Below, piece by piece: positions 1 through 64,000 of a stretch of DNA of 64,000 nucleotides. The stretch lies in contig JAAYTD010000043.1 of the NCBI GenBank assembly GCA_012518115.1, positions 1 through 64,000 on the forward strand. Direction: 5' to 3'. The position numbers and the translations under genes were made by a program. The notes beneath the pieces are model-generated. The model was given only the letters and a program-made list of their open reading frames with translations, ran no database searches and was not told where the DNA came from. This DNA is from Ignavibacteria bacterium. Lineage in GTDB: Bacteria; Bacteroidota; Ignavibacteria; Kapaibacteriales; UBA2268. Within the stretch, counting starts at the first letter, position 1. The number at the start of each line of letters is the position of its first letter.

Positions 1-882
1 ATCTATAAGCACTCCCGGTTGTTCATCAGCATCCAGATCTATATTACCAATAAATGATTTTCCATCAGTTGGATATTGACTTAGTAATTCAGCTTGAAGA
101 ATCAAAGAAAACTCTATGTACTGATTATTAGAGAATAAGTTTTTGATAGTAGTATTGTTAACAAAATTATTCGTCCTGTTGGTATAGAATTTCAATGGCT
201 TCGTTGTTGGATCTATATTTATATAACGACTTTGCAAATTACCTATCAATGTAGATACATTGTTATTATTTTGAGTGTAAGGATTACAAGTTCCCCAATG
301 AATTCTTATTTTACCTTCTGTAGTCCCGTCTGCTTCATATAGAATAATCTGCACGTTAGATTGATAGCTCGAATAACTAATAGGCGAAAAACCTTGCCAT
401 TGTACAACAAAACGTCTATTTGGAGCTGTTCCTAAAGTAGCATATCTTAGGCTCGTACGAACATAATTATCGCCCGTCACTAAAAAAATTATATCTGAAA
501 ATCTAGAAGAATAAGTTAATGGATTACTTGACATAATACTGCCGCTATGCATACCACCATAGAAATAATAATTCGGAAAGCCTAACCAACCGTTAGGTGA
601 AACTCTTAATTGTGAGTTAGCAGGATATACTTTCTTGTCATATCTAAACGCAAACGGTAAATAAATAACAGCCATACCGTCATCTGCAGCGCCATATAGC
701 AATGTTCCTGTAATAGGACTATATGTTTCTGTCCCAACGGTAATAACTAAACTCGGGTCTAAAAGACCATCGTGATCCTGCGCTTGAGCATATTGTTGCC
801 CCAACCCCAAAAATAATAAAATAAACAACTGCAAGAAGGAACCTAAAAACACCCCTCTTGTTACTTTAAATCTTGTGTTCAT
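1..882 (-). CDS. Large secreted surface protein, 5' part only (runs off window start)
   Basis: The minus strand is open from an ATG at 882 to the window edge (294 codons, no stop), so the C-terminal part is missing. The first 35 or so residues are a signal peptide: basic start (MNTRFKVTR), a long hydrophobic core, and an Ala-rich cleavage site (QYAQAQ). After it lies a domain reading FAFRYDKKVYP ... VSPNGWLGF, which resembles the N-terminal part (FAFYFNGIRYDS ... VSAKGIISL) of the giant surface protein at 57763-62799. Both are probably exported adhesin-like proteins. A T9SS tail would be expected in the missing part, but this cannot be checked here. Function is otherwise unknown. Confidence 0.75.
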   Translation of the reverse strand, partial: MNTRFKVTRGVFLGSFLQLFILLFLGLGQQYAQAQDHDGLLDPSLVITVGTETYSPITGTLLYGAADDGMAVIYLPFAFRYDKKVYPANSQLRVSPNGWLGFPNYYFYGGMHSGSIMSSNPLTYSSRFSDIIFLVTGDNYVRTSLRYATLGTAPNRRFVVQWQGFSPISYSSYQSNVQIILYEADGTTEGKIRIHWGTCNPYTQNNNNVSTLIGNLQSRYINIDPTTKPLKFYTNRTNNFVNNTTIKNLFSNNQYIEFSLILQAELLSQYPTDGKSFIGNIDLDADEQPGVLID

Positions 883-1218
883 GAAAAACCTCAAAAATAT
901 ATTTAAAAATTAAAAAAATTATTGTCTGTGAATTACATGTATGAGGATATTAAAAATTAAACAAAAAAAACAATACTCTCAATCTTTAAAAATATACTTT
1001 TTTTACAATTAAAAAAACAGAAAAGTATTGTCGTAAAAAAAAAACAACAACTGTAGCGCTTTTTATAGTAAAAGTGTCATGATTATGCCACAAAACTTTA
1101 TAAAATAAGACTACAAAAATTCATACTGTATATTTACATAATTGATTATGTAAATATATGACAATTTAAAGTCGTTTTTGTTACATTTTTAGTTTAAAAA
1201 TATTGAAAAAAGCAAAAA
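883..1218. other. AT-rich intergenic region without a recognisable gene
   Basis: About 340 bases of very AT-rich DNA upstream of the minus-strand surface-protein gene. It has homopolymer A and T runs and no open frame of note on either strand. A CAAAAATA (a TAnnTTTG box on the minus strand) at 892-899 is too close to the start codon to be a convincing promoter. It presumably holds the promoter of the surface-protein gene, but I cannot place it. Confidence 0.4.
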
Positions 1219-1248
1219 AAAATAGTCTGCTATCTAACAGACTATTTT
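1215..1248 (-). terminator. Rho-independent terminator after tRNA-Glu
   Basis: Inverted repeat AAAATAGTCTG (1219-1229) / CAGACTATTTT (1238-1248) with an 8-base loop. On the minus strand it is followed by a T run (the A run at 1215-1221 on the plus strand). It lies about 85 bases downstream of the tRNA-Glu gene and probably ends that transcript. Confidence 0.7.
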
Positions 1249-1331
1249 CAATTTTATTCTATACAATTAAATTTAAAAAAGTAATGTAATTCTTTCAATT
1301 TAATTATTTTTTTATTTAGTATTTTTAGTAG

Positions 1332-1403
1332 TGATCCTAAGGGGATTTGAACCCCTACTGCCAGCGTGAAAGGCTGGTGACCTAACCGTTAGTCTATAGG
1401 ACC
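1332..1403 (-). tRNA. tRNA-Glu (anticodon TTC)
   Basis: The reverse complement folds as a cloverleaf. The acceptor GGTCCTA pairs with TAGGATC (one G-U pair), the D arm carries GACTAACGGTTAG, the anticodon stem CCAGC/GCTGG encloses the loop CTTTCAC (anticodon TTC), and the T arm has GGTTCAAATCC. The discriminator is A and the 3' CCA is not encoded. A two-box promoter lies just upstream and a terminator follows, so this is a single-gene transcription unit. Confidence 0.95.
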
Positions 1404-1434
1404 ATCCCTTTATTTCCAAAAAAGAGAATATTTA

Positions 1435-1466
1435 CAAAATTACGACTTTTTTTCGAAACTACCAAA
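1435..1466 (-). promoter_or_regulatory. Bacteroidota-type promoter of tRNA-Glu
   Basis: On the minus strand TTTG (1463-1466) is followed after 20 bases by TAATTTTG (1435-1442). This matches the known Bacteroidota consensus of a -33 TTTG and a -7 TAnnTTTG. Transcription would start near 1428, about 25 bases before the mature tRNA. Confidence 0.75.
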
Positions 1467-1513
1467 TTTTTTTGAAAAAAAACTTTATTTTTTTTGAAAA
1501 AAGGAATTTACAA

Positions 1514-2494
1514 CTACTCTATCGCTTCTAATAACTCCGGCGTTTTTATAGCTACAATACCTGGTTTTTCACATACATTTCCTGAAGCTAAGTTAGCTAA
1601 TATAGCAGCTTCTTTATAACTTGCGCCTGCTATAAGCATAGTTGCAAATGTTGCAATAGCAGTATCTCCTGCACCGGATACATCAGCTATTTTTCTTGCT
1701 ACTGTTGGAATAGAAAATGAGTCGCCATTTTCTTCAAAAAGTACCATCCCATCAGCACCAAGTGTAATTAAGACGTTTTTTGCATTTAACTTATCTATCA
1801 GTGTTTTCCCTGCTTCTTGAATTTTTTCATAGCTATCTAAGTTTATTCCTAAACCTTCTTCCGTTTCTCTTCTATTTGGTTTAAACAAAGTTACGTCTTT
1901 ATATTTTAGGAAGTTATCGAATTTCGGATCTACAAATATAGGTATTCTTTTTTCATTTGAAAATTCAACAATTTTCGTAATAAGACTTTCGTTTATTGTT
2001 CCTTTGTCGTAATCTTCAAAAATAATTCCTTCTAAATTTCGGATATTTTTTATTCGTTTCAGAATTGTTTTTATTTCTTCTTCGGATATTTCGCGTCTTA
2101 CTTCGCTATCTATTCGCACTATTTGTTGATTATTTCCTATAACACGAGTTTTAACTGTTGTAATTCTGTTTTTATCTTTAAGAAGTCCAGTAGGTGAAAT
2201 TCCGTTTGCTTTACATCTTTCTATAAATATCTTTGCCGGTTCATCTTCGCCTAAGACCCCAAATAATATCGGAGTTATGCCGAGTGAACTCAGATTTTGC
2301 GCTACGTTAGCAGCACCTCCTAAATGGAAACTTTCTTTTTCTACATCAACTACTGGAACAGGTGCTTCAGGTGAAACGCGAGAAACATTTCCCCAAAAAT
2401 ACCTATCTAACATAACATCACCGATAACGGCAACTTTTTGTTTGTTTATATTTGCAAGAATCTGTTTAACCTTAGTTTGTTCTAACTTTAACAT
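1514..2494 (-). CDS. rfaE1: D-glycero-beta-D-manno-heptose-7-phosphate kinase (HldE kinase domain, RfaE domain I)
   Basis: A 326-residue PfkB/ribokinase-fold kinase that phosphorylates heptose-7-phosphate to the 1,7-bisphosphate on the way to ADP-heptose for lipopolysaccharide core. Visible motifs: VIGDVMLDRYFWG at about residues 23-35, the substrate-side LGGAANVAQNL at about 58-68, and the C-terminal PfkB signature DVSGAGDTAIA around 270, containing the catalytic Asp. The nucleotidyltransferase half of E. coli HldE is absent, so this is a stand-alone kinase; the adenylyltransferase and phosphatase must be encoded elsewhere. The length is normal for RfaE domain I. The gene stands alone, between tRNA-Glu and a repeat region. 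Confidence 0.9.
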   Translation of the reverse strand: MLKLEQTKVKQILANINKQKVAVIGDVMLDRYFWGNVSRVSPEAPVPVVDVEKESFHLGGAANVAQNLSSLGITPILFGVLGEDEPAKIFIERCKANGISPTGLLKDKNRITTVKTRVIGNNQQIVRIDSEVRREISEEEIKTILKRIKNIRNLEGIIFEDYDKGTINESLITKIVEFSNEKRIPIFVDPKFDNFLKYKDVTLFKPNRRETEEGLGINLDSYEKIQEAGKTLIDKLNAKNVLITLGADGMVLFEENGDSFSIPTVARKIADVSGAGDTAIATFATMLIAGASYKEAAILANLASGNVCEKPGIVAIKTPELLEAIE

Positions 2495-2529
2495 TTTTTA
2501 AATTATTTATAATATCATTTTGAAATAAA

Positions 2530-2895
2530 TTCTCCTCTTGAGAGAAGTACCGCGAAGCGGGGATGTGTGGTTATTAATTATATATCCTATAAAATCCCGT
2601 AGGGATGACATTATTATAACATTATGAAATCCAAAATGGTTACAAAACCCCGTAGGGGTGACATTTTTTATTCGCCCACAAACACTAGTGTCACCCCTAC
2701 GGGGTTTCTTTGTTTGTGTGTATTATTTTTTATAATAATTTCACCCCTACGGGGTTTGTCGTTAATTTTATTAATAGACTTCCATCTTCCAACTTCTGAC
2801 TTCCGTCTCCAAATAACTATCCTGCCTTGCCACCCCTTCGTTCCGAAGGGGAATTTGATCTCCCCCTAGCCCCTCCAAAGGAGGGGAATTTGAAA
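2530..2895. repeat. Mosaic intergenic palindromic repeat, copy A (longest)
   Basis: A patchwork of short imperfect palindromes with no credible gene. It contains CTCCTCTTGAGAG, CCGCGAAGCGG, three copies of an ACCCCGTAGGGGTGACA-type unit (two inverted, near 2646-2710, and one near 2741-2757), CCCCTTCGTTCCGAAGGGG at about 2833-2851, and a CCCCTCCAAAGGAGGGG unit at about 2870-2886. Parts recur near 5.6, 7.25, 35.2 and 48.7 kb. The central block (2646-2780) is shared with copy D, including the phrase ATTTTTTATTCGC and the end GGGGTTTGTCGTTA. An 81-codon frame across it is a by-product of the repeat. Confidence 0.8.
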
Positions 2896-2936
2896 ACATA
2901 TTGAACTAAGATATAGTAAAATATACTAGCTAGTAG

Positions 2937-4127
2937 CTAAAATATAGCAGCTAATCCGCCTAACGAAGTTTCTTTATATAAACTTGGTAAATCTTTACCT
3001 GTTTGTTTCATAACTTCAACTACGCGATCGAAATGTACTCTGTGTTTTCCGTCAGAAAGCATAGAGTAAACATTGCAATTCATAGCTCTTGCCGCAGCAA
3101 ACGCATTACGTTCTATGCAAGGTATTTGTACAAATCCTCCAACAGGATCACATGTTAATCCTAAATAATGCTCTAAACCGATTTCAGCTGCATATTCGAT
3201 TTGTGCTATACTACCTCCAAAAATTTGATTAGCAGCTGCCGATGCCATAGAGCAAGCCGTACCTACTTCACCTTGACATCCGACTTCCGCTCCTGCAATA
3301 GAAGCATTCTTTTTTACAAGATTTCCTATTAAGCCAGCAGTAGCTAGAGCTCTTAATATACTTTTATCAGAAAATTCATGTTGTTCTTTGATATAGTATA
3401 AAACAGCGGGCAAAACACCTGCTGACCCACAAGTAGGAGCAGTAACAACAATTCCGCCTGCCGCATTTTCCTCAGCTGTCGCTAAAGCATAAGCAAAAAG
3501 TATAGCACGATTTTTAAGCGAATCTTTATATCCTACACCTTTTACATAATATGAATATGCTTTTCTTTGCAAGCCTAATCCGCCCGGTAAAACACCTTCC
3601 GTTTCTATTCCACGATGAATCGTAACTTGCATAGAACGCCAAATTTCGTAAAGATAATCTAATATATCACTTTCTTCTACTTCAAGAACATATTCCCAAT
3701 AACTTTTTCCTGTTTTATTGCACCATTCCATTATTTCCGTTAATGTTGTCATTTCATAGATTTTCTTTTTAGGAATAGGCTCAGTATCGCTCATAATTTC
3801 ACCACCACCTATACTATAAACTATCCATTCATCAACAACTTCCCCTATTAAGCTTATAGCTTCAAACTTCATTCCGTTAGTATGCAAAGGCAAAAGTTCG
3901 TCTGGCTTCCAAATAATTTCACAAGAAGTAGGTCTGAACTTATCAATAAGTGCCACATCAGTAAAGTGACCGCGACCAGTAAGAGCTAAACTACCATAAA
4001 GCGTAACTCGAAAAGATTGCGCTGACTTGTTCTTTTCATAAAATATTTCCGCTGCTTTAGCCGGTCCCATTGTATGACTGCTTGACGGACCATGTCCAAT
4101 CTTATATAGATTTTTGATACTTTCCAT
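2937..4127 (-). CDS. sdaA: L-serine ammonia-lyase, iron-sulfur dependent, single chain
   Basis: A 396-residue enzyme that deaminates L-serine to pyruvate and ammonia with an oxygen-sensitive [4Fe-4S] cluster. The N-terminal beta-domain begins at once with the family motif GPSSSHTMGPAKAA. The alpha-domain carries the cluster cysteines in APTCGSAGVLPAV (about 229-241), GCQGEVGTACSMASAA (about 281-296) and CDPVGGFVQIPC (about 325-336). At the C-terminus a Gly-rich stretch (SLGGLA) stands in place of the Cys-containing tail of some homologues. It is slightly shorter than the 450-residue E. coli enzymes. The gene is divergent from the M24 peptidase at 4331 and has no operon partner. Confidence 0.93.
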   Translation of the reverse strand: MESIKNLYKIGHGPSSSHTMGPAKAAEIFYEKNKSAQSFRVTLYGSLALTGRGHFTDVALIDKFRPTSCEIIWKPDELLPLHTNGMKFEAISLIGEVVDEWIVYSIGGGEIMSDTEPIPKKKIYEMTTLTEIMEWCNKTGKSYWEYVLEVEESDILDYLYEIWRSMQVTIHRGIETEGVLPGGLGLQRKAYSYYVKGVGYKDSLKNRAILFAYALATAEENAAGGIVVTAPTCGSAGVLPAVLYYIKEQHEFSDKSILRALATAGLIGNLVKKNASIAGAEVGCQGEVGTACSMASAAANQIFGGSIAQIEYAAEIGLEHYLGLTCDPVGGFVQIPCIERNAFAAARAMNCNVYSMLSDGKHRVHFDRVVEVMKQTGKDLPSLYKETSLGGLAAIF

Positions 4128-4330
4128 ATCTTAAATACTTTCCATAATATATTACATATATAAAATGCAATTTAATCATTTTATCGCTCTTTGACAAAGA
4201 AAATACAAAAAAAAATCATTTTCACACTTTTTTTGCTATAAATTATTCGATTTTTTTGTATATTAAAATTTATATTTTTACATAAGTAAATTATATTTTT
4301 CATAATAAATTATAATAGAGAGAAAACAAA

Positions 4331-5518
4331 ATGAACTTAGAAAAAATTCAAGAAGAATTGAGAAAATCCAATTTTGACGGCTGGCTATTTTATGATTTTC
4401 ATAACCGTGATGCTATAGCTGCAAGAATTTTGAACATGAATACTGCTCGTTTTGCTTCAAGACGCTGGTATTATTATATTCCTGCTAAAGGCGAACCTCA
4501 AAAACTTGTTCATAGCATTGAACCTTGGCGCTGCGACCATCTGCCCGGCAAAAAAAACATCTATTTGCCTTGGCAACAACAACAGGCTTTGCTTAAAGAA
4601 ATTTTAGGCGATGCTAAAAAAGTTGCTATGCAATATTCACCTAATAATGCTATTCCTTACGTTTCAATCGTTGATGCAGGAACGGTAGATTTAGTACGCA
4701 GTTTCGGAGTAGAAGTAGTTTCAAGTGGTGATTTAGTTAGCTTGTTTGAATCTCATTTAACGATGGAAGATTATGCAAGTCATTGCGAAGCTGGCGAAAT
4801 TATGCAAGGTATAAAAGATGCAGCTTTTGCTGAAATTGCTCGCAGAATGAAAGCAAATAATCCTCCTACTGAATATGAAATATATGAATTTATGATTGAT
4901 CTATATAAAAAGCATGATATGGTTTGCGAAGATGGACCTATCGTTGCTGTAAACGAACATGCAGCTGACCCTCATTTTGCACCTACACCAGAAAACACAT
5001 TTAAAATGAAAGAAGGCGACTTAGTGTTGATTGATCTATGGGCAAAATGCAATAAACCGCGCGCTATCTACTATGATATTACTTGGATGGGATATATAGG
5101 AACAACCGTGCCTAAAGAAATTGAAGATATTTTCCAAGTAGCTAGAAGCGGACGCGAAGCAGCTTTGAACTTAGTAAGAACAAGGTTTGCTGAAGGAAAA
5201 CCTGTCCATGGTTGGGAAGTTGATGACGCATGTCGTGAAGTCTTAAAAAAAGCAGGCTACGGCGAGTATTTTATTCATAGAACAGGACATAACATAGGCG
5301 AAGAAGTACACGGAAACGGTTGTCATATAGATAACTTAGAGACAAAAGATGAACGCGTAATAATTCCGGGAACTTGTTTCTCCATTGAACCGGGAATATA
5401 TATGCCTGAACGAAAATTAGGATATAGAACAGAAATCGATATATTCGTTACAGATGAAGGAAAAGTAGAAGTATCAGGAAAACAACAAGATACTGTTATC
5501 CCGATTTTGACTTTATAA
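4331..5518 (+). CDS. M24 family metallopeptidase (Xaa-Pro aminopeptidase/dipeptidase-like)
   Basis: A 395-residue cytoplasmic protein with no signal peptide. The N-terminal creatinase-like domain (about 1-150) is followed by a pita-bread catalytic domain. Expected dimetal ligands are visible: Asp in LVLIDLWAK and YYDITW (about 235-250), His in HRTGHNIGEEVHG (about 315-327), and Glu in SIEPGIY (about 350) and TEIDIF (about 365). The family cleaves N-terminal residues next to proline or splits Xaa-Pro dipeptides; which of these applies cannot be read from the sequence. Monocistronic, followed by repeat copy B. Confidence 0.88.
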   Translation: MNLEKIQEELRKSNFDGWLFYDFHNRDAIAARILNMNTARFASRRWYYYIPAKGEPQKLVHSIEPWRCDHLPGKKNIYLPWQQQQALLKEILGDAKKVAMQYSPNNAIPYVSIVDAGTVDLVRSFGVEVVSSGDLVSLFESHLTMEDYASHCEAGEIMQGIKDAAFAEIARRMKANNPPTEYEIYEFMIDLYKKHDMVCEDGPIVAVNEHAADPHFAPTPENTFKMKEGDLVLIDLWAKCNKPRAIYYDITWMGYIGTTVPKEIEDIFQVARSGREAALNLVRTRFAEGKPVHGWEVDDACREVLKKAGYGEYFIHRTGHNIGEEVHGNGCHIDNLETKDERVIIPGTCFSIEPGIYMPERKLGYRTEIDIFVTDEGKVEVSGKQQDTVIPILTL

Positions 5519-5550
5519 ATTCGTAGATAATACCATTTTGAATAACAATT

Positions 5551-5690
5551 ATTAACTACCCCGTCAAACTTCGTTTGACACCCCTTCTGGGAAGGGGAAT
5601 TTTAAAATTCTCCTCTTGAGAGGAGTACCCGCGTCAGCGGGGGAGGTGTGGTTATTAATTATCCCGTCAAACTTCGTTTGACACCCAAAA
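5551..5690. repeat. Mosaic intergenic palindromic repeat, copy B
   Basis: Contains two copies of CCGTCAAACTTCGTTTGACACC (5560-5582 and 5663-5685), CCCCTTCTGGGAAGGGGAATTTT, the palindrome CTCCTCTTGAGAGGAG (5610-5625), CCCGCGTCAGCGGGGG and GGTGTGGTTATTAATTA. The hairpin GTCAAAC-TTC-GTTTGAC is perfectly paired. A tail near 5690-5720 reads ATTTATATAATTCAATTTGGTATA and recurs next to copy E. Confidence 0.85.
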
Positions 5691-5748
5691 ATAAATTGGA
5701 ATTTATATAATTCAATTTGGTATAAAAAAACAATCTAAAGACAAAAAC

Positions 5749-5785
5749 AAAACGCCACCTAATATAAATATAAGTGGCGTTTTTT
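5749..5785. terminator. Bidirectional terminator between the M24 peptidase and yajC
   Basis: Stem AAAACGCCAC (5749-5758) / GTGGCGTTTT (5774-5783) with a 15-base AT-rich loop, a T run on the plus strand and an A run upstream, so it can act on both strands. It sits between two converging genes. Confidence 0.85.
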
Positions 5786-5805
5786 ATTTTTACAAATCTT
5801 ATAGT

Positions 5806-6132
5806 TTAACTATCAATTTTTGAAACTATAGCTGAACGCTCAAAAGTAATTTTTGTGTTGTCAATTTGCAAAGTAATTGTTTTTTCATCAAGTTTGTCTA
5901 TTTTTCCATGAATGCCGGCAGTTGTTATAACTTTATCGCCAACTTTTAAACTTGATAACATTTTTTGATGTTCTTTCTGGCGCTTTTGTTGAGGACGTAT
6001 CATCAAAAAATAAAGCACCAAAATCATAGCTGCAAAAAATATTAAAGTCGGTATCATAGAACCAGCACCGCCTGAAGCAGCCCCACCTCCACCCGAAGGT
6101 GCCATAAGTAAAAATGAAATTAAACTATTCAT
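5806..6132 (-). CDS. yajC: Preprotein translocase accessory subunit YajC
   Basis: A 108-residue single-pass inner-membrane protein that belongs to the SecDF-YajC accessory complex of the Sec translocon. After a Gly/Ala-rich start there is one membrane helix (about 26-46), then the family motif MIRPQQKRQKEHQKML and a compact basic/beta domain (VGDKVITTAGIHGKIDKLDE). The length is typical. It is alone on the minus strand, whereas in many genomes it lies next to tgt or secD. Divergent from the TraB lipoprotein gene. Confidence 0.93.
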   Translation of the reverse strand: MNSLISFLLMAPSGGGGAASGGAGSMIPTLIFFAAMILVLYFLMIRPQQKRQKEHQKMLSSLKVGDKVITTAGIHGKIDKLDEKTITLQIDNTKITFERSAIVSKIDS

Positions 6133-6235
6133 TGTTTTCCCGTTATTTTTTTAGAAATTCTTTATTATAAAAATGCAATTTACGAAAAAAAAAAGAATTT
6201 TCAAATATTACGATAAAAAATTCAATAAAAATTAT

Positions 6236-6243
6236 TAACTTTG
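6236..6243 (+). promoter_or_regulatory. Probable -7 promoter box (TAACTTTG) of the TraB/GumN gene
   Basis: TAACTTTG matches the Bacteroidota -7 consensus TAnnTTTG, 30 bases before the start codon at 6273. No clear -33 TTTG is seen at the right distance. Confidence 0.5.
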
Positions 6244-6272
6244 TATTTTTATGACAACTAAATAATGTATAT

Positions 6273-7202
6273 ATGAAACTAAGACGAAAGATAGTTCTTG
6301 TTGGAACTATAGCTATAATAGTATGCACTTTTGTTTCTTGTACTAATACAAAAGTTGATGCTAATAAACCGCGTACTTTTATGTGGGAAGTTAAAAATGG
6401 GAATAAAAAATTATTCCTATTAGGCTCTGTACACATAGGAACAAAAGAATTATATCCACTCGATACAAATATTACAAAGGCTTTTGAAAATTCTGATGTA
6501 CTTGGTGTAGAGTTAAATCCTAATAATGTTGATTTCATGGAACTAATTTCAGTACTCTTTGATTTCTCAGGCGAAGGATACAAAAAACTCCCACAAGAAG
6601 TAAAAGATAAATTAAAAGAAAAAATAGAAAAATTTGACGATTCAGGAATGGATGCAAAAATGTTTGAAACAATGAATCCCGTCGGAATTGCTTTTATGTT
6701 AGAAACACTAAAAATAAGTGAGTTAGCAAACAATATAGATGATATACAAAACTCTATAGCTATAGGAATTGATAATTACTTCTTAAATCTTGCCGACTCC
6801 TTAAATAAAGAAATTTATGAACTTGAAAGTGTTGAAAGACAGCTACAAGTCTTTACAAATTTAGGAGATCTTATAAATGAATATATTCTAACTTCATTAG
6901 AACAAGACACTCAATTAAAGTTAGAAGATTTCAATAAAATTACTACTGCTTGGAAAAACGGCGATGTAAAAACAATAGAAGAATTTACTAATATTAACTA
7001 CTCAAAGAATGAACAGCTAAACACTAAAATAAAAGATGAACTTATAATCAAAAGAAATAAAGAAATGGCAAAAAAAATTGAAAAGCTATTTGAAGAAAAT
7101 AAAAAATACTTTATAGTTGTGGGAGCTGGACATTTAATTGGGAAGGATGGAATAATTGATCTTTTACAAAAAACAGGAAAATATGAAATTAAACACTATT
7201 AA
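6273..7202 (+). CDS. TraB/GumN family lipoprotein
   Basis: 309 residues. The N-terminus is a lipoprotein signal with a basic start, a hydrophobic core and Cys at residue 23 (TFVSC). The mature part has the two GxxxH motifs of the TraB/GumN family (PF01963): LLGSVHIG near residue 50 and VVGAGHLIG near 285. The family fold is related to Tiki-type metalloproteases; the substrate of bacterial members is not known. The protein probably sits on a periplasmic membrane face. Monocistronic, with a likely promoter just upstream. Confidence 0.85.
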   Translation: MKLRRKIVLVGTIAIIVCTFVSCTNTKVDANKPRTFMWEVKNGNKKLFLLGSVHIGTKELYPLDTNITKAFENSDVLGVELNPNNVDFMELISVLFDFSGEGYKKLPQEVKDKLKEKIEKFDDSGMDAKMFETMNPVGIAFMLETLKISELANNIDDIQNSIAIGIDNYFLNLADSLNKEIYELESVERQLQVFTNLGDLINEYILTSLEQDTQLKLEDFNKITTAWKNGDVKTIEEFTNINYSKNEQLNTKIKDELIIKRNKEMAKKIEKLFEENKKYFIVVGAGHLIGKDGIIDLLQKTGKYEIKHY

Positions 7203-7475
7203 ATAAATGATAGATTATTTAAAATTCCCCTTTGGAACGAAGGGGTGGCAAGCGAAGCTTGACGGGGTAGTCCCACACCTCCCCCGCTGACGCAGGTACT
7301 CCTCTCAATAGGAGAATGCCATAAGCCCCCTCGCTATAGCAAAATGAGGACAGAACGCCCTAATCTACAACTCTCAAAAGAAGAATTTATTCAAAATATA
7401 AAACAAACACCGAAACTATTTTTAGAATTTACAGTATTTGGAATTAGACATTAATAAATAATTAGTTATTGAACG
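7203..7475. repeat. Intergenic region with mosaic repeat copy C (inverted) and a 36-codon open frame
   Basis: Bases 7215-7320 are a copy of the mosaic repeat in the opposite direction to copy B: AAAATTCCCCTTTGGAACGA, a hairpin GGCAAGCGAAGCTTGAC, then CCTCCCCCGCTGACGCAGG and CTCCTCTCAATAGGAG. After it an ATG at 7344 opens a 36-codon frame to 7454 (MRTERPNLQLSKEEF...FGIRH). It is too short and unfamiliar to call a gene; it may be a remnant. Confidence 0.7.
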
Positions 7476-7512
7476 AATAGCATTAGCAATATTGCTATCC
7501 GTTTTTTTATTT
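7473..7512 (+). terminator. Probable terminator, plus strand
   Basis: Imperfect stem CGAATAGCA (about 7474-7482) / TGCTATCCG (about 7493-7501), with one mismatch, followed by seven T. It would stop plus-strand transcripts coming from the TraB/GumN gene and the repeat region. Confidence 0.55.
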
Positions 7513-7530
7513 TTAATATTGTCAAATACT

Positions 7531-7571
7531 AAAAAAAACGGAACACCTATTTTTAACGTAAGCATTCCGTT
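7531..7571 (-). terminator. Terminator of the DUF1015 gene
   Basis: Stem AACGGAA (7537-7543) / TTCCGTT (7565-7571). On the minus strand it is followed by a T run (the A run at 7531-7538). It lies about 40 bases after the stop codon of the minus-strand DUF1015 gene. Confidence 0.75.
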
Positions 7572-7608
7572 CAAATCATTTATTAATTTTTAGCATTATT
7601 CTCTTTTT

Positions 7609-8853
7609 TTATTCCATAAAATGCACGAACATTCCGTCGGCTAATTTAGGTTCAAACCATGTAGATTTAGGAGGCATAATAGCTCCTGCATCAGCAATAT
7701 CCATCAAATCGTTTACAGAAGTCGGATACATAGAGAAAGCAACTTGCATTTCACCTGAGTCAACTCGTCTTTCGAGTTCTCCTAATCCTCTTATTCCTCC
7801 AACGAAGTCAATGCGATTACATGTTCTTGGATCATCAACACCTAAGAAAGGTTGAAGAACATGTTTTTGTAGCAAAGATACATCTAAACGTTCTACTGGA
7901 TCTGTTACATTTGTATATTCAGGTTTAAAATTCAATTTATACCATTGTTTATTGAGATACATACCTACTTCACCTCTTTTAGTAGGTTTGTATTGTGCAT
8001 TCACTTTTTCGATAGTGAAGATATTTTTCATTTTCTCGATAAATTCTTCTTCAGTAGCACCATTAAGATCAACAACAACTCTATTGTAATCCATAATTAA
8101 CAAGTGACTTGCTGGGAACAGTACTGCCATATAGTAGTTATATTCTTCATCTCCTGTATGATTAGGATTAGCTTTTTCACGTTCTCTTCCAACGATAGCT
8201 CCTGCAGCAGAACGATGATGTCCGTCAGCGATATAGAAATACTTTGTATTTTTTAGTATTTCTTGTAATCTTTCACTATCTTTTTTATCTCTAATTGCCC
8301 AAGAAGTATGTTTTACACCCATATTATCAACGAGATCATTATCAGGCTTATTATCTTTCACAGTGCGTGCTACTATTTCGTTAAGTTCTTTATTATCAGG
8401 CATTGTCAAAAATACTGGTCCTGAATGAGCGTTTGTAACTCTCACGTGTTCGGAACGATCTTCTTCTTTGTCTTTTCTTGTTTTTTCATGTTTTTTAATA
8501 TTCTCACTCCAATAATCTTCTTTATCTACGCAACCAACTAATCCATACTGTGTACGTCCGTCCATAGTTTGAGCATAAATATATAGATATGCTTCGGGAT
8601 CTTCTACGATAATTTTATCATCAATTAGCTTCTGCAAATTTTCTTTTGCTTTTTGGTACACACGTGGATCGTATAAGTCGATACTTCTATCTAAATCGAT
8701 TTCTGGTTTTCCAATATGCAGAAAAGATAGTGGATTTCCTTTAACTTCTTCTCTAGCTTCATCTGAACTAAGAATATCATAAGGTTTTGCAGCTACTTTT
8801 TGTGCAAATTCCTGTTTTGGTCTGAAAGCCCTAAAAGGACGAAATACTGGCAT
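7609..8853 (-). CDS. DUF1015 family protein
   Basis: A 414-residue soluble protein of the DUF1015 family (PF06245). Typical features are the start VFRPFRAFRP, the segment KVAAKPYDILSSDEARE, LYIYAQTMDGRTQYGLVGCV, and the conserved motif IADGHHRSAAG near residue 208. In Bacteroidota these genes often lie beside serA and serC, which points to amino-acid metabolism, but no serine synthesis gene is present here. Own promoter and terminator. No biochemical function is assigned from sequence alone. Confidence 0.85.
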   Translation of the reverse strand: MPVFRPFRAFRPKQEFAQKVAAKPYDILSSDEAREEVKGNPLSFLHIGKPEIDLDRSIDLYDPRVYQKAKENLQKLIDDKIIVEDPEAYLYIYAQTMDGRTQYGLVGCVDKEDYWSENIKKHEKTRKDKEEDRSEHVRVTNAHSGPVFLTMPDNKELNEIVARTVKDNKPDNDLVDNMGVKHTSWAIRDKKDSERLQEILKNTKYFYIADGHHRSAAGAIVGREREKANPNHTGDEEYNYYMAVLFPASHLLIMDYNRVVVDLNGATEEEFIEKMKNIFTIEKVNAQYKPTKRGEVGMYLNKQWYKLNFKPEYTNVTDPVERLDVSLLQKHVLQPFLGVDDPRTCNRIDFVGGIRGLGELERRVDSGEMQVAFSMYPTSVNDLMDIADAGAIMPPKSTWFEPKLADGMFVHFME

Positions 8854-8916
8854 AATTATACCTATTAAATTAAATTTTATAAATAAATATTTTTGAATTG
8901 TTTAGAAAAATAAATA

Positions 8917-8948
8917 CAAAGTTACAAAATAATTAATAAATTATCAAA
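8917..8948 (-). promoter_or_regulatory. Bacteroidota-type promoter of the DUF1015 gene
   Basis: On the minus strand TTTG (8945-8948), 20-base spacer, TAACTTTG (8917-8924). Predicted start of transcription near 8910, giving a leader of about 57 bases. Confidence 0.7.
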
Positions 8949-8972
8949 TAAATATAAAGTTCGGTTAGTATT

Positions 8973-9587
8973 TTATTTTTTTTCAAAATGGTGCCAATCT
9001 TTTATTGTTTTCCAATTTCCTCCCCATTTCCAACCTAACTTTAGAAATTCTTTAACAATAGTATCATTTTTTGCAAGAGTTCCTCTAACTTTTGTATTAT
9101 ATGTTGCTCCTTTCGGTGATATTTTCCCTGTTCTTCCACGATACGGATTCAAGAAAGGATTAATATCAATAGCTCGTCCTGTTGCATGGTTTGACAATCT
9201 TTTTGTTCCTTCTACAGTTCTATAATTAAATGCGGAAGTGTTGTTATCTAACATCGACAAGCTATCGCTCCATTGATATCTTACTATCGGAATTACTTTT
9301 TGTATTGGAAATTTTACAGATTTCATAAGCTTAAAAACCTGTTTAATATCATTTACCAATTCTTTATGTATTACAATCTGTCCGCGATGGATTTTTCCGT
9401 CAAATGAATAATAATCTATATCTACTATTTCTATGTTTTCAATTATTTCTTTTGGTGCAGGCGATCCCGCTATAGCTTCTTCAAATGTCATTTTTGAATC
9501 GATTATAATTTTTTCAGCTTTACAGTCGCTTATTGAAATAGTAAATAAGTAAATAATTATTAAAAATTGTAAAAGCAATTGTTTCAT
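8973..9587 (-). CDS. M15 family peptidase (D-Ala-D-Ala carboxypeptidase / L-Ala-D-Glu endopeptidase-like)
   Basis: 204 residues from the ATG at 9587. A longer frame starts at 9689, but its extra part runs through a terminator hairpin (9612-9643), whereas the residues after 9587 (MKQLLLQFLIIIYLF) form a proper signal peptide. The mature domain has the zinc-site motif NHATGRAIDIN near 133-143 (the His and Asp ligands) and DWHHFEKK at the extreme C-terminus (the third ligand), as in the VanY/CwlK-type M15 enzymes that trim peptidoglycan stem peptides. It would act in the periplasm. The exact bond cleaved is not decided by sequence. Confidence 0.85.
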   Translation of the reverse strand: MKQLLLQFLIIIYLFTISISDCKAEKIIIDSKMTFEEAIAGSPAPKEIIENIEIVDIDYYSFDGKIHRGQIVIHKELVNDIKQVFKLMKSVKFPIQKVIPIVRYQWSDSLSMLDNNTSAFNYRTVEGTKRLSNHATGRAIDINPFLNPYRGRTGKISPKGATYNTKVRGTLAKNDTIVKEFLKLGWKWGGNWKTIKDWHHFEKK

Positions 9588-9611
9588 TGTTGTATTTTTA
9601 TTAAAAATTGT

Positions 9612-9643
9612 AAAAAAAAAGACTATTCTTATGAACAGTCTTT
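9612..9643 (-). terminator. Terminator of the prs-rplY unit
   Basis: Stem AAAGACT (9618-9624) / AGTCTTT (9637-9643), extendable inward with one mismatch, followed on the minus strand by a nine-base T run. It is downstream of rplY and argues against the upstream start of the M15 gene. Confidence 0.75.
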
Positions 9644-9732
9644 CGAAATAGGATAAATTAGTTATGCTTAAAAAACCTAACTCAATCATTCTATTTTAAT
9701 TTCTTATTCTGCATATTTTCTTTTTTTATTCT

Positions 9733-10362
9733 TTATTCTGTTGTGTTTTCTTCTTCTGTTTCTTCAGCTCCTTCTTCTGCAGCTTCTCCTTCTACTCCTT
9801 CATCTTCTGCTTTTACTCTTGGAATAGTTACACTGCAAATCATAGAATCTGCTGGCACATCATACTCAAGCCCTTCAAATTTAAGGTCTTCTAAGTATAT
9901 AGATTGCCCGATATCAAGTTGAGATATATCAATTTCAATAGAGCTAACTAAATGTTTTGGCAAGCAAGTAACTTTAAACCTATGGAAAACTTGATAGAGT
10001 CTTCCACCTTTTCGCACGCCGATAGGTTGACCACCTGTGAACTCAACTGGTATTCCTACAGTTACTTTTCTATCGTCACTTATTCTTAAAAGGTCAAAAT
10101 GTATAATTCTATCTGTAACAGGATCAAATTTCACTGCTTTTACCAAGCATTTTTCTTGTTCACCTTCTATATCTAAATTTACAACTTTTAACATAGATGT
10201 ATAAACGAAAGGTTTTATATCTTGTTCTCTTACAACGATATTAACTCCTTCTTTGTCTTTTGAATATACGACACCCGGCACATTACCTTCGCGACGCATT
10301 TTTTTAGCTATTTGTTTTCCTGCTTTTCTTTTACTAGCTTTTAACGTAAGTTCTTGTAACAT
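9733..10362 (-). CDS. rplY: Large-subunit ribosomal protein bL25 (general stress protein Ctc form)
   Basis: A 209-residue bL25 with the N-terminal 5S rRNA-binding domain (about 1-92, including GKQIAKKMRREGNVPGVVY) and the C-terminal TL5/Ctc domain (about 95-185), ending in a strongly acidic tail (AAEEGAEETEEENTTE). It binds 5S rRNA in the 50S subunit. It starts 20 bases after the prs stop, a conserved prs-rplY pairing. The peptidyl-tRNA hydrolase gene that often follows is missing here, and a terminator comes instead. Confidence 0.95.
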   Translation of the reverse strand: MLQELTLKASKRKAGKQIAKKMRREGNVPGVVYSKDKEGVNIVVREQDIKPFVYTSMLKVVNLDIEGEQEKCLVKAVKFDPVTDRIIHFDLLRISDDRKVTVGIPVEFTGGQPIGVRKGGRLYQVFHRFKVTCLPKHLVSSIEIDISQLDIGQSIYLEDLKFEGLEYDVPADSMICSVTIPRVKAEDEGVEGEAAEEGAEETEEENTTE

Positions 10363-10382
10363 TTTATTATATTTCCTAATTT

Positions 10383-11324
10383 TTATCTTGCTATATCAAA
10401 CAAAGAACTGATAGAACGATTATCATAAGTACGTAAAATCGCTTCACCTATCAATCCACTTATTGAAATTACTTCTATTTTATCAATTTTTCGTTTCAAC
10501 GGAATAGAGTCTGTTATAAATAATTTATCTATTCCATGAGATTTTTCTATTAGTTCTAATGCTTTTCCAGAAAAAACGGGATGAACTACAACCCCATAAA
10601 TTTGTTTTGCACCTTTATCTTTTATAGCTTCTGCACATTTTACAAAAGTTGTTCCCGTATCAATCATATCATCAACAATAAGAACGTTTTTATCTTTTAC
10701 TTCACCTATTATTGTAGATATTTCAGCAACATTATGCGCTGGTCTGCGTTTATCTACAAGAACAAGCGAAGCTTCTAACGCTTCCGCATAGGCACGTGCT
10801 GTTTTTATTCCACCTACATCAGGTGAAGCTACTGCTAAAGGTTGCTGCAGCTTTAGGTCAGCTAAATGCTTAAAAATAACTGTTGAAGCATATAAATGAT
10901 CCATAGGAATATCGAAATATCCTTGTATCTGCGAAGAATGCAAGTCAACAGCTAAAACTCTATCAGCACCAGCATTGACTAATAAATTAGATACAAGCTT
11001 TGCTGTTAAAGATACTCGCGGCTGATCTTTTCTATCTTGTCGAGCATAACCAAAATAAGGAATTACTGCAGTGATTCTCCTTGCAGAAGCACGCTTAGCC
11101 GCATCTATCAACATAAGAAATTCCATTATGTTATCAGCAGGAGGAATCGTAGACTGCACAATAAACAAATCTATTCCACGTATGTTTTCTTCAAACTTAA
11201 CCCAAATTTCACCGTCACTAAAATTACGAATGGAAGTCGGAGTTAAAGTAATACCAAGATACTCTGCTATTTTTTCTGCCAACGGTAGATTAGCACGTCC
11301 TGAAGCAACTTTTAAATCTTGCAT
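10383..11324 (-). CDS. prs: Ribose-phosphate pyrophosphokinase (PRPP synthetase)
   Basis: 313 residues from the ATG at 11324; an upstream in-frame start at 11441 would read through the tRNA-Gln gene and is rejected. Makes PRPP from ribose-5-phosphate and ATP for nucleotides, His and Trp. Motifs: SGRANLPLAEKIAEYLG at the start, FSDGEIWVKFEENIRG, DLHSSQIQGYFDIPMDHLYA near 130-150, and the PRPP-binding loop VLIVDDMIDTGTTF near 214-227. Length is typical for class I enzymes. It lies just after tRNA-Gln and before rplY, probably on one transcript. Confidence 0.96.
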   Translation of the reverse strand: MQDLKVASGRANLPLAEKIAEYLGITLTPTSIRNFSDGEIWVKFEENIRGIDLFIVQSTIPPADNIMEFLMLIDAAKRASARRITAVIPYFGYARQDRKDQPRVSLTAKLVSNLLVNAGADRVLAVDLHSSQIQGYFDIPMDHLYASTVIFKHLADLKLQQPLAVASPDVGGIKTARAYAEALEASLVLVDKRRPAHNVAEISTIIGEVKDKNVLIVDDMIDTGTTFVKCAEAIKDKGAKQIYGVVVHPVFSGKALELIEKSHGIDKLFITDSIPLKRKIDKIEVISISGLIGEAILRTYDNRSISSLFDIAR

Positions 11325-11367
11325 TGAGAAAACTTGAAAATTTATTATACTTAACAAATAAAAAAAG

Positions 11368-11440
11368 CTGAGGCGGCAGGGATCGAACCTGCGAAATGCC
11401 GGACCCAAAACCCGGTGCCTTACCACTTGGCTACGCCTCA
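11368..11440 (-). tRNA. tRNA-Gln (anticodon TTG)
   Basis: The reverse complement forms a cloverleaf: acceptor TGAGGCG/CGCCTCA, D arm with AGCCAAGTGGTAAGGC, anticodon stem CCGGG/TCCGG around the loop TTTTGGG (anticodon TTG), and T arm GCAGGTTCGATCCCTGC. Discriminator G; no encoded CCA. Only 43 bases separate it from the prs start codon, so prs may be transcribed from the same promoter and released by tRNA processing. Confidence 0.95.
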
Positions 11441-11500
11441 AAAAATAGTTTAATCTAAATAATTATATTATTTCAATAATTATTTTTAAAACAGGGAATA

Positions 11501-11532
11501 CAAAAATAAAACTTTTTTACGAATTTACCAAA
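11501..11532 (-). promoter_or_regulatory. Bacteroidota-type promoter of tRNA-Gln (and probably prs-rplY)
   Basis: On the minus strand TTTG (11529-11532), 20-base spacer, TATTTTTG (11501-11508). The bases around the -33 box (ATTTGGTA) are the same as in the tRNA-Glu promoter. Predicted start near 11494. Confidence 0.75.
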
Positions 11533-11905
11533 TGATTTTTAATTTTTTAAAATTTTTATCACAAAAAAACATTTTTTTATCTTTGTATCGGTTAAAATAT
11601 AAATATAAAGACAGAAACGAAAAAAAACTTTCTGCCTTTCTATTTATTTTTTTTCGGCACTTTATTTTGTGTTTTTTTATTTACATATAGCTAATAAAAA
11701 AAGTCTATTTTGGAAAAAATACTGAGAAAATTTATATAATTTGTATATATTATAGTTGGAAATAAAATAAAAAATTGTAAATTTGTAAGTTGTATTGACA
11801 AAAATATATTTTTTGTTCGGGGAAACAAAGAGAATTAATTATAATATATTTTTGTTTAGTAAAGTATATTTTTACAATTATCTATTTTCACTAAGCAGCA
11901 TATTT
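11533..11905 (+). other. Long AT-rich leader region of the vWA/T9SS surface protein gene
   Basis: No gene is seen in these 370 bases. A -7-like box TATCTTTG (11578-11585) is followed by an imperfect 11-bp hairpin, AAAGACAGAAA (11607-11617) / TTTCTGCCTTT (11629-11639), and a T-rich stretch, so transcripts from this box may be short or attenuated. A second candidate, TATTTTTTG near 11808-11816 (one base longer than consensus), is nearer to the coding start at 11906. Confidence 0.4.
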
Positions 11906-14900
11906 ATGAAAAAGTTAGCAATTAAATCATTATTTTTATTACTACTAATTTTTTTTAGTAGCCGAGTTAATGCAGCTCTTACGATAGTAGCTTATGATAC
12001 CACAAATTATCCTAACATTGCTACAAAATTTTTTATACTTGATCAGTGGAATCGTATTGTTCCTGATGCGAAGCAAGCCGATTTCACTCTTTTAGACAAT
12101 TCGTCAGATATAAAAATAAGCAAATTTACTTCTACTATTATTCCAGAAGAAAAGTCATCTATAGTGGTTTGTTTTGATTTAGCTATTGGTCAGCGTGCAG
12201 GTAACGCTACCGATTTTAATTATGCAAAATCTATATTAAATCAATTATTAAGTTTTATTGATACGGACAATTCGGAGACAGCTTTACTTTCTTTTGACCA
12301 AATAAGCATTATAGAGTCTGATTTCACTTCTGAAACGAATACTTTAGCTACTATGGTTGATAATTTTTCTCAATCAAGTTCATCAAGTATTTTTCGTTGC
12401 TTAACGTCTTTGCCTGTTGGAGGTCTTGAGTTTACCGCAGGCGCTAGTTATGCAAACAAATCTATTTTGCTCATAACTCAAAATTTGTTAAGCAAAGAAG
12501 AAGCTGAATTGATAGTATCAAAAGCAAAAGATAACAATATAAGGATTAACATTTTATATATTAGCGACAAAATTCCTGCTAATATACAGTATGTAGCTGA
12601 TATGACAGGCGGTTATGCTGTTAGCAAAACTTTCATAGAAAAGAAGCGTTTAGCATATCTTGCTACTTTTGCTAAGTTGTCGGAAGCTTATGTTCCTTAT
12701 GTTATAGAAGGTAGGAGCTTAGAGAACTGTAGCGGTGAGCATGTTTTTGCTGTTTCTCATAAAGATCATGGTTCAGGTAGTTATGAAGTAAAAATTCAGC
12801 AAGAGAATTTACAATATTTTGAGTCAGATCCTCAATGGCTTGACTTCTCTTCTATTTTACCTGGTACAAAGTTTGAGAAATCTATAACCTTTACAGCAAA
12901 AAACTCAAAGATAGAAATAACGGATTTAGAACTTGCGCATCCTAATTTTTCTATTAAATCTATAAGTCCGGGTATACCTATTTCGCTTAATGTTGGCGAA
13001 AGTATTAAAGTTAGTGTTGAGTTTGCTCCACAAGATTCCAGCATTGTTTTTGCTCAATTAATTGTCCACTCAAACGCTTGTTCAGGCGATACTATAAATA
13101 TAACGGGCGGTTTTCCAAACATTCCACCTAAAAAACCGACAGTTGATATAATTAATCCTCAATGTAACGAAGTCCTTATCGTAGGTGATACTATGGAAAT
13201 TCATTGGACAGGTCTTCTTCCTAAAGATGTTGTTCAGTTAGAATATGCTTTTGGACTTCAAGCTAATAAAAAATGGGATACTCTTGCAAAAAATGTAACA
13301 AATTTAACTTATAAATGGCCTGTTCCCAATATTGAAACCGATTCATTTCGTATAAAATTAATACAGTTATGGCCTAATAATGTTTATAAAACATTTGATT
13401 TGCAACATGATGATTTTGTAAACACTGCATTTTTCAACAGACCGGGCGACAGAGTTATAACTACCAGTAACACAGGAGCTTATATTTGGAATGCAAGTGG
13501 CAATACAGGTGATGCCCCTCTTCATAGCTTTGAATTCGGTGAAAAAGTAAGTTGGGCAACTTATGTTTTTGATAAAGCATCGATGGAAGATAAGTATATC
13601 GGTATAGCTTCGGGACGTAGAGTTAATGTATATAATATAAATGATTACTCATTGGTTTGGAGTGCAGAATTTCCATCTTCTACCAACTCTATTGAATTTA
13701 GTTCAGACGGTAAATATGCCGTTGTTTCTTCTAACGATGGTAAGGCTACTATTTTTGAAACAAAAACAGGCAGACAAAAATCGGTGTGTAAATTAAAAAA
13801 CGCTCAAACTTGCCGTTATGCTCAATTTCACCCTACAGAACAATATAAAATAATGGCTGTTTCTTCCAACGACGGCATTATACGTTTTTTTGATTTAGAA
13901 GGAAATGAATTAGATAACATAAACATTAAAGACAAAGAAATTGTAGCTCAAACTCAACATGTAACTTATAATAACGATGGTACAAAAATAGCTTTTGCCA
14001 ATATTTCAACAAAAGAATTAATCGTTTTAAACGCCAACACCAAACAAGAACTTTATAGATTAAAACATCCTGATGAAGAAGGATTAATTTTATTCTCAAA
14101 TTTTCTATCAACAACAAGCGGTGTAGAATATCTTCTTACTTCTGCAACAGACAGAACTATGCGACGTTGGGATGCTACAACAGGATTGCCAACAGAAAAA
14201 GATGCTATATTTGCTCAACATATAAATACTGTAAATACAGGTGTTTTCAGTTTTGACGGTAAAATCGTTTTAAGTGCTTCCAACGATAAGACTTCTAAAA
14301 TATGGAACTTAGACCAACGGGTACTACAAGCCGACACAACTTGTTACTTGAAAATCCGAAGAGCTAAAGCTACATCTAAAGATACTGTTTATATAGGCGA
14401 AACCTTTATAAATGAACTAGCTATTAAAACAATCGACAGTATAATTACAAATATATGCGATTTCAAATATAATATACGCTCAATACATATAACAGGAGAA
14501 AATGCTAGCGATTTTGGCATAGCTGATGAGTTAGAATTTCCTTTCTCTTTTGCTGGGAATGCTAATCTAACTCTGAATTTGTTCTTCAAACCGAGCGATA
14601 TAGGAAATAGATATGCCACTATAGAATTTATTTTACCAACAGATACTATTAAGGTAACACTTAAAGGTGTAGGAACTTCACCCGGCTTACTACTTTTAAC
14701 AAACCAAGTTGATTTTAATTCCGTTTATGTTGATGATGTTAAAGATACATTAATGCCGATTGCTGTAAATATTTTGAATGAAGCTATTGATATCACAGAG
14801 ATTGAAATCGTTGGAATTAACAGTTTTAACTTCCGAGAATTTCTGAAAGATAACCGTACTATTAAAGCAAATGATACTTTAAAAGTACCTATCCGCTTTA

Positions 14901-15697
14901 TTCCGTTTGATATAGGGAAAAAGAGTGCTGTTTTAAAAATTACTCATAGTTATAACGATTTAAAAATAAAATTAAATTTGTTAGGCAATGGTGTAAATAT
15001 ATCAAATGATACGATAATATGCAAAGTTACTGATTTAGAAGGAAAAATAGGCGAAAAAATTGAATGTCCTATTTACTATAAAACAGCAACAAATTGGGCG
15101 AAATTAAACTTAAAAAACATCTTTTTCAATTTATCTTTCAATTCTTCTATGCTCTTCCCTATTAATGAGTCCACAGAATTGAAAATTCATTCCGATGAAA
15201 TAATAGAAGGTGTGCGTAAGTTATTGATTTCCGTACCATATAAACCCGGCGAACAAACTATCAATGGCTTATACTTTTTGGTAGCTTTAGGCAATAACGA
15301 CCAAACACAAGTTGAATTAAAGAATGCTTATTGCGAAGGAGAATCGCGAATTTTTATAGAAACGGAGAGCGCGCTATTTAAAATAACAGATATTTGTCAA
15401 GCAGGTGGCAGTAGATTATTTGACGAAAACGGAAAACAATTTCTATTGGAACAAAATCAACCTAATCCTGCAACTTCAATAACTGAAATAAATTATGAAG
15501 TATTAGAACAAGGTTTTACTTCTTTGAAGCTATACACTCAAACAGGCGAACTAATTAAAACGTTTATAGATAAGTATCTTTTGCCGGGCAAATATAAAAT
15601 AGTTTTCGAAACTTCAGATTTACCTAACGGAACTTATTTTTATATTTTAAAAACTCCGACAAATACATCAACGAAAACAATGATTATAATTAATTAA
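11906..15697 (+). CDS. T9SS-secreted surface protein with vWA-like, Ig-like and WD40 propeller domains
   Basis: 1263 residues from the ATG at 11906, where a clean signal peptide begins (MKKLAIKSLFLLLLIFF...VNA); the frame is open to 11795 but that extension is not signal-like. Order of parts: vWA-like fold about 84-265, in which the metal motif DxSxS is replaced by FDLAIG; an Ig-like choice-of-anchor segment about 290-430; a WD40-type propeller about 505-805, with repeats such as SSNDGIIRFFDLEGNE and SASNDKTSKIWNLDQR; Ig-like segments about 810-1030; a cohesin-like region about 1035-1150; and a T9SS type A sorting domain about 1175-1263 (LEQNQPNPATS ... GTYFYILKT). It should be exported and anchored or released at the surface. 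A lipoprotein gene follows after 18 bases. Confidence 0.85.
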   Translation: MKKLAIKSLFLLLLIFFSSRVNAALTIVAYDTTNYPNIATKFFILDQWNRIVPDAKQADFTLLDNSSDIKISKFTSTIIPEEKSSIVVCFDLAIGQRAGNATDFNYAKSILNQLLSFIDTDNSETALLSFDQISIIESDFTSETNTLATMVDNFSQSSSSSIFRCLTSLPVGGLEFTAGASYANKSILLITQNLLSKEEAELIVSKAKDNNIRINILYISDKIPANIQYVADMTGGYAVSKTFIEKKRLAYLATFAKLSEAYVPYVIEGRSLENCSGEHVFAVSHKDHGSGSYEVKIQQENLQYFESDPQWLDFSSILPGTKFEKSITFTAKNSKIEITDLELAHPNFSIKSISPGIPISLNVGESIKVSVEFAPQDSSIVFAQLIVHSNACSGDTINITGGFPNIPPKKPTVDIINPQCNEVLIVGDTMEIHWTGLLPKDVVQLEYAFGLQANKKWDTLAKNVTNLTYKWPVPNIETDSFRIKLIQLWPNNVYKTFDLQHDDFVNTAFFNRPGDRVITTSNTGAYIWNASGNTGDAPLHSFEFGEKVSWATYVFDKASMEDKYIGIASGRRVNVYNINDYSLVWSAEFPSSTNSIEFSSDGKYAVVSSNDGKATIFETKTGRQKSVCKLKNAQTCRYAQFHPTEQYKIMAVSSNDGIIRFFDLEGNELDNINIKDKEIVAQTQHVTYNNDGTKIAFANISTKELIVLNANTKQELYRLKHPDEEGLILFSNFLSTTSGVEYLLTSATDRTMRRWDATTGLPTEKDAIFAQHINTVNTGVFSFDGKIVLSASNDKTSKIWNLDQRVLQADTTCYLKIRRAKATSKDTVYIGETFINELAIKTIDSIITNICDFKYNIRSIHITGENASDFGIADELEFPFSFAGNANLTLNLFFKPSDIGNRYATIEFILPTDTIKVTLKGVGTSPGLLLLTNQVDFNSVYVDDVKDTLMPIAVNILNEAIDITEIEIVGINSFNFREFLKDNRTIKANDTLKVPIRFIPFDIGKKSAVLKITHSYNDLKIKLNLLGNGVNISNDTIICKVTDLEGKIGEKIECPIYYKTATNWAKLNLKNIFFNLSFNSSMLFPINESTELKIHSDEIIEGVRKLLISVPYKPGEQTINGLYFLVALGNNDQTQVELKNAYCEGESRIFIETESALFKITDICQAGGSRLFDENGKQFLLEQNQPNPATSITEINYEVLEQGFTSLKLYTQTGELIKTFIDKYLLPGKYKIVFETSDLPNGTYFYILKTPTNTSTKTMIIIN

Positions 15698-15715
15698 ATT
15701 CTATTTTAATATATT

Positions 15716-16996
15716 ATGAAAAACAACATAACAAGAATATTTACATTATTATCTATATTTTTTATTGTACTTTTATTAACCGCTTGCAACGAAGACCCTA
15801 CTAGCTTAGGTATGACGTTTTTAACTGATACAGTTACCATTACAAGTGTTTCGGGTGAAAATGGAATTTATACAGGCAACAATAGCTATATTATACCTAA
15901 TCCGGTTAACAACACAGGTGCTATATTAGTTGGTGAAGCTTTGAATATGCGTGCAGCTTCTTTTTTACGTTTTGATTTTCCGCCCGATCTTGGTTGGATA
16001 AAAGAAGAAGATATCGTTTCGGCACAACTGATAATTTATCCGCTTCATTACGCCTTAGGTGATACTCTTTCATCTAATTTTTTATCATTTGACATAAAAA
16101 AAATTACAAAACGTTGGACTTTTGAAGAAACAACAGTAGCTGATGTATTTGAAAGCGATAAACTTTATGAACCTGAACCTTTGACTTCTTGGAGTGGAAA
16201 CATTGTTTATAAAAGCGATGAAACACGCGATACTTTAGACTCAATAGCTATTGATATTCCTAAATCTTTATGTGTAGATTGGTTTCAAAAACGTAACACA
16301 ACGCCTACAGAAGAAACTCCTGACGATCAAATAACTTGGGGACTAGCTCTACTTCCTAAAGCAGGTTGCACTGTAATAAATCAATTCAGAAGCGCAGGCG
16401 ATAAATATAAAGAGGGTAGCTTAATGCAAGTAGTTTATAAAAAAACTCTCGAAAATGGACAAGATACAAATATCACACTGAATGTATTTGCAGGAGTATC
16501 TACTAAATTTATAGATATTAATGAAAAAATAGATAAAAATAAAATTATAACTCAAGGTGCTGTAAAAATACATTCAAAGTTAAATTTCGATATTAGTCAA
16601 ATTCCCGACCTTGCTGCTGTACATTTCACAGAAATAACTCTGACACTAGACAAAAGCCAATCATACTTCGGAAATGAATTGCAAGATAGCGTACTTATGA
16701 TGGGAGTTTATGCGGATCCAGAAAAGGAATACAAAAATACAGGAATGGATCTGTTTTGCTACGGCAGAAGATTACAAGGCACAGATAAATTTATATTTCG
16801 TAGCGCTGAACCGATGTTTATGTATTTGTTAGGTTTAGAAGATAAAAAAGGCTCGTTAGTTTTAATGCAAAACGGAAATATAAAAGATGCAAACTCGCTA
16901 AATCGTTTCGTATTTTACAATTCAGAAGCAGAAGACGAAAATTTAAGACCTAAAATAAAACTTATATATTCATACCTAGCGCCTAGCGCTAAGTAA
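15716..16996 (+). CDS. Secreted lipoprotein, DNRLRE/DUF4270-like
   Basis: 426 residues with a lipoprotein signal: hydrophobic segment, then LLLTAC with Cys at 24, followed by NEDPTSLG, which resembles the mature start of many Bacteroidota lipoproteins. The body has AASFLRFDFPPDLG and VSAQLIIYPLHY, typical of beta-sandwich DNRLRE-like modules that occur in surface-exposed proteins. It begins 18 bases after the T9SS protein and is probably co-transcribed, so the two may work together at the cell surface. Family assignment is tentative and function unknown. Confidence 0.65.
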   Translation: MKNNITRIFTLLSIFFIVLLLTACNEDPTSLGMTFLTDTVTITSVSGENGIYTGNNSYIIPNPVNNTGAILVGEALNMRAASFLRFDFPPDLGWIKEEDIVSAQLIIYPLHYALGDTLSSNFLSFDIKKITKRWTFEETTVADVFESDKLYEPEPLTSWSGNIVYKSDETRDTLDSIAIDIPKSLCVDWFQKRNTTPTEETPDDQITWGLALLPKAGCTVINQFRSAGDKYKEGSLMQVVYKKTLENGQDTNITLNVFAGVSTKFIDINEKIDKNKIITQGAVKIHSKLNFDISQIPDLAAVHFTEITLTLDKSQSYFGNELQDSVLMMGVYADPEKEYKNTGMDLFCYGRRLQGTDKFIFRSAEPMFMYLLGLEDKKGSLVLMQNGNIKDANSLNRFVFYNSEAEDENLRPKIKLIYSYLAPSAK

Positions 16997-17093
16997 AAAA
17001 GCGTTATCTTTATAAAAAAAATTAGAAAAATAATAGGTGTAAAATATAAAATCATATTTGCTGAAGAGTTAAAGATGTAAAAAACTGATAATT

Positions 17094-17882
17094 ATGGAAG
17101 AAGGAAAAACATATAACGAAGACTGTTTGATTACAATGAGCAAAATGCCAGACAATTATATTGATTTTGTAATCACATCACCACCTTATGACAATATAAG
17201 AAATTATAATGGTTATAGTTTTGAATTTGAAAAAATTGCAAAAGAGTTATTTCGTATAATGAAATCTGGTGGCGTAGTTGTTTGGGTAGTAGCTGATGCA
17301 ACTATTGACGGAAGCGAAACAGGAACATCTTTTAAGCAAGCTTTGTTTTTTAAAGAAATCGGCTTTAGATTACACGACACCATGATCTATTATAAAAACA
17401 ATCCAATGCCTCAAACGGGAAATCGCTATCACCAACATTTTGAATATATGTTTGTCTTTTCAAAAGGCAGTCCAAAAACTTTTAATCCTATCACAGAACC
17501 TACAAAATATCAAGGTCTTGCTAATATGAAAAATAGAGGACAAAATGGCTCTTTGGATTACGAAAAAGTTAAAAGAACTAAAGAAAAAAAAGTTGGAAAT
17601 GTTTTTTTCTACTCTATTGGAGGTGGAATTTCTACTAAAGATAAAATTGCATATAATCATCCTGCAATTTTTCCAGAAAAGTTAGTTGTTGACCAAATTA
17701 ATACATGGACAAATGAAAACGACTTAGTTTACGATCCTTTTATGGGAAGTGGCACTACAGCTAAGATCGCATATTTATTAAATCGCAGATGGATCGGTTC
17801 TGAAATTTCAAAAGAATATGTTGAAATTTCAGAAGAGAGATTAAAAGAATATACAGAAAATAATTTATTTACATTAATTTAG
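17094..17882 (+). CDS. Type II DNA methyltransferase, beta-class amino-MTase (predicted N4-cytosine)
   Basis: 262 residues. The catalytic motif IV TSPPYDNI is near residue 29, before the AdoMet-binding motif I YDPFMGSGTT (about 214-223). This order defines the beta class of amino-methyltransferases. TSPPY is the form most often seen in N4-cytosine enzymes. The restriction enzyme gene begins one base after the stop codon. Because that nuclease looks like HinP1I (site GCGC, no adenine), the methylated base should be the N4 of a cytosine. It protects the host's own sites. No specificity subunit is nearby. Confidence 0.88.
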   Translation: MEEGKTYNEDCLITMSKMPDNYIDFVITSPPYDNIRNYNGYSFEFEKIAKELFRIMKSGGVVVWVVADATIDGSETGTSFKQALFFKEIGFRLHDTMIYYKNNPMPQTGNRYHQHFEYMFVFSKGSPKTFNPITEPTKYQGLANMKNRGQNGSLDYEKVKRTKEKKVGNVFFYSIGGGISTKDKIAYNHPAIFPEKLVVDQINTWTNENDLVYDPFMGSGTTAKIAYLLNRRWIGSEISKEYVEISEERLKEYTENNLFTLI

Positions 17883-17883
17883 T

Positions 17884-18636
17884 ATGAATTTAGTAAAAAA
17901 GGGTTCTAAGACTGCAAAAAATGGTTTTAAAAACGAAGACATTGTTGTAGAAAAATTTAATAATTGGAAAAAAGACAAAGATGCTCAAGCGTGGCTTGCA
18001 ATAATGAATTACCAAATTTCTAAAATAGAATACGTTAAGGCTATAAGATTATCTTCAAATATCGGTTATAAAACAGATGTTCAAGTACAAGTAACTATAA
18101 AACTAAAAGAAGCCATTGATGTCGAAAACTTACAAGTCAAATTAGTAAGCAATCCAAAAGGATTTAATCAAATTGATAAACACTGGATTGATAAATATGT
18201 AGAAATGTGGAACATACCTGAAAATATCACATCTATTTTGAAAAGATATACAGGAGAAGAAAAACCTACAATCAAAAAACCAAAAGATAAAAGGCGGATG
18301 TTTGCTAATGAATTTTCAGAAACAGAATTGAAATCAATTTTAAAATGGCTAAAGAAAAATCAATCTTTAATTGTTTCTGATATTTTGAAAGGACGAGGAA
18401 AATTTGCAGCCGAATGGATGTTAGTAATTCTTAATATCAATAATAACTCAAACTGGGTACTTAAACCAATGAATTATTGTATGAATTATTTTGGTAATGG
18501 TGAAGTTGGAATAACAAGCAGAGGAAGTTTTAGAATAGGAAAAATCACAATGCAACGTAAAGGTGGAGACGGAGGCAGAAAAACAGCTAATATGTTACAA
18601 TTTAAAATAAATCCAGCAGAATTATTTGATAACTAA
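17884..18636 (+). CDS. Type II restriction endonuclease, HinP1I-like (predicted GCGC specificity)
   Basis: 250 residues, very similar along the whole length to R.HinP1I as I remember it: GSKTAKNGFKNEDIV at the start, VKLVSNPKGFNQIDKHW in the middle, KDKRRMFANEFS, ILKGRGKFAAEWMLV, and the end QRKGGDGGRKTANMLQFKI. HinP1I is a PD-(D/E)xK-fold enzyme with a QxK variant of the catalytic motif. Here Asp65 and Gln84-Val-Lys86 fall at the matching places. HinP1I cuts G^CGC; the same site is predicted here but not proven. The gene lies directly behind its methyltransferase, as expected for a type II system. Confidence 0.88.
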   Translation: MNLVKKGSKTAKNGFKNEDIVVEKFNNWKKDKDAQAWLAIMNYQISKIEYVKAIRLSSNIGYKTDVQVQVTIKLKEAIDVENLQVKLVSNPKGFNQIDKHWIDKYVEMWNIPENITSILKRYTGEEKPTIKKPKDKRRMFANEFSETELKSILKWLKKNQSLIVSDILKGRGKFAAEWMLVILNINNNSNWVLKPMNYCMNYFGNGEVGITSRGSFRIGKITMQRKGGDGGRKTANMLQFKINPAELFDN

Positions 18637-18759
18637 ATAACATACGAAAAAGTATTTATAAAAATCTTAATAGTTCAAAAAATCACATAACTTTTCATTT
18701 AAAAATATTACAACAATTAAATATTATAAAAAGTAGAACCTCTAGCTAGTTTAAAAATA

Positions 18760-18802
18760 AATTGCGGATTAGTCCACTGTTATAGTAGACTAATCCGCAA
18801 AT
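18760..18802. terminator. Strong bidirectional terminator
   Basis: A perfect 13-bp stem TTGCGGATTAGTC (18762-18774) / GACTAATCCGCAA (18788-18800), extendable inward by ACT/AGT after one mismatch, with T-rich flanks on both sides. It separates the converging restriction enzyme gene and the lipoprotein gene at 18821. Confidence 0.85.
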
Positions 18803-18820
18803 AAATTTACAAGTTATTTA

Positions 18821-19351
18821 TTACTTTACATCTTTCGAGTTTGAGAAATTTACTTCTTCTTCGAGCTCTTTTACAATCTTCCTTTTAAGAGTAAGATATT
18901 CATACGAAGATAATGTCTTTACTTCTTTAATTTCTCCTTTTTTGTCCAATTCAATTTTACCATAAGTTGGACTTTCCGTTGCATTTAATGCTAAGCTCGG
19001 ATCAATAAGTGGCTGTCCCTCAACTACTACAGCGTCTTGTCCATAAATATATGGTATATACCAAAATTTCCTGTAAATAACTCCATCTAATAAAGCAACA
19101 CAACCCGGTGTTCTTTCTATTGCTCTGTCAACGGCTTCTTTTATGCTAACCCTTCCACTTGGAAATACAATAATCCAATGAATCATATCTCCGCCTTTAA
19201 CTCTACTTTTTCCTCTAACGAACTCTGCACTTCTCGTTAAATCAACATTTTTCGATGAGATTAAAGTAAAATCAAGGACACGGTAAGAACAACTGCACAG
19301 AATGAATGTTGCCAAACTTAATGCAATTAAATTAAATTTCAATTTTTTCAT
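18821..19351 (-). CDS. Small lipoprotein of unknown function
   Basis: 176 residues. The N-terminus is a lipoprotein signal ending FILCSC, so the mature protein starts at Cys 21 or so. The body has RSRVKGGDMIHWIIVFP and a helix IKEAVDRAIERTPGCVALLDGVIYRKFWYIPYIYG. The pattern of a helix before a CVALLDGVI-like strand resembles small Bacteroidota lipoproteins that often accompany envelope proteins, but I do not recognise a named family. It lies about 110 bases downstream of the barrel gene (19460-20095) on the same strand. Confidence 0.65.
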   Translation of the reverse strand: MKKLKFNLIALSLATFILCSCSYRVLDFTLISSKNVDLTRSAEFVRGKSRVKGGDMIHWIIVFPSGRVSIKEAVDRAIERTPGCVALLDGVIYRKFWYIPYIYGQDAVVVEGQPLIDPSLALNATESPTYGKIELDKKGEIKEVKTLSSYEYLTLKRKIVKELEEEVNFSNSKDVK

Positions 19352-19459
19352 AATACAATATCCCTATTTTATAGTTTACTTAAATTTTCAAGATAAATTA
19401 AAATTTGTTGGCTCTCTTGTTTGTTTTCTGCATTTTGCCATTTTAACTTAACTTGTTAG

Positions 19460-20095
19460 TTAAAAGCGCCAAGCAATTTGAGCACCTAAAAAGTATGGTT
19501 TTAAGACAACACTTTCAATCGAAGATAAATTAGTTAAGCTATATTCAAATACGGCACTTGCTTTTAAACCTAGTGCAAGTTGATAGCTTATATTACCTAC
19601 AATAGAAACAGAAAGATTATCCATTTTATCATCTTCTTGAATTTGTGCTGCTGTCTTTTTTAAAGTATTTAATATATTTGCATCCTCATCTTCAAGATAA
19701 TAATTAAATTTTGGTCCAGCCCCTATAGAAAGACCTTCAGCATTTACTCCCGAAAAGCAATAATTTACTATAACAGGCACACTAAAATATGAGTCTGTAA
19801 CTTCGTATTTGGCTACACTTATTATTTTTTCTATACCTACTTCATAAGAACTTGTAAAATATTCTAATCCCGGATTAATAGTCATCGATTTACTTAACCC
19901 TAATTCAACTTGAAGACCAAGACCCCAAGCAAGCCCACTATAAGAGTTTTCAATTTTTGCCCCTAAGACATTGATTTCCGAAGTCATTGCGTAATAACCA
20001 ATTTTTCCGTAAGGAACCAGATGAAAAGCTTTTGCATTATATGTCATTGTAGCAAAAACAAATAAAACGGCAAATAAAATAAAACGATTTTTCAT
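19460..20095 (-). CDS. Outer-membrane beta-barrel protein (OMP_b-brl/PorT-like)
   Basis: 211 residues with a signal peptide (MKNRFILFAVLFVFATMTYNAKA) and alternating hydrophobic strands separated by Gly/Tyr turns: GLAWGLGLQVELGLSKS, YFSVPVIVNYCFSG, GLSIGAGPKFNYYLE, and a terminal aromatic residue (QIAWRF), which is the usual barrel-insertion signal. It fits the small 8-strand barrels of the PF13568 type. Substrate and role are unknown. Preceded by a clear promoter. Confidence 0.8.
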   Translation of the reverse strand: MKNRFILFAVLFVFATMTYNAKAFHLVPYGKIGYYAMTSEINVLGAKIENSYSGLAWGLGLQVELGLSKSMTINPGLEYFTSSYEVGIEKIISVAKYEVTDSYFSVPVIVNYCFSGVNAEGLSIGAGPKFNYYLEDEDANILNTLKKTAAQIQEDDKMDNLSVSIVGNISYQLALGLKASAVFEYSLTNLSSIESVVLKPYFLGAQIAWRF

Positions 20096-20140
20096 TTTTT
20101 ATTGTTAATTATTAAAAATATTATAATATAAATTACTGTA

Positions 20141-20173
20141 CAAAGATACAATAAATTTATTAATTTCACCAAA
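20141..20173 (-). promoter_or_regulatory. Bacteroidota-type promoter of the beta-barrel gene
   Basis: On the minus strand TTTG (20170-20173), 21-base spacer, TATCTTTG (20141-20148). Transcription would begin near 20134, leaving a leader of about 40 bases. Confidence 0.75.
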
Positions 20174-20325
20174 TTTTTTTTATAAACAATCAATTATTTA
20201 TTACAAGAATAGAAAAAGGAACAAATATATTTTTTTGAGAACAAAATTATTATTTTTTCGTATATTAAGATTTTGTATATTATAAGTAATTTTAAATCAT
20301 TTACTGAAAAAAATAAGGTTAATAA

Positions 20326-21123
20326 ATGCAAAGAAAAAACGAATACATTTTAATTTTAGGAGTTTCTAGTGGTTTTGGTAAAGCTATAGCTACTACTTTT
20401 GCAAAAGAAGGTTATGACATTTATGGCGTTCACCTTGATATGGGTTCGGCAAAACAAGCTATTGAAGACTTTCGTTTAGAGTTGGAATCACTTGGAATAA
20501 AAGCTAAATTTTTCAATGCAAACGCTGCTAATGATAAAAAGCGTAATGAAATTATAGACTATATTTCAAAAAATGAAGATCCTCATACTTTACGTGTTAT
20601 GATTCATTCTATGGCATTTGGCGCTTTAAAGCCCTTTATAGGCATAAGCGAAGACGACATAATGTCAAAAAAACAATTAGTTATGACAATGGATGTTATG
20701 GCTAACTCTCTTGTTTATTGGGCACAAGATATATTTAAGGCAGGATTTTTTGCTGAAAATTCTAAAATTTTTGCTATGACAAGTATCGGGTCAAAGCGTG
20801 TTACTGTTAGCTATGGTGCAGTTTCGGCAGCAAAAGCAGCGCTTGAATCTTACGTCAGACAACTTGGAGTTGAACTAGCTCCTTATAAAATTTCAACAAA
20901 CGCTATTTTAGCAGGTGTTACAGATACTCCAGCAGCAAGGAAAATTCCTGGATTTGAAAGCATGTTAGAACGAACAAAAAAATATAATCCGTTCAAACAA
21001 AATACAACACCTGAACTTGTAGCAAAAGCTATTTTAATGTTATCAAATCCGGAATACTATTTTATCAATGGTCAAACTATCGCTGTTGATGGAGGCGAAA
21101 ACATACTTAATTTTGCAGAGTAA
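20326..21123 (+). CDS. SDR-family enoyl-ACP reductase-like protein (FabL/FabI type)
   Basis: 265 residues, Rossmann-fold short-chain dehydrogenase. The cofactor loop is GVSSGFGKAIA at 13-23. The active site is Tyr163-x6-Lys170 (YGAVSAAK). The Y-x6-K spacing is that of enoyl-ACP reductases, not the Y-x3-K of ordinary SDRs. The C-terminal INGQTIAVDGGENI is also family-typical. It probably reduces enoyl-ACP in fatty-acid elongation; another SDR role remains possible. ymdB follows after 12 bases on the same strand. Confidence 0.8.
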   Translation: MQRKNEYILILGVSSGFGKAIATTFAKEGYDIYGVHLDMGSAKQAIEDFRLELESLGIKAKFFNANAANDKKRNEIIDYISKNEDPHTLRVMIHSMAFGALKPFIGISEDDIMSKKQLVMTMDVMANSLVYWAQDIFKAGFFAENSKIFAMTSIGSKRVTVSYGAVSAAKAALESYVRQLGVELAPYKISTNAILAGVTDTPAARKIPGFESMLERTKKYNPFKQNTTPELVAKAILMLSNPEYYFINGQTIAVDGGENILNFAE

Positions 21124-21135
21124 TTACTAAATTAA

Positions 21136-21948
21136 ATGATAAATTTACTATTTATAGGAGAAATTGTAGGTTTCCCCGCTTTTGAATTTGTAAAAGAAAA
21201 CTTTAACAAATTAGTAGATAAATATTCTTCGGATTTCATTGTTGTCAATGGCGAAAATATTTGCGACGGGAAAGGCATTACCGAACGTGAGGCTAATGAA
21301 TTGTTTGACTTAGGAACTGATGTAATTACAACAGGTAATCATATCTGGGAAAATTGGATGTCTAAACCTCTTTTGAAGTCAAACGATAGAGTTATTAGAC
21401 CTATGAATTATCCGCCCGGAAATATAGGAAAAGGTTTTACTATTGTCAAACATAAAATCTTGGATGTTAATATTGCAGTTTTACAGCTACAAGGAAGGAT
21501 GTTTATGCAAACAATAGATTGCCCGTTCCGCTGTGCTGATAATGTGCTTAATCTTATTTCAAATAAGTACGCTACTGATATTATTATTGTTGATTTCCAT
21601 GCTGATGCAACAAGTGAAAAAGTTGCTATGGGTTGGTATCTTGACGGAAAAGTAACTGCTTTGCTGGGTACGCATACGCATATACAAACTGCTGACGAAC
21701 AGATTTTACCAAAAGGAACAGCATATATAACTGATGTTGGTATGTCTGGTCCTTACGATTCTGTTCTTGGTTTAGACAAAAAAGTAGCATTAAACCGATA
21801 TATTTATCAAAGTGCTTATAAATTTGTACCTGCTAAAAACGATACTCGTATATGTGGTGTATGCATAGGAATTGACGAAATAAGTGCACAAGCAATAAAA
21901 ATAGAAAAGTTTATTTATCCTGAATTCGATAAAATGATTACTTTATAA
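21136..21948 (+). CDS. ymdB: YmdB-family metallophosphoesterase
   Basis: 270 residues, TIGR00282/YmdB family calcineurin-like phosphodiesterase. Dimetal-site motifs: FIGEIVG at the start (Glu/Asp ligand region), VVNGENICDGKGIT, TTGNHIWEN (His), VDFHADATSEK and GTHTHIQTADEQ. In Bacillus the homologue hydrolyses cyclic nucleotides and influences biofilm/motility gene expression; the role here is inferred only by family. It ends with a strong terminator and is close behind the enoyl reductase, so the two are likely one transcript. Confidence 0.9.
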   Translation: MINLLFIGEIVGFPAFEFVKENFNKLVDKYSSDFIVVNGENICDGKGITEREANELFDLGTDVITTGNHIWENWMSKPLLKSNDRVIRPMNYPPGNIGKGFTIVKHKILDVNIAVLQLQGRMFMQTIDCPFRCADNVLNLISNKYATDIIIVDFHADATSEKVAMGWYLDGKVTALLGTHTHIQTADEQILPKGTAYITDVGMSGPYDSVLGLDKKVALNRYIYQSAYKFVPAKNDTRICGVCIGIDEISAQAIKIEKFIYPEFDKMITL

Positions 21949-21957
21949 CAAAATAGC

Positions 21958-22001
21958 AAATTAGGTTCAAAACGAACAAGGTTTTTGAACCTAATTTTAT
22001 T
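21958..22001 (+). terminator. Terminator after ymdB
   Basis: Stem AAATTAGGTTCAAAA (21958-21972) / TTTTGAACCTAATTT (21983-21997) followed by further T. It separates ymdB from purH. Confidence 0.85.
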
Positions 22002-22030
22002 TAAAAAACAACTAATTTAATTTATTAAAT

Positions 22031-23575
22031 ATGACACCTGATAATTATAAAATTAAAACAGCTTTAATATCCGTTTCAGATAAAACGGGAATATTAGAAC
22101 TTGCTGAAAAATTAAGCCGCTACGGAATAGAAATCTATTCAACTGGTGGAACAGAGAAATTACTTAAAGAAAATAATGTCTCTGTAAAAAGCGTAAGCGA
22201 ACTTACAAATTTCCCTGAAATTATGGACGGAAGAGTAAAAACTTTACATCCTGCTGTACACGCAGGTTTACTTGCCGATTTAGGAAATGATACTCATCGC
22301 AAGCAGCTCTCCGAACTTAATTTAGCTTCAATAGATTTATTGATAGTTAATCTCTATCCGTTTGAAAAAACATTGCAAAAAGAAAATGTTACTCACGAAG
22401 AGCTTATAGAGAATATCGATATAGGCGGTCCGACAATGTTGCGTTCAGCTGCTAAAAATTATCGTTGGTCAGTTGTTGTAGTAAATCCTAAACATTACGA
22501 ACCGTTATGTGAACAAATTGAAAAAACAGGTTCTGTTTCAGAAGATTTTCGTTTGAAACTAGCGGGTGAAGTTTTTAACCATACCGCTGCTTACGATGCT
22601 CTTATTGCTAAATATTTTAATGAAAAAAATCATATTGAGTTCCCTGAGAATTTAACTATTTCATATAAAAAAGCACAAGACTGTCGCTATGGTGAAAATC
22701 CACATCAACCTGCTGCTGTTTATGGAAATTTTATTTCTCAATTCAAGAAGCTACATGGCAAAGAGCTCTCTTATAATAATGTTACTGATATTAATTCAAT
22801 TTGTGAATTAATGTTAGAATTTTCATCGCCAACAGTAGCTATTGTTAAACATACTAATCCTTGTGGAGTAGCTTCTGCAGATGATTTTGTTGAAGCGTAT
22901 CGTCTTGCTTTTGCAACGGATAAAGTTTCGCCGTTTGGTGGAATTATCGCATTAAATGGAGTAGCCGACAAGCGATTTGCAGAAGAAGTTCACTCGCTTT
23001 TTTCAGAAGTTATAATAGCTAGTGAGTTTACCGCTGAAGCTTTAGAAATTCTAACTAAAAAAAGAGATCGTCGTTTGGTAACGGCACAATTTGAAGATTT
23101 ACGCAAAGCAGTTAAATATTCTTTCAAGTCTTTACCCGAAGGAATGCTCTATCAAAAAGCCGATACTCAACTTTATCAAGACGAGCTCCAAACTGTTACA
23201 AATAGAAAGCCAACAGAAGATGAACTAGCGTCGCTAATTTTTGCTTGGAAAGTAGCAAAACATGTAAAATCAAATGCTATAGTTTATGCAGGAAAAAACA
23301 GAACATTAGGAATAGGAGCTGGACAAATGTCCCGCGTTGATTCTTCACGTATTGCAGCAGAAAAAGCACAAATTAACGGATTGGACTTGAAAAATTCCGT
23401 CGTTGCTTCCGATGCTTTTTTCCCATTCGCAGATGCACTTATGGAAGCTGTAAACGCAGGAGCTACGGCGGTTATTCAGCCGGGCGGTTCTGTTCGTGAT
23501 GCCGAAGTAATTGAAGAAGCAAACAAGCATAATATAGCTATGGTGTTTACAGGAATGCGACATTTTAAACATTAA
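22031..23575 (+). CDS. purH: Bifunctional AICAR formyltransferase / IMP cyclohydrolase
   Basis: 514 residues, the last two steps of purine synthesis: formylation of AICAR and ring closure to IMP. The N-terminal MGS-like cyclohydrolase domain starts [18 protein letters not shown] and contains STGGTEKLL and [12 protein letters not shown]. The C-terminal transformylase domain has [12 protein letters not shown] near 272-283, [10 protein letters not shown], and the ending [19 protein letters not shown]. Length is normal. Its transcript appears to end at the duplicated terminator directly behind it. Confidence 0.97.
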
Positions 23576-23592
23576 TTTTCTATTATGATATT

Positions 23593-23640
23593 TTGAATAT
23601 AATTGAGGTAGATAGAAAACATCTACCTCATTTTTTACTT
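23593..23640 (+). terminator. Terminator of purH; left member of a direct repeat pair (DR-L)
   Basis: Stem TGAGGTAGAT (23604-23613) / ATCTACCTCA (23621-23630) with a T6 tail. The segment from TTGAATATAATTGAGG onward is nearly identical to 27631-27678, including 11 bases in front of the stem. The match over non-stem bases indicates true duplication rather than two unrelated terminators. Confidence 0.85.
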
Positions 23641-23794
23641 ATAATTGCTTAGTACCAAAACAAATAAAAAAATATCGCTTTTCAATTAAACCTATTCGAA
23701 TAAATAATGTCTAATAATTATAATTTGAATGTAGAAAATAAATTTTTAATCATAAAATAAATAATTCATTTTGTAAAAAATAGAGGTAATTACA

Positions 23795-24166
23795 ATGAAA
23801 AACATAAGAAAATCAATTATAGCTTTAGCAGTTTTATTTTTTGCTTCTGTATCTGCTTACTCTTGTGAATTTGATTTTGAAATCATAAGCGGTAAGAAAG
23901 ATGTTTATTCAAAAAATGATGAAGTAACTGCAAAAGTAACTTTAACCCAGAATCACAGAAATTGCAGTGAAGGGCTCGGAAACGTTAAATTTGATCCAAA
24001 TGGTATGGAAATTAAACAAGCTACTAAATGGGTTGAAAAATCAAGTGGTGTTTTCGAAAGAAAATTAAAACTAAAAATTACCAGTTCCGATAAAGCTACT
24101 TTAAATGCAGTAAGAACTTGCTCTAAAGATGGCGGAAAAGGAACATTAACTCTCAAAGTTAAGTAA
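23795..24166 (+). CDS. Small secreted cysteine-containing protein, first gene of the iron-sulfur cassette
   Basis: 123 residues. A signal peptide (MKNIRKSIIALAVLFFASVSAYS) is followed directly by Cys, although the sequence before it (SAYSC) is a poor lipobox. The mature part of about 100 residues reads as one beta-sandwich (VYSKNDEVTAKVTLT ... VFERKLKLKITSSDKATLNAVRTCSKDGGKGTLTLKVK) with Cys in HRNCSEG and RTCSKDGG that could form a disulfide or bind metal. I do not recognise a named family. It is separated from the next gene by a terminator-like hairpin, so it may be made in larger amounts than the downstream proteins. Confidence 0.75.
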   Translation: MKNIRKSIIALAVLFFASVSAYSCEFDFEIISGKKDVYSKNDEVTAKVTLTQNHRNCSEGLGNVKFDPNGMEIKQATKWVEKSSGVFERKLKLKITSSDKATLNAVRTCSKDGGKGTLTLKVK

Positions 24167-24190
24167 ATAAAACAGTTAATTAACGATACT

Positions 24191-24222
24191 AACCGTAGGA
24201 GAAAAACTTCTACGGTTTTTAG
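24191..24222 (+). terminator. Internal terminator or attenuator within the iron-sulfur cassette
   Basis: Stem AACCGTAG (24191-24198) / CTACGGTT (24210-24217) with an inner AG/CT pair and a T run. Only 15 or so bases remain before the next start codon at 24237, so no room is left for a separate promoter behind it. Partial read-through is the likely arrangement. Confidence 0.8.
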
Positions 24223-24236
24223 TTAAAAATGTCAAT

Positions 24237-25382
24237 ATGAAAAAATTTTACGCAATTTTACTGATAGCATTTTTTAGTATTTTTAATCTTTATTCTCAAG
24301 ATTGCAATTCTTGCTCGGCAAATAATAAGTGTAACGGTAAAAACACTCCTAAAAGTGCTGCTACAAAACTTGCTCAAAGTTCAGAAGATGAATTTGAAGA
24401 TTACGATCCCGAAAAAGAGTCGCAAAATACAGCAGGAACTACTTCCTCCGATGATGAGTTTGAAGATTATAATCCGGATGCAGATACCGCATCAGTTGCT
24501 GTTGCTCAAGAGGCAGTAATATCTATTCCTATTTATGAACATAGATTATTCTTCCCGATTTCATCTCTAATAATGACCGCTTTAGCAGGTATCTTTGTTA
24601 GGTTCAGTGCTACCCGAAAGTTAAGAGGACTATTCTTAGCAATATCAGTAATTGTATTAGGTTTTTATGTAGGTGCCTGTCCTTGCCCTATATCCAGCTT
24701 TAGCTACACAATCATAGCATTAAGCGGCGGACAGGTGATTTGGGAAAATATGATTTGGTTCCTTGCACTTATCCCGCTAACTTATATTTTTGGTAAAACT
24801 TGGTGCGGTTGGGTGTGCCACTTGGGAGCATTACAGGAATTTCTGTTTATGCCTGCCGGTAAATTAGAGTTCTTAAAAACTCGCAAAGCTCAACAAGTAA
24901 TGAAATATATACGCTACGTATTAGTAGCAATACTGATTGTGCAATTGATTATCACTCATTCATATTTATTTAACAAGATTGATCCATTCAAAACAGCATA
25001 TAATTTAGGATTTAATGCAGGTTATACAGAATGGATATTACTCGGATTATTAGTATTGACTTCAGTATTTATGTATAGACCTTTCTGTAAATCTGCCTGC
25101 CCGATAGGATTGGTTTTAGGCTGGATTTCTAAAATACCGGGAGCATCAGTATTAGATAAAAATGAAAGCTGTGCAGGCTGTACTCTTTGTGCCACAGGAT
25201 GTAATCAACAGGCTATTTATAGAGATCCTGTCAATAAAATATCTGTCATAGATAATAAAGAATGTATCGCCTGCGGTGAATGTTTAGATAATTGTAAAAA
25301 ATGTAGTATGAATTTCTTTAGAAAAAATGAAAAACACAAGACTGTTAATAAACTCTGCAAAGAAAATTTGCCTGCTGATTAG
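24237..25382 (+). CDS. NapH/NosR-type membrane iron-sulfur protein (polyferredoxin-like quinol oxidase component)
   Basis: 381 residues. A signal-like N-terminus (1-20) is followed by a Cys-rich stretch (DCNSCSANNKCNGK) and a low-complexity acidic linker with two copies of an S-(E/D)-DEFEDY-(D/N)-P motif. Then come about five membrane helices (about 100-285) carrying the NapH/NosR/YccM family Cys motifs CGWVCHLG (about 192) and CKSACPIG (about 282). At the C-terminus are two ferredoxin [4Fe-4S] motifs, CAGCTLCATGC (about 312) and CIACGECLDNC (about 342). Family members pass electrons from quinol to periplasmic partners. The next gene overlaps its 3' end by 56 bases. The exact partner is inferred from the neighbours. 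Confidence 0.85.
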   Translation: MKKFYAILLIAFFSIFNLYSQDCNSCSANNKCNGKNTPKSAATKLAQSSEDEFEDYDPEKESQNTAGTTSSDDEFEDYNPDADTASVAVAQEAVISIPIYEHRLFFPISSLIMTALAGIFVRFSATRKLRGLFLAISVIVLGFYVGACPCPISSFSYTIIALSGGQVIWENMIWFLALIPLTYIFGKTWCGWVCHLGALQEFLFMPAGKLEFLKTRKAQQVMKYIRYVLVAILIVQLIITHSYLFNKIDPFKTAYNLGFNAGYTEWILLGLLVLTSVFMYRPFCKSACPIGLVLGWISKIPGASVLDKNESCAGCTLCATGCNQQAIYRDPVNKISVIDNKECIACGECLDNCKKCSMNFFRKNEKHKTVNKLCKENLPAD

Positions 25383-26670
25383 CTTACTTGTTCTAAGTAG
25401 TAATTATAGCTATTCAGGAATGGATTGCCGTAGTATGCTTGGTGGATACATAAAACCATTATTTGGTTCTAAATACGTCGTGGGCGGTATCGAGGTAACC
25501 GGTGCATTTGCCGGTATGACTGATAGGAATATAAAAAACGGTCTGGCTATCGCTGGATTGGGCTTTAATTTTAATGACTCTAAGCATCAAATCTATGTTG
25601 AAGGTGGGTATAAGAATTTTTATAATTCTAAAGGTGGTCCCGGAAGAAAAGGGATTGATACAAGCGGTGCAATTGGTGGGTATGAACAATTTCCTGCTGT
25701 TGATAAGTTAAAATTGAGCTTTCGCGAGCTCTTCTATAAGTATGATGTACCAAACTTTAAAGTGGGAATTGGCTTGCAAACAATGAAACTTCCCGATTAT
25801 TTCTTACTTGATGAAAGAGTTGTTGGACTTAATTCATCACTTAGTTCCGGAAACTTCACTTATAGCGTTACTGCTGCTTCCGTTCTTGCTCAATTTGCTC
25901 GATATGCTGATTTCTGCGGTACTCGTCATATTTATAACCTTACAAGAGGCAGACGAGTTGACTTCTTAGGTGATTATTTTGGTGAATCAAATTTTTGGGC
26001 TGCCACAGTAAAATGGGTAAATAATCCAAGCGAAAATTCACAAGCAACTACTGAAAACAACAGTGAAGATGATGAGTTTGAAGATTTTACTCCTGTAGAA
26101 GTTTCTAAACCCTTTCTGCAAGAAGTAGGCGCTATATTTTACAATGAATTTGGAGCTGCTTTCCCTGATTATAAATACTATGGTGGACTATTTGCCGGAT
26201 TTAATCTCCCTCTAGGAATTAACTTAAAAGCCGAAGCTCTTTATCAATATATTTATAAAGAAAATGCTGTAGGATATTTTGTTGAATTGAGCAAATTATT
26301 TGATTTGGGCAATGGTTTCAGCAGTCTTGTTGGTGCAGCTATGGTGGGAAAGATTGAAATAGATAGCAATACTATGTTTTATCCTTCATATACAAATCTG
26401 TTTATGGGAGAAGTTATGAAAATGGATGCCTTAGATTTGCCTGTAGCTCAAGCATTCGTAAAATTCGATTTCCCTTGGCTTGATAATATGTACTTTAAAA
26501 CTACTGTAGCAGGACAAACCGCAGGTTCTCATACAAAAGAATTAGATTTAGAATTAAGCGCCCGATTTTTTAATCATCTAAAAACAACATTAATCGGTGG
26601 ATATATTAGTTCTGACGCCCTTAAGCAAGATACATATTTCGGAAGAATAGAATTTAGAGTAGCATTTTAA
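25327..26670 (+). CDS. Outer-membrane porin-like beta-barrel of the iron-sulfur cassette
   Basis: 447 residues. A signal peptide (ICLLISLLVLSSNYSYS, cleavage near 32) leads into a beta-strand-rich protein with many Gly/Tyr/Phe turns (HQIYVEGGYKNFYNS, YSVTAASVLAQFARYADFCG, YYGGLFAGFNLPLGINLKAEALYQYIY) and a terminal FRVAF, typical of a barrel. It overlaps the NapH-like gene by 56 bases, which suggests translational coupling. An acidic loop near 240 (EDDEFEDFTP) repeats the motif found in the upstream membrane protein. No known family is recognised with confidence; a 14-18 strand porin is likely from length. Confidence 0.75.
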   Translation: MKNTRLLINSAKKICLLISLLVLSSNYSYSGMDCRSMLGGYIKPLFGSKYVVGGIEVTGAFAGMTDRNIKNGLAIAGLGFNFNDSKHQIYVEGGYKNFYNSKGGPGRKGIDTSGAIGGYEQFPAVDKLKLSFRELFYKYDVPNFKVGIGLQTMKLPDYFLLDERVVGLNSSLSSGNFTYSVTAASVLAQFARYADFCGTRHIYNLTRGRRVDFLGDYFGESNFWAATVKWVNNPSENSQATTENNSEDDEFEDFTPVEVSKPFLQEVGAIFYNEFGAAFPDYKYYGGLFAGFNLPLGINLKAEALYQYIYKENAVGYFVELSKLFDLGNGFSSLVGAAMVGKIEIDSNTMFYPSYTNLFMGEVMKMDALDLPVAQAFVKFDFPWLDNMYFKTTVAGQTAGSHTKELDLELSARFFNHLKTTLIGGYISSDALKQDTYFGRIEFRVAF

Positions 26671-26707
26671 TATTAAAACACATAATTTATATTTGAAAAT
26701 TAATACA

Positions 26708-27559
26708 ATGGAAAATAAAAATAATAATCCACGAAGAGAATTTATTAAAAAGTTCGGATTAATGGGCATCGGGATTTGTGCCGGTGGAACTTTTCTAAAT
26801 TCTTGTACAAAAAATGTGCTTAGTCCATTTAGGACCGGGTATTCTATAAATAGCGAGAAGTGTATCGGATGCGGAGTGTGCGTATCTGAATGCTACTATA
26901 AAGCAATTGTATTGCCATTTAATTCTAAATATCACATAGAACCGGAGCTATGTATCGAGTGCGGAGAATGCGAACCTCAATGTAAATATCAAGCTATTTT
27001 TATAAGTACACCTACTTATAATTTTTTATCAGATAAATGTATTGGCTGCGGCAAATGTATAGAAAAATGCGTAAATGAAGGAAATTGCATCACTTATGAA
27101 AAAGAAACATACACGATAAGGAACAAATGCAAACCGGGTCGCTGCGAGCATCAGTGCGAAAAAGCTTGTGAGTATGGAGCTATAACAATAGCTGACAAGT
27201 GTGTTATTGATACTGAAAAATGCCAAAAATGCGGTAAATGCGTAGCTGCTTGTCCATACAATGCGATTAATCCCGCAAAAGTAACTAAAGATGAAGCAAA
27301 ATGTACTCATTGTGGTCAATGCTATGAAGTTTGTACTGAATTTAATGCTATAGAAAAAATTAAACCTGACGGATATACTGAACCGCATATAGATCAAACT
27401 ATATGTACAGCTTGCGGAGATTGCCGAACATTCTGCACTAAATACGATGCAATTAAATATAAATTAGAAATTGCGCGCATTGACAGTTCACTATGTGTAG
27501 ATTGCGGTAAATGCGTTTCGAGCTGCGAGCAAAATGCTATTGAATTAATAGAAATATAA
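26708..27559 (+). CDS. Tat-exported lipid-anchored polyferredoxin, eight 4Fe-4S motifs
   Basis: 283 residues from the ATG at 26708 (an in-frame TTG at 26693 is less likely). The N-terminus has a twin-arginine motif NPRREFIKK, a hydrophobic stretch, and a lipobox-like FLNSC (Cys 33), so the folded protein is probably exported by Tat and anchored by lipid. After that come eight Cys modules: CIGCGVCVSEC, CIECGECEPQC, CIGCGKCIEKC, a divergent CKPGRCEHQCEKAC, CQKCGKCVAAC, CTHCGQCYEVC, CTACGDCRTFC and CVDCGKCVSSC. These could hold up to eight [4Fe-4S] clusters, i.e. a chain for electrons. No catalytic domain is seen. Confidence 0.88.
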   Translation: MENKNNNPRREFIKKFGLMGIGICAGGTFLNSCTKNVLSPFRTGYSINSEKCIGCGVCVSECYYKAIVLPFNSKYHIEPELCIECGECEPQCKYQAIFISTPTYNFLSDKCIGCGKCIEKCVNEGNCITYEKETYTIRNKCKPGRCEHQCEKACEYGAITIADKCVIDTEKCQKCGKCVAACPYNAINPAKVTKDEAKCTHCGQCYEVCTEFNAIEKIKPDGYTEPHIDQTICTACGDCRTFCTKYDAIKYKLEIARIDSSLCVDCGKCVSSCEQNAIELIEI

Positions 27560-27630
27560 GTTTAGAATTTACTTAAGTAATTAGTAAGTAAAATAATTCT
27601 CAAATCATCATCTAATTTATAAGAATTAGT

Positions 27631-27678
27631 TTGAATATAATTGAGGTAGATAAGAAAAATCTACCTCATTTTTTTATA
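27631..27678 (+). terminator. Terminator of the iron-sulfur cassette; right member of the direct repeat pair (DR-R)
   Basis: Stem TGAGGTAGAT (27642-27651) / ATCTACCTCA (27659-27668) followed by T7. Twenty-two bases before the loop and seventeen after it are identical to the copy behind purH at 23593-23640; only the loop differs. It closes the cassette. Confidence 0.85.
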
Positions 27679-27718
27679 TACTAAGCATTTTTATTCAAAT
27701 TATTTCCTTACAATTCAT

Positions 27719-27726
27719 TATATTTG
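27719..27726 (+). promoter_or_regulatory. Probable -7 box (TATATTTG) of the 27.8-34.5 kb operon
   Basis: TATATTTG fits TAnnTTTG and lies 40 bases before the start codon at 27767, just after the terminator. No convincing -33 box. Confidence 0.45.
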
Positions 27727-27766
27727 TATTTTGTCTCAATATATTCTTACTCTTTGAATAACAAAT

Positions 27767-29116
27767 ATGAAATTTAACCCCAAAAGAAATTTTTTATTTA
27801 TATTAACCGTTGTATTTTTCTTTTCAATTTCGCCTATTTTTGCTCAATCAGGTATGTATTTTAGTGAATTTTGCAAGCGTCTTGAAATGTATTTTCATCC
27901 AGACTTAGTTGCTGATATACACAAAGAGATGCCACCAAGTGATTTTCTTGTATGGGGTTGGGATGTTGGAGATTTTTCAGGAGATGATAATAATGATGTC
28001 GCTTTTTCCATACGTCGTTCAGGGCAAAAAGACAAAATTATAGATGTTTATCTTTTTGTAGATATTGACGGTTTTTTGACAAAAGTTGGTGAATTTCAAG
28101 TTAATTATTTTGAATTGCCATTAGAAGTCGGTGTAGCTATAAGACATAATCTTTGTTATGTTACGCAAAAATTCAAGCAATTTAATTGGGACATAAAAAG
28201 CTACAAGTTTATAAACAATGTTTTAGTTAGTTACGATATTTATTCTACACGTCGTATTGGAAAAATTACGCAAGAAACCTGCAAGAATTTTTACGACTTA
28301 CGCAATACTAAACGATATTTAAATACAGCCAAAAATACAACTGAATTCTGGGCAGATTATTTAGTAATTCCTTCATATTCGCGAGGTCGTTTAGTTTATA
28401 GCGGTTTTTCTGATGAAGCTTCTGTTAATTATATTGAATATGTTCCTGAAGGTGCTTATTGGTTAACTGGCGCTTCAGATTTATCTTATAGTGTCAATTC
28501 TGTCTATGACGATCAGTATTTATATTTTTCTATAACTGTACAAGATGATTACGTAGTTACTCCATTTTGTGATACTTGCGTTAGTGAAGGAATAGAAATA
28601 TGGCTTGATGTGCATGATTACAAAGATGCAAGTGAACGTTTAGCAACAATTAGTAACAATGTGCCACTTTTCAACAATCAAGCAAAAGAAGGAATTTATA
28701 AATTTACTATACGTGCAGGCGATTTTATAACTCGGCAACCAACTGTTATTATGAGTTCCAGCACTGAACTCACTCCAATTCAAAAAGTCGCTTCAAGAGG
28801 TATAAATGTTATATGTGATCTAAATGAAAAAGGATATTTTTGTATATTGAAAATTCCATTTACAGCACTCGGTCGCACAAATGTACCGATAACAAACAAT
28901 GAAATAGTTGAATGGGGTTGCACAGTAAAAGTTATTGACTATGACAATGAATTTCGCCCCGAAGAACGCACTGTGATGACTACTTCTATTTTCCAAGAAG
29001 ATAATCCTTCTACTTACGGCTCACTACTATTTATTCCTGACGAAAAATGGTATGGCGATATTTACAATGTTCTGCAAGCAAAATTAGTAAATGATCTTAA
29101 AGAATTTGGTTTCTAA
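27767..29116 (+). CDS. Secreted protein with C-terminal CBM9/DOMON-like domain
   Basis: 449 residues with a signal peptide ending SPIFAQ. The first half (about 30-200) reads like a globular domain with VWGWDVGDFSGDDNNDVAF, the Asp-rich phrase of FG-GAP/VCBS-type calcium sites. The second half (about 225-430) has WLTGASDLSYSVNSVYDDQYLYFSITVQDD, EGIEIWLDVHDYKDAS and FCILKIPFTALG, the pattern of carbohydrate-binding family 9-like domains. No sorting tail is present, so it probably stays in the periplasm or is an envelope protein. It heads a tight operon with unrelated metabolic genes. Function unknown. Confidence 0.7.
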   Translation: MKFNPKRNFLFILTVVFFFSISPIFAQSGMYFSEFCKRLEMYFHPDLVADIHKEMPPSDFLVWGWDVGDFSGDDNNDVAFSIRRSGQKDKIIDVYLFVDIDGFLTKVGEFQVNYFELPLEVGVAIRHNLCYVTQKFKQFNWDIKSYKFINNVLVSYDIYSTRRIGKITQETCKNFYDLRNTKRYLNTAKNTTEFWADYLVIPSYSRGRLVYSGFSDEASVNYIEYVPEGAYWLTGASDLSYSVNSVYDDQYLYFSITVQDDYVVTPFCDTCVSEGIEIWLDVHDYKDASERLATISNNVPLFNNQAKEGIYKFTIRAGDFITRQPTVIMSSSTELTPIQKVASRGINVICDLNEKGYFCILKIPFTALGRTNVPITNNEIVEWGCTVKVIDYDNEFRPEERTVMTTSIFQEDNPSTYGSLLFIPDEKWYGDIYNVLQAKLVNDLKEFGF

Positions 29117-29136
29117 TAAAATAAATAATTTGCATA

Positions 29137-30477
29137 ATGATAAAAGTCTATAAGTTCGGCGGCTCTGTTTTGAAAAACTACTTTGGTTTCAAACAATTAG
29201 AGCAAATCGTAAGAAATAGTTTAGCTGAAAAACGCGATGATGATAAAATTGTCATCGTTATATCCGCTTTGGGAAAAACAACAGCAAATCTGAACCTAGC
29301 TATGAAACATGCCGAACAAAACGAAAACGATTTAGTTATAAATATTGTTTCCGATATTTTCAATACTCATAAACAAATAGTTAAAGAATTGGAATTATCA
29401 AAAGAAAACACTTGGCAATTAGATTTATTTTTTAGAACAACAAAAGAAAACTTGCTGAGATATTTGCGTGGGGTAGCAATTACCCAAGAACTAACTGCAC
29501 GCACAAAAGATATCATATTAAGTTTTGGAGAAATGATAGCTTCAAGAATCATTTCCATATATCTCACTGACAAAGGCATTACCAATTCATACTTCAATAT
29601 TACAAAAGTTTTAATTACAGACGATAATTTTGGATCTGCTACTCCTAATTTATTAGAAACTGAAGAAAGAATATCAAAATATCTACTTCCTGTTCTTAAT
29701 CTCACTAACTGTATGGTAACTCAAGGATTTATAGCTTCAAGTATAACAGGTGAAATTACAACTATGGGAATAGAAAGTTCAAATCTTACTGCCACAATTC
29801 TTGCGGGAGTATTGCATTCGGAAGAGTTTGTTATCTGGACAGATGTAGAAGGTATCCGTAGCGCCGATCCGAAGTTAGTAAAAAATACGAAACTGATAAA
29901 AAACATAAGTTATGAATTTGCTGATTTACTAGCGGCTTACGGCTTAAAGCTCATATATCCTAAGATGATAGATTATTTACGCTTGTTTGATTTAGAGCTC
30001 CAATTCCGTTCGGGATTAAATTTAGACGGACAATGGTCAGTAATTACAAGAAACGGTGATAATAAGAAGTATAAACTATTACTACATAAAGAAAATACAA
30101 CGATGTTGCACAAAGAAAAATCTAGAACAAATTTTAACTTAGCAACATTAAATGAACTTGTAGCAGATAGCAGAAACATATTTCTTGTAAATCCTGACAA
30201 TGTAATAATAATTTCAGATACTCTTTCGTTAGAACTGAAAAATACTCTGGTTATTGAAGGATTTATATGCGAAGACAACGTTAATACTATTACAGGAATA
30301 AACATATCTATTGAGGAAATGCACAAATTCCTCGACGAAGATGCAAATCAAAATATAGATAAACTATTCATTAACTACAACTTTAAATCAGGAATATCAA
30401 GTTTGCATATTCTTCCTAAAAACAAAGAAAAATTTCTTGAAATGGTGTGCGAAAAAATCACTGAAATTGAAATGTAA
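29137..30477 (+). CDS. lysC: Aspartate kinase (aspartokinase)
   Basis: 446 residues. First step of the Lys/Met/Thr branch: phosphorylation of aspartate. The amino-acid kinase domain starts VYKFGGSVL and has SFGEMIASRIIS, VTQGFIASSITGEITTMG and the ELS-like WTDVEGIRSADPKLV. The C-terminal part (about 300-446) is an ACT-like regulatory region. Length fits a monofunctional enzyme, as no homoserine dehydrogenase domain follows. Preceding and following genes are 20 bases away, so it is mid-operon. Confidence 0.9.
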   Translation: MIKVYKFGGSVLKNYFGFKQLEQIVRNSLAEKRDDDKIVIVISALGKTTANLNLAMKHAEQNENDLVINIVSDIFNTHKQIVKELELSKENTWQLDLFFRTTKENLLRYLRGVAITQELTARTKDIILSFGEMIASRIISIYLTDKGITNSYFNITKVLITDDNFGSATPNLLETEERISKYLLPVLNLTNCMVTQGFIASSITGEITTMGIESSNLTATILAGVLHSEEFVIWTDVEGIRSADPKLVKNTKLIKNISYEFADLLAAYGLKLIYPKMIDYLRLFDLELQFRSGLNLDGQWSVITRNGDNKKYKLLLHKENTTMLHKEKSRTNFNLATLNELVADSRNIFLVNPDNVIIISDTLSLELKNTLVIEGFICEDNVNTITGINISIEEMHKFLDEDANQNIDKLFINYNFKSGISSLHILPKNKEKFLEMVCEKITEIEM

Positions 30478-30498
30478 ATATAAAAAATTATACTAATT

Positions 30499-32139
30499 AT
30501 GAGCTCTCAATTTACTTTAAAAATTAACTATGTGGATATTTTCAATAAAGATATTTTTCCTGCAAGAATAACTGTAGAAAACGGAATTATTAAAGAAGTA
30601 AGTAGAATTGATGAAAATTGTAATAATTATATCTTGCCCGCTTTTATAGATTCTCATATACATATAGAAAGCAGTATGTTAACGCCTATAGAGTTCGCTA
30701 AAGCTGCTTCTGTTTTCGGAACTGCAGCCGTTGTTGCCGATCCGCATGAAATAGCAAATGTTTTAGGGAAAAAAGGCGTTGAATTTATGATAAATAACGC
30801 TAGTAATGTTCCATTTAAATTTTACTTCGGAGATCCTTCCTGTGTCCCTGCCACTACTTTTGAAACAAGTGGTAGCACAATATCTATAAATGATATTCAA
30901 GAACTTTTTGAAAAATACGACTTAAAATATCTTAGCGAAATGATGAACGTGCCGGGAGTAATTTTTGAAAATCCTGAAGTTATCGCTAAAATTGAACTAG
31001 CTAGGAAATTAAATAAAAAAATAGACGGACACGCTCCATTATTATCAAACAAAGAACTTGAAAAATATATCAATAGTGGAATTACAACAGACCACGAATG
31101 TACTAGCTTTGCTGAAGCAGAAGAAAAAATACATAAAGGAATGAAAATCCAAATAAGGTGTGGTTCGGCTGCAAATAATTTTGAAGAACTATGGAAACTA
31201 ATCGATATGTATCCTGATAAAATTATGTTCGCTTCCGATGATTTGCACCCCGACGATTTGATAAAAGGACATATAAATTTAATCGTGAAAAAAGCCATAA
31301 AAAAAGGCGTCAATATATTCAACATCTTAAATGCAGCTATAAAAAATCCTGTTGAACATTATAATTTAGATTTAGGTTTGTTAAGAAAAGGAGACGATGC
31401 CGATTTCATTATAATAGATAACTTAAACGAAAATTTCAAAGTATTACAAACATATTGCAAAGGAAAATTAATTGCTGATAATGGACAAACACTAGTACAA
31501 GACAAAGAAACAGAAGTAATAAATAATTTTATAGCAGAAAAAATCAAACCTGATGATATAAAAGTTAAAGCGAATAATCATAATAAAATTAAAGTTATTG
31601 TAGCAAAAAACAATGAACTTTTAACAGGCTTAGAAGTTTGTAATGCTACGATAAATAATGGATTTATAGAAACAAACATTGAAAATGATATTCTAAAAAT
31701 TGTAAATCTCAATAGATATGCTACTAATGCTGTTCCTGCTGTCGCTTTTATAAAAGGAATAGGAATTAAAAAAGGAGCTATAGCTTCAAGTGTTGCTCAC
31801 GATTCGCATAATATTATAGCTGTTGGAACAAACGATGAAGATATAGCAAGTGCAATAAATTTAATTATTGAAAACAAAGGCGGACTTGCTATAGCTAGTA
31901 AAAACGAGAGTTACATATTAGAGCTCCCTATCGCTGGTTTGATAAGCAATAAAGATGCAAAGTATGCTGCAGAAAAATATACTATTTTAACAAATAAAGC
32001 AAAGGAGTTAGGTACAAATTTATCCGCACCTTTTATGACGCTTTCTTTCCTTGCGCTTCTTGTAATTCCCGAATTGAAATTAAGCGACAAAGGTTTGTTT
32101 GACGGTAAAAAATTTGAATTTACAGAAATTTATGCATAA
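30499..32139 (+). CDS. ade: Adenine deaminase
   Basis: 546 residues of the amidohydrolase superfamily; converts adenine to hypoxanthine and ammonia with a dimetal centre. Motifs: LPAFIDSHIHIESSML near 44-59 (metal-binding His pair), VVADPHEIANVLG, KIDGHAPLL, FASDDLHPDDL and, in the C-terminal domain, VAHDSHNIIAVG. Length is typical. It provides purine salvage and sits between lysC and rfbA in one tight gene set. Confidence 0.93.
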   Translation: MSSQFTLKINYVDIFNKDIFPARITVENGIIKEVSRIDENCNNYILPAFIDSHIHIESSMLTPIEFAKAASVFGTAAVVADPHEIANVLGKKGVEFMINNASNVPFKFYFGDPSCVPATTFETSGSTISINDIQELFEKYDLKYLSEMMNVPGVIFENPEVIAKIELARKLNKKIDGHAPLLSNKELEKYINSGITTDHECTSFAEAEEKIHKGMKIQIRCGSAANNFEELWKLIDMYPDKIMFASDDLHPDDLIKGHINLIVKKAIKKGVNIFNILNAAIKNPVEHYNLDLGLLRKGDDADFIIIDNLNENFKVLQTYCKGKLIADNGQTLVQDKETEVINNFIAEKIKPDDIKVKANNHNKIKVIVAKNNELLTGLEVCNATINNGFIETNIENDILKIVNLNRYATNAVPAVAFIKGIGIKKGAIASSVAHDSHNIIAVGTNDEDIASAINLIIENKGGLAIASKNESYILELPIAGLISNKDAKYAAEKYTILTNKAKELGTNLSAPFMTLSFLALLVIPELKLSDKGLFDGKKFEFTEIYA

Positions 32140-32159
32140 AATAAAGTGAAATAATCAAA

Positions 32160-33053
32160 ATGAAAAAAACTAAAGGAATAATTCTTGCGGGCGGTGCTGG
32201 CTCACGTCTCTACCCTCTTTCTAAAATCTATAGCAAGCAACTTGTAGCTGTCTATGATAAACCGATGATTTATTATCCTTTTTCTATGTTAATATCTGTC
32301 GGCATAAACGAAATTTTGATTATTTCAGACGAAAACACTTTGCCTTTTTATGAAAAATTATTTGGCAATGGTAATGATTTAGGTTTAGAAATTTCTTACG
32401 CATTGCAAAAAGAACCGAACGGAATTGCAGAAGCTTTTATCATTGGTGAAAAATTTATTGGCAACGACAATGTTGCACTAATTCTTGGAGATAATATATT
32501 TTACGGCAACATAAGTTTCTTTACTAATGCTGTAAAAAACAATAAAATTGCTACAATTTTTGCTATATATGTAAAAGAACCTGAACGTTACGGCGTTATT
32601 GAGTTTGATAAAGACAATAATCCCATAAGTATAATTGAAAAACCAAAAGAATTTGTATCTAATTTCGCTGTTCCCGGATTTTATATCTATAATAAATCAG
32701 TTGTTGAAATAGCTAAAAAACTAAAACCGTCAGCTCGTAACGAACTTGAAATTACAGATATAAATCAACACTACTTAACACAAGGAACTATTGATGTTAT
32801 TAAAATTAAACAAGGTGTAGCTTGGTTAGATTGCGGAACTCCCGAATCACTTCTTGACGCAAGTAATTTAATAGCTTCAATTGAGCAAAGACAAGGATTG
32901 AAAATTGCATGTCCCGAAGAAGCTGCACTAAATCAAAACTTCTTAACTATAGAAAAATTTAAGGAATATCTGAACTCAATCCCAAATTGCGATTATAAAA
33001 AATATTTAGAAAATATATTAAAAAAATATAAAGATTATGAGAATATCAAGTAA
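32160..33053 (+). CDS. rfbA: Glucose-1-phosphate thymidylyltransferase
   Basis: 297 residues; makes dTDP-glucose for dTDP-rhamnose and related cell-surface sugars. The start GIILAGGAGSRLYPLSKIYSKQL is the nucleotide-binding signature. LGDNIFYG, EKPKEFVSNFAVPGFYIYN and WLDCGTPESLLDAS are all typical of RmlA. The rest of the rml pathway (rfbB, C, D) is not in this window. Its end overlaps the start of the histidine kinase by 17 bases. Confidence 0.93.
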   Translation: MKKTKGIILAGGAGSRLYPLSKIYSKQLVAVYDKPMIYYPFSMLISVGINEILIISDENTLPFYEKLFGNGNDLGLEISYALQKEPNGIAEAFIIGEKFIGNDNVALILGDNIFYGNISFFTNAVKNNKIATIFAIYVKEPERYGVIEFDKDNNPISIIEKPKEFVSNFAVPGFYIYNKSVVEIAKKLKPSARNELEITDINQHYLTQGTIDVIKIKQGVAWLDCGTPESLLDASNLIASIEQRQGLKIACPEEAALNQNFLTIEKFKEYLNSIPNCDYKKYLENILKKYKDYENIK

Positions 33054-34485
33054 ACTTTCACTCCGATTTGTATTACTATTTGCAGTTTTTACAATAATAG
33101 CTTTCTTCCTATTTTCATATTTAGTACGTGAAAAATCGGAATACGACTACATATATTTTCTATCAACATTGAACAATACAATAAGTTCTACTCTTGTTGA
33201 AAATGATAGTCTCAAAAAAAATTACAATGAAATCCTTAATAAAATACATAGCCAGTTTTCCAATAAACCAATCATTCGCATTACATTAATTTCATGCTCT
33301 GGAAAAGTTATATTTGAATCCGATACATTCGCCCATAAAATGGACAATCACAAAACAAGACCTGAAATTATGAAAGCACTCAATGGCGAAGTTGGCACAA
33401 GTATCCGTCAAAGTAAAACACTTAAAAAAGATTTCCTTTTCGTAGCGTCGCCTGTTAAAAATTCAGACAAAACGCAAGTTATAGGTATAATAAGAACTTC
33501 TGTTTTAGTCAAAGATTTTGATAGTCAAACTGCAAAATTTGCCATAACAATTATATTTTTTCTTGTTATCTTTCTTCTCTTCGGCTTTTTAATTCTTGAT
33601 AGATTTTCAAAAAGAATAACTGTCCCTATTTGTGAAATAGAAAATGCTACAAAAGAATTTGCATCAGGAAATCTTGATGTAACCGTTAAGGCAGAAGGAA
33701 AAGATGAGATAGCTTCGTTAGCTAATAATTTTAATATTATGATTGACAACTTTAAAAAACTTTTGTCTGAACTTAAATATTTAGAACAAGTTAAACGCGA
33801 TTTTATTGTCAATGTCTCACATGAATTAAAAACACCTCTTACTGCTATCAAAGGTTTTATAGAAACTTTGGAAGACGAGCTCATAGAAGATGAAATAATT
33901 GAAGAAAAAGAACTTAAAAACTATTTGAAATATATTGATATTACAAAAAGACATACGCATCGTTTAATATCTATAGTGCAAGATTTATTGATGCTATCAG
34001 AAACAGAAACGGTTTCTTCTTCACTTATGAAAAGTAAAACAGATGTAAAAATGCTATTAGAAAAGATGTTGCCTATATTTTCTCAAAAATTAGAAGAAAA
34101 ACAATTAAAATTAATAACAGAATTTACCCCAGATTTCCCTGAAATTTCTGTAGATGCTTTTAAATTTGAACAAATTTTTGTGAATTTAATTGACAATGCA
34201 ATTAAGTATTCGGATAAAGGTGAAATTAAAATAGCTGCTAAAGCTGATAATGAATATGCTTATTTTACAGTAACAGATTCAGGAATTGGAATAAAACCTG
34301 AAGACCAAACGCGTATTTTTGAACGTTTTTATACCGCTAACAAATCACGCTCAAGACAAACAGGCGGAACAGGTTTAGGATTATCAATTGTTAAGCATAT
34401 TGTGCTTTTACATAAAGGTGAAATTACCGTAGAAAGTAAGTTGGGCACAGGAACAGTGTTTTTAATAAAGCTACCAATTGTATAG
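33037..34485 (+). CDS. Transmembrane sensor histidine kinase (PhoR/WalK-like)
   Basis: 482 residues. Two membrane helices (about 10-30 and 168-190) flank a periplasmic sensor of about 140 residues. HAMP follows (about 190-245), then the HisKA domain with NVSHELKTPLTAIKG (phosphorylated His about 261), and an HATPase domain with NLIDNAIKYS, DSGIGIKPED and GGTGLGLSIVKHI. No response regulator gene is next to it. It overlaps rfbA by 17 bases, and its 3' end nearly meets the converging DUF374 gene. It may report on envelope state, but no ligand can be read. Confidence 0.9.
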   Translation: MRISSKLSLRFVLLFAVFTIIAFFLFSYLVREKSEYDYIYFLSTLNNTISSTLVENDSLKKNYNEILNKIHSQFSNKPIIRITLISCSGKVIFESDTFAHKMDNHKTRPEIMKALNGEVGTSIRQSKTLKKDFLFVASPVKNSDKTQVIGIIRTSVLVKDFDSQTAKFAITIIFFLVIFLLFGFLILDRFSKRITVPICEIENATKEFASGNLDVTVKAEGKDEIASLANNFNIMIDNFKKLLSELKYLEQVKRDFIVNVSHELKTPLTAIKGFIETLEDELIEDEIIEEKELKNYLKYIDITKRHTHRLISIVQDLLMLSETETVSSSLMKSKTDVKMLLEKMLPIFSQKLEEKQLKLITEFTPDFPEISVDAFKFEQIFVNLIDNAIKYSDKGEIKIAAKADNEYAYFTVTDSGIGIKPEDQTRIFERFYTANKSRSRQTGGTGLGLSIVKHIVLLHKGEITVESKLGTGTVFLIKLPIV

Positions 34486-34488
34486 TAA

Positions 34489-35064
34489 TTATTTTGCCGT
34501 CATTTTTTCTTCTGCACTAAGAATTAAAGCATTTATTTCATCTTTTGTCATATCTTTATCTATAACAAAAGTATCTATAACTTTAATTTTTATACTTGCA
34601 AAAGGTAGCGGAAATTCAAACTTATCCCAACTTTTATGAAATTGCTTTTTCGCAGAAGTTTCACAACGTAAAAAAAAGATAGGCACTTGCCCTCTTTGTG
34701 CAGCTATAAATGCTCCCGCTTTCATTTTATGGCGAGGACCGCGAGGACCGTCTGGAGTAATAAAAACACTTGTTTCACTTGTAGCTTCTATCATCTGCTC
34801 CAACACTTCATTTCCTTTTTTTGAAGAAGAACCACGTATTAGTTTATATTTCCACGAAGATAGCAAGTACGATAAAATTTCACCATCTTTGCTTAAACTA
34901 ACAACCGCACTAAAATTATTACCTGAAAAGTATCGCCAAATCGCTAGCATTTCATTGTGCCAAAAAGCAACAACTTTATGAGCTTGCGGTATCTCACCTA
35001 CGAGCTCTATTCGCCAAGTTTTAGAAAGAATATTTAAAATTACTTTTAATAAAGTTTTTTTCAT
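34489..35064 (-). CDS. DUF374 family lysophospholipid acyltransferase-like protein
   Basis: 191 residues. FWHNEMLAIW contains the HxxxxD-like N-terminal motif region of LPLAT-type enzymes, and FITPDGPRGPRHKMKAG is the hallmark of DUF374 proteins. An N-terminal hydrophobic stretch would place it at the inner membrane. Related acyltransferases transfer acyl chains to lipid A or phospholipid precursors; the substrate is not determined. Stop codons of this gene and the converging histidine kinase are only three bases apart, without a terminator between. Confidence 0.8.
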   Translation of the reverse strand: MKKTLLKVILNILSKTWRIELVGEIPQAHKVVAFWHNEMLAIWRYFSGNNFSAVVSLSKDGEILSYLLSSWKYKLIRGSSSKKGNEVLEQMIEATSETSVFITPDGPRGPRHKMKAGAFIAAQRGQVPIFFLRCETSAKKQFHKSWDKFEFPLPFASIKIKVIDTFVIDKDMTKDEINALILSAEEKMTAK

Positions 35065-35132
35065 TTCAGCAAATATAAATATTTTTTATTAATCCATTAT
35101 TATATAGCAAAAAAATAATACTACTTTGAATA

Positions 35133-35300
35133 AATTCTTCTCTTGAGAGTTATCCTAATTAACCCCGTATGAGTAACATTTTTTATTCGCACAACAGCAA
35201 CACTAGTTAGAACCCAACGGGGTTTGTCGTTATTTTTTTTAATAGACTACCCCGTCAAGCTAGCGCTTGCCACCCCTTCGTTCCAAAGGGGAATTTGCAG
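35133..35300. repeat. Mosaic intergenic palindromic repeat, copy D
   Basis: Part of the 376-base gap between DUF374 and the M13 peptidase. Contains TTCTCTTGAGAG, a degraded ACCCCGT...ACGGGGT pair around ATTTTTTATTCGC, AATAGACTACCCCGTCAAGC, TAGCGCTTGCCACC and CCCCTTCGTTCCAAAGGGG. It matches copy A most closely in the middle and copies B and C at its right end. The rest of the gap (to 35376) shows nothing else. Confidence 0.8.
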
Positions 35301-35376
35301 CCCGACCTTTAGACAAGTTGAATTTTAAAAAATCATACTAATCCTACAAATCCCATAAATCACAGTTTAGACAAAA

Positions 35377-35418
35377 AAAGGTGCTTCTTTTTCTAAAAGA
35401 AGAAGCACCTTTATTTTT
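35377..35418 (-). terminator. Terminator of the M13 peptidase gene
   Basis: Stem AAAGGTGCTTCTT (35377-35389) / AAGAAGCACCTTT (35400-35412). On the minus strand it is followed by a T run (A run at 35373-35379). It lies 29 bases after the stop codon. Confidence 0.85.
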
Positions 35419-35440
35419 ATAATTATTTCAGTTCTATTTA

Positions 35441-37498
35441 TTACCAAATAGCAATACGTTTTTCAGGAGCAAGGAACATTTTTCCATCAACAATATTGAA
35501 AGCGGTATAGAACTCAGGTATATTTGCTAACACAACATTCACGCGTGCATCGCCCGGCGAATGCACATCATCTTTTAATCGGCGCGCTAGTTCTTCAACT
35601 CTTATGTTTTGTCGCCATACTTGTGCATAAGACAAGAAAAAGCGTTGTGCAGGAGTAAATCCATCAATAGGTGCAACATCTTTTCCGTCTATAGCTTTAT
35701 GGAATGCTGCAAGAGCAATAGTAACGCCACCTAAATCAGCTATATTTTCGCCCATTGTTAGTTCAGGATCTATATGAGCTGTTTCGCTTACTTCAGGATA
35801 TTTGTAATTAGCCCATTGAACGCCGTATGTTTCTGCTTTTTTATTAAACTTTTCAGCGTCTTCTTTTGTCCACCATTCTGCTAAGTTCCCATTTTTATCA
35901 AAATTACGACCTTGATCATCAAAACCATGTGTAATTTCGTGAGCAATAACAACACCTATTGCACCGTAGTTCACAGCATCATCAGCATCTTTAAAGAAAA
36001 ATGGTGGCTGCAAAATTCCCGCAGGGAAAACTATTTCATTAGAATTCGGTGAATAGTAAGCATTAACTGTTTGCGGGCTCATATGCCATTTTTCTTTATC
36101 ATAAGGTTTTCCTATCTCTGCTAACATTTCAGAATATTGGAACTTACTTGCATTTACTACATTTTGGCAATACTTATCAGGTTCGATATTTACAGAAGAA
36201 TAATCTATCCATTTATTAGGATAACCAACTTTAACGCCGATAGCTGCTAATTTTTCTTGAGCCTTAGCTTTTGTTTCTTCGCTCATCCAATCAAGTTGTT
36301 CAATTCTATCAGCAAACGCAAGTTTTACGTTTTTAATAAGTTCTTCCATTCTTGTTTTTGCTTCAGGTGGAAAATACTTTTCTACATATAACTGTCCTAA
36401 AGCTTCACCTAATGAACCACTAACAACGTTTAATGTTCGTTTCCATCTTTCGTCAAGTTTTTGTTTTCCTTGGAAAGTTTTTCCCCAGAAATCAAAGTTT
36501 TGATTTACAAAATCATCACTCAAATAAGCAGCTCTGTCTGTTATCAAATGCCATAAGAAATAATCTCTAAGCACTTCAGGTTTTGCACTCTTTACATTCT
36601 TAGATAGTGCTTTGAAAAATGGAGTTGAAGTAATATTAATTTCTGCTGGAGCAGGAATTTTCAAAGCAGCGAAGAATTTATCCCAATCAATAACCGGCAC
36701 CATTTTTTTCAACTCAGGGATCGTAATTTTATTGTAGGTTTTAAAAGGATCACGTTGCTCTACTATGGTCATTGAACTATGTGCCAATTTCGTTTCAAAA
36801 TCCATTATCGCTTGAGCGCGCGCGTTGCAATCTTCTTGTTTTACCAATTCAAACATTTTTGCAATATGAACAACATATTTTTCGCGTAACTCTTTAGAAC
36901 GATCGTCTGTATCAGTGTAGTAATCACGATTTCCTAATCCTAATCCACCTTGTCCAAGTTGAGCTATAACCATAGAGCTATTTTTATCATCTTGTCCTGC
37001 CCACATTACGAAAAGTGGCATAGTTGTTTCGGATTGTAACACATAAAATTGCTCCATAACTTCATCAAAAGTTTTAGCAGCAAGTATTTGTTGCATTTGA
37101 GCTTCTATAGGTTGATAACCTAATTTGTTAATTGTTACAGTATCCATTCCTGACTTAAAAAAATCACCTATTTGTTGTTTAGGTGTTCCTTTTTCGCCAC
37201 TTTCTTTAGCAGCATTTTCTACAATCTCCTTTAGATTTGCATTCGTTTCCTCTTGCAAAATATTAAAAGAACCCCAACGGCTATGCTCATCTGGAATAGG
37301 AGTTGCTTTCATCCAACCGCCATTAGCATATTTAAAGAAATTATCGCCCGGTGAAACAGTAGTATCAAGATTTGCTATATCAATAGCTTTAACTACTTTT
37401 TGTTCATCCACCGACTTCTTGTCTTGACTGCAACCAATAATTGCAACTACAGAGACTAAGACCACTGTAGCTACCCAAATTAATTTTGATTTTAACAT
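35441..37498 (-). CDS. M13 (neprilysin/PepO) family zinc metallopeptidase, lipoprotein
   Basis: 685 residues. The N-terminal signal ends IIGCSQ, so it is probably lipid-anchored in the periplasm or outer membrane. The N-terminal M13 domain begins PGDNFFKYANGGWMKA. The catalytic domain has VVIAHEITHGFDDQG near 517-531 (zinc His pair and catalytic Glu), and GENIADLGG near 580 (third zinc ligand Glu). The C-terminus RVNVVLANIPEFYTAFNI is also standard. It degrades oligopeptides. It is complete, monocistronic and of normal length. Confidence 0.95.
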   Translation of the reverse strand: MLKSKLIWVATVVLVSVVAIIGCSQDKKSVDEQKVVKAIDIANLDTTVSPGDNFFKYANGGWMKATPIPDEHSRWGSFNILQEETNANLKEIVENAAKESGEKGTPKQQIGDFFKSGMDTVTINKLGYQPIEAQMQQILAAKTFDEVMEQFYVLQSETTMPLFVMWAGQDDKNSSMVIAQLGQGGLGLGNRDYYTDTDDRSKELREKYVVHIAKMFELVKQEDCNARAQAIMDFETKLAHSSMTIVEQRDPFKTYNKITIPELKKMVPVIDWDKFFAALKIPAPAEINITSTPFFKALSKNVKSAKPEVLRDYFLWHLITDRAAYLSDDFVNQNFDFWGKTFQGKQKLDERWKRTLNVVSGSLGEALGQLYVEKYFPPEAKTRMEELIKNVKLAFADRIEQLDWMSEETKAKAQEKLAAIGVKVGYPNKWIDYSSVNIEPDKYCQNVVNASKFQYSEMLAEIGKPYDKEKWHMSPQTVNAYYSPNSNEIVFPAGILQPPFFFKDADDAVNYGAIGVVIAHEITHGFDDQGRNFDKNGNLAEWWTKEDAEKFNKKAETYGVQWANYKYPEVSETAHIDPELTMGENIADLGGVTIALAAFHKAIDGKDVAPIDGFTPAQRFFLSYAQVWRQNIRVEELARRLKDDVHSPGDARVNVVLANIPEFYTAFNIVDGKMFLAPEKRIAIW

Positions 37499-37655
37499 AA
37501 TAATTTTTAGTTTAATTTTTAGTTTGATAAAATATTATTGAATATAACATATAAATATACGGAAAATTTATAAAATGTTAATGCTATATTTCTAAAAAAC
37601 AAATAAATAATTTACATTTCTTTTTTTACTTAATAATAATATCAAAAAATATTGT

Positions 37656-37663
37656 TATTTTTG
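37656..37663 (+). promoter_or_regulatory. Possible -7 box (TATTTTTG) before the WG-repeat gene
   Basis: TATTTTTG fits the TAnnTTTG consensus about 68 bases upstream of the start at 37731. No clear -33 box was found. Confidence 0.4.
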
Positions 37664-37730
37664 TAACTATTGTTATTTTTAAAACTATAAAAGATAACTT
37701 TAATTATATTTATGCTGTGTATAATATAAA

Positions 37731-38858
37731 ATGCAACAAAACATGTTAAAAAAAATTATTTTTATATTATTTTTTACATCATCTTTCTATCTATGTTTCG
37801 CTGCCAATAATTCTATTGATAGCCGTACTGCTTTAGCTATGTATAAGGTTGGTAATACTTGGCATTTAATTGATGAGAATGGCAAAGAACTTTTTTCCTC
37901 GAATAAAATTTTAGATATAGAACAATACAATGAAAATTTATTAGGTGCTTATGTAATTGAAAGAGGTTATGTTAGTTCCGTTTACTTTAACAATACAGGC
38001 AATATAGAATTAAAATCGCCTACTAATCTCCCTTTTAATTTTCAGGATGGACTAGCTCTCGTTATGCAAATAAATGATACGAATAACAAAGACGTAAAAT
38101 TTGGTTTTATCAATAAAAGTGGTAAATTAGTTGTTCCTGTAAAATATCTTGATGTTATTCCTTTTTCTTGCGGTTTAGCTTATATTATGAATTTTGATGA
38201 GCGTGGTTATATCAATACGAAAGGAAAGTTTGTTATTCCTATGCAAAAAGGTTTCGCAGGCTATGGCTTTTCGGAAAATTTATCGCCTATTTCTGATGCT
38301 GACAAAGCTTTATTCGGTTTTATTGACACTTTGGGAAATTTAGTTATTGATTATCAATTTGATGAGGTAGGACAGTTTTCAGAAGGTTTATGTAAAGCTT
38401 ACAAACGTGGAAATTTTGGTTATATCAACACGAAAGGAAATTTTGTTATAGCTCCTCAATTTGATGAAGCTACAGAATTTCAAGAAAATAGAGCTTTCGT
38501 TTCTATATTTAATTTTGAAAAAGATGCCCATCAATGGGGAATTATAGATAAAGATGGGACACATATAACACCTTATATTTTCGATAGATATAAAAGATAT
38601 AGCGAAAAAATTGCAGCTGTAAAATTAGGTGATTACTGGAAATATATCAAATATGACGGCAGCGATTTATCGGAAAAACAATATAAATTTGCAGGAAGTT
38701 TTAAAAACAGTAAGGCTTTTGTCGTTAATACTGATGATACAAAAATGTTTATAAATACCGAAGGTGAAACTATTTTTGAAATGCCTAAAAACGCAGAAGT
38801 TATCTTAGACTGTAGAAATAACGAAAGATATGAAATGGAAATAAAAGAAACAAAATAA
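37731..38858 (+). CDS. Secreted WG-repeat protein
   Basis: 375 residues; a second possible start (ATG at 37743) would give a better signal peptide, MLKKIIFILFFTSSFYLCFA. The rest is made of WG (KWG) repeats, each of about 50 residues: FGFINKSGKLVVPVKYLDVIPF, GYINTKGKFVIPMQ, FGFIDTLGNLVIDYQFDEVGQFSEGLCKAY, FGYINTKGNFVIAPQFDEATEF and WGIIDKDGTHITPYIFD. Such proteins are common in Bacteroidota envelopes. Their role is unknown, probably binding or structural. It starts a tight set of genes ending near 44.2 kb. Confidence 0.85.
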   Translation: MQQNMLKKIIFILFFTSSFYLCFAANNSIDSRTALAMYKVGNTWHLIDENGKELFSSNKILDIEQYNENLLGAYVIERGYVSSVYFNNTGNIELKSPTNLPFNFQDGLALVMQINDTNNKDVKFGFINKSGKLVVPVKYLDVIPFSCGLAYIMNFDERGYINTKGKFVIPMQKGFAGYGFSENLSPISDADKALFGFIDTLGNLVIDYQFDEVGQFSEGLCKAYKRGNFGYINTKGNFVIAPQFDEATEFQENRAFVSIFNFEKDAHQWGIIDKDGTHITPYIFDRYKRYSEKIAAVKLGDYWKYIKYDGSDLSEKQYKFAGSFKNSKAFVVNTDDTKMFINTEGETIFEMPKNAEVILDCRNNERYEMEIKETK

Positions 38859-38864
38859 TATATA

Positions 38865-39686
38865 ATGATAGCGGATTTACATACACATACAATATATTCA
38901 GACGGATTACTTACACCAGAAGAACTCTTTAAAAAAGCGCAAGAACATGGAATTAAAGCTTTAAGCATAACTGACCATGATACTCTTGAAGGAAATATAG
39001 GAGCTCATGAGCTAGCTAAAAAATATGATATCGATTTTATTGAAGGAATAGAAATCAGTTGTTTTGATTCACAAAACGAATATCATATATTAGGATACGG
39101 CATTGATATATATGATCGTGAATTGAACGACCATTTGAACGACTTTAGACTAAAACGATTAGAACGTGCCGAAATTATGACAAAAAGGTTAAATAATTTG
39201 GGAGTAAATATAAATTTTAACGACGTAGTGAACAAAGCAGGTGTGGCACCTATTACACGTCCTCATATAGCACAAGTAATCATGGACTCAGGGTATGTAT
39301 CTTCTACAAAAGATGCTTTTAATCTTTACATAGGTGACAAAGGACCAGCTTTTGAAGTCAAAGCGGTTTTTCAAGTAGAAAAAGCAATTAAATTGATAAA
39401 TGCGGCAGGTGGTGTCGCAGTTATAGCGCATCCGGGATATTCTGTAACACAAAAAAAATTATTTAAGTTTATAGAAACAGGATTAGATGGAATAGAAGTC
39501 CATCACCCATTACATAACAAAAAATTAAGACGAGAATTTCATAGCATAGCAAATCAATATTGGCTGTTAGAAACAGGAGGTTCTGATTTTCACGGAGATA
39601 GACCAAACGAAATTGATATTTTCGGACGTGAAGGAGTACCTGTAATAACAATGCAACAAATTAGAAAAAGATTGATAAGACGATAG
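38865..39686 (+). CDS. PHP-domain phosphoesterase (TrpH/YciV-like)
   Basis: 273 residues. The PHP metal motifs are DLHTHTIYSDG (4-14), ITDHDTLEG (about 38-46), GIEISC (about 62-67), a His in ITRPHIAQ, and HPGYS and GGSDFHGD near the end. The E. coli relative is a 5'-3' RNase and 3',5'-nucleotide phosphatase. It starts 6 bases after the WG-repeat gene, so the two should be co-transcribed although their roles look unrelated. Confidence 0.9.
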   Translation: MIADLHTHTIYSDGLLTPEELFKKAQEHGIKALSITDHDTLEGNIGAHELAKKYDIDFIEGIEISCFDSQNEYHILGYGIDIYDRELNDHLNDFRLKRLERAEIMTKRLNNLGVNINFNDVVNKAGVAPITRPHIAQVIMDSGYVSSTKDAFNLYIGDKGPAFEVKAVFQVEKAIKLINAAGGVAVIAHPGYSVTQKKLFKFIETGLDGIEVHHPLHNKKLRREFHSIANQYWLLETGGSDFHGDRPNEIDIFGREGVPVITMQQIRKRLIRR

Positions 39687-39705
39687 TCTTCTTTTACATA
39701 AAACT

Positions 39706-40596
39706 ATGACACTTATTTCAAAAAATGATCTTGCAAAACATGAACATGTAAGCGGAAGTAAAAGCGAACAATCTAATTTCAAATTCGCTTTTTATGTTAT
39801 GGAAAAAGAAAAAAGAGAAGCTATCTTTAATATCTATACATTTTTTAGCTATCTTGATGATATTGTAGATAGTAGCAATAATAAGTCTGAAAAAGAAATA
39901 AATGAAAAAAAGAAACGATTAGAATGGTGGAAAAATGAAATTCAGTTGCTTTATTCGCAAGAAGCTAGTTTAACGCCTGTTACAAAAACATTAAAAAATA
40001 TTATAGTAAATTTCAAAATTCCTAAAGAATATTTTGAAACTTTAATAGACGGAATAGCTAAAGATTTAACAAAAAAAGAATATCTAACATTTGAAGAATT
40101 ATTAAATTATTGCTATGGCGTCGCTGCTGTTGTCGGAATAATTTGTACTTATATCTTTAAGGATACAAGTGAAGTTACACAAAAATATGCAATAAATCTT
40201 GGCTATGCTTTGCAATTGACAAACATAATACGCGATATAAAAGAAGATTTTGCAAGAGGTTATATTTATATACCTGAAGAAGATTTTGTAAAATTTAATT
40301 ACTCTAAAGACGAGCTCTCGAAAAATATATATAACGAAAACTTTGTCGATTTAATGAAATATCAACAAACAAGAGCTCTAGATTTCTATGAAAAAACAGA
40401 AGGAAAATTGACTAAAGAACAAGCAAATAAGTTCCTTGCTGCAGAAATTATGAAAAACATATATTTTGAAATATTAAAAAAAATAGAGAAACAAAAATTC
40501 AATATTTTTCAAGATAAAATAAAAATTTCTTCAGCAAACAAAATATATATCGCAATAAAAACAATATTGAAAACATCTATATTTTCTAAAAATTAA
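39706..40596 (+). CDS. Phytoene/squalene synthase-family prenyltransferase
   Basis: 296 residues, all-helical trans-isoprenyl diphosphate synthase (head-to-head type). First Asp-rich motif YLDDIVDSS near 50, second NIIRDIKEDFARGYIYIPEED near 172-192. The arrangement is that of CrtB and the hopanoid HpnC/HpnD enzymes, so the substrate is farnesyl- or geranylgeranyl-diphosphate. No carotene desaturase, squalene cyclase or other terpenoid gene lies nearby, so the product cannot be decided. Confidence 0.85.
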   Translation: MTLISKNDLAKHEHVSGSKSEQSNFKFAFYVMEKEKREAIFNIYTFFSYLDDIVDSSNNKSEKEINEKKKRLEWWKNEIQLLYSQEASLTPVTKTLKNIIVNFKIPKEYFETLIDGIAKDLTKKEYLTFEELLNYCYGVAAVVGIICTYIFKDTSEVTQKYAINLGYALQLTNIIRDIKEDFARGYIYIPEEDFVKFNYSKDELSKNIYNENFVDLMKYQQTRALDFYEKTEGKLTKEQANKFLAAEIMKNIYFEILKKIEKQKFNIFQDKIKISSANKIYIAIKTILKTSIFSKN

Positions 40597-40648
40597 TAAT
40601 AAACAATCAATTTATAATTTGTAAAAACAAGCACGAAACTAAATAAAT

Positions 40649-41599
40649 ATGTATAAAAAAATAATCTTATTCTTAATATTATCGTTGAATTTTTATTTAA
40701 TCAAAGCAAACGAAATATCGCCTTATTCTTTTTTAAGAAATAGTTCTACTGCGAGAATTACAGGCTTATCGGGTGCAGTTGTATCTTTAGAAAATGATCC
40801 GGGCGCACTTTTTTTCAATCCTGCAACTTTGTATGTCGCTAATCATCGTAATATTAATGTAACATTTTTTAAGCATGTTCTTGATATAAATTCAGGCAAT
40901 ACGTCTTACATACATCGCTTTGCTGACACTTCTTTAGGTGTTGTAGCTGCTTCGGCTGTTTTTACTAATTATGGAAGTTTTGACTATATAGACAATCAAG
41001 GTAATGCTACAGGAAGAAGTTTTACAGGTAATTTACTTGCTCTTCAAGCTTCATATTCCAATATTATTGATGAAAACTTCTATTATGGTCTGACTGCTAA
41101 ACTTATATATAATTCTATAGAGAGCATGCGTGGCTTTGCTTTTGCTGTTGATGGCGGATTACTTTACAAATTAAGTGATAACAGAAGTGCTTTTGGAATT
41201 TCTATTTTAAATGCAGGAACGGAAATTTCTAAAATGACAAATGAAACACATACGATGCCACTTGATATCCGTTTAGGTGGTAGCCATAGATTGCGAGGCT
41301 TACCTTTATTATTCAACTTTAATTTTACACATTTAAATGAAAGTAGCAGTAATTTTATGTCGCGTTTCAAAAATTTTGCAGTTGGCGGTGAGTTATACTT
41401 TGGAGAATGGGTACAAGTTCGTCTTGGATACGATAATTATATAAGAACAAATGTTGCAGCAAAAGAAAATAAAGGATTATCAGGTCTATCTGCTGGAGTT
41501 GGTATAGTTACAGACTGGCTAATGGATTTTTCTTACGGTATGGCAATTTATTCAAACGATTTATTTATTCATAGATTTAGTCTTGATTTTAATTTATAA
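40649..41599 (+). CDS. porQ: PorQ-like (PorV/PorQ family) type IX secretion protein
   Basis: 316 residues with a signal peptide (YLIKA) and a barrel typical of the UPF0164/PorV-PorQ families: SYSFLRNSSTARITGLSGAVVS-type opening, ENDPGALFFNPATLY, GLSAGVGIVTDWLMDFSYGMA and a terminal FSLDFNL. PorV/PorQ proteins belong to the T9SS shuttle/attachment apparatus of the outer membrane, in line with the T9SS substrates in this window. The closest relative could also be another PorV/PorQ family member. In Bacteroidota porQ often precedes cmk; here pyrH follows 5 bases later. Confidence 0.75.
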   Translation: MYKKIILFLILSLNFYLIKANEISPYSFLRNSSTARITGLSGAVVSLENDPGALFFNPATLYVANHRNINVTFFKHVLDINSGNTSYIHRFADTSLGVVAASAVFTNYGSFDYIDNQGNATGRSFTGNLLALQASYSNIIDENFYYGLTAKLIYNSIESMRGFAFAVDGGLLYKLSDNRSAFGISILNAGTEISKMTNETHTMPLDIRLGGSHRLRGLPLLFNFNFTHLNESSSNFMSRFKNFAVGGELYFGEWVQVRLGYDNYIRTNVAAKENKGLSGLSAGVGIVTDWLMDFSYGMAIYSNDLFIHRFSLDFNL

Positions 41600-41604
41600 A
41601 AATT

Positions 41605-42315
41605 ATGGAAGCAAAATATAAAAGAATTCTTCTAAAACTGAGCGGTGAAGCTTTAATGGGTAAAGATGAATTCGGTATAAACCCTAGCGCTATTATGCAA
41701 TTTGCAAAAGAAGTATCCGAGATCCATGTTCTTGGAGTAGAAATAGCTATTGTTGTTGGCGGAGGAAATATCTTTCGAGGAATACAAGCCTCTTCTAAAG
41801 GAATAACAAAATCATCAGGCGACCATATGGGAATGCTTGCAACTGTTATAAATGCTATAGCTTTTCGTAACACTTTAGAAAATATCGGAGTTGATGCACG
41901 AGTACAAACGGCAACTTTTATGCCTCAATTTGCCGAGCTCTTTTCTGAAAACAAAGCCAAAAAACATCTTGAAAAAGGAAGAGTTGTAATTTTTGCAGGC
42001 GGAACAGGAAACCCATTTTTTACAACAGATTCAGCTGCAGCTTTAAGATCAATAGAAATTGAAGCGGAAATTCTTATAAAAGCTACTGATGTTGACGGAA
42101 TTTACGATTCCGACCCCAAAAAAAATCCGAACGCTAAACTATATAAAAAAATTTCTTATCACGAAGTACTAGAAAAACAATTGCGAGTTATGGATTTAAC
42201 AGCTATTACGCTATGTCAAGAAAATTCTTGCAAAATTGCTATACTTAACTTAAATAAACAAGGAAACTTAACTAAATTTATATGTGGTGAAAATATAGGC
42301 TCATTGGTTCTATAA
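41605..42315 (+). CDS. pyrH: UMP kinase
   Basis: 236 residues; phosphorylates UMP to UDP, a bacterial hexameric enzyme of the amino-acid kinase fold. Motifs: KRILLKLSGEALMG at the start, VVGGGNIFRGIQAS, GDHMGMLATVINAIAFRN, FAGGTGNPFFTTDSAAALR, and ATDVDGIYDSDPKKNPNAKLY. It begins 5 bases after the PorQ-like gene, so they share a transcript. In many bacteria pyrH sits in the rpsB-tsf-pyrH-frr cluster; that is not so here. Confidence 0.95.
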   Translation: MEAKYKRILLKLSGEALMGKDEFGINPSAIMQFAKEVSEIHVLGVEIAIVVGGGNIFRGIQASSKGITKSSGDHMGMLATVINAIAFRNTLENIGVDARVQTATFMPQFAELFSENKAKKHLEKGRVVIFAGGTGNPFFTTDSAAALRSIEIEAEILIKATDVDGIYDSDPKKNPNAKLYKKISYHEVLEKQLRVMDLTAITLCQENSCKIAILNLNKQGNLTKFICGENIGSLVL

Positions 42316-42365
42316 TAAAATAAATTGTTTTAGTATTGTAAACTTCTAATTAAAATTTAATAATT

Positions 42366-44228
42366 ATGTTTGATAATAGCATAGATAATAATATAAAATC
42401 TTCATATGTCTCAGATATAAAACAAGGATATATATTAAGTAAAATTATTCTAGATAAAAAAGATAAATCTAAAGTGTTAGATGGAATGATCCTTGATACA
42501 AATGAAAACTTAATAGAGTTACTTGATATTGCTGGAATAAGCGCAACTGATACTTTGAAAAAAGTTATGTCACATATGATAGATAGCCAATTTAAAGAAT
42601 TTCTTGATTTATATTCGAAAGCCGCTCTTGAAAAAAAACAAAAGAGCCTTATACAGTATTCTGAAAAGTTGAAATCTTGGATATCTATTGATATGATTTC
42701 TCCGCAGCCTGATTATGTTATGTTAATATTTACAGATGTTACAGACGAAATTAACAAAGAAAAGCATATTGAAAATCTTGTCAAATATCAAAAACAACTA
42801 GCCGAACTCTTTTTCAACTCTATTTCAGACATGTTACTTGTTGTTTCAAAAGATGAAAGAATCGTTTTTGCAAATAAAGCATTTTATGAAATAACTGATA
42901 ATAAATATGAACTAGGTATTAAATTAGATGAACTATATCCTAAAGAAAACAAACAAAAATTTAACAACATATTAAAAGAAATTAAAAACGAACTGGTTGA
43001 AACAAAAGCACCTGTTTCAAAAAGAATTGATTGGTTTGAAGATGAAATTTCATATATAGACTTAAGTGCTAATCTTGAAGTTTGGAATAATGTTGAACAT
43101 ATTTTTCTTGTTGTATGCATAAGAAACATATATACGCTAAAACGTATAAAGGAGTTATTAAACTATCACTTTAATATGTCGCTTGAAAACATAGCAATGT
43201 TAGTACCTCTAGCAGCAGCTACTAAGCAAAAAGAAATTAAAGCTGATAATTTAATTATAGAAAAACTATCTCTTATAAACAAAGATATTGCAACAAATGC
43301 AACAGAAAACGGTCTTACTTTTAAAATAATTTCTACAGATGATAATCTTGATTTAATTAAAGAAATAAAACACAAAAAAATTCTAAATAACATCCCAGCT
43401 ACCTTGCTGACAAATACAGGAATAGAAATCCCTATGATATATTCCGCTATAATTCTTAAACTTTGGGAAACAGAGTATTGTTTTATTGTACTTAAAGAAG
43501 CTAAAAAGACTGAAAAAGACCTTGAAGATGCTCTTGAACAACAAAGCAATTTCCTTTCTATGGTAGTTCATGACTTGAAAGGCCCTATAGGCGGATGTGC
43601 GTCCTATATTAAAGAATTATCTGAAAATCTGCAACTGCTTTCGCAAGAAGAAATTGAAGAAAGAGTGGCATACCTTTCAACTTCTTCAGAAAATATATAT
43701 AGATTATTAGAAGATTTATTAGAATGGTCAAGAATAGAATGCAAGACTGTAGATTTTAATTTAGATACAACTATACCACATATAATTGTTAATACAATTA
43801 TAAGCACTATGTTATTAAATGCTAAATATAAACATCTTAAATTAATCAATAATATCGATAGCAATCTCACCATCCAAGCTGATGCAAAAATGTTAAGTAC
43901 AATTTTAAGAAACTTAATTTCAAATGCTGTAAAATTTACAAACAAAGATGGTAAAATCATAATAAGTCATACAGAAAACAAAGACTTTCATATAATAAGT
44001 GTTTCTGACGATGGAATAGGGATGTCCGAAGATATAAAAAATAATTTATTCAAAAATCCTAGCTGTACATCACGTACAGGAACTGCTGGAGAAACAAGTA
44101 CCGGATTAGGATTAGTTATTTGCAAAGAATATGTAGAAAAACATGGCGGAAAAATCTGGGTTGAAAGTGAAGAAAATAAAGGAACAACTTTTTACTTTAC
44201 TATACCACGCAAAGACGAAAAAATATAG
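42366..44228 (+). CDS. Soluble PAS-domain sensor histidine kinase
   Basis: 620 residues, no membrane segment and no signal peptide. A PAS-like domain (about 145-265) starts AELFFNSISDMLLVVSKDERIVFANKAF; a second region precedes it (about 20-140) ending DVTDEINKEKH. HisKA has MVVHDLKGPIGG (His about 401; Gly-Pro follows as in many FCB kinases). HATPase: NLISNAVKFT, DDGIGMSED and STGLGLVICKEYVEKHGG. Cytoplasmic sensing is likely. No response regulator is nearby. Confidence 0.88.
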   Translation: MFDNSIDNNIKSSYVSDIKQGYILSKIILDKKDKSKVLDGMILDTNENLIELLDIAGISATDTLKKVMSHMIDSQFKEFLDLYSKAALEKKQKSLIQYSEKLKSWISIDMISPQPDYVMLIFTDVTDEINKEKHIENLVKYQKQLAELFFNSISDMLLVVSKDERIVFANKAFYEITDNKYELGIKLDELYPKENKQKFNNILKEIKNELVETKAPVSKRIDWFEDEISYIDLSANLEVWNNVEHIFLVVCIRNIYTLKRIKELLNYHFNMSLENIAMLVPLAAATKQKEIKADNLIIEKLSLINKDIATNATENGLTFKIISTDDNLDLIKEIKHKKILNNIPATLLTNTGIEIPMIYSAIILKLWETEYCFIVLKEAKKTEKDLEDALEQQSNFLSMVVHDLKGPIGGCASYIKELSENLQLLSQEEIEERVAYLSTSSENIYRLLEDLLEWSRIECKTVDFNLDTTIPHIIVNTIISTMLLNAKYKHLKLINNIDSNLTIQADAKMLSTILRNLISNAVKFTNKDGKIIISHTENKDFHIISVSDDGIGMSEDIKNNLFKNPSCTSRTGTAGETSTGLGLVICKEYVEKHGGKIWVESEENKGTTFYFTIPRKDEKI

Positions 44229-44329
44229 TCTTGAAAAATAATAAATATGTTTATAAATAAACTTTGCTGGAATGATGAGCATTGTACCACAGATAAAAAT
44301 TAACACATTAAATCTATAAAGGAAAAGAT

Positions 44330-45127
44330 ATGAAAGACAATAAGAAAATTAAAGAAATTGCCATAAAATCTGCTTTGATAGCTGGCGAAATTTTACGAAC
44401 TGGATTTGGAACTTGTTTTAACATAGAGAACAAAGAAGGAAAAAATAATCTTGTTACAGAATATGATATTCGCGCACAAGAAGCGATAATTAAATCTATT
44501 AAAGCTGAATTTCCCAGCCATATTTTTTTAGCGGAAGAAGAAAACGAAGATGTAAACTATGACCCTATCAACGTAACAGATGAGGTTCGTTGGATCATTG
44601 ATCCACTTGATGGTACTGTAAATTTTGCTCATTCTATACCTATTTTTTCTGTAAGTATAGCTGCTGAACTACATAATGAAGTTATTTGTGGTGTTATTTA
44701 TCAGCCTCTTTTAAATGAACTTTTTGTTGCAGAAAAAGGGAAAGGAGCTCTCTTAAACGATCAACCAATTTATGTAACAAAAAATGCTGACTTAGACACT
44801 GCATTTTGCGTAACAGGATTTCCTTATTCTGTTGAATATATCAGTAGAACACTTAACTTTTTTACTCACTTCGTTAAAAACGGAAACCCAGTACGACGAC
44901 TTGGCTCTGCTGCATTAGATTTAGCATACGTTGCAGCAGGACGCTTTGATTTCTTCTGGGAAGAAAGACTTAATCCTTGGGATGTCGCAGCAGGAAAATT
45001 ATTAGTTGAAGAAGCAGGTGGCAAAATCACGCAATATAATGGCGAAAAATACTCTATTTTTGACAAAAATATAATAGCTACAAACGGTTTATTGCACAAT
45101 CACTGTATCAATATCTTAAACAAATAG
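44330..45127 (+). CDS. suhB: Inositol monophosphatase family protein (SuhB-like)
   Basis: 265 residues, Mg-dependent phosphatase of the IMPase/FBPase superfamily. Metal ligands in AEEENEDV (about 68-75), DPLDGTVNFAHSIP (about 88-101) and WDVAAGKLLVEEAGG near 220. The substrate may be myo-inositol phosphate or another sugar phosphate. pdxB starts one base after the stop, which suggests co-translation. Confidence 0.88.
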   Translation: MKDNKKIKEIAIKSALIAGEILRTGFGTCFNIENKEGKNNLVTEYDIRAQEAIIKSIKAEFPSHIFLAEEENEDVNYDPINVTDEVRWIIDPLDGTVNFAHSIPIFSVSIAAELHNEVICGVIYQPLLNELFVAEKGKGALLNDQPIYVTKNADLDTAFCVTGFPYSVEYISRTLNFFTHFVKNGNPVRRLGSAALDLAYVAAGRFDFFWEERLNPWDVAAGKLLVEEAGGKITQYNGEKYSIFDKNIIATNGLLHNHCINILNK

Positions 45128-45128
45128 A

Positions 45129-46199
45129 ATGAAAGTATTTACCGCTGACGAAAATATACCGCTACTGAAAGAAGTATTACAACAGAAAAATAAAATCTAT
45201 GAGTTTACAACTAATAATTTAACTAATGAAGAGCTCATTGAAAATGGAACGGAATTTTTAATAGTACGCTCCACAATAAAAGTAAATGAAAATTTACTTA
45301 AAAATACTAAAGTTAAATTTGTAGCGACAGCAACATCAGGCACTGATCATATTGATACTGAATATCTTGCTAAAAACAATATAAACTTTATTTCTTCTGC
45401 TGGCTCAAATGCTAATTCGGTTGCCGAATATGTTGTTTTTTCCATTTTACTCTGGATACAAAAACGCAATCGAGATTTATCCCAATTAACTCTCGGAATT
45501 GTAGGCTTTGGACATATCGGAAAAAAAGTAAAAATATATGCAGAAACATTAGGAATAAAAACATTAGTTAATGATCCACCCCTTGAAAGACAAAATCTAT
45601 CTAATCAAAAATTTTGCGAATTAGATGAAATTTTAGATAAATGCAATATAATTACTATCCATACTCCGATGATATTAGACGGAATAAATAAAACCTTGAA
45701 TCTATTTGACGCAAATAAAATTGAAAAAATTGCAAAGAATGCTTTGCTTATAAATACAGCAAGAGGTGGCATTGTTGATGAAAATGCACTTTTTGCAAGA
45801 CGTAACGAATTAGATTTCGTGATAGACGTTTGGGAAAATGAACCTGATTTTAATCTTGAGCTAGCTAGAGAAGCATTTTTATCAACTCCTCATATTGCAG
45901 GACATTCTTTTGAAGGAAAATTGAAAGCTACAAAACTTATTGTAGAGGAATTGAACAAAACATATCAATTAGGATTTGCTCTCTCGGAAGTAAACCAAAT
46001 ATTAAGTCAAGGCACAACTTTAACAAAAGAAGAAATGAAAAATGCAGATTTAACTTTATCTGCTTTAAATGAAAGTCGTAAATTATCACAAGATTCCGAT
46101 TTCTTACTTTCATTATCCGATGAAAAAACACGAGTTAAAGAGTTCAAAAAGTTTCGCAACGAATATCCTAAACGGAATGAAATTTTATTTTTAAAATAA
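45129..46199 (+). CDS. pdxB: 4-phosphoerythronate dehydrogenase
   Basis: 356 residues, D-2-hydroxyacid dehydrogenase family; the second step of DXP-dependent pyridoxal phosphate synthesis. Features are FTADENIPLL at the start, ATATSGTDHIDTEYL, AGSNANSVAEYVV, a Rossmann loop GIVGFGHIGKKV (about 123-134), NTARGGIVDENAL and PHIAGHSFEGK (catalytic His). The start and the HSFEGK phrase favour PdxB over SerA. Length fits PdxB. It directly follows suhB and converges on the BatD-like gene. Confidence 0.85.
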   Translation: MKVFTADENIPLLKEVLQQKNKIYEFTTNNLTNEELIENGTEFLIVRSTIKVNENLLKNTKVKFVATATSGTDHIDTEYLAKNNINFISSAGSNANSVAEYVVFSILLWIQKRNRDLSQLTLGIVGFGHIGKKVKIYAETLGIKTLVNDPPLERQNLSNQKFCELDEILDKCNIITIHTPMILDGINKTLNLFDANKIEKIAKNALLINTARGGIVDENALFARRNELDFVIDVWENEPDFNLELAREAFLSTPHIAGHSFEGKLKATKLIVEELNKTYQLGFALSEVNQILSQGTTLTKEEMKNADLTLSALNESRKLSQDSDFLLSLSDEKTRVKEFKKFRNEYPKRNEILFLK

Positions 46200-46216
46200 A
46201 CCAGCTAAAAATAAAA

Positions 46217-47539
46217 TCAAAGACGAAGTAAAAATTGCTCTATAAAAATCAATAATTCTTCTTTGTCAATAGATGTTTGTTTTGAAGAAAAACGCATTTC
46301 TTCAATTTTACTTTGCACAATTAAATAATTTTGTGCCATAACTTCGCTAACTCCTTTCTCTGTTAAGAGATTATATATCTCCTCATCAGAAAGATTTTGT
46401 TTTTCTATTTGAAATTTATCTTCAATAAATTTATCAATAGCTGTCAAGAGTAATTTCAAAAATTTATCCGTATCCGCATCGTTTATTGCCATTGCAGCAT
46501 CAGATAAATAATTTTTAATAATATCATCGCCATCTAAGCTAGTATATACAAAATCATCCTCACTTGTATTTTCTTTATTGTTAACCTTTTTTTTACTAAT
46601 ATTTTTCTTGTAAAAAAACACAATTAGTCCAATTAAAATTAAAAATCCAAATACAAGAAAATAAATTAAAATTTGTTGCGAACTGCTGTCTTCCACAACT
46701 TCTTTATGCGTATCGTCAAGGAAAAAAACAGGAATAGCCTCACTAGCTAGTGTATAGTATTCTTTGGTAGTTGGCGAAAAACATAGTATTTCAATTGGTT
46801 TAACAATGTAGCTGCCTGTATCCGATGAAAACAAATCTAATTCGTAATTCTTCCAACTATAAATACTATTATTTTCTACAACAAAACTATCTAATGTGTT
46901 ATATATGTTTATTTTTAATCCAGTCGTTCTTTCTACAGTGGGAACATAAGGAACGGATAAATAGCCGTTTCCTAAAATATTTACTTTCATAAGAACATGC
47001 TCGTTCTTATTTACTGTTACCGCACTCGCTTCCGTAGATATGTCAAAATCACCTATAAATACACATTTTTCATTAAATTTATTTTTAGGTAATTGTATTA
47101 TTTCTATGGGAGTTGAATTTGAAGTAGATGTAAATTGTATATCAACATAACCATCAGGATATTGAGCAAGATATTCAGAATTATTTTCTAATGGAATACG
47201 TGCTGACAAATCAAGTCCTAATTCATCAAGATTAGTTTTGCCACTTGCTTTTCCCTGCAAAAGATAGCGATGTAAAAGTGCTTTTTTGAAATGTAAATTA
47301 TCAATAAGAGTATCTGTGAATTTCAGCTCGCCAAAGTTTATTTCTTTAGAAGTAAATGTATGGAATTTAGGCTCTTTTACAGCTTTAATATCTTGCAAGA
47401 CTATATTATCATTGACAATTAAATAATAATCGGCAATAAAAGCTTCACCAACATAAAAAGTATTTTTCTTTACTTTTAGTTCTAAATTAATGTTAGTTTT
47501 TGCAAGTTCCGTAGCAAATTTTGTTAATTCATTACTCAT
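46217..47539 (-). CDS. BatD-like protein lacking a signal peptide (possibly N-terminally truncated)
   Basis: 440 residues. The part KKNTFYVGEAFIADYYLIV resembles the second Ig-like repeat of BatD (PF13584), a membrane protein of the Bacteroidota aerotolerance operon. One membrane helix (IYFLVFGFLILIGLIVFFY, about 288-308) precedes a cytoplasmic region with a helical bundle. The first BatD repeat and the signal peptide are missing; residues 1-287 should be periplasmic in BatD, yet nothing would export them here. Only 22 bases separate it from the preceding gene. Other bat genes are not in the window. It could be a distant, differently arranged relative. Confidence 0.6.
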   Translation of the reverse strand: MSNELTKFATELAKTNINLELKVKKNTFYVGEAFIADYYLIVNDNIVLQDIKAVKEPKFHTFTSKEINFGELKFTDTLIDNLHFKKALLHRYLLQGKASGKTNLDELGLDLSARIPLENNSEYLAQYPDGYVDIQFTSTSNSTPIEIIQLPKNKFNEKCVFIGDFDISTEASAVTVNKNEHVLMKVNILGNGYLSVPYVPTVERTTGLKINIYNTLDSFVVENNSIYSWKNYELDLFSSDTGSYIVKPIEILCFSPTTKEYYTLASEAIPVFFLDDTHKEVVEDSSSQQILIYFLVFGFLILIGLIVFFYKKNISKKKVNNKENTSEDDFVYTSLDGDDIIKNYLSDAAMAINDADTDKFLKLLLTAIDKFIEDKFQIEKQNLSDEEIYNLLTEKGVSEVMAQNYLIVQSKIEEMRFSSKQTSIDKEELLIFIEQFLLRL

Positions 47540-47561
47540 ATCAATTAATCTTCAAAAAATT

Positions 47562-48581
47562 TTAATTGTTTTCAAACATCATTTTTTTTGTTAATTCTTT
47601 TAATATCTCTAATATCTTCTTCGTATCCGTTTCGGTAGTTATTTCACTAACTTTATTGCACGTTACAACTTGCGCAAATTGAATCTCATTTAAAAATAAA
47701 TTTATCTCTAAATCATTTGACTGTGAACGCTCAATAATTTGCCCTGTAATATATTTTTTTACACCAAAATTTGATAAAGCTGCAAGTTCAGAAACAGCAG
47801 GTCTTATATTATTCTCAACTCCATAAAGATTGTACAAAGAATATAAATGATCGCGAGTTTCAATATCTAATACAACCCAATCTGGCGAATTACCTATTAT
47901 TTCAAAAATCGTTTCTGTCATCTCATAGCTACGTATAAGCTCGTCTGTAAAGAACTCCCATTTTTCACTGTTTTCACCTTTCTGAAATTCTATGCCACAT
48001 ATAGCAAGAAGTGGAGCAGGCTTAGCGTTCTGCTTCTCAAAAAGCACAGAATCACTCTCTACTACAGCAAAAGCACGCTGCAAAGCTAATAAAAGCGAAG
48101 GATCATAAATAGCGCGATGTTCGTCATCTGTAAAATAATGAAGCATAGCATAGCCCTCGCCTGTAATAACATTTTCAGGACTTTCAGGATTAATCCGCGA
48201 TATTTCCGCTCGCAAAAGATTTCGCAGTTGCTCAACTTTTACAACTAATATACCATCTGCTTCCAAATTTTTAGCAATATCAAAAGCAGTGTATTTTTCT
48301 GGTAATTCTTGAATAACTTCAGAAATTTCTTCATTGGAAATTAGCTCATATTTCTCCGTAACAAGCATAGCTAAGTTAAGCGCTGCCGAGATCTTATACT
48401 CACTGCAAAAAGTTGTATCCACTCCATAGCTTAAAATACTCTTAGCTAAATATATCCTTTGCTTAGCAGGAGCTCCAGTATCTTGCTCATCAAGCTGATG
48501 CGAATATGCCACATCGAAAAAACTTAATAAAAACAAGCAAGAAATTAAGAAATACCTTAATATATTTTTTACTATATTCAT
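47562..48581 (-). CDS. Secreted protein of unknown function
   Basis: 339 residues with a signal peptide (YFLISCLFLLSFFDVAYS). The mature protein is acidic and mixed alpha/beta. The segment ALNLAMLVTEKYELISNEEISEVIQ ... IAKNLEADGILVVKVEQLRNLLRAEISRI resembles the curli-assembly/TolB N-terminal-like domains that combine several short proteins or lipoproteins, but I cannot assign it. It precedes the BatD-like gene by 22 bases, so both are one transcript and possibly one system. Confidence 0.65.
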   Translation of the reverse strand: MNIVKNILRYFLISCLFLLSFFDVAYSHQLDEQDTGAPAKQRIYLAKSILSYGVDTTFCSEYKISAALNLAMLVTEKYELISNEEISEVIQELPEKYTAFDIAKNLEADGILVVKVEQLRNLLRAEISRINPESPENVITGEGYAMLHYFTDDEHRAIYDPSLLLALQRAFAVVESDSVLFEKQNAKPAPLLAICGIEFQKGENSEKWEFFTDELIRSYEMTETIFEIIGNSPDWVVLDIETRDHLYSLYNLYGVENNIRPAVSELAALSNFGVKKYITGQIIERSQSNDLEINLFLNEIQFAQVVTCNKVSEITTETDTKKILEILKELTKKMMFENN

Positions 48582-48611
48582 AAATTATTATCACATTTCT
48601 AAAGCTAAATA

Positions 48612-48619
48612 CAAAAATA
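48612..48619 (-). promoter_or_regulatory. Possible -7 box (TATTTTTG) for the 48.6-46.2 kb transcript
   Basis: The reverse strand reads TATTTTTG 30 bases before the start codon at 48581. No -33 TTTG was seen. Confidence 0.35.
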
Positions 48620-48683
48620 CAATTTTTTCATATATTTTTACGCTTTTTTTTGACCTTTTTAATTATTGTAATACAATTTTGAA

Positions 48684-48775
48684 TAACTCTCCTCTTAAAA
48701 GAAGAATTTTCCTGTTCAACGAAGGGCGAAAATTCCCTTTCGGAACGAAGAAGAATTTATATAATTCAATTTGGT
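48684..48775. repeat. Mosaic intergenic palindromic repeat, copy E (short, degraded)
   Basis: Contains TTTGAATAACTCTCCTCTTAAAAGAAGAATTTT, TTCCCTTTCGGAACGAAG, and ATATAATTCAATTTGGTATA, a phrase also next to copy B. The gap 48582-48887 otherwise holds only the two promoters. An 89-codon frame across the repeat is not a gene. Confidence 0.65.
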
Positions 48776-48822
48776 ATAATTTCTTCAACACTAACTACTT
48801 AAACTATTTTATCTTCTTTTAT

Positions 48823-48853
48823 TTTGTTTTCTTTCTTATTTTGTTTATTTTTG
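48823..48853 (+). promoter_or_regulatory. Bacteroidota-type promoter of trpS
   Basis: TTTG (48823-48826), 19-base spacer, TATTTTTG (48846-48853). The predicted start near 48860 leaves a 28-base leader before the trpS ATG. Confidence 0.75.
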
Positions 48854-48887
48854 CAGATTATACTATTTTATCTTATATTAAAAATCA

Positions 48888-49925
48888 ATGGAAAAACAGA
48901 ACAGCAAAACCAATACAGATACAATTACTCGCCGAAAAACTATTTTAAGTGGGATTCAGCCTTCAGGTAAATTAACTATTGGGCATCTATCGGGTGCCTT
49001 AGATAATTGGGTAAAGCTCCAAGATGAATATAATTGTTTTTATATGATAGCAGACTTACATGCTATAACTGTCAGGCAAGTTCCTGCTCTTTTGCGTTCT
49101 CAGACATTAGAGACCGTTGCAATTTATTTAGCATGTGGCATTGATCCTAAAAAAAGTACGTTATTTGTTCAATCTCATGTTGCGGAACATTCTCAGCTAG
49201 CTTGGGTTTTGAATTGCTTTACTGGAATGGGCGAATGCTCTAAGATGACACAATTTAAGGACAAATCGAAAACACATAAAGAGAATATTAACGTTGGACT
49301 TTTTTCTTATCCTACTCTAATGGCGGCGGATATTTTGCTTTATCAAGCAGATTTAGTACCTGTTGGCGAAGATCAGAAGCAACATTTAGAACTTTCGCGT
49401 AATTTAGCACAACGTTTCAATCACTATTATAGCAATACTTTCAAGATACCGGAGCCTTATATTCCAAAAATTGGAGCAAGAATAATGTCTCTTCAAGAGC
49501 CGACAAAAAAAATGTCAAAATCTGATGAAAATGAACGCAATATCATTTTTATTGATGACACGCGTGAACAAATTATCAATAAAGTCAAGCGTAGTGTAAC
49601 CGATAGTGGCAGTGAAATAAAGATGGCAGCGGACAAACCCGGCATTTCTAACCTTATGACTTTATATAACATAGCTACGGGCAAAAATTTTACAGAGATT
49701 GAATCAGAATTTTCGGGAAAAGGTTACGGAGATTTCAAACTTGCGGTTGGTGAAGCAGTAGCAGATTACATACAACCTATACGTGAAAAATTTATCGAAT
49801 ATAGAAACGACAAAAAAATGTTAAACGATATTCTGAAAGAAGGTGCAAGTAATGCACACTTTGTAGCTTCAAGAACATTATCTAAGGTCTATAAAAAAAT
49901 AGGCTTATATTCTTTAGATAAATAA
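48888..49925 (+). CDS. trpS: Tryptophanyl-tRNA synthetase
   Basis: 345 residues, class I aminoacyl-tRNA synthetase that charges tRNA-Trp. Motifs: SGIQPSGKLTIGHLSGAL (HIGH-type, about 21-38), NCFYMIADLHAIT, VGEDQKQHLELSRNLAQRFN and KKMSKSDENE (KMSKS, about 208-214). Length is normal. Its promoter is visible directly upstream. A 164-residue unknown protein follows. Confidence 0.96.
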   Translation: MEKQNSKTNTDTITRRKTILSGIQPSGKLTIGHLSGALDNWVKLQDEYNCFYMIADLHAITVRQVPALLRSQTLETVAIYLACGIDPKKSTLFVQSHVAEHSQLAWVLNCFTGMGECSKMTQFKDKSKTHKENINVGLFSYPTLMAADILLYQADLVPVGEDQKQHLELSRNLAQRFNHYYSNTFKIPEPYIPKIGARIMSLQEPTKKMSKSDENERNIIFIDDTREQIINKVKRSVTDSGSEIKMAADKPGISNLMTLYNIATGKNFTEIESEFSGKGYGDFKLAVGEAVADYIQPIREKFIEYRNDKKMLNDILKEGASNAHFVASRTLSKVYKKIGLYSLDK

Positions 49926-49998
49926 TTTATAAACTGTTATTATAAAAACTTTAGTTTTTACCATTGACACTCAAAAAAAAAAACTTTAGCTGTAATTT

Positions 49999-50493
49999 AT
50001 GCAAAAGAAATTTTTAAATCTAACTAATGGCATTGAAGCTATAGAACGTTATTCTCTTGATATATCTGAAGTTAATTTTATTCGCATACAATCAACGCAC
50101 TGTGAACAGTTTCAATTTGAAAGAATACTTTTAGAACTTGACAATAATTTTTTGATGTGGCTAGCTCTTGGTTACGAATGTATTATTTATGATTTTGGCG
50201 CTGCTGGCAGTGAGACTTCAAAAGCGGTTTATCATGGTGTAGAATGGATTAAGTATGTGCTTAATAAGCGCTGGTTTGGCAAAGATACTATTCCTTATGT
50301 ACGTGGAAAAATGGTGCTTTCGTCTTTTCAAAACTATTATTCTCAATTAAGTAGAAAAACTAAACGTCGCATTGATTACTTCAAAAATTTTCTATTAGTT
50401 ACAGATTTGAAATTAGTATCTATAACATCGGCTTCAAGTTATGACGGTCAAAAAGAGAAATTAGCAGAATTGATAAAAACTTATATTACCTGA
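49999..50493 (+). CDS. Conserved-looking protein of unknown function
   Basis: 164 residues, no signal peptide. Composition is typical of a soluble alpha/beta protein rich in aromatic residues: FERILLELDNNFLMWLALGYECIIYDFG, GVEWIKYVLNKRWFG, LSRKTKRRIDYFKNFL. I do not recognise a family. It lies between trpS and mnmE, whose products both act in tRNA metabolism, but that link is only positional. Codon use is like that of the neighbours. Confidence 0.6.
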   Translation: MQKKFLNLTNGIEAIERYSLDISEVNFIRIQSTHCEQFQFERILLELDNNFLMWLALGYECIIYDFGAAGSETSKAVYHGVEWIKYVLNKRWFGKDTIPYVRGKMVLSSFQNYYSQLSRKTKRRIDYFKNFLLVTDLKLVSITSASSYDGQKEKLAELIKTYIT

Positions 50494-50524
50494 TAGAAAG
50501 TATTTTTTAGAGTATAAATAAATT

Positions 50525-51874
50525 ATGAGAACAATTGTAGCACAAGCAACTGCTCACGGAATTAGTGGTCTTGCTATTATTCGTGTTTCCGGAGCTAAAG
50601 CGTTTGAACTTGTTGATATTTTTTTTAGCGGCAAGAAAAAAATTTGCGATGCTAAAAGCCATACTATTTTATATGGAAATTTCATTGAAGATGGCAATAT
50701 TATTGACGATGTTACAATTTCTGTTTTTAGAGCTCCGCATTCATATACAGGTGACGATGTTATTGAAATTGGTTGCCATGGCGGAAATATTATCCCGCAA
50801 AAAATCATAAGTATGTTAATTTCAGCAGGTTGCACTTATGCCGATGCGGGTGAATTTACGCGACGTGCATTTATAAACGGAAAGCTTAATTTAATGCAAG
50901 CCGAAGCAGTTGCTGATTTAATTCATTCAATTTCTTTACCTAGCGCTATAACTTCTGCACGTCAACTGCATGGCGGATTTACTAAACAACTTTCGGATAT
51001 ACGTAAAAATCTTATAAATATAGCAGCTCTTTTAGAACTTGATCTTGATTTTGCTGAAGATGAAGTTGCTATTTTTGATAGCTCTAAAATCAAAGAAGAC
51101 TTAACTAGCGCTCTCCGTTTATGTGAGTATTTACGTTCTTCTTATAATTCTGCAAATATACTGCGAGAAGGCTTTTTTGTAACTATATGTGGCTTGCCTA
51201 ATTCAGGGAAATCAACTCTTTTTAATGCGATTTTAAATAAAAACAGAGCTATTGTCAGCAATATTCCGGGCACAACTCGTGATTATCTTGAAGAAAGCAT
51301 AATTATAAACGATATTGCTATTAAGTTTATAGATACGGCAGGCTTACGTAAAACACAAAACTTTATTGAAAGTGAAGGCATAAAATTAGTTTATGATAAA
51401 TTAGAAGAAGCGAACTTGGTACTTTTTTTAAAAGATGTTACAGAACAAGATGCAACAGCTATTAATATTTATAATGAATTAAAGCAAAAATATCCTGCTC
51501 AAAAATTCCTATTTGTCAACAATAAATGCGACTTATTAGAAAATAATTTATTGACGCCAAAAAAAAATACTATAAATATATCAGCAAAAAATCAAGATGA
51601 TATAGAAAAGTTAAAACAAGAAATAGGAAAAATTGCAAAAGATTGTGTAAATATTAACAACGAAATTTTACTTAATCAGCGTCAATATCATTTACTTGGT
51701 AAATCAATGGAACATCTTATAACAGCTATAGAAGATCTGGGCAGTGGCGCTAGTAGCGAATTTATAGCTCCTAGTGTTCGTTCGGCTGGAAATGCAATAG
51801 GCAAAATTAATGGCGAAACTTGGAACGACGAAGTTCTAAATAATATCTTCAGTAATTTTTGTATTGGAAAATAA
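50525..51874 (+). CDS. mnmE: tRNA uridine-5-carboxymethylaminomethyl(34) synthesis GTPase MnmE
   Basis: 449 residues. The N-terminal tetrahydrofolate-binding domain (about 1-115; IVAQATAHGISGLAIIRVSG) is followed by a helical region and an inserted G domain with GLPNSGKSTLFNA (about 222-234), GTTRDYLEE, DTAGLRKT and NKCD. The C-terminal FCIGK carries the conserved Cys (CxGK). With MnmG it modifies wobble U34 of tRNAs that read A/G-ending codons. A flavin reductase gene follows 22 bases later. Confidence 0.96.
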   Translation: MRTIVAQATAHGISGLAIIRVSGAKAFELVDIFFSGKKKICDAKSHTILYGNFIEDGNIIDDVTISVFRAPHSYTGDDVIEIGCHGGNIIPQKIISMLISAGCTYADAGEFTRRAFINGKLNLMQAEAVADLIHSISLPSAITSARQLHGGFTKQLSDIRKNLINIAALLELDLDFAEDEVAIFDSSKIKEDLTSALRLCEYLRSSYNSANILREGFFVTICGLPNSGKSTLFNAILNKNRAIVSNIPGTTRDYLEESIIINDIAIKFIDTAGLRKTQNFIESEGIKLVYDKLEEANLVLFLKDVTEQDATAINIYNELKQKYPAQKFLFVNNKCDLLENNLLTPKKNTINISAKNQDDIEKLKQEIGKIAKDCVNINNEILLNQRQYHLLGKSMEHLITAIEDLGSGASSEFIAPSVRSAGNAIGKINGETWNDEVLNNIFSNFCIGK

Positions 51875-51896
51875 TTTTAAAATATAGGATTTCACG

Positions 51897-52415
51897 ATGA
51901 ATAGACATTTTAATGAAATATCACCATTTGAACTAAATTACAATTTTTTCAATGGATTATCAAACGATTGGGCATTACTCTGCACAGGAAATTCCGAAAA
52001 GCAAGCAAACATTATGACGATTAGTTGGGGTGGCACAGGAATTTTATGGAATAAACCTGTAGCTATATGCTATGTTCGTCCGCAACGCTTTACTTTTGAA
52101 ATACTTAAAGAATGCAATAACTTTACTATCAATTTTTTTGACCATAATAAATATAAAAATGAACTTTCTATATGCGGAACAAAATCAGGCAGAGATATAA
52201 ATAAGTTTGAAAAAACAGGTTTAAACTTGAAAAAAATTGGTAACAATATCGGCGTTCAAGAAGCAAAACTAATTTTAAGTTGTAAAATTTTATATTCAGA
52301 CTTTTTGAAAGAAGAAAACTTTTTAGAAAAGAAAATAGTTGAAGAATTTTATCCAACAAAAGATCTTCATAAATTTTTTATAGCAGAAATAACAAATGTT
52401 TTACAAGCTAGTTAG
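51897..52415 (+). CDS. Flavin reductase/flavoredoxin family protein
   Basis: 172 residues. ALLCTGNSEKQANIMTISWGGTGILW and VAICYVRPQRFTFEILKECNNFTINFF are typical of the FMN-binding split-barrel (PF01613) flavin reductase-like proteins. It may act as an FMN-dependent electron carrier or reductase for small molecules; the substrate is unknown. It lies within the mnmE / O-methyltransferase run. Confidence 0.85.
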   Translation: MNRHFNEISPFELNYNFFNGLSNDWALLCTGNSEKQANIMTISWGGTGILWNKPVAICYVRPQRFTFEILKECNNFTINFFDHNKYKNELSICGTKSGRDINKFEKTGLNLKKIGNNIGVQEAKLILSCKILYSDFLKEENFLEKKIVEEFYPTKDLHKFFIAEITNVLQAS

Positions 52416-52424
52416 AGCAAAATA

Positions 52425-53087
52425 ATGAGAGAACGCCAGACTCCTTTAACAAAGGAAATACAAAACTATATATATGAAAATTTTAATGCTGAAGACGAAC
52501 TTTTATCGGAAATTTCCAATCAGTGTTGGGCTGAAGCTACTATTCCACAAATAAATATTACAGGCTATCAAGCAAATTTTTTGCAATTTCTTATTAAAGC
52601 AATTGATGCAAAAAACATATTGGAGATTGGAACTTTAGCAGGATATTCAGCGATTGTTATGGCTCGCGCTAGTTCGGCAAAAGCAAAAATTTTAACGATA
52701 GAAAAAGAAAAAAAACACGCTGATTACGCTATGAAAAAAATAGCAGAAGCAGGATTTAGCAATAAAATCAAAGTACAAGTTGAAGATGCACGCCAATTTG
52801 TAAAGCATTTCACACCGCAAACAAAGCTTGATTTTATCTTTTTAGATGCTAATAAGTCTTCGTATTCTCAGTACTTTGATGAACTAGCGCCACATCTACG
52901 ACAAGGCGGAATGATAGTTGCGGACAATGCTTTTGCTTTCGGCTTTTTACTTGATTCAGCACCTGAGCGTAACCCGAAAGGAGTACGTTCTATGCTTAGT
53001 TTTCATAAACATATACTTGAACGTAATGATTTTTTTACTACAATTGTTCCTATCGGTGATGGTATGCTTATAAGTTTAAAAAAATAA
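52425..53087 (+). CDS. O-methyltransferase (family 3, catechol-type)
   Basis: 220 residues, AdoMet-dependent Rossmann fold. EIGTLAGYSAIVMARA near 66-81 is the AdoMet-binding motif; LTIEKEKKHADYAMKKI follows the acidic Asp/Glu of strand 2; DFIFLDANKSSYSQYFDELAPHLRQGGMIVADNAF contains the metal-binding Asp/Asn residues of Mg-dependent O-methyltransferases. The acceptor is not predictable. Downstream is a terminator shared with recA. Confidence 0.9.
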   Translation: MRERQTPLTKEIQNYIYENFNAEDELLSEISNQCWAEATIPQINITGYQANFLQFLIKAIDAKNILEIGTLAGYSAIVMARASSAKAKILTIEKEKKHADYAMKKIAEAGFSNKIKVQVEDARQFVKHFTPQTKLDFIFLDANKSSYSQYFDELAPHLRQGGMIVADNAFAFGFLLDSAPERNPKGVRSMLSFHKHILERNDFFTTIVPIGDGMLISLKK

Positions 53088-53135
53088 ATAATCGATTTAC
53101 TAGCTAGTTGCTCTAAACCGATTATTTATTTTTGA
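53084..53135. terminator. Bidirectional terminator between the O-methyltransferase and recA
   Basis: Stem ATAAATAATCG (53084-53094) / CGATTATTTAT (53119-53129) with a T run after it on the plus strand and an A-rich tract before it for the minus strand. The two genes converge on it. Confidence 0.75.
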
Positions 53136-53154
53136 CTTATCTGTAAAATTTATA

Positions 53155-54225
53155 TTATTGTTCTTCTATATCTGCTTTCTTTTCTACTTGCTTATTTATA
53201 TTAAAACTTTGGTTTTCATTTAGCAATTTCTTTACTTCTTCTTCAAGTTTTTTCAATAAATCAGCGTTTTCTGTAAGAACTTTTTTCAAAGCATCTCTTC
53301 CTTGTACTCTTTCTTCACCATAAGTGTACCAAGAACCACTTTTTTGTATCACACCATATTCTGTTCCTATATCTAATAAATCTCCAATCTTAGAAATGCC
53401 TTCGTTATACATAATATCAAATTCAACTTCTTTGAAAGGTGGCGCCACTTTATTTTTAACAACTTTTACTCTAACACGATTTCCTATAATTTCATTACCT
53501 TCTTTCAATACGTCTTTTCTGCGTATATCCATACGTACAGAAGCATAGAATTTAAGCGCATTTCCGCCTGTTGTTGTTTCAGGATTTCCATATATCACAC
53601 CGATTTTACTTCGTAATTGATTAGTAAACACAACTGTTGTTCTGGACTTCCCTATAGCAGCATTTAACTTACGCATAGCTTGCGACATTAATCTTGCTTG
53701 CGATCCCATTTGTGCATCGCCCATTTCGCCTTCTATTTCAACGCGTGGAGTAAGAGCAGCAACAGAGTCTATGATAATAACATCTATAGCATTACTACGT
53801 ACCAAAGTTTCAACTATCTCGAGAGCTTGTTCACCAAACTCTGGTTGAGAAAGTAATAAAGTATCTAAATTTACTCCTAAACGTTGTGCATAATTTACAT
53901 CAAGAGCGTGTTCAGTATCTACAAAAGCCGCTAGTCCGCCTTTCTTTTGAGCTTCCGCTATTATATGCAAACAAACAGTTGTCTTACCTGAAGATTCAGG
54001 TCCATAAATTTCAATAATTCTACCACGAGGCACACCACCGACACCTATAGCTGCATCAAGTGAAATACAACCTGTAGAAATCACTTCAACCTGTTCTACT
54101 TGCTTTTGACTTAAAAGCATAATAGAACCTTTTCCATAGGTTTTTTCTATTTGATCAATAGCTATTTTTACAGCTTTTAATTTTTCCTCTGTTACAGAGT
54201 TCGTAGCAGGAGTTTTATCTTTCAT
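53155..54225 (-). CDS. recA: Recombinase RecA
   Basis: 356 residues. Homologous strand exchange and SOS co-protease. Walker [10 protein letters not shown] near 75-83, [37 protein letters not shown] (Walker B), the L2 region [30 protein letters not shown], and a Lys/Glu-rich C-terminal tail. No intein. A -7-like CAAATATA (minus TATATTTG) lies at 54267-54274, without a -33 box. No LexA-type operator was recognised upstream, and recX is not adjacent. Confidence 0.97.
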
Positions 54226-54348
54226 TGTTTTTATATTAATTTAATTTGATTTGACAAAATATATTGCAAATATATAAAAAATATTTGTATTTTTAGTAAA
54301 AAAATGTTATTTTAGCAAAATTGTTTATATTTATTTTAGGAACAAAAA

Positions 54349-54873
54349 ATGAAAAGAACTTTATTGTCTTTATTTGTTTTAAGCCTTTTCTTATTAACTG
54401 CAACACATACTAAAGCAGCTTATACAAAGGCAATTACTGTAGACCCTATATTACTCTTACAGTGGAACGATTTAAGATTTCGATATGAAACCTCGTTAAG
54501 TTCCAAAAATTCATTAGCTTTAGATCTTGAATTAGATAACAGATATAACGATGTTGTCGGTTTTAGAGTAGGAGCTCTTTACAGATGGTATTTTCGTGAT
54601 GTTTTCCCAGTTCACACTGCAGGATTGGAAGGTTTTAATTTAGGTCCTTATGCTTTGTTAGGGTTCTATTCTTGGGACTATCCTGTAAGTAATGATCGTA
54701 GAGAAAGGCGTACAAATGTTCATCTTGAACTTGGTGGTGAACTTGCCTACAAATGGGTTTTTGGTGGATTTACTATAGAACCTAACTTTAGATTAGGATT
54801 TCCCGTTGTTAAAAAAGGTTATTACACCAACTTTTATTATGGTTTCGGCGTTGGTTTAGGATACGCTTGGTAA
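54349..54873 (+). CDS. Small outer-membrane beta-barrel protein (DUF3575-like)
   Basis: 174 residues with a signal peptide (TATHTKA). Strands of a small barrel: LALDLELDNRYNDVVGFRVGALYRWYF, YALLGFYSWDYP, VHLELGGELAYKWVFGGFTIEPNFRLGFPVV, and a terminal aromatic residue (GLGYAW). The layout resembles DUF3575 outer-membrane proteins. Function unknown. Confidence 0.75.
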   Translation: MKRTLLSLFVLSLFLLTATHTKAAYTKAITVDPILLLQWNDLRFRYETSLSSKNSLALDLELDNRYNDVVGFRVGALYRWYFRDVFPVHTAGLEGFNLGPYALLGFYSWDYPVSNDRRERRTNVHLELGGELAYKWVFGGFTIEPNFRLGFPVVKKGYYTNFYYGFGVGLGYAW

Positions 54874-54914
54874 AAGTAAAAAGTTAATATTTCATATTTT
54901 AACAATATAAAAGT

Positions 54915-54950
54915 AAAAGAGAGATTTTATCAAAATAGTCTCTCTTTTTT
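54915..54950. terminator. Bidirectional terminator between the barrel gene and recQ
   Basis: Stem AAAAGAGAGA (54915-54924) / TCTCTCTTTT (54939-54948) with flanking T runs. It serves the plus-strand barrel gene and touches the stop codon of the minus-strand recQ. Confidence 0.8.
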
Positions 54951-57330
54951 ATTTATTATTTTTTATAAAAGCTACAATAATTCTTAGTATTGCAAAATCT
55001 ATTGGATTTTCGAGTTTACTTTGTATATCTCTTAGCATTAAATAAGGTGTTTCATCTATTATTTTTTTGACATTATAATAATCTTCTTTACTAAAATAAT
55101 CATAAGGATTGAGCTCAACTCCATTTTCGATTGCATATTGAATTTGCCTAGCTATCTCACCTTTTGACACTCCAATTTTTTTAGCAACTTCATCTATATT
55201 TTTTCCTTTCAAAAACAGTTTATTAATTTTTATAATCTCTTTAGCAACTTTGTCGTTTGTTTGTTTTTCTGTATGTATATTTTTTTTGATATCTATTTTT
55301 TTCGTAACACTTCTATTTGTCTTTTTTGCTGATAGAATAAACTTATTTTTTTCATAAAAATTTACGCCTGCAGAGCTAACACTCACAACAGGATATTCGT
55401 CTTCTGATAAAATAAGCAGTTTGTTTTCTATAGCTATATCTATTTTTGTTATAATTTCATTTTTTTTAGAATCTTTCAAAATACCGAATAGTTTTTCATT
55501 TATATTCGTATAAGTGCTAAATTTTTCTATGTTCTCACCTATCAAATACTCTCTTATAGAATATCTTCCGTATCTTCCTTTCAATTCTATTGCTACAGAT
55601 ATAATTGCCACATTTTCGAAATCTACAACAATAGTGGTTTTCATTTTTCGTTTTTTACAAGAACTACATTTTTTACATTTTCCGCTATATCTATTATCGT
55701 TGAAATAATTCAATATAAAATTCCTTTTGCATTCTTTTGTTTCAGCATAATCAAACATTCTTTGCAAATTATTTTCAGAATCTTTCTTACGTGCATAAAA
55801 TTCGTTGAAATCCATATTAAATTCATCAAATTCATTTATTTTCAATTGAAATTCATAGGTATTGGGCGCTAGTTCATCTTTAACAGCAACAATATTTTCT
55901 AATTGCAAATATCGCATATTTTTTTCAAAATCTTCTCTTTCTATTTCATATTTCCTAATTAGATAGTCTTTATCTATATCTACAAATTTATATAGACTTT
56001 CTTCGGTTACAGATCTTAATATTGCTTCTAACATTTTACTTTTACTATCACTTAATTTGTTCAAATGGTCAATTAGATTTTCTTTTGTATCTAATATCAT
56101 AATCTGCATATTCTTATTTATATTGTTTTTATTTATGACATTATATCTAACAAATTGCTCTATAATAGTATAAGTTTTTGCTGCATTTAGTCCTGTTTTA
56201 TTTGCAATTTCTATTTCAGTGAAGAAAGAAGTTTCTGTTTTTTGATTTTTGAAAAAGTCAAAGAGTTTAATAAACTCTTCTTTTGGAGGAAAAGTTGAGT
56301 TAATAAAGTATTCTTGTAATTTTATATCATTTAAGTTATAGAAAAGATAGCAATTAGATTCTTTACCGTCGCGTCCTGCCCGTCCTGCTTCTTGATAGTA
56401 AGCCTCTATACTTCCCGGCAAATTATAATGAATAACATTACGAACATCAGCTTTATCTATCCCCATTCCAAAGGCATTTGTCGCTACAATAATACTGTTT
56501 TTGTTATTTATGAAATCATCTTGATTTTTTTGTCTTTGTGAGGCAGACATTCCCGCATGATACCTGTTTGCTTTAATATTGTCCACTATAAGTTTTTTAT
56601 ATACGTCATCAGTATTATTGCGAGATCCACAATAAATAATTGTACTTCCTTCTTGATTATCAGCTACAATATTTTTTATTTTCTGGAATTTATCGCTTGT
56701 TTTTTCCGTCAGATAGCTAAGATTTGGTCTATCAAATCCGCTAACAACTCGTTTAGTTTTTTTCATTTTAAGTGCTTTGATAATATCATCTTGCACTTCT
56801 GGAGTAGCTGTAGCTGTTAATGCTACTTTATTAGAAATACTTATATCTTCTAAACTATCCACTATATTTAGATATGACGGTCTAAAATCATGTCCCCATT
56901 GAGATATACAATGAGCTTCATCTACTGCAATAAAAGAGATTTTTATCTGGCTTAAAATCGTTAGAAATGCTTGGCTCTCTAACCGTTCAGGTGCAATATA
57001 TATTAATTTATATTCTCCTTTTACCAATTTATTTATTCGTTCGCTATATTCATCTCCTTGCAAACTGCTATTAATATAAGTGCAACTAATTCCACGTTTT
57101 TCTAAAGCTTCACTTTGATCTTTCATCAACGCAATAAGAGGTGAGATAACAATTGCCGTACCTTCTAAAATTATCGCAGGTAACTGATAGCATAATGATT
57201 TCCCACCTCCTGTTGGCATAACAACTAAAGTATCATTTCCTTCAATAATATCTTTAATTATTTCATATTGGGCATTGCGAAATTCTTCAAATCCAAAATA
57301 TTGGCGTAGCTTTTTATAAATCAATGACAT
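54949..57330 (-). CDS. recQ: RecQ-family ATP-dependent DNA helicase with C-terminal helix-turn-helix
   Basis: 793 residues. Motif I MPTGGGKSLCYQLP (38-51), motif II VDEAHCISQWGHDFR (about 135-149), TATATPEVQDD, GFDRPNL, IATNAFGMGIDKADVR, and the Arg-rich motif VI QEAGRAGRDG. The zinc-binding cysteines follow, CKRN ... CKKCSSC (about 535-560), then the RQC winged-helix region. There is no clear HRDC domain; instead the C-terminus (about 695-793) has a helix-turn-helix (NIDEVAKKIGVSKGEIARQIQYAIENG), as in many Bacteroidota RecQ proteins. Unwinds 3'-5' at replication and recombination intermediates. It is close behind the HIT gene on the same strand. Confidence 0.93.
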   Translation of the reverse strand: MSLIYKKLRQYFGFEEFRNAQYEIIKDIIEGNDTLVVMPTGGGKSLCYQLPAIILEGTAIVISPLIALMKDQSEALEKRGISCTYINSSLQGDEYSERINKLVKGEYKLIYIAPERLESQAFLTILSQIKISFIAVDEAHCISQWGHDFRPSYLNIVDSLEDISISNKVALTATATPEVQDDIIKALKMKKTKRVVSGFDRPNLSYLTEKTSDKFQKIKNIVADNQEGSTIIYCGSRNNTDDVYKKLIVDNIKANRYHAGMSASQRQKNQDDFINNKNSIIVATNAFGMGIDKADVRNVIHYNLPGSIEAYYQEAGRAGRDGKESNCYLFYNLNDIKLQEYFINSTFPPKEEFIKLFDFFKNQKTETSFFTEIEIANKTGLNAAKTYTIIEQFVRYNVINKNNINKNMQIMILDTKENLIDHLNKLSDSKSKMLEAILRSVTEESLYKFVDIDKDYLIRKYEIEREDFEKNMRYLQLENIVAVKDELAPNTYEFQLKINEFDEFNMDFNEFYARKKDSENNLQRMFDYAETKECKRNFILNYFNDNRYSGKCKKCSSCKKRKMKTTIVVDFENVAIISVAIELKGRYGRYSIREYLIGENIEKFSTYTNINEKLFGILKDSKKNEIITKIDIAIENKLLILSEDEYPVVSVSSAGVNFYEKNKFILSAKKTNRSVTKKIDIKKNIHTEKQTNDKVAKEIIKINKLFLKGKNIDEVAKKIGVSKGEIARQIQYAIENGVELNPYDYFSKEDYYNVKKIIDETPYLMLRDIQSKLENPIDFAILRIIVAFIKNNK

Positions 57331-57339
57331 TTCTTTTAG

Positions 57340-57681
57340 TTAAAATTCCCATTTCAATCTTTTTCCAGCAATAAGATGACAATGTATATGTGGAACTGTT
57401 TGTCCGCCATCATCATTGCAATTCATAACTAATCTATAACCTTTTTCTGCAACATTATATTTTCTAGCTAGCTCTGTTGCAGTCAGTATAATTTGAGATA
57501 TCAATTCTGAATTATCGCTTGTAAGCTCATTAATAGTTTCAATTTGTTCTTTTGGAAAAATTAAAAAATGTATTGGCGCTTGTGGATTAATATCTTTAAT
57601 AGCCATTATTTTTTCATTTTCAAAGATAATTTCTGATTTTATTTCTCTTTTAATAATTTTGGTAAAAATTGAATCTTCCAT
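57340..57681 (-). CDS. HIT (histidine triad) family protein
   Basis: 113 residues; HxHxHxx triad PHIHCHLIAGKRL near 94-106, DINPQAPIHFLIFPKEQI and RLVMNCNDDGGQTVPHIH. It resembles the HinT purine nucleoside phosphoramidase group. recQ begins 9 bases after its stop codon, so the two share a transcript. Confidence 0.93.
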   Translation of the reverse strand: MEDSIFTKIIKREIKSEIIFENEKIMAIKDINPQAPIHFLIFPKEQIETINELTSDNSELISQIILTATELARKYNVAEKGYRLVMNCNDDGGQTVPHIHCHLIAGKRLKWEF

Positions 57682-57710
57682 TTGTTTTTTCCTATTTTTT
57701 TGTGTTATAA

Positions 57711-57745
57711 AAAAAAAGCCCTCCGCATAAATACGGAGAGCTTGT
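57711..57745 (-). terminator. Terminator of the 1678-residue surface protein gene
   Basis: Stem AGCCCTCCG (57717-57725) / CGGAGAGCT (57734-57742), one mismatch. On the minus strand it is followed by at least eight T. It lies 20 bases after the stop codon. Confidence 0.85.
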
Positions 57746-57762
57746 TATGAAATTACTGCTTA

Positions 57763-60700
57763 TTAGTTACTTCTAATTAAGCTCATTTTCTTAGTAAGGA
57801 TGTTGTCTCCAACAGTCAATCTAATCATATAGCTACCAGTTGTAACTTTGTTTCCTAAGTTATCTCTACCGTTCCAAGCATAAGAAGCATCGCCGGCATT
57901 TACTGTTTCATCACTCAAGATAGTACGAACAACTTTACCAAATACGTCAACCACTTCAAGTGTTACGTTCTCATTTCTTGGCATAAAGAAATTGATATAA
58001 GTAACATCATTAAATGGGTTTGGAGCATTTTGTTCAAGCACAATCTCTTGATTCTGAGAAGCAACATGACTAACTGTAATTATATTATTGTTATGGCATG
58101 ACAATGTTCCGTCATAATCCATTTGCAATAATCTGTACTGGTAAGTTTTACCAGATTCAACATCTGTATCATTATATCTGTATCTTCTAGCAGTAGTTGA
58201 ATTACCTGCACCTTTTTCGAAAGTAATTTCTTTCCATTCGCCATCTTCAATATTAGCTCTTTCTAATAGGAAGCCATAGTTGTTAATTTCAGATGCAGTT
58301 TCCCACATAATTTCTATAGTATTATTGCGTGAATTTCCGTAAAAATAAACTATTTCTACAGGAATAATAGAATCAATATAGCCACCACCTCCAGCTACAT
58401 CATCTGGACAAGGATATCTTGCAGTATCTTCTTCTACAGCTTTTTTACCGAAATAAGGTCTTAAAAGTGGCAACCAAGTTCCACGAGATAAAGTACGATA
58501 ATTATCGCTATTTCGTCCATAATGATCAAAATGAGCATAAGCTGGCTGTCCAATTGTTGGCATAAACTTAGTCCATTCACCGCTATTAAGTATATTTTCA
58601 AAAGCAAATATGTTATTATTTACATAAACTGTTCCAAAGTTTTTGTCAATTTTCGGCACGCGTAAAGTTTTATCTACAAGCAATTGAATACCTCTATTAC
58701 CAAGAGTACCATCCATTTCAGCAGATACAAACATTGTTCTCATAGCCATTCTTTGTCCTGAAGCACCTAATTCTAATCCTGTTTCGCCACGTTGAGCAAT
58801 AGAAACCCAATATGTACCTTTTTCAAGTGCAATACCTACTGGTAATTCATATAGAACGAATGCAGCTACTTTAGGATCAGTACTTTCTTTACCGGCAATA
58901 TTTTTGGATAATAGTCTTCTTGCAAATAATGTTCCTCCTACTTGATTAGCAGGAGTGTCATCAGTGGAGTTTCTATATACTGCAAATGAAATATCGTCAA
59001 ATGCTTGATTAGCTTCAGTAAAGTAAGCTTGGAAGCCTTTTATAGTATCAGATGCTGACAAAGTAAATTTCACCGCAATTTGTCCTGAATAGACTCCTTC
59101 ACTCGGTCCTGGATACCAAGGGAACATTCTAACCATGCTTAAGCTACCACCGGCTATATAATCTATATATGGACGTCCAAGTACATAGTAATCCTTATAT
59201 GGATTATCTGTTGCTAAATTGTGTGTCATTGTCTGAATTCCATTAGGACGCAAGTCTACATTATATCCACCAAAAGTAGCACCTAATAAATTAAGTCCCT
59301 TACCATTAACACCAACTTCGGCTGCTACATCATTAGAAGGAGCATCATCATAGGTAAAGCAATCGCTGAATATTAATCTAAACTCGGAAGTAGTAGTATC
59401 GTTACTGCTTACTGCGTCGCCACCAGGATATATTGATATTGCTTGTAGTGTATAAATGCCTTCACCAAATCTACGAGCCGCAAACTGTGGGAAGTTAAGC
59501 TCCGTAGAAGCACCTGCTCTCAGACTTGCCTGTTGTATTGTACGACAATAAACAGGTTGTCCTGTTGCGCCATATCCTTTAAATATTTTAACTTTAATTG
59601 TAAATGGTCTAGCATCAGTATTAGAAACGTTTGTAAATCTTGTAACAACATCAATATCATTAGCTTGAGAAGCCGGTACAGAAGTATATGGCCATATAAC
59701 TTTTACTGCTTCCATTTCTATATCAGGTACAACAGTATTGAATACAACAGAAATGTTGTCTATATAGAATAAATCAGCACCACCCTCGTCAACCGTATTC
59801 ATATAAATCATAGGATCTTTTTGATCTCCGAAAGGACCTTCCGTTTCAATAACTCTCACTCTAAATCTAAAGTTTTTACCACCATCAAAAGCACCATCTA
59901 TATAGTAATCAGGAATTGGCACCATATATTTATAGAACTCATAGTCAAATCCTATATCATATGGATTGTACATAACACCTCCAGTAACTTTTCTATTATA
60001 AGTAGAAGTAGCACCCCAACGCACAGGTTTATATACTTTTTTATCAGCATAATCCCAGCCTATAAAGTATCCGCCACCGCCATATATAGCTAATGCAGGA
60101 GTAGTTTCTAAAGGAGTTCCTATTATTTCACCTTCTTTCCACTCCGGATGGTAACGCCAAATTGGATTTCTCTTAGTTCCAGTTCCATTGTGAGAAGATG
60201 AATCTTTCACGTGGTCTGTACCTGTATTTGTAATAAATCTTATTCCGTCAGGACTTGGTTTCAAAAATTCAATTGCTAAATAGTCAAAGTTTGCAACTTC
60301 GCCTCTTATATATTGATTTATTGCACCGTCATTTCCACTAAATACTGCACGATGTTCCGGACCGATTAATTGATTATCAGAAAAACCTCTGGCTGTTGAA
60401 ATAGAGGAACTATTTCTTTGAACAGATAGAGCTACGAACGCTCCATTTTTGTTTCTTAAGTCTATAGGAAATGATGTTAGTTTATCCCCTACAGGTCTTT
60501 CCATGTTAGGATCTGCGTTCCAGTTCATTTCTATAAACGGACTTAATAATGCCGTGTTAGGCGGATTAGCAGTTCTTGCAATACCAATAGGTGGCATAGG
60601 ATAAGCACTTGTTTGGGTGGGGATTGCACCTACAACTCTTGGACCATTATTATCATTATGTACCCATTTTAGTATTGAAGGACGAAGTGTATTTTCTATT

Positions 60701-62799
60701 GAATGGAAACCATTGTCAGCAACTTCATCTCTAAATTCTTTAAGTCTTCTAATAACCCAGAACTTAACTTTTGAAGAGTCGTCAAAAGGCCAATGATCGC
60801 CTATAACTTCACTTGTAACAGGATCAATTGCTTCTGTAATCGCTTGTGCTTCCATCAAACCGATTTGATTATCTATATATTGATTCGGTTCAAATTTAGA
60901 AAAACGTACTCTTACAAATTCATAAGGCGGAATTCCATTTTGATTATCTGCCATATCTTTAAGAGTTGCTTCATAGTTTGCACCCGCTTTAACAACATTT
61001 ACATATCTAACATTTGAGAACTCATCATCAGTACAGTTGATTTTATCAACAAGACCATCTGCTAAACGCAAACAATGATTTGAAATTCTTGCAACACGAT
61101 TATATACAAATCTATCAAAAGCTACATTTCTCACTCTAAATCTTGCTTGAAATTGGAAGTCTTGTTTTACAAAATTCACTCCGCGTGGCCCTTGAATTTC
61201 ATTTGTTAAATTTTGAATAATAGCAACCGGTTGCATAGAGCCCAATCTTTCTTCACCCGCAAACAGTTCAAAAGGATCGTAGGCATCTTGAACATCTTCC
61301 GTTTTTATTACTTCCGTATAACCCAATCCTGTTGTAACATCTTTACTTCTTGTTAAATACTGAACATCTACAAGCCGTAAAGCATTACGCCATTGCTTAA
61401 ATTTAACTTTATAATTCGCATTAATAAAATTAGCAAACATATTAGGAGGCATTACACTATTAGGAGGCTGATTACCTGGTTGTTGTTGTGTATATTGTGG
61501 ATATTCAGCAGCCCATATTTCAGCTTCCGAACCAGGGTTTTTGCTATCGTACCCTACATGTCTAGCGTAACCACCTACTCCCATAATCATAAAAGGTGCC
61601 ATAAATACTTCTGGACTTGCTTGAGCAGCTATACTATTACTCGCATCTGTATAAATAACTACTCCTTTAAAATCACTATATAAATATGTAATAGAACTAT
61701 CAACTCTATTAAGTATTACTTGACAACTAGCTGATAAATGTCCTACGTCTTGTATAGGTCGTCCTAAAGGCTCTGCTTCAGTACCAATAGTAAAATGTGC
61801 TGGAAGAGTCGGCAAGTTATATCTACCTGGCAACATAGTTAAGTTTTTATAATAAATAATCAGTCTGTCAGAACTTAACGATCTTTTGTACCAAACTTGT
61901 CCATAATCATCTGTTATTTTTCTGATAGGGTCATATTGTGGTAAATAGTAAGGACCATAAAATGGTGATATATAAGCTGCACCAGGAGCTATAGTTAATA
62001 ATTGTCCCATATTTGAAAAATGACCTGTATTAGTAAAAGCTTGATTATCTGCTACTGTAGGTCCTCTTCTTATTCCACCATACCTATTATCTTCGTTTCC
62101 ACCGCAAGTAACAAACAAATAACCATAATTATCAGGTGTTGCGTCAGATAGTCCGTCACCTTGTCTTTCACGACCTGGCGCAAACCAATCGGCACTCATA
62201 GGATCATAACAGCTCTGCATTCCTGCAGGTTTAACTCTTTTTCCGTTATTATCATAGAAATATCTTCTATTTGTCAAAGATATAATACCTTTTGCAGATA
62301 CATAGAAACTATCGTATCTGATTCCATTAAAATAAAATGCAAAACCTAGAGGAATAGGACCAGCAAAAGCTGCATTAACAGAATCTACAGGCGTTACTTT
62401 ATCATGTGGATTAAACATATGCGCTCTGTCAGCAGGGTTTCTAAAATACCTTACACCTTCATCGCCACTTCCCTCACGCTCTGCTATAGGCACTTGACGA
62501 GGACCTGAATAAATCCTCCTCCATAAGTAAGAATCAACATTAGTTGGTGCAAATTCTTTCTCTACCGGTTTCCACCTAGCCCAAGCATCTGGATTAGAAT
62601 CATCGAGTAAATAGTATCCTGTTGAAATTGCAGGAGATGTTTTAGGATTTCCTATTTCATTAAATCCTTGTGGAGTTGTTGATAGGTCTGGTTTCTCTGC
62701 ATTATACTTACTAAAAGTATCATCTTGCGCCACAGACGTATCATATACTCCAAACGTTGCTAAAATACATATAGCAACAAATAGACACATTTTTTTCAT
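57763..62799 (-). CDS. Very large T9SS-secreted cell-surface protein
   Basis: 1678 residues. Signal peptide MKKMCLFVAICILATFGVYDTSVAQ. The N-terminal part (about 130-175) has PLGFAFYFNGIRYDSFYVSAK, similar to the protein at 1-882. Long beta-rich regions follow with no recognised enzyme motif. Near 1540-1590 an Ig/fibronectin-like segment reads IMWETASEINNYGFLLER, common in FCB surface proteins. The C-terminus (about 1595-1678) is a T9SS type A sorting domain with a FlgD-like Ig fold: LEQNAPNPFNDVTYINF, VVDVFGKVVRTIL, GSYMIRLTVGDNILTKKM. It is expected to be exported by Sec and then by T9SS. Probable adhesin or structural surface layer component. Confidence 0.85.
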   Translation of the reverse strand: MKKMCLFVAICILATFGVYDTSVAQDDTFSKYNAEKPDLSTTPQGFNEIGNPKTSPAISTGYYLLDDSNPDAWARWKPVEKEFAPTNVDSYLWRRIYSGPRQVPIAEREGSGDEGVRYFRNPADRAHMFNPHDKVTPVDSVNAAFAGPIPLGFAFYFNGIRYDSFYVSAKGIISLTNRRYFYDNNGKRVKPAGMQSCYDPMSADWFAPGRERQGDGLSDATPDNYGYLFVTCGGNEDNRYGGIRRGPTVADNQAFTNTGHFSNMGQLLTIAPGAAYISPFYGPYYLPQYDPIRKITDDYGQVWYKRSLSSDRLIIYYKNLTMLPGRYNLPTLPAHFTIGTEAEPLGRPIQDVGHLSASCQVILNRVDSSITYLYSDFKGVVIYTDASNSIAAQASPEVFMAPFMIMGVGGYARHVGYDSKNPGSEAEIWAAEYPQYTQQQPGNQPPNSVMPPNMFANFINANYKVKFKQWRNALRLVDVQYLTRSKDVTTGLGYTEVIKTEDVQDAYDPFELFAGEERLGSMQPVAIIQNLTNEIQGPRGVNFVKQDFQFQARFRVRNVAFDRFVYNRVARISNHCLRLADGLVDKINCTDDEFSNVRYVNVVKAGANYEATLKDMADNQNGIPPYEFVRVRFSKFEPNQYIDNQIGLMEAQAITEAIDPVTSEVIGDHWPFDDSSKVKFWVIRRLKEFRDEVADNGFHSIENTLRPSILKWVHNDNNGPRVVGAIPTQTSAYPMPPIGIARTANPPNTALLSPFIEMNWNADPNMERPVGDKLTSFPIDLRNKNGAFVALSVQRNSSSISTARGFSDNQLIGPEHRAVFSGNDGAINQYIRGEVANFDYLAIEFLKPSPDGIRFITNTGTDHVKDSSSHNGTGTKRNPIWRYHPEWKEGEIIGTPLETTPALAIYGGGGYFIGWDYADKKVYKPVRWGATSTYNRKVTGGVMYNPYDIGFDYEFYKYMVPIPDYYIDGAFDGGKNFRFRVRVIETEGPFGDQKDPMIYMNTVDEGGADLFYIDNISVVFNTVVPDIEMEAVKVIWPYTSVPASQANDIDVVTRFTNVSNTDARPFTIKVKIFKGYGATGQPVYCRTIQQASLRAGASTELNFPQFAARRFGEGIYTLQAISIYPGGDAVSSNDTTTSEFRLIFSDCFTYDDAPSNDVAAEVGVNGKGLNLLGATFGGYNVDLRPNGIQTMTHNLATDNPYKDYYVLGRPYIDYIAGGSLSMVRMFPWYPGPSEGVYSGQIAVKFTLSASDTIKGFQAYFTEANQAFDDISFAVYRNSTDDTPANQVGGTLFARRLLSKNIAGKESTDPKVAAFVLYELPVGIALEKGTYWVSIAQRGETGLELGASGQRMAMRTMFVSAEMDGTLGNRGIQLLVDKTLRVPKIDKNFGTVYVNNNIFAFENILNSGEWTKFMPTIGQPAYAHFDHYGRNSDNYRTLSRGTWLPLLRPYFGKKAVEEDTARYPCPDDVAGGGGYIDSIIPVEIVYFYGNSRNNTIEIMWETASEINNYGFLLERANIEDGEWKEITFEKGAGNSTTARRYRYNDTDVESGKTYQYRLLQMDYDGTLSCHNNNIITVSHVASQNQEIVLEQNAPNPFNDVTYINFFMPRNENVTLEVVDVFGKVVRTILSDETVNAGDASYAWNGRDNLGNKVTTGSYMIRLTVGDNILTKKMSLIRSN

Positions 62800-62866
62800 T
62801 TTTCGTACTCCGAAAATTGTTATTAAAAATTATTATTAAAAAATTATATTGTTCAAAATTATTGTC

Positions 62867-64000
62867 TTATCTTTTGAAACGCCAGCCTTTATCTTCATGT
62901 TCAAAGACCCAGCCAACGATTTTACCTTCATCAAATTCATTAAAGTTACCCCAGTGACTCTCTGTATAGTAGTAACGAGAACCTGTGCTATCACCTTTTA
63001 TATCTTTAGCTTGATCCATTATTTTTCTAATTCTATCTTGCCATTCAATCCAAGTTTTTTCACGCAAATCAACCCAACCTTCATCGCACCACTTATCAAT
63101 ATTTTCTTGCGTTAAATCATATGCTTTTTCAGCACGCTGAACAGGTATTTTAACATCTCTGCCACGCAAGTATTTTTTACCGTCTGGCATTAAAATAACT
63201 AATCCGATAGACAACATTTGTTGTCTTAATTTATCATCATTTCGGATAATTTCTAACGCTTGTTTTGATAACTCTGCAGGTTGCATTGTCATAAATTTAT
63301 TCATAGAACCTGCTATTCTTCTTATCAAATATCCTTCATAAAGTAATTTTGATAAGCGCGGTGGTCCCAGCAATTCAAAAGCAACACTATCTACATTGTT
63401 CTCTTTTTCCATTTTCTTTACTGTCTCTAATGCTACGCTACGTAACATTCCGGCTCTATAAGTCGGACCTAGCGTTGTTGCATCTAATCCTTGAATTATC
63501 TCTTTACCTGAATTACCACCCTGAACTTCAAAAACTAAATATTCTGCAATCTCTTCAGGTGTTACCATTTCCATTTGTCCTAAAGCTGATATAGCTTCAA
63601 ATTCTCCACGTGAGAATAAACCGTTTTCACCTGTATCAATAAAAACAGACTTAAAGACATCACCGCTGTCTTCAACACCCGCATCATCAGCAAATACAAA
63701 TTTTCCTGTTGCAGAATGTGCCTTGTCTAATGGCATATCTAACAAAGGAATAGAACGACCTCTACGTTTTACTTCGCCATAAGCTATTCTTTTCCAAGCT
63801 ATTGTTGCTGCCGGTTTAATTTCCTTAACAATAGGACCGCCCGGAGTTCTTGCAAGTAAGTAAAGTAATAAAGTATGAGCTCCGCCTACAGCAGTTTTAG
63901 CTAAAAGAACTTTTGAAGGACGCTCTTCACTATGAGTATAAGGAATATTTACTCCCATACCACCGGTTCCTGTCGTTCCAATCTTAAAATACATTTTAGT
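62867..64000 (-). CDS. Dehydrogenase-like protein, 3' part only (runs off window end)
   Basis: The minus frame is open beyond 64000 (an ATG at 63994 is internal: two more codons precede it). The visible 377 or so codons start KIGTTGTGGMGVNIPYTHSEE and continue AKTAVGGAHTLLLYLLARTPGGPIVKEIKP, wording that I associate with large NAD(P)-dependent short-chain dehydrogenase/epimerase-like proteins of more than 500 residues. The N-terminal Rossmann part would lie outside the window. No catalytic residue can be pointed to here, so the name is tentative. The stop codon is 67 bases before the start of the surface protein gene. Confidence 0.6.
   Translation of the reverse strand, partial: TKMYFKIGTTGTGGMGVNIPYTHSEERPSKVLLAKTAVGGAHTLLLYLLARTPGGPIVKEIKPAATIAWKRIAYGEVKRRGRSIPLLDMPLDKAHSATGKFVFADDAGVEDSGDVFKSVFIDTGENGLFSRGEFEAISALGQMEMVTPEEIAEYLVFEVQGGNSGKEIIQGLDATTLGPTYRAGMLRSVALETVKKMEKENNVDSVAFELLGPPRLSKLLYEGYLIRRIAGSMNKFMTMQPAELSKQALEIIRNDDKLRQQMLSIGLVILMPDGKKYLRGRDVKIPVQRAEKAYDLTQENIDKWCDEGWVDLREKTWIEWQDRIRKIMDQAKDIKGDSTGSRYYYTESHWGNFNEFDEGKIVGWVFEHEDKGWRFKR

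Follow-up and report, generated by a model that had tools for sequence, protein, structure and literature searches.

A candidate haem-free iron–sulfur electron route from the inner to the outer membrane in anaerobic Bacteroidota

Introduction

Outer-membrane electron conduits known to us use haem chains. MtrCAB and PioAB encode together an inner-membrane electron source, an exported multi-cofactor wire and an outer-membrane barrel, the barrel of MtrB having 26 strands. At the inner membrane, NapGH, NosR and RdhC/PceC pair a Fer4_5 membrane protein, bearing Cys motifs and a C-terminal 2[4Fe-4S] region, with a Tat-exported Fe-S partner. Long runs of [4Fe-4S] modules in one chain occur in the methanogen polyferredoxins MvhB/VhuB and FwdF, and the Aromatoleum aldehyde oxidoreductase AorABC forms an iron–sulfur protein nanowire (PMC10413684).

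Here we describe a four-gene cassette from an Ignavibacteria bacterium, conserved in uncultured Bacteroidota, whose sequence suggests a wire that spans the cell envelope and works without haem. It belongs to none of the named families tested, MtrCAB included. We propose that it provides anaerobic Bacteroidota with a haem-free iron–sulfur path taking electrons from the inner membrane to the outer one, a proposition we regard as evenly balanced.

Results

A sequence-only reading of the window (the whole 64,000-nucleotide stretch analysed) had suggested a four-gene porin–polyferredoxin set at 23593–27678; all four genes are found there as it described them (Table 1). Comparative sequence evidence is that the set is beyond chance, its order and sequence being kept across orders. 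A terminator present in two copies (TTTGAATATAATTGAGGTAGAT with a hairpin; −13.6 and −13.9 kcal/mol) defines the limits; the copies, at 23592 and 27630, contain a 22-base exact direct repeat where chance predicts none. No further copy exists in 1.43 Mb of the genome. We considered and rejected a mobile-element end, there being no recombinase gene in sight, just a duplicated purH-type terminator; the duplication is a hint of cassette insertion. A further strong hairpin, absent from the earlier reading, follows the first gene (−16.8 kcal/mol, z −4.2) and may raise expression of the small protein.

Table 1 Features of the cassette, in order of position.
Feature	Position	Strand	Basis
Left terminator hairpin, purH side; left copy of flanking direct repeat	23592..23640	+	hairpin prediction
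Small secreted Ig-like protein (predicted fold), 123 aa	23795..24166	+	alignment, AlphaFold2
Terminator-like hairpin between small-protein and NapH-like genes	24191..24217	+	11-pair stem, T run
NapH-like inner-membrane protein, 381 aa	24237..25382	+	Pfam, NCBIfam, alignment
Two DEF repeats (EDEFED, DDEFED), periplasmic N-terminus of NapH-like protein	24384..24467	+	sequence
Predicted outer-membrane β-barrel with signal peptide	25327..26670	+	AlphaFold2, fold matching, alignment
Barrel DEF insert EDDEFEDFTPVEV, turn between strands 8 and 9	26065..26103	+	alignment, AlphaFold2
Putative Tat-signal lipoprotein polyferredoxin, eight [4Fe-4S] modules, two arms around degenerate centre	26708..27559	+	sequence motifs
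Polyferredoxin N-arm: three CxxCxxC modules, spacing 30 and 29 residues	26861..27127	+	module count
Polyferredoxin degenerate central module CKPGRCEHQCEKAC	27128..27169	+	module alignment
Polyferredoxin C-arm: four CxxCxxC modules	27221..27556	+	module count
Right terminator, cassette end; right copy of flanking direct repeat	27630..27680	+	hairpin prediction

The NapH/NosR-type membrane protein anticipated by the earlier reading is borne out at the domain level. PF12801 (Fer4_5) matches twice (49.7 bits against a cut-off of 22), and PF13237 (27.5 against 25.5) marks a 4Fe-4S dicluster domain at the C-terminus, for two [4Fe-4S] clusters. Its top NCBIfam matches are NapH (TIGR02163, 78 bits against 213; NF007013, 76 against 234) and NosR (73 against 1000), all of them far below cut-off. 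An acidic, Cys-containing periplasmic N-terminus precedes five transmembrane (TM) segments; a CPCP motif lies at the periplasmic end of TM2, and CGWVCH and FCKSACP face the cytoplasm. Of the two CX3CP motifs typical of NapH, the second is present as CKSACP and the first is altered, to CGWVCH here, with CH in the majority of members, CY in one clade and CP in genome G784. Pfam finds no FMN-binding domain in the 381-residue chain, the acidic DEF-repeat N-terminus standing in its place. FixG_C, a trait of CcoG, has no Pfam match in either this protein or the small one, though the latter is a separate small protein predicted to be Ig-like.

The small protein is a predicted secreted Cys protein, as in the earlier reading; it carries a signal peptide and three Cys, one at or near the mature N-terminus, one in an HRxC motif and one near the C-terminus. 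C24, H54, C57, W79, R107 and C109 are invariant in a 24-member alignment. AlphaFold2 returns an all-β model (pLDDT 87.7) with Ig-like structural neighbours, and we predict an Ig-like sandwich. Pfam, NCBIfam and PHROGs give it no family, and a PDB sequence search no match. In fold it weakly resembles the periplasmic domain of ammonia monooxygenase as well as many Ig domains, a generic likeness that was rejected as a clue to function. A DsbD-type thiol relay with the NapH-like protein was likewise set aside, no thioredoxin or DsbD domain having been found.

The barrel gene overlaps its upstream neighbour by 56 bases (25327–25382), confirming the earlier count, and an overlap of these two genes is seen again in relatives L131, L133 and L140. 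Its product has the expected signal peptide and a C-terminal Phe, with conserved Cys at 34 and 197. AlphaFold2 models an 18-strand porin-type barrel whose residues 48–447 match the 18-strand porins AlgE, Occ/OprD and MOMP (Z about 23–26, RMSD about 3–4 Å); these are the best matches of the model, and MtrB is not among the matches listed. We predict an 18-strand outer-membrane porin-type barrel. Pfam, NCBIfam and PHROGs again supply no family, nor does a PDB sequence search give a match.

The fourth gene encodes the eight-module Tat lipoprotein claimed earlier, with an RRxF Tat motif, a lipobox Cys, seven CxxCxxC modules and one degenerate module; its 36 Cys could hold up to eight clusters. Export, on which the conduit idea had been made to depend, agrees with the sequence motifs of the polyferredoxins (Tat motif and lipobox Cys in 12/12), and we treat the protein as a putative exported lipoprotein. 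The lipobox is not followed by a clear surface-export signal in these lipoproteins, so a protein lodged in the barrel is no more likely than a membrane-anchored wire spanning the periplasm. The nearest solved sequence is MvhB, and NCBIfam scores fall below cut-off (VhuB, 51 against 600; FwdF, about 48.5 against 375), also for a 20-cluster relative (FwdF, 143 against 375; VhuB, 92 against 600).

The modules obey a simple arithmetic. The polyferredoxins range from 8 to 22 clusters (22 in G612), and in 10/10 of them the modules that follow the degenerate centre outnumber those that precede it by exactly one (3/4, 5/6, 9/10, 7/8, 7/8, 10/11, 6/7, 7/8, 7/8 and 4/5); a permutation gives about 5e-6, or about 2e-4 counting just the seven distinct values. 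This rule points to two matched arms in the sequence. N-arm spacing is uniform at 29 residues and there are no odd and even module types, which favours nesting over tandem pairs. The simple alternative of tandem pairing (1–2, 3–4 and so on) was rejected: the centre is preceded by an odd number of modules in some proteins and an even number in others, the spacing shows no alternation, and similarity is equal for odd and even modules. Judging from the module counts, the chain is probably made of nested half-ferredoxins, folded into a hairpin whose length can be adjusted.

Acidic DEF repeats occur in NapH N-termini and in barrel inserts several-fold above the level expected from composition. Given the 18-strand topology of the model, we infer that the barrel insert is periplasmic, the side being taken from the strand count. 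The shared repeats suggest a common docking partner for the NapH-like protein and the barrel, probably the small Ig-like protein.

The DEF motif proved a poor seed for finding relatives: a motif-seeded scan of genome contigs gave 592 stretches and 3 loci, and yielded Candidatus Kapaibacterium GH34 and Marinilabiliales BM520. Searches for the barrel across class and phylum samples, and for the small protein across the phylum sample, found the window alone. A small-protein search within the order of the Marinilabiliales genome opened up the family. The earlier reading had proposed looking for the gene order elsewhere, and small–NapH–barrel–polyferredoxin does recur beyond the window in distant Bacteroidales genomes: in G784 and G774, in G660 and G717 with the small gene cut by a contig end, and in G653, where it bridges a contig break at which the overlapping sequence is identical. 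All 7 polyferredoxin-positive genomes of a 247-genome sample lie among the 21 carrying the small protein.

The barrel is conserved with the NapH-like and polyferredoxin genes, as the earlier reading required; it lies directly upstream of the polyferredoxin in 8/10 loci, the exceptions being G612 and G704. In favour of the proposed route, cassettes with a barrel keep the NapH Cys pair in 9/9 cases where the genome encodes a Tat ferredoxin and have lost it in 6/6 where it does not, but in a single clade. The polyferredoxin is optional: about half of the cassettes with a barrel lack it, and other cassettes lack the barrel. The core of the cassette is therefore the small and NapH-like genes, with barrel and polyferredoxin as successive add-ons. 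Since each add-on can be missing, the core has a job without them.

One candidate for that job is reductive maturation or metal handling: the NapH-like protein would reduce periplasmic metal ions or thiols in the manner of CcoG or DsbD, the small Cys/His protein would carry the metal or thiol, and the barrel would import the metal. The existence of the small–NapH pair without barrel or polyferredoxin fits this account, as do the conserved HRxC plus two more Cys, the copper-reducing activity of the related Fer4_5 protein CcoG, and a gene for an ArsP/SO_0444-type permease, with a second small protein, after the cassette in L139 and L141. We nonetheless judge it unlikely: FixG_C and thioredoxin domains were not found, the permease occurs in just these two related loci, and length-matched polyferredoxin arms are left unexplained.

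No unrelated reductase recurs beside the set, in line with the earlier reading; the cassette encodes no terminal acceptor, and NapA is absent from it and from the neighbourhoods read in relatives. This bears on a second account, in which the cassette supplies electrons to an unlinked periplasmic or surface reductase and the barrel is just a substrate porin, with no electrons crossing the outer membrane. Among annotated families NapH comes closest, NapH-like systems supply many oxidoreductases with electrons in modular fashion (PMC8238504), barrel and polyferredoxin are separable across relatives, and the porins of best-matching fold are substrate channels or exporters. Against this, besides the missing reductase, matched arms with 8 to 22 clusters are more than a donor to a soluble enzyme requires, and the occurrence of DEF repeats on partners in both membranes suggests a bridge. 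We consider the account rather doubtful.

The organism looks fermentative and anaerobic from its gene content. The 58% of the genome read contains a probable bifurcating [FeFe] hydrogenase and one protein with 11 CXXCH motifs; neither a monohaem cytochrome motif nor one of a terminal oxidase is present in that part. Within the window, CXXCH is absent from every ORF of at least 70 aa. Such an organism needs an electron sink more than a source, and NapH-type proteins are mostly quinol oxidisers; both points weigh against running the conduit inward, with an external donor oxidised and electrons entering via barrel and polyferredoxin. The parts permit both directions, and electron flow could be inward; PioAB-type conduits run that way in Fe(II) oxidisers (PMC10304953). 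For this cassette we hold the inward route to be very improbable.

Discussion

In the proposed outward route, the NapH-like protein would take electrons from menaquinol or cytoplasmic ferredoxin and release them from the Cys pair where TM2 meets the periplasm. The polyferredoxin would fold with its clusters in the cytoplasm, be exported by Tat and then lipid-anchored. One N-arm half and one C-arm half would make each ferredoxin domain (4 here, up to 11 in relatives), giving a rod that carries electrons across the periplasm to the barrel, its outer-membrane partner. DEF repeats of the NapH-like protein and of the periplasmic face of the barrel would both dock on one shared component, probably the small Ig-like protein, which would keep the pieces together. 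The final acceptor would lie outside the cassette, either extracellular or an outer-membrane or surface reductase. More tentative is the fully specified version: a cytochrome-free outer-membrane conduit in which a lipid-anchored, nested polyferredoxin with two matched arms, extendable from 4 to 11 domains (8 to 22 clusters), reaches across the periplasm and feeds electrons through or onto the 18-strand barrel, while the small Ig-like protein acts as a linker to which the DEF repeats tie both membranes.

If the route is real, CXXCH-based surveys miss electroactive bacteria, especially fermentative Bacteroidota of anoxic habitats. The matched-arm rule predicts a nested-ferredoxin fold and would offer a natural series of Fe-S wires (8, 10, 12, 14, 16, 20 and 22 clusters) in which transport could be measured against length.

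A periplasmic polyferredoxin with a barrel was not described in the open-access literature searched. The cassette resembles MtrCAB and PioAB in encoding source, wire and barrel together, but its four proteins lack haem motifs and no homology was found; its barrel is predicted to have 18 strands, against 26 in MtrB, and matches Occ/AlgE/MOMP folds. It shares the long single-chain module run of MvhB/VhuB and FwdF, which are cytoplasmic and enzyme-attached, whereas the protein here is putatively exported and lipid-anchored, and its equal arms, which vary in length between relatives, flank a degenerate centre. As in AorABC, Fe-S clusters would serve as a long electron wire (PMC10413684); there the wire is an enzyme filament with polyferredoxin-like subunits, here it would be a single exported chain, with no enzyme in the cassette. 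From NapGH, NosR and RdhC, whose membrane component it matches in Fer4_5 domains, Cys motifs and C-terminal clusters, it differs in having an acidic, Cys-containing DEF-repeat periplasmic N-terminus and no FMN-binding domain, and in its partners, a lipoprotein of 8 to 22 clusters and a barrel rather than NapA, NosZ or RdhA. By analogy, our best reading is of something like NapGH stretched across the periplasm.

Gene order and distribution

The sequence-only reading had described four consecutive genes, for a small secreted cysteine protein, a NapH-like membrane protein, an outer-membrane barrel and a Tat-signal polyferredoxin lipoprotein, and gene calls and domain searches bear this out. The genome is a 2.48 Mb metagenome-assembled genome, of a family that takes in 'Candidatus Kapaibacterium' GH34 (Kapaibacteriaceae, Bacteroidota). 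A purH-type terminator repeat flanks both ends of the cassette, pointing to an insertion of the cassette behind purH, of which the repeat may be the scar. No further copy of the repeat occurs in 1.43 Mb of this genome, and no recombinase gene is seen at the cassette. Another strong hairpin, the third, separates the small and NapH-like genes.

Features and their positions (G, genome searched, G000 being the window's genome; L, fetched locus; C, contig)
Feature	Position	Strand
purH-type terminator, direct repeat (two copies) bracketing the cassette	window 23592-23640 and 27630-27680	
793-aa ORF, seven DEF-like motifs	window 54949-57330	-
Second small Ig-like Cys protein	L145:8143-8526 (G000:C89)	-
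Second NapH-like paralogue	L093:8744-9751 (G000:C70)	-
863-aa protein, 11 CXXCH	L215:1559-4150 (G000:C34)	+
NapG-like Tat ferredoxin and NapH-like gene	L095:7733-9602 (G612:C133)	
Short two-cluster Tat ferredoxin, second small protein and ArsP/SO_0444-type permease gene, after the barrel	L139:6831-8578; L141:6816-8675	
rnf genes near the cassette, two Bacteroidales genomes	L134:406-5544; L138:6272-9668	
Run ended by the small gene; its DUF2271 protein has a type IX sorting domain	L136:107-2552	-

Among 54 genomes of the family, three have the NapH-like and small genes only (G614, G022 and G011), G026 has the NapH-like gene with both small gene and barrel, and G014 has barrel and polyferredoxin together. 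Outside the family, a Marinilabiliales genome (G612, L039) carries small, NapH-like and barrel genes in the same order, with a 22-cluster polyferredoxin at a separate site. The small protein is found in 21 of 247 sampled genomes of that order. The NapH-like gene adjoins or lies near the small gene in 15 of 19 fetched loci; in ten of the 15 a barrel gene follows, and the succession small, NapH-like, barrel never varies. The polyferredoxin centre is present in 8 of 393 genomes; all seven of those within the 247-genome sample fall among its 21 small-positive genomes. G784 and G774 have four-gene cassettes, as do G660 and G717 (where a contig end cuts the small gene) and G653, whose cassette is split over two contigs that overlap in identical protein sequence. 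Because barrel and polyferredoxin occur only in subsets of cassettes, small and NapH-like genes are, judged by gene content, the core, which the barrel and then the polyferredoxin join.

That this core pair occurs without barrel or wire favours a role in reductive metal handling, as do two loci (L139 and L141) where an ArsP-type permease accompanies the cassette together with a second small protein that has kept only one of the three cysteines. Other neighbourhoods point to respiration: rnf genes lie close to the small–NapH–barrel cassette in L134 and L138, and in L136 the small gene adjoins a DUF5777 barrel, a DUF2271 protein and a CXXCH lipoprotein. Other bacteria have flavinylated DUF2271 proteins (PMC8238504). 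We consider metal handling an unlikely rival reading.

The polyferredoxin and its two arms

All twelve polyferredoxins, ten of them full-length and two short with two clusters, start with a Tat motif and close the signal with a lipobox cysteine. The central module, CKPGRCEHQCEKAC in the window, is degenerate and lies within a conserved block. Regular modules before and after it number 3/4, 5/6, 9/10, 7/8, 7/8, 10/11, 6/7, 7/8, 7/8 and 4/5; the count after the centre is thus the count before plus one, without exception (n = 10), for totals of 8 to 22 clusters. When the counts are paired at random, the rule arises with a chance of about 5 per million, or 1 in 5040 using only the seven distinct values.

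Module spacing is 29–30 residues in the N-arm (before the centre) and mostly 33–35 in the C-arm, with no alternation, and modules of equal and of unequal parity resemble one another to the same degree (44 versus 46%). Pairing of consecutive modules is incompatible with arms both odd and even around a fixed centre. On the simplest reading of the counts, each ferredoxin domain would combine one N-arm half with one C-arm half, nested in the next; the protein would then be a hairpin rod, able to grow only by one half per arm. Residues following the lipobox are often K, T or R, which we take not to be a clear surface-export signal, so a periplasmic rod seems at least as likely as an external one.

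The NapH-like protein and its cysteine pair

Hydropathy and charge predict five hydrophobic segments with positive loops in the cytoplasm, an acidic N-terminus outside the membrane and a cytoplasmic C-terminal ferredoxin domain. A CPCP motif lies at the periplasmic end of TM2. In barrel-cassette genomes, the Cys pair is kept in 9/9 with a Tat-exported ferredoxin and missing in 6/6 where none was found. These six form a single clade (support 99/99), so the loss counts as one event. The pair is also retained in two-gene cassettes, and we regard it as a candidate electron hand-over site. NapH is thought to hand menaquinol electrons to periplasmic NapG (PMC5928378), and NapH-like proteins have many different extracytosolic partners (PMC8238504). 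It is rather unlikely that the cassette's role is to supply electrons to an unlinked reductase.

The window's genome has a second NapH-like paralogue (EFEEFEEFEEF within its N-terminus), adjoined by neither small protein nor barrel; the paralogue and its flippase neighbour are both kept in the same-genus genome G001. Besides its cassette, the Marinilabiliales genome G612 holds a separate NapG-like/NapH-like pair, adjoined by PQQ-repeat-like proteins.

Barrel and DEF repeats

AlphaFold2 (13 relatives) models the barrel with 18 strands (mean pLDDT 69.8, loops poorly modelled), and residues 48–447 of the model match AlgE, Occ/OprD and MOMP (Z about 23–26). Strands counted from either end put long loops 3–4, 7–8 and 13–14 outside, and the turn joining strands 8 and 9, with its variable insert, falls on the periplasmic side. 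This insert carries acidic DEF repeats in every full-length barrel, as does the NapH-like N-terminus of nearly all members, the exception being the G001 paralogue. Since insert and N-terminus are both placed on that side, both DEF regions are expected to face the periplasm. They may bind a common partner, for which the small Ig-like protein, their constant neighbour, is the first candidate. Neither the small protein nor the barrel matches a Pfam, NCBIfam or PDB sequence family.

A lone second small-protein copy lies elsewhere in the window's genome, its cassette neighbours absent. The window's maximum of DEF-like motifs is in a separate ORF.

A putative electron route and known systems

The NapH-like protein would probably be fed by menaquinol or reduced ferredoxin; by our reading, a MenA-like prenyltransferase is encoded in this genome. 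Its electrons would probably cross the periplasm along the polyferredoxin rod, with the barrel probably forming the outer-membrane end. The 58% of the genome read contains a probable bifurcating [FeFe] hydrogenase set and one 11-CXXCH protein, and neither a mono-haem cytochrome nor a terminal oxidase motif. Such gene content is what one expects in a fermenter, to which an electron sink would be of benefit. The 11-CXXCH protein, the only multihaem protein there, lies beside apparent ETF dehydrogenase and EtfAB genes.

We found no published description of the four-gene set in the open-access literature. The polyferredoxin scores far below the cut-off of MvhB/FwdF-type families, which are cytoplasmic, whereas the cassette protein has an export signal. 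Likeness to NapGH lies in the proposed mode of working, here as if stretched to the outer membrane, and likeness to porin-cytochrome conduits likewise, here with clusters replacing haems. Because family cut-offs are missed by a wide margin and a cytochrome is absent, the set is, as judged from sequence, a member of neither. Working like both yet belonging to neither, it is placed by us within a broader kind already known, trans-envelope electron transfer.
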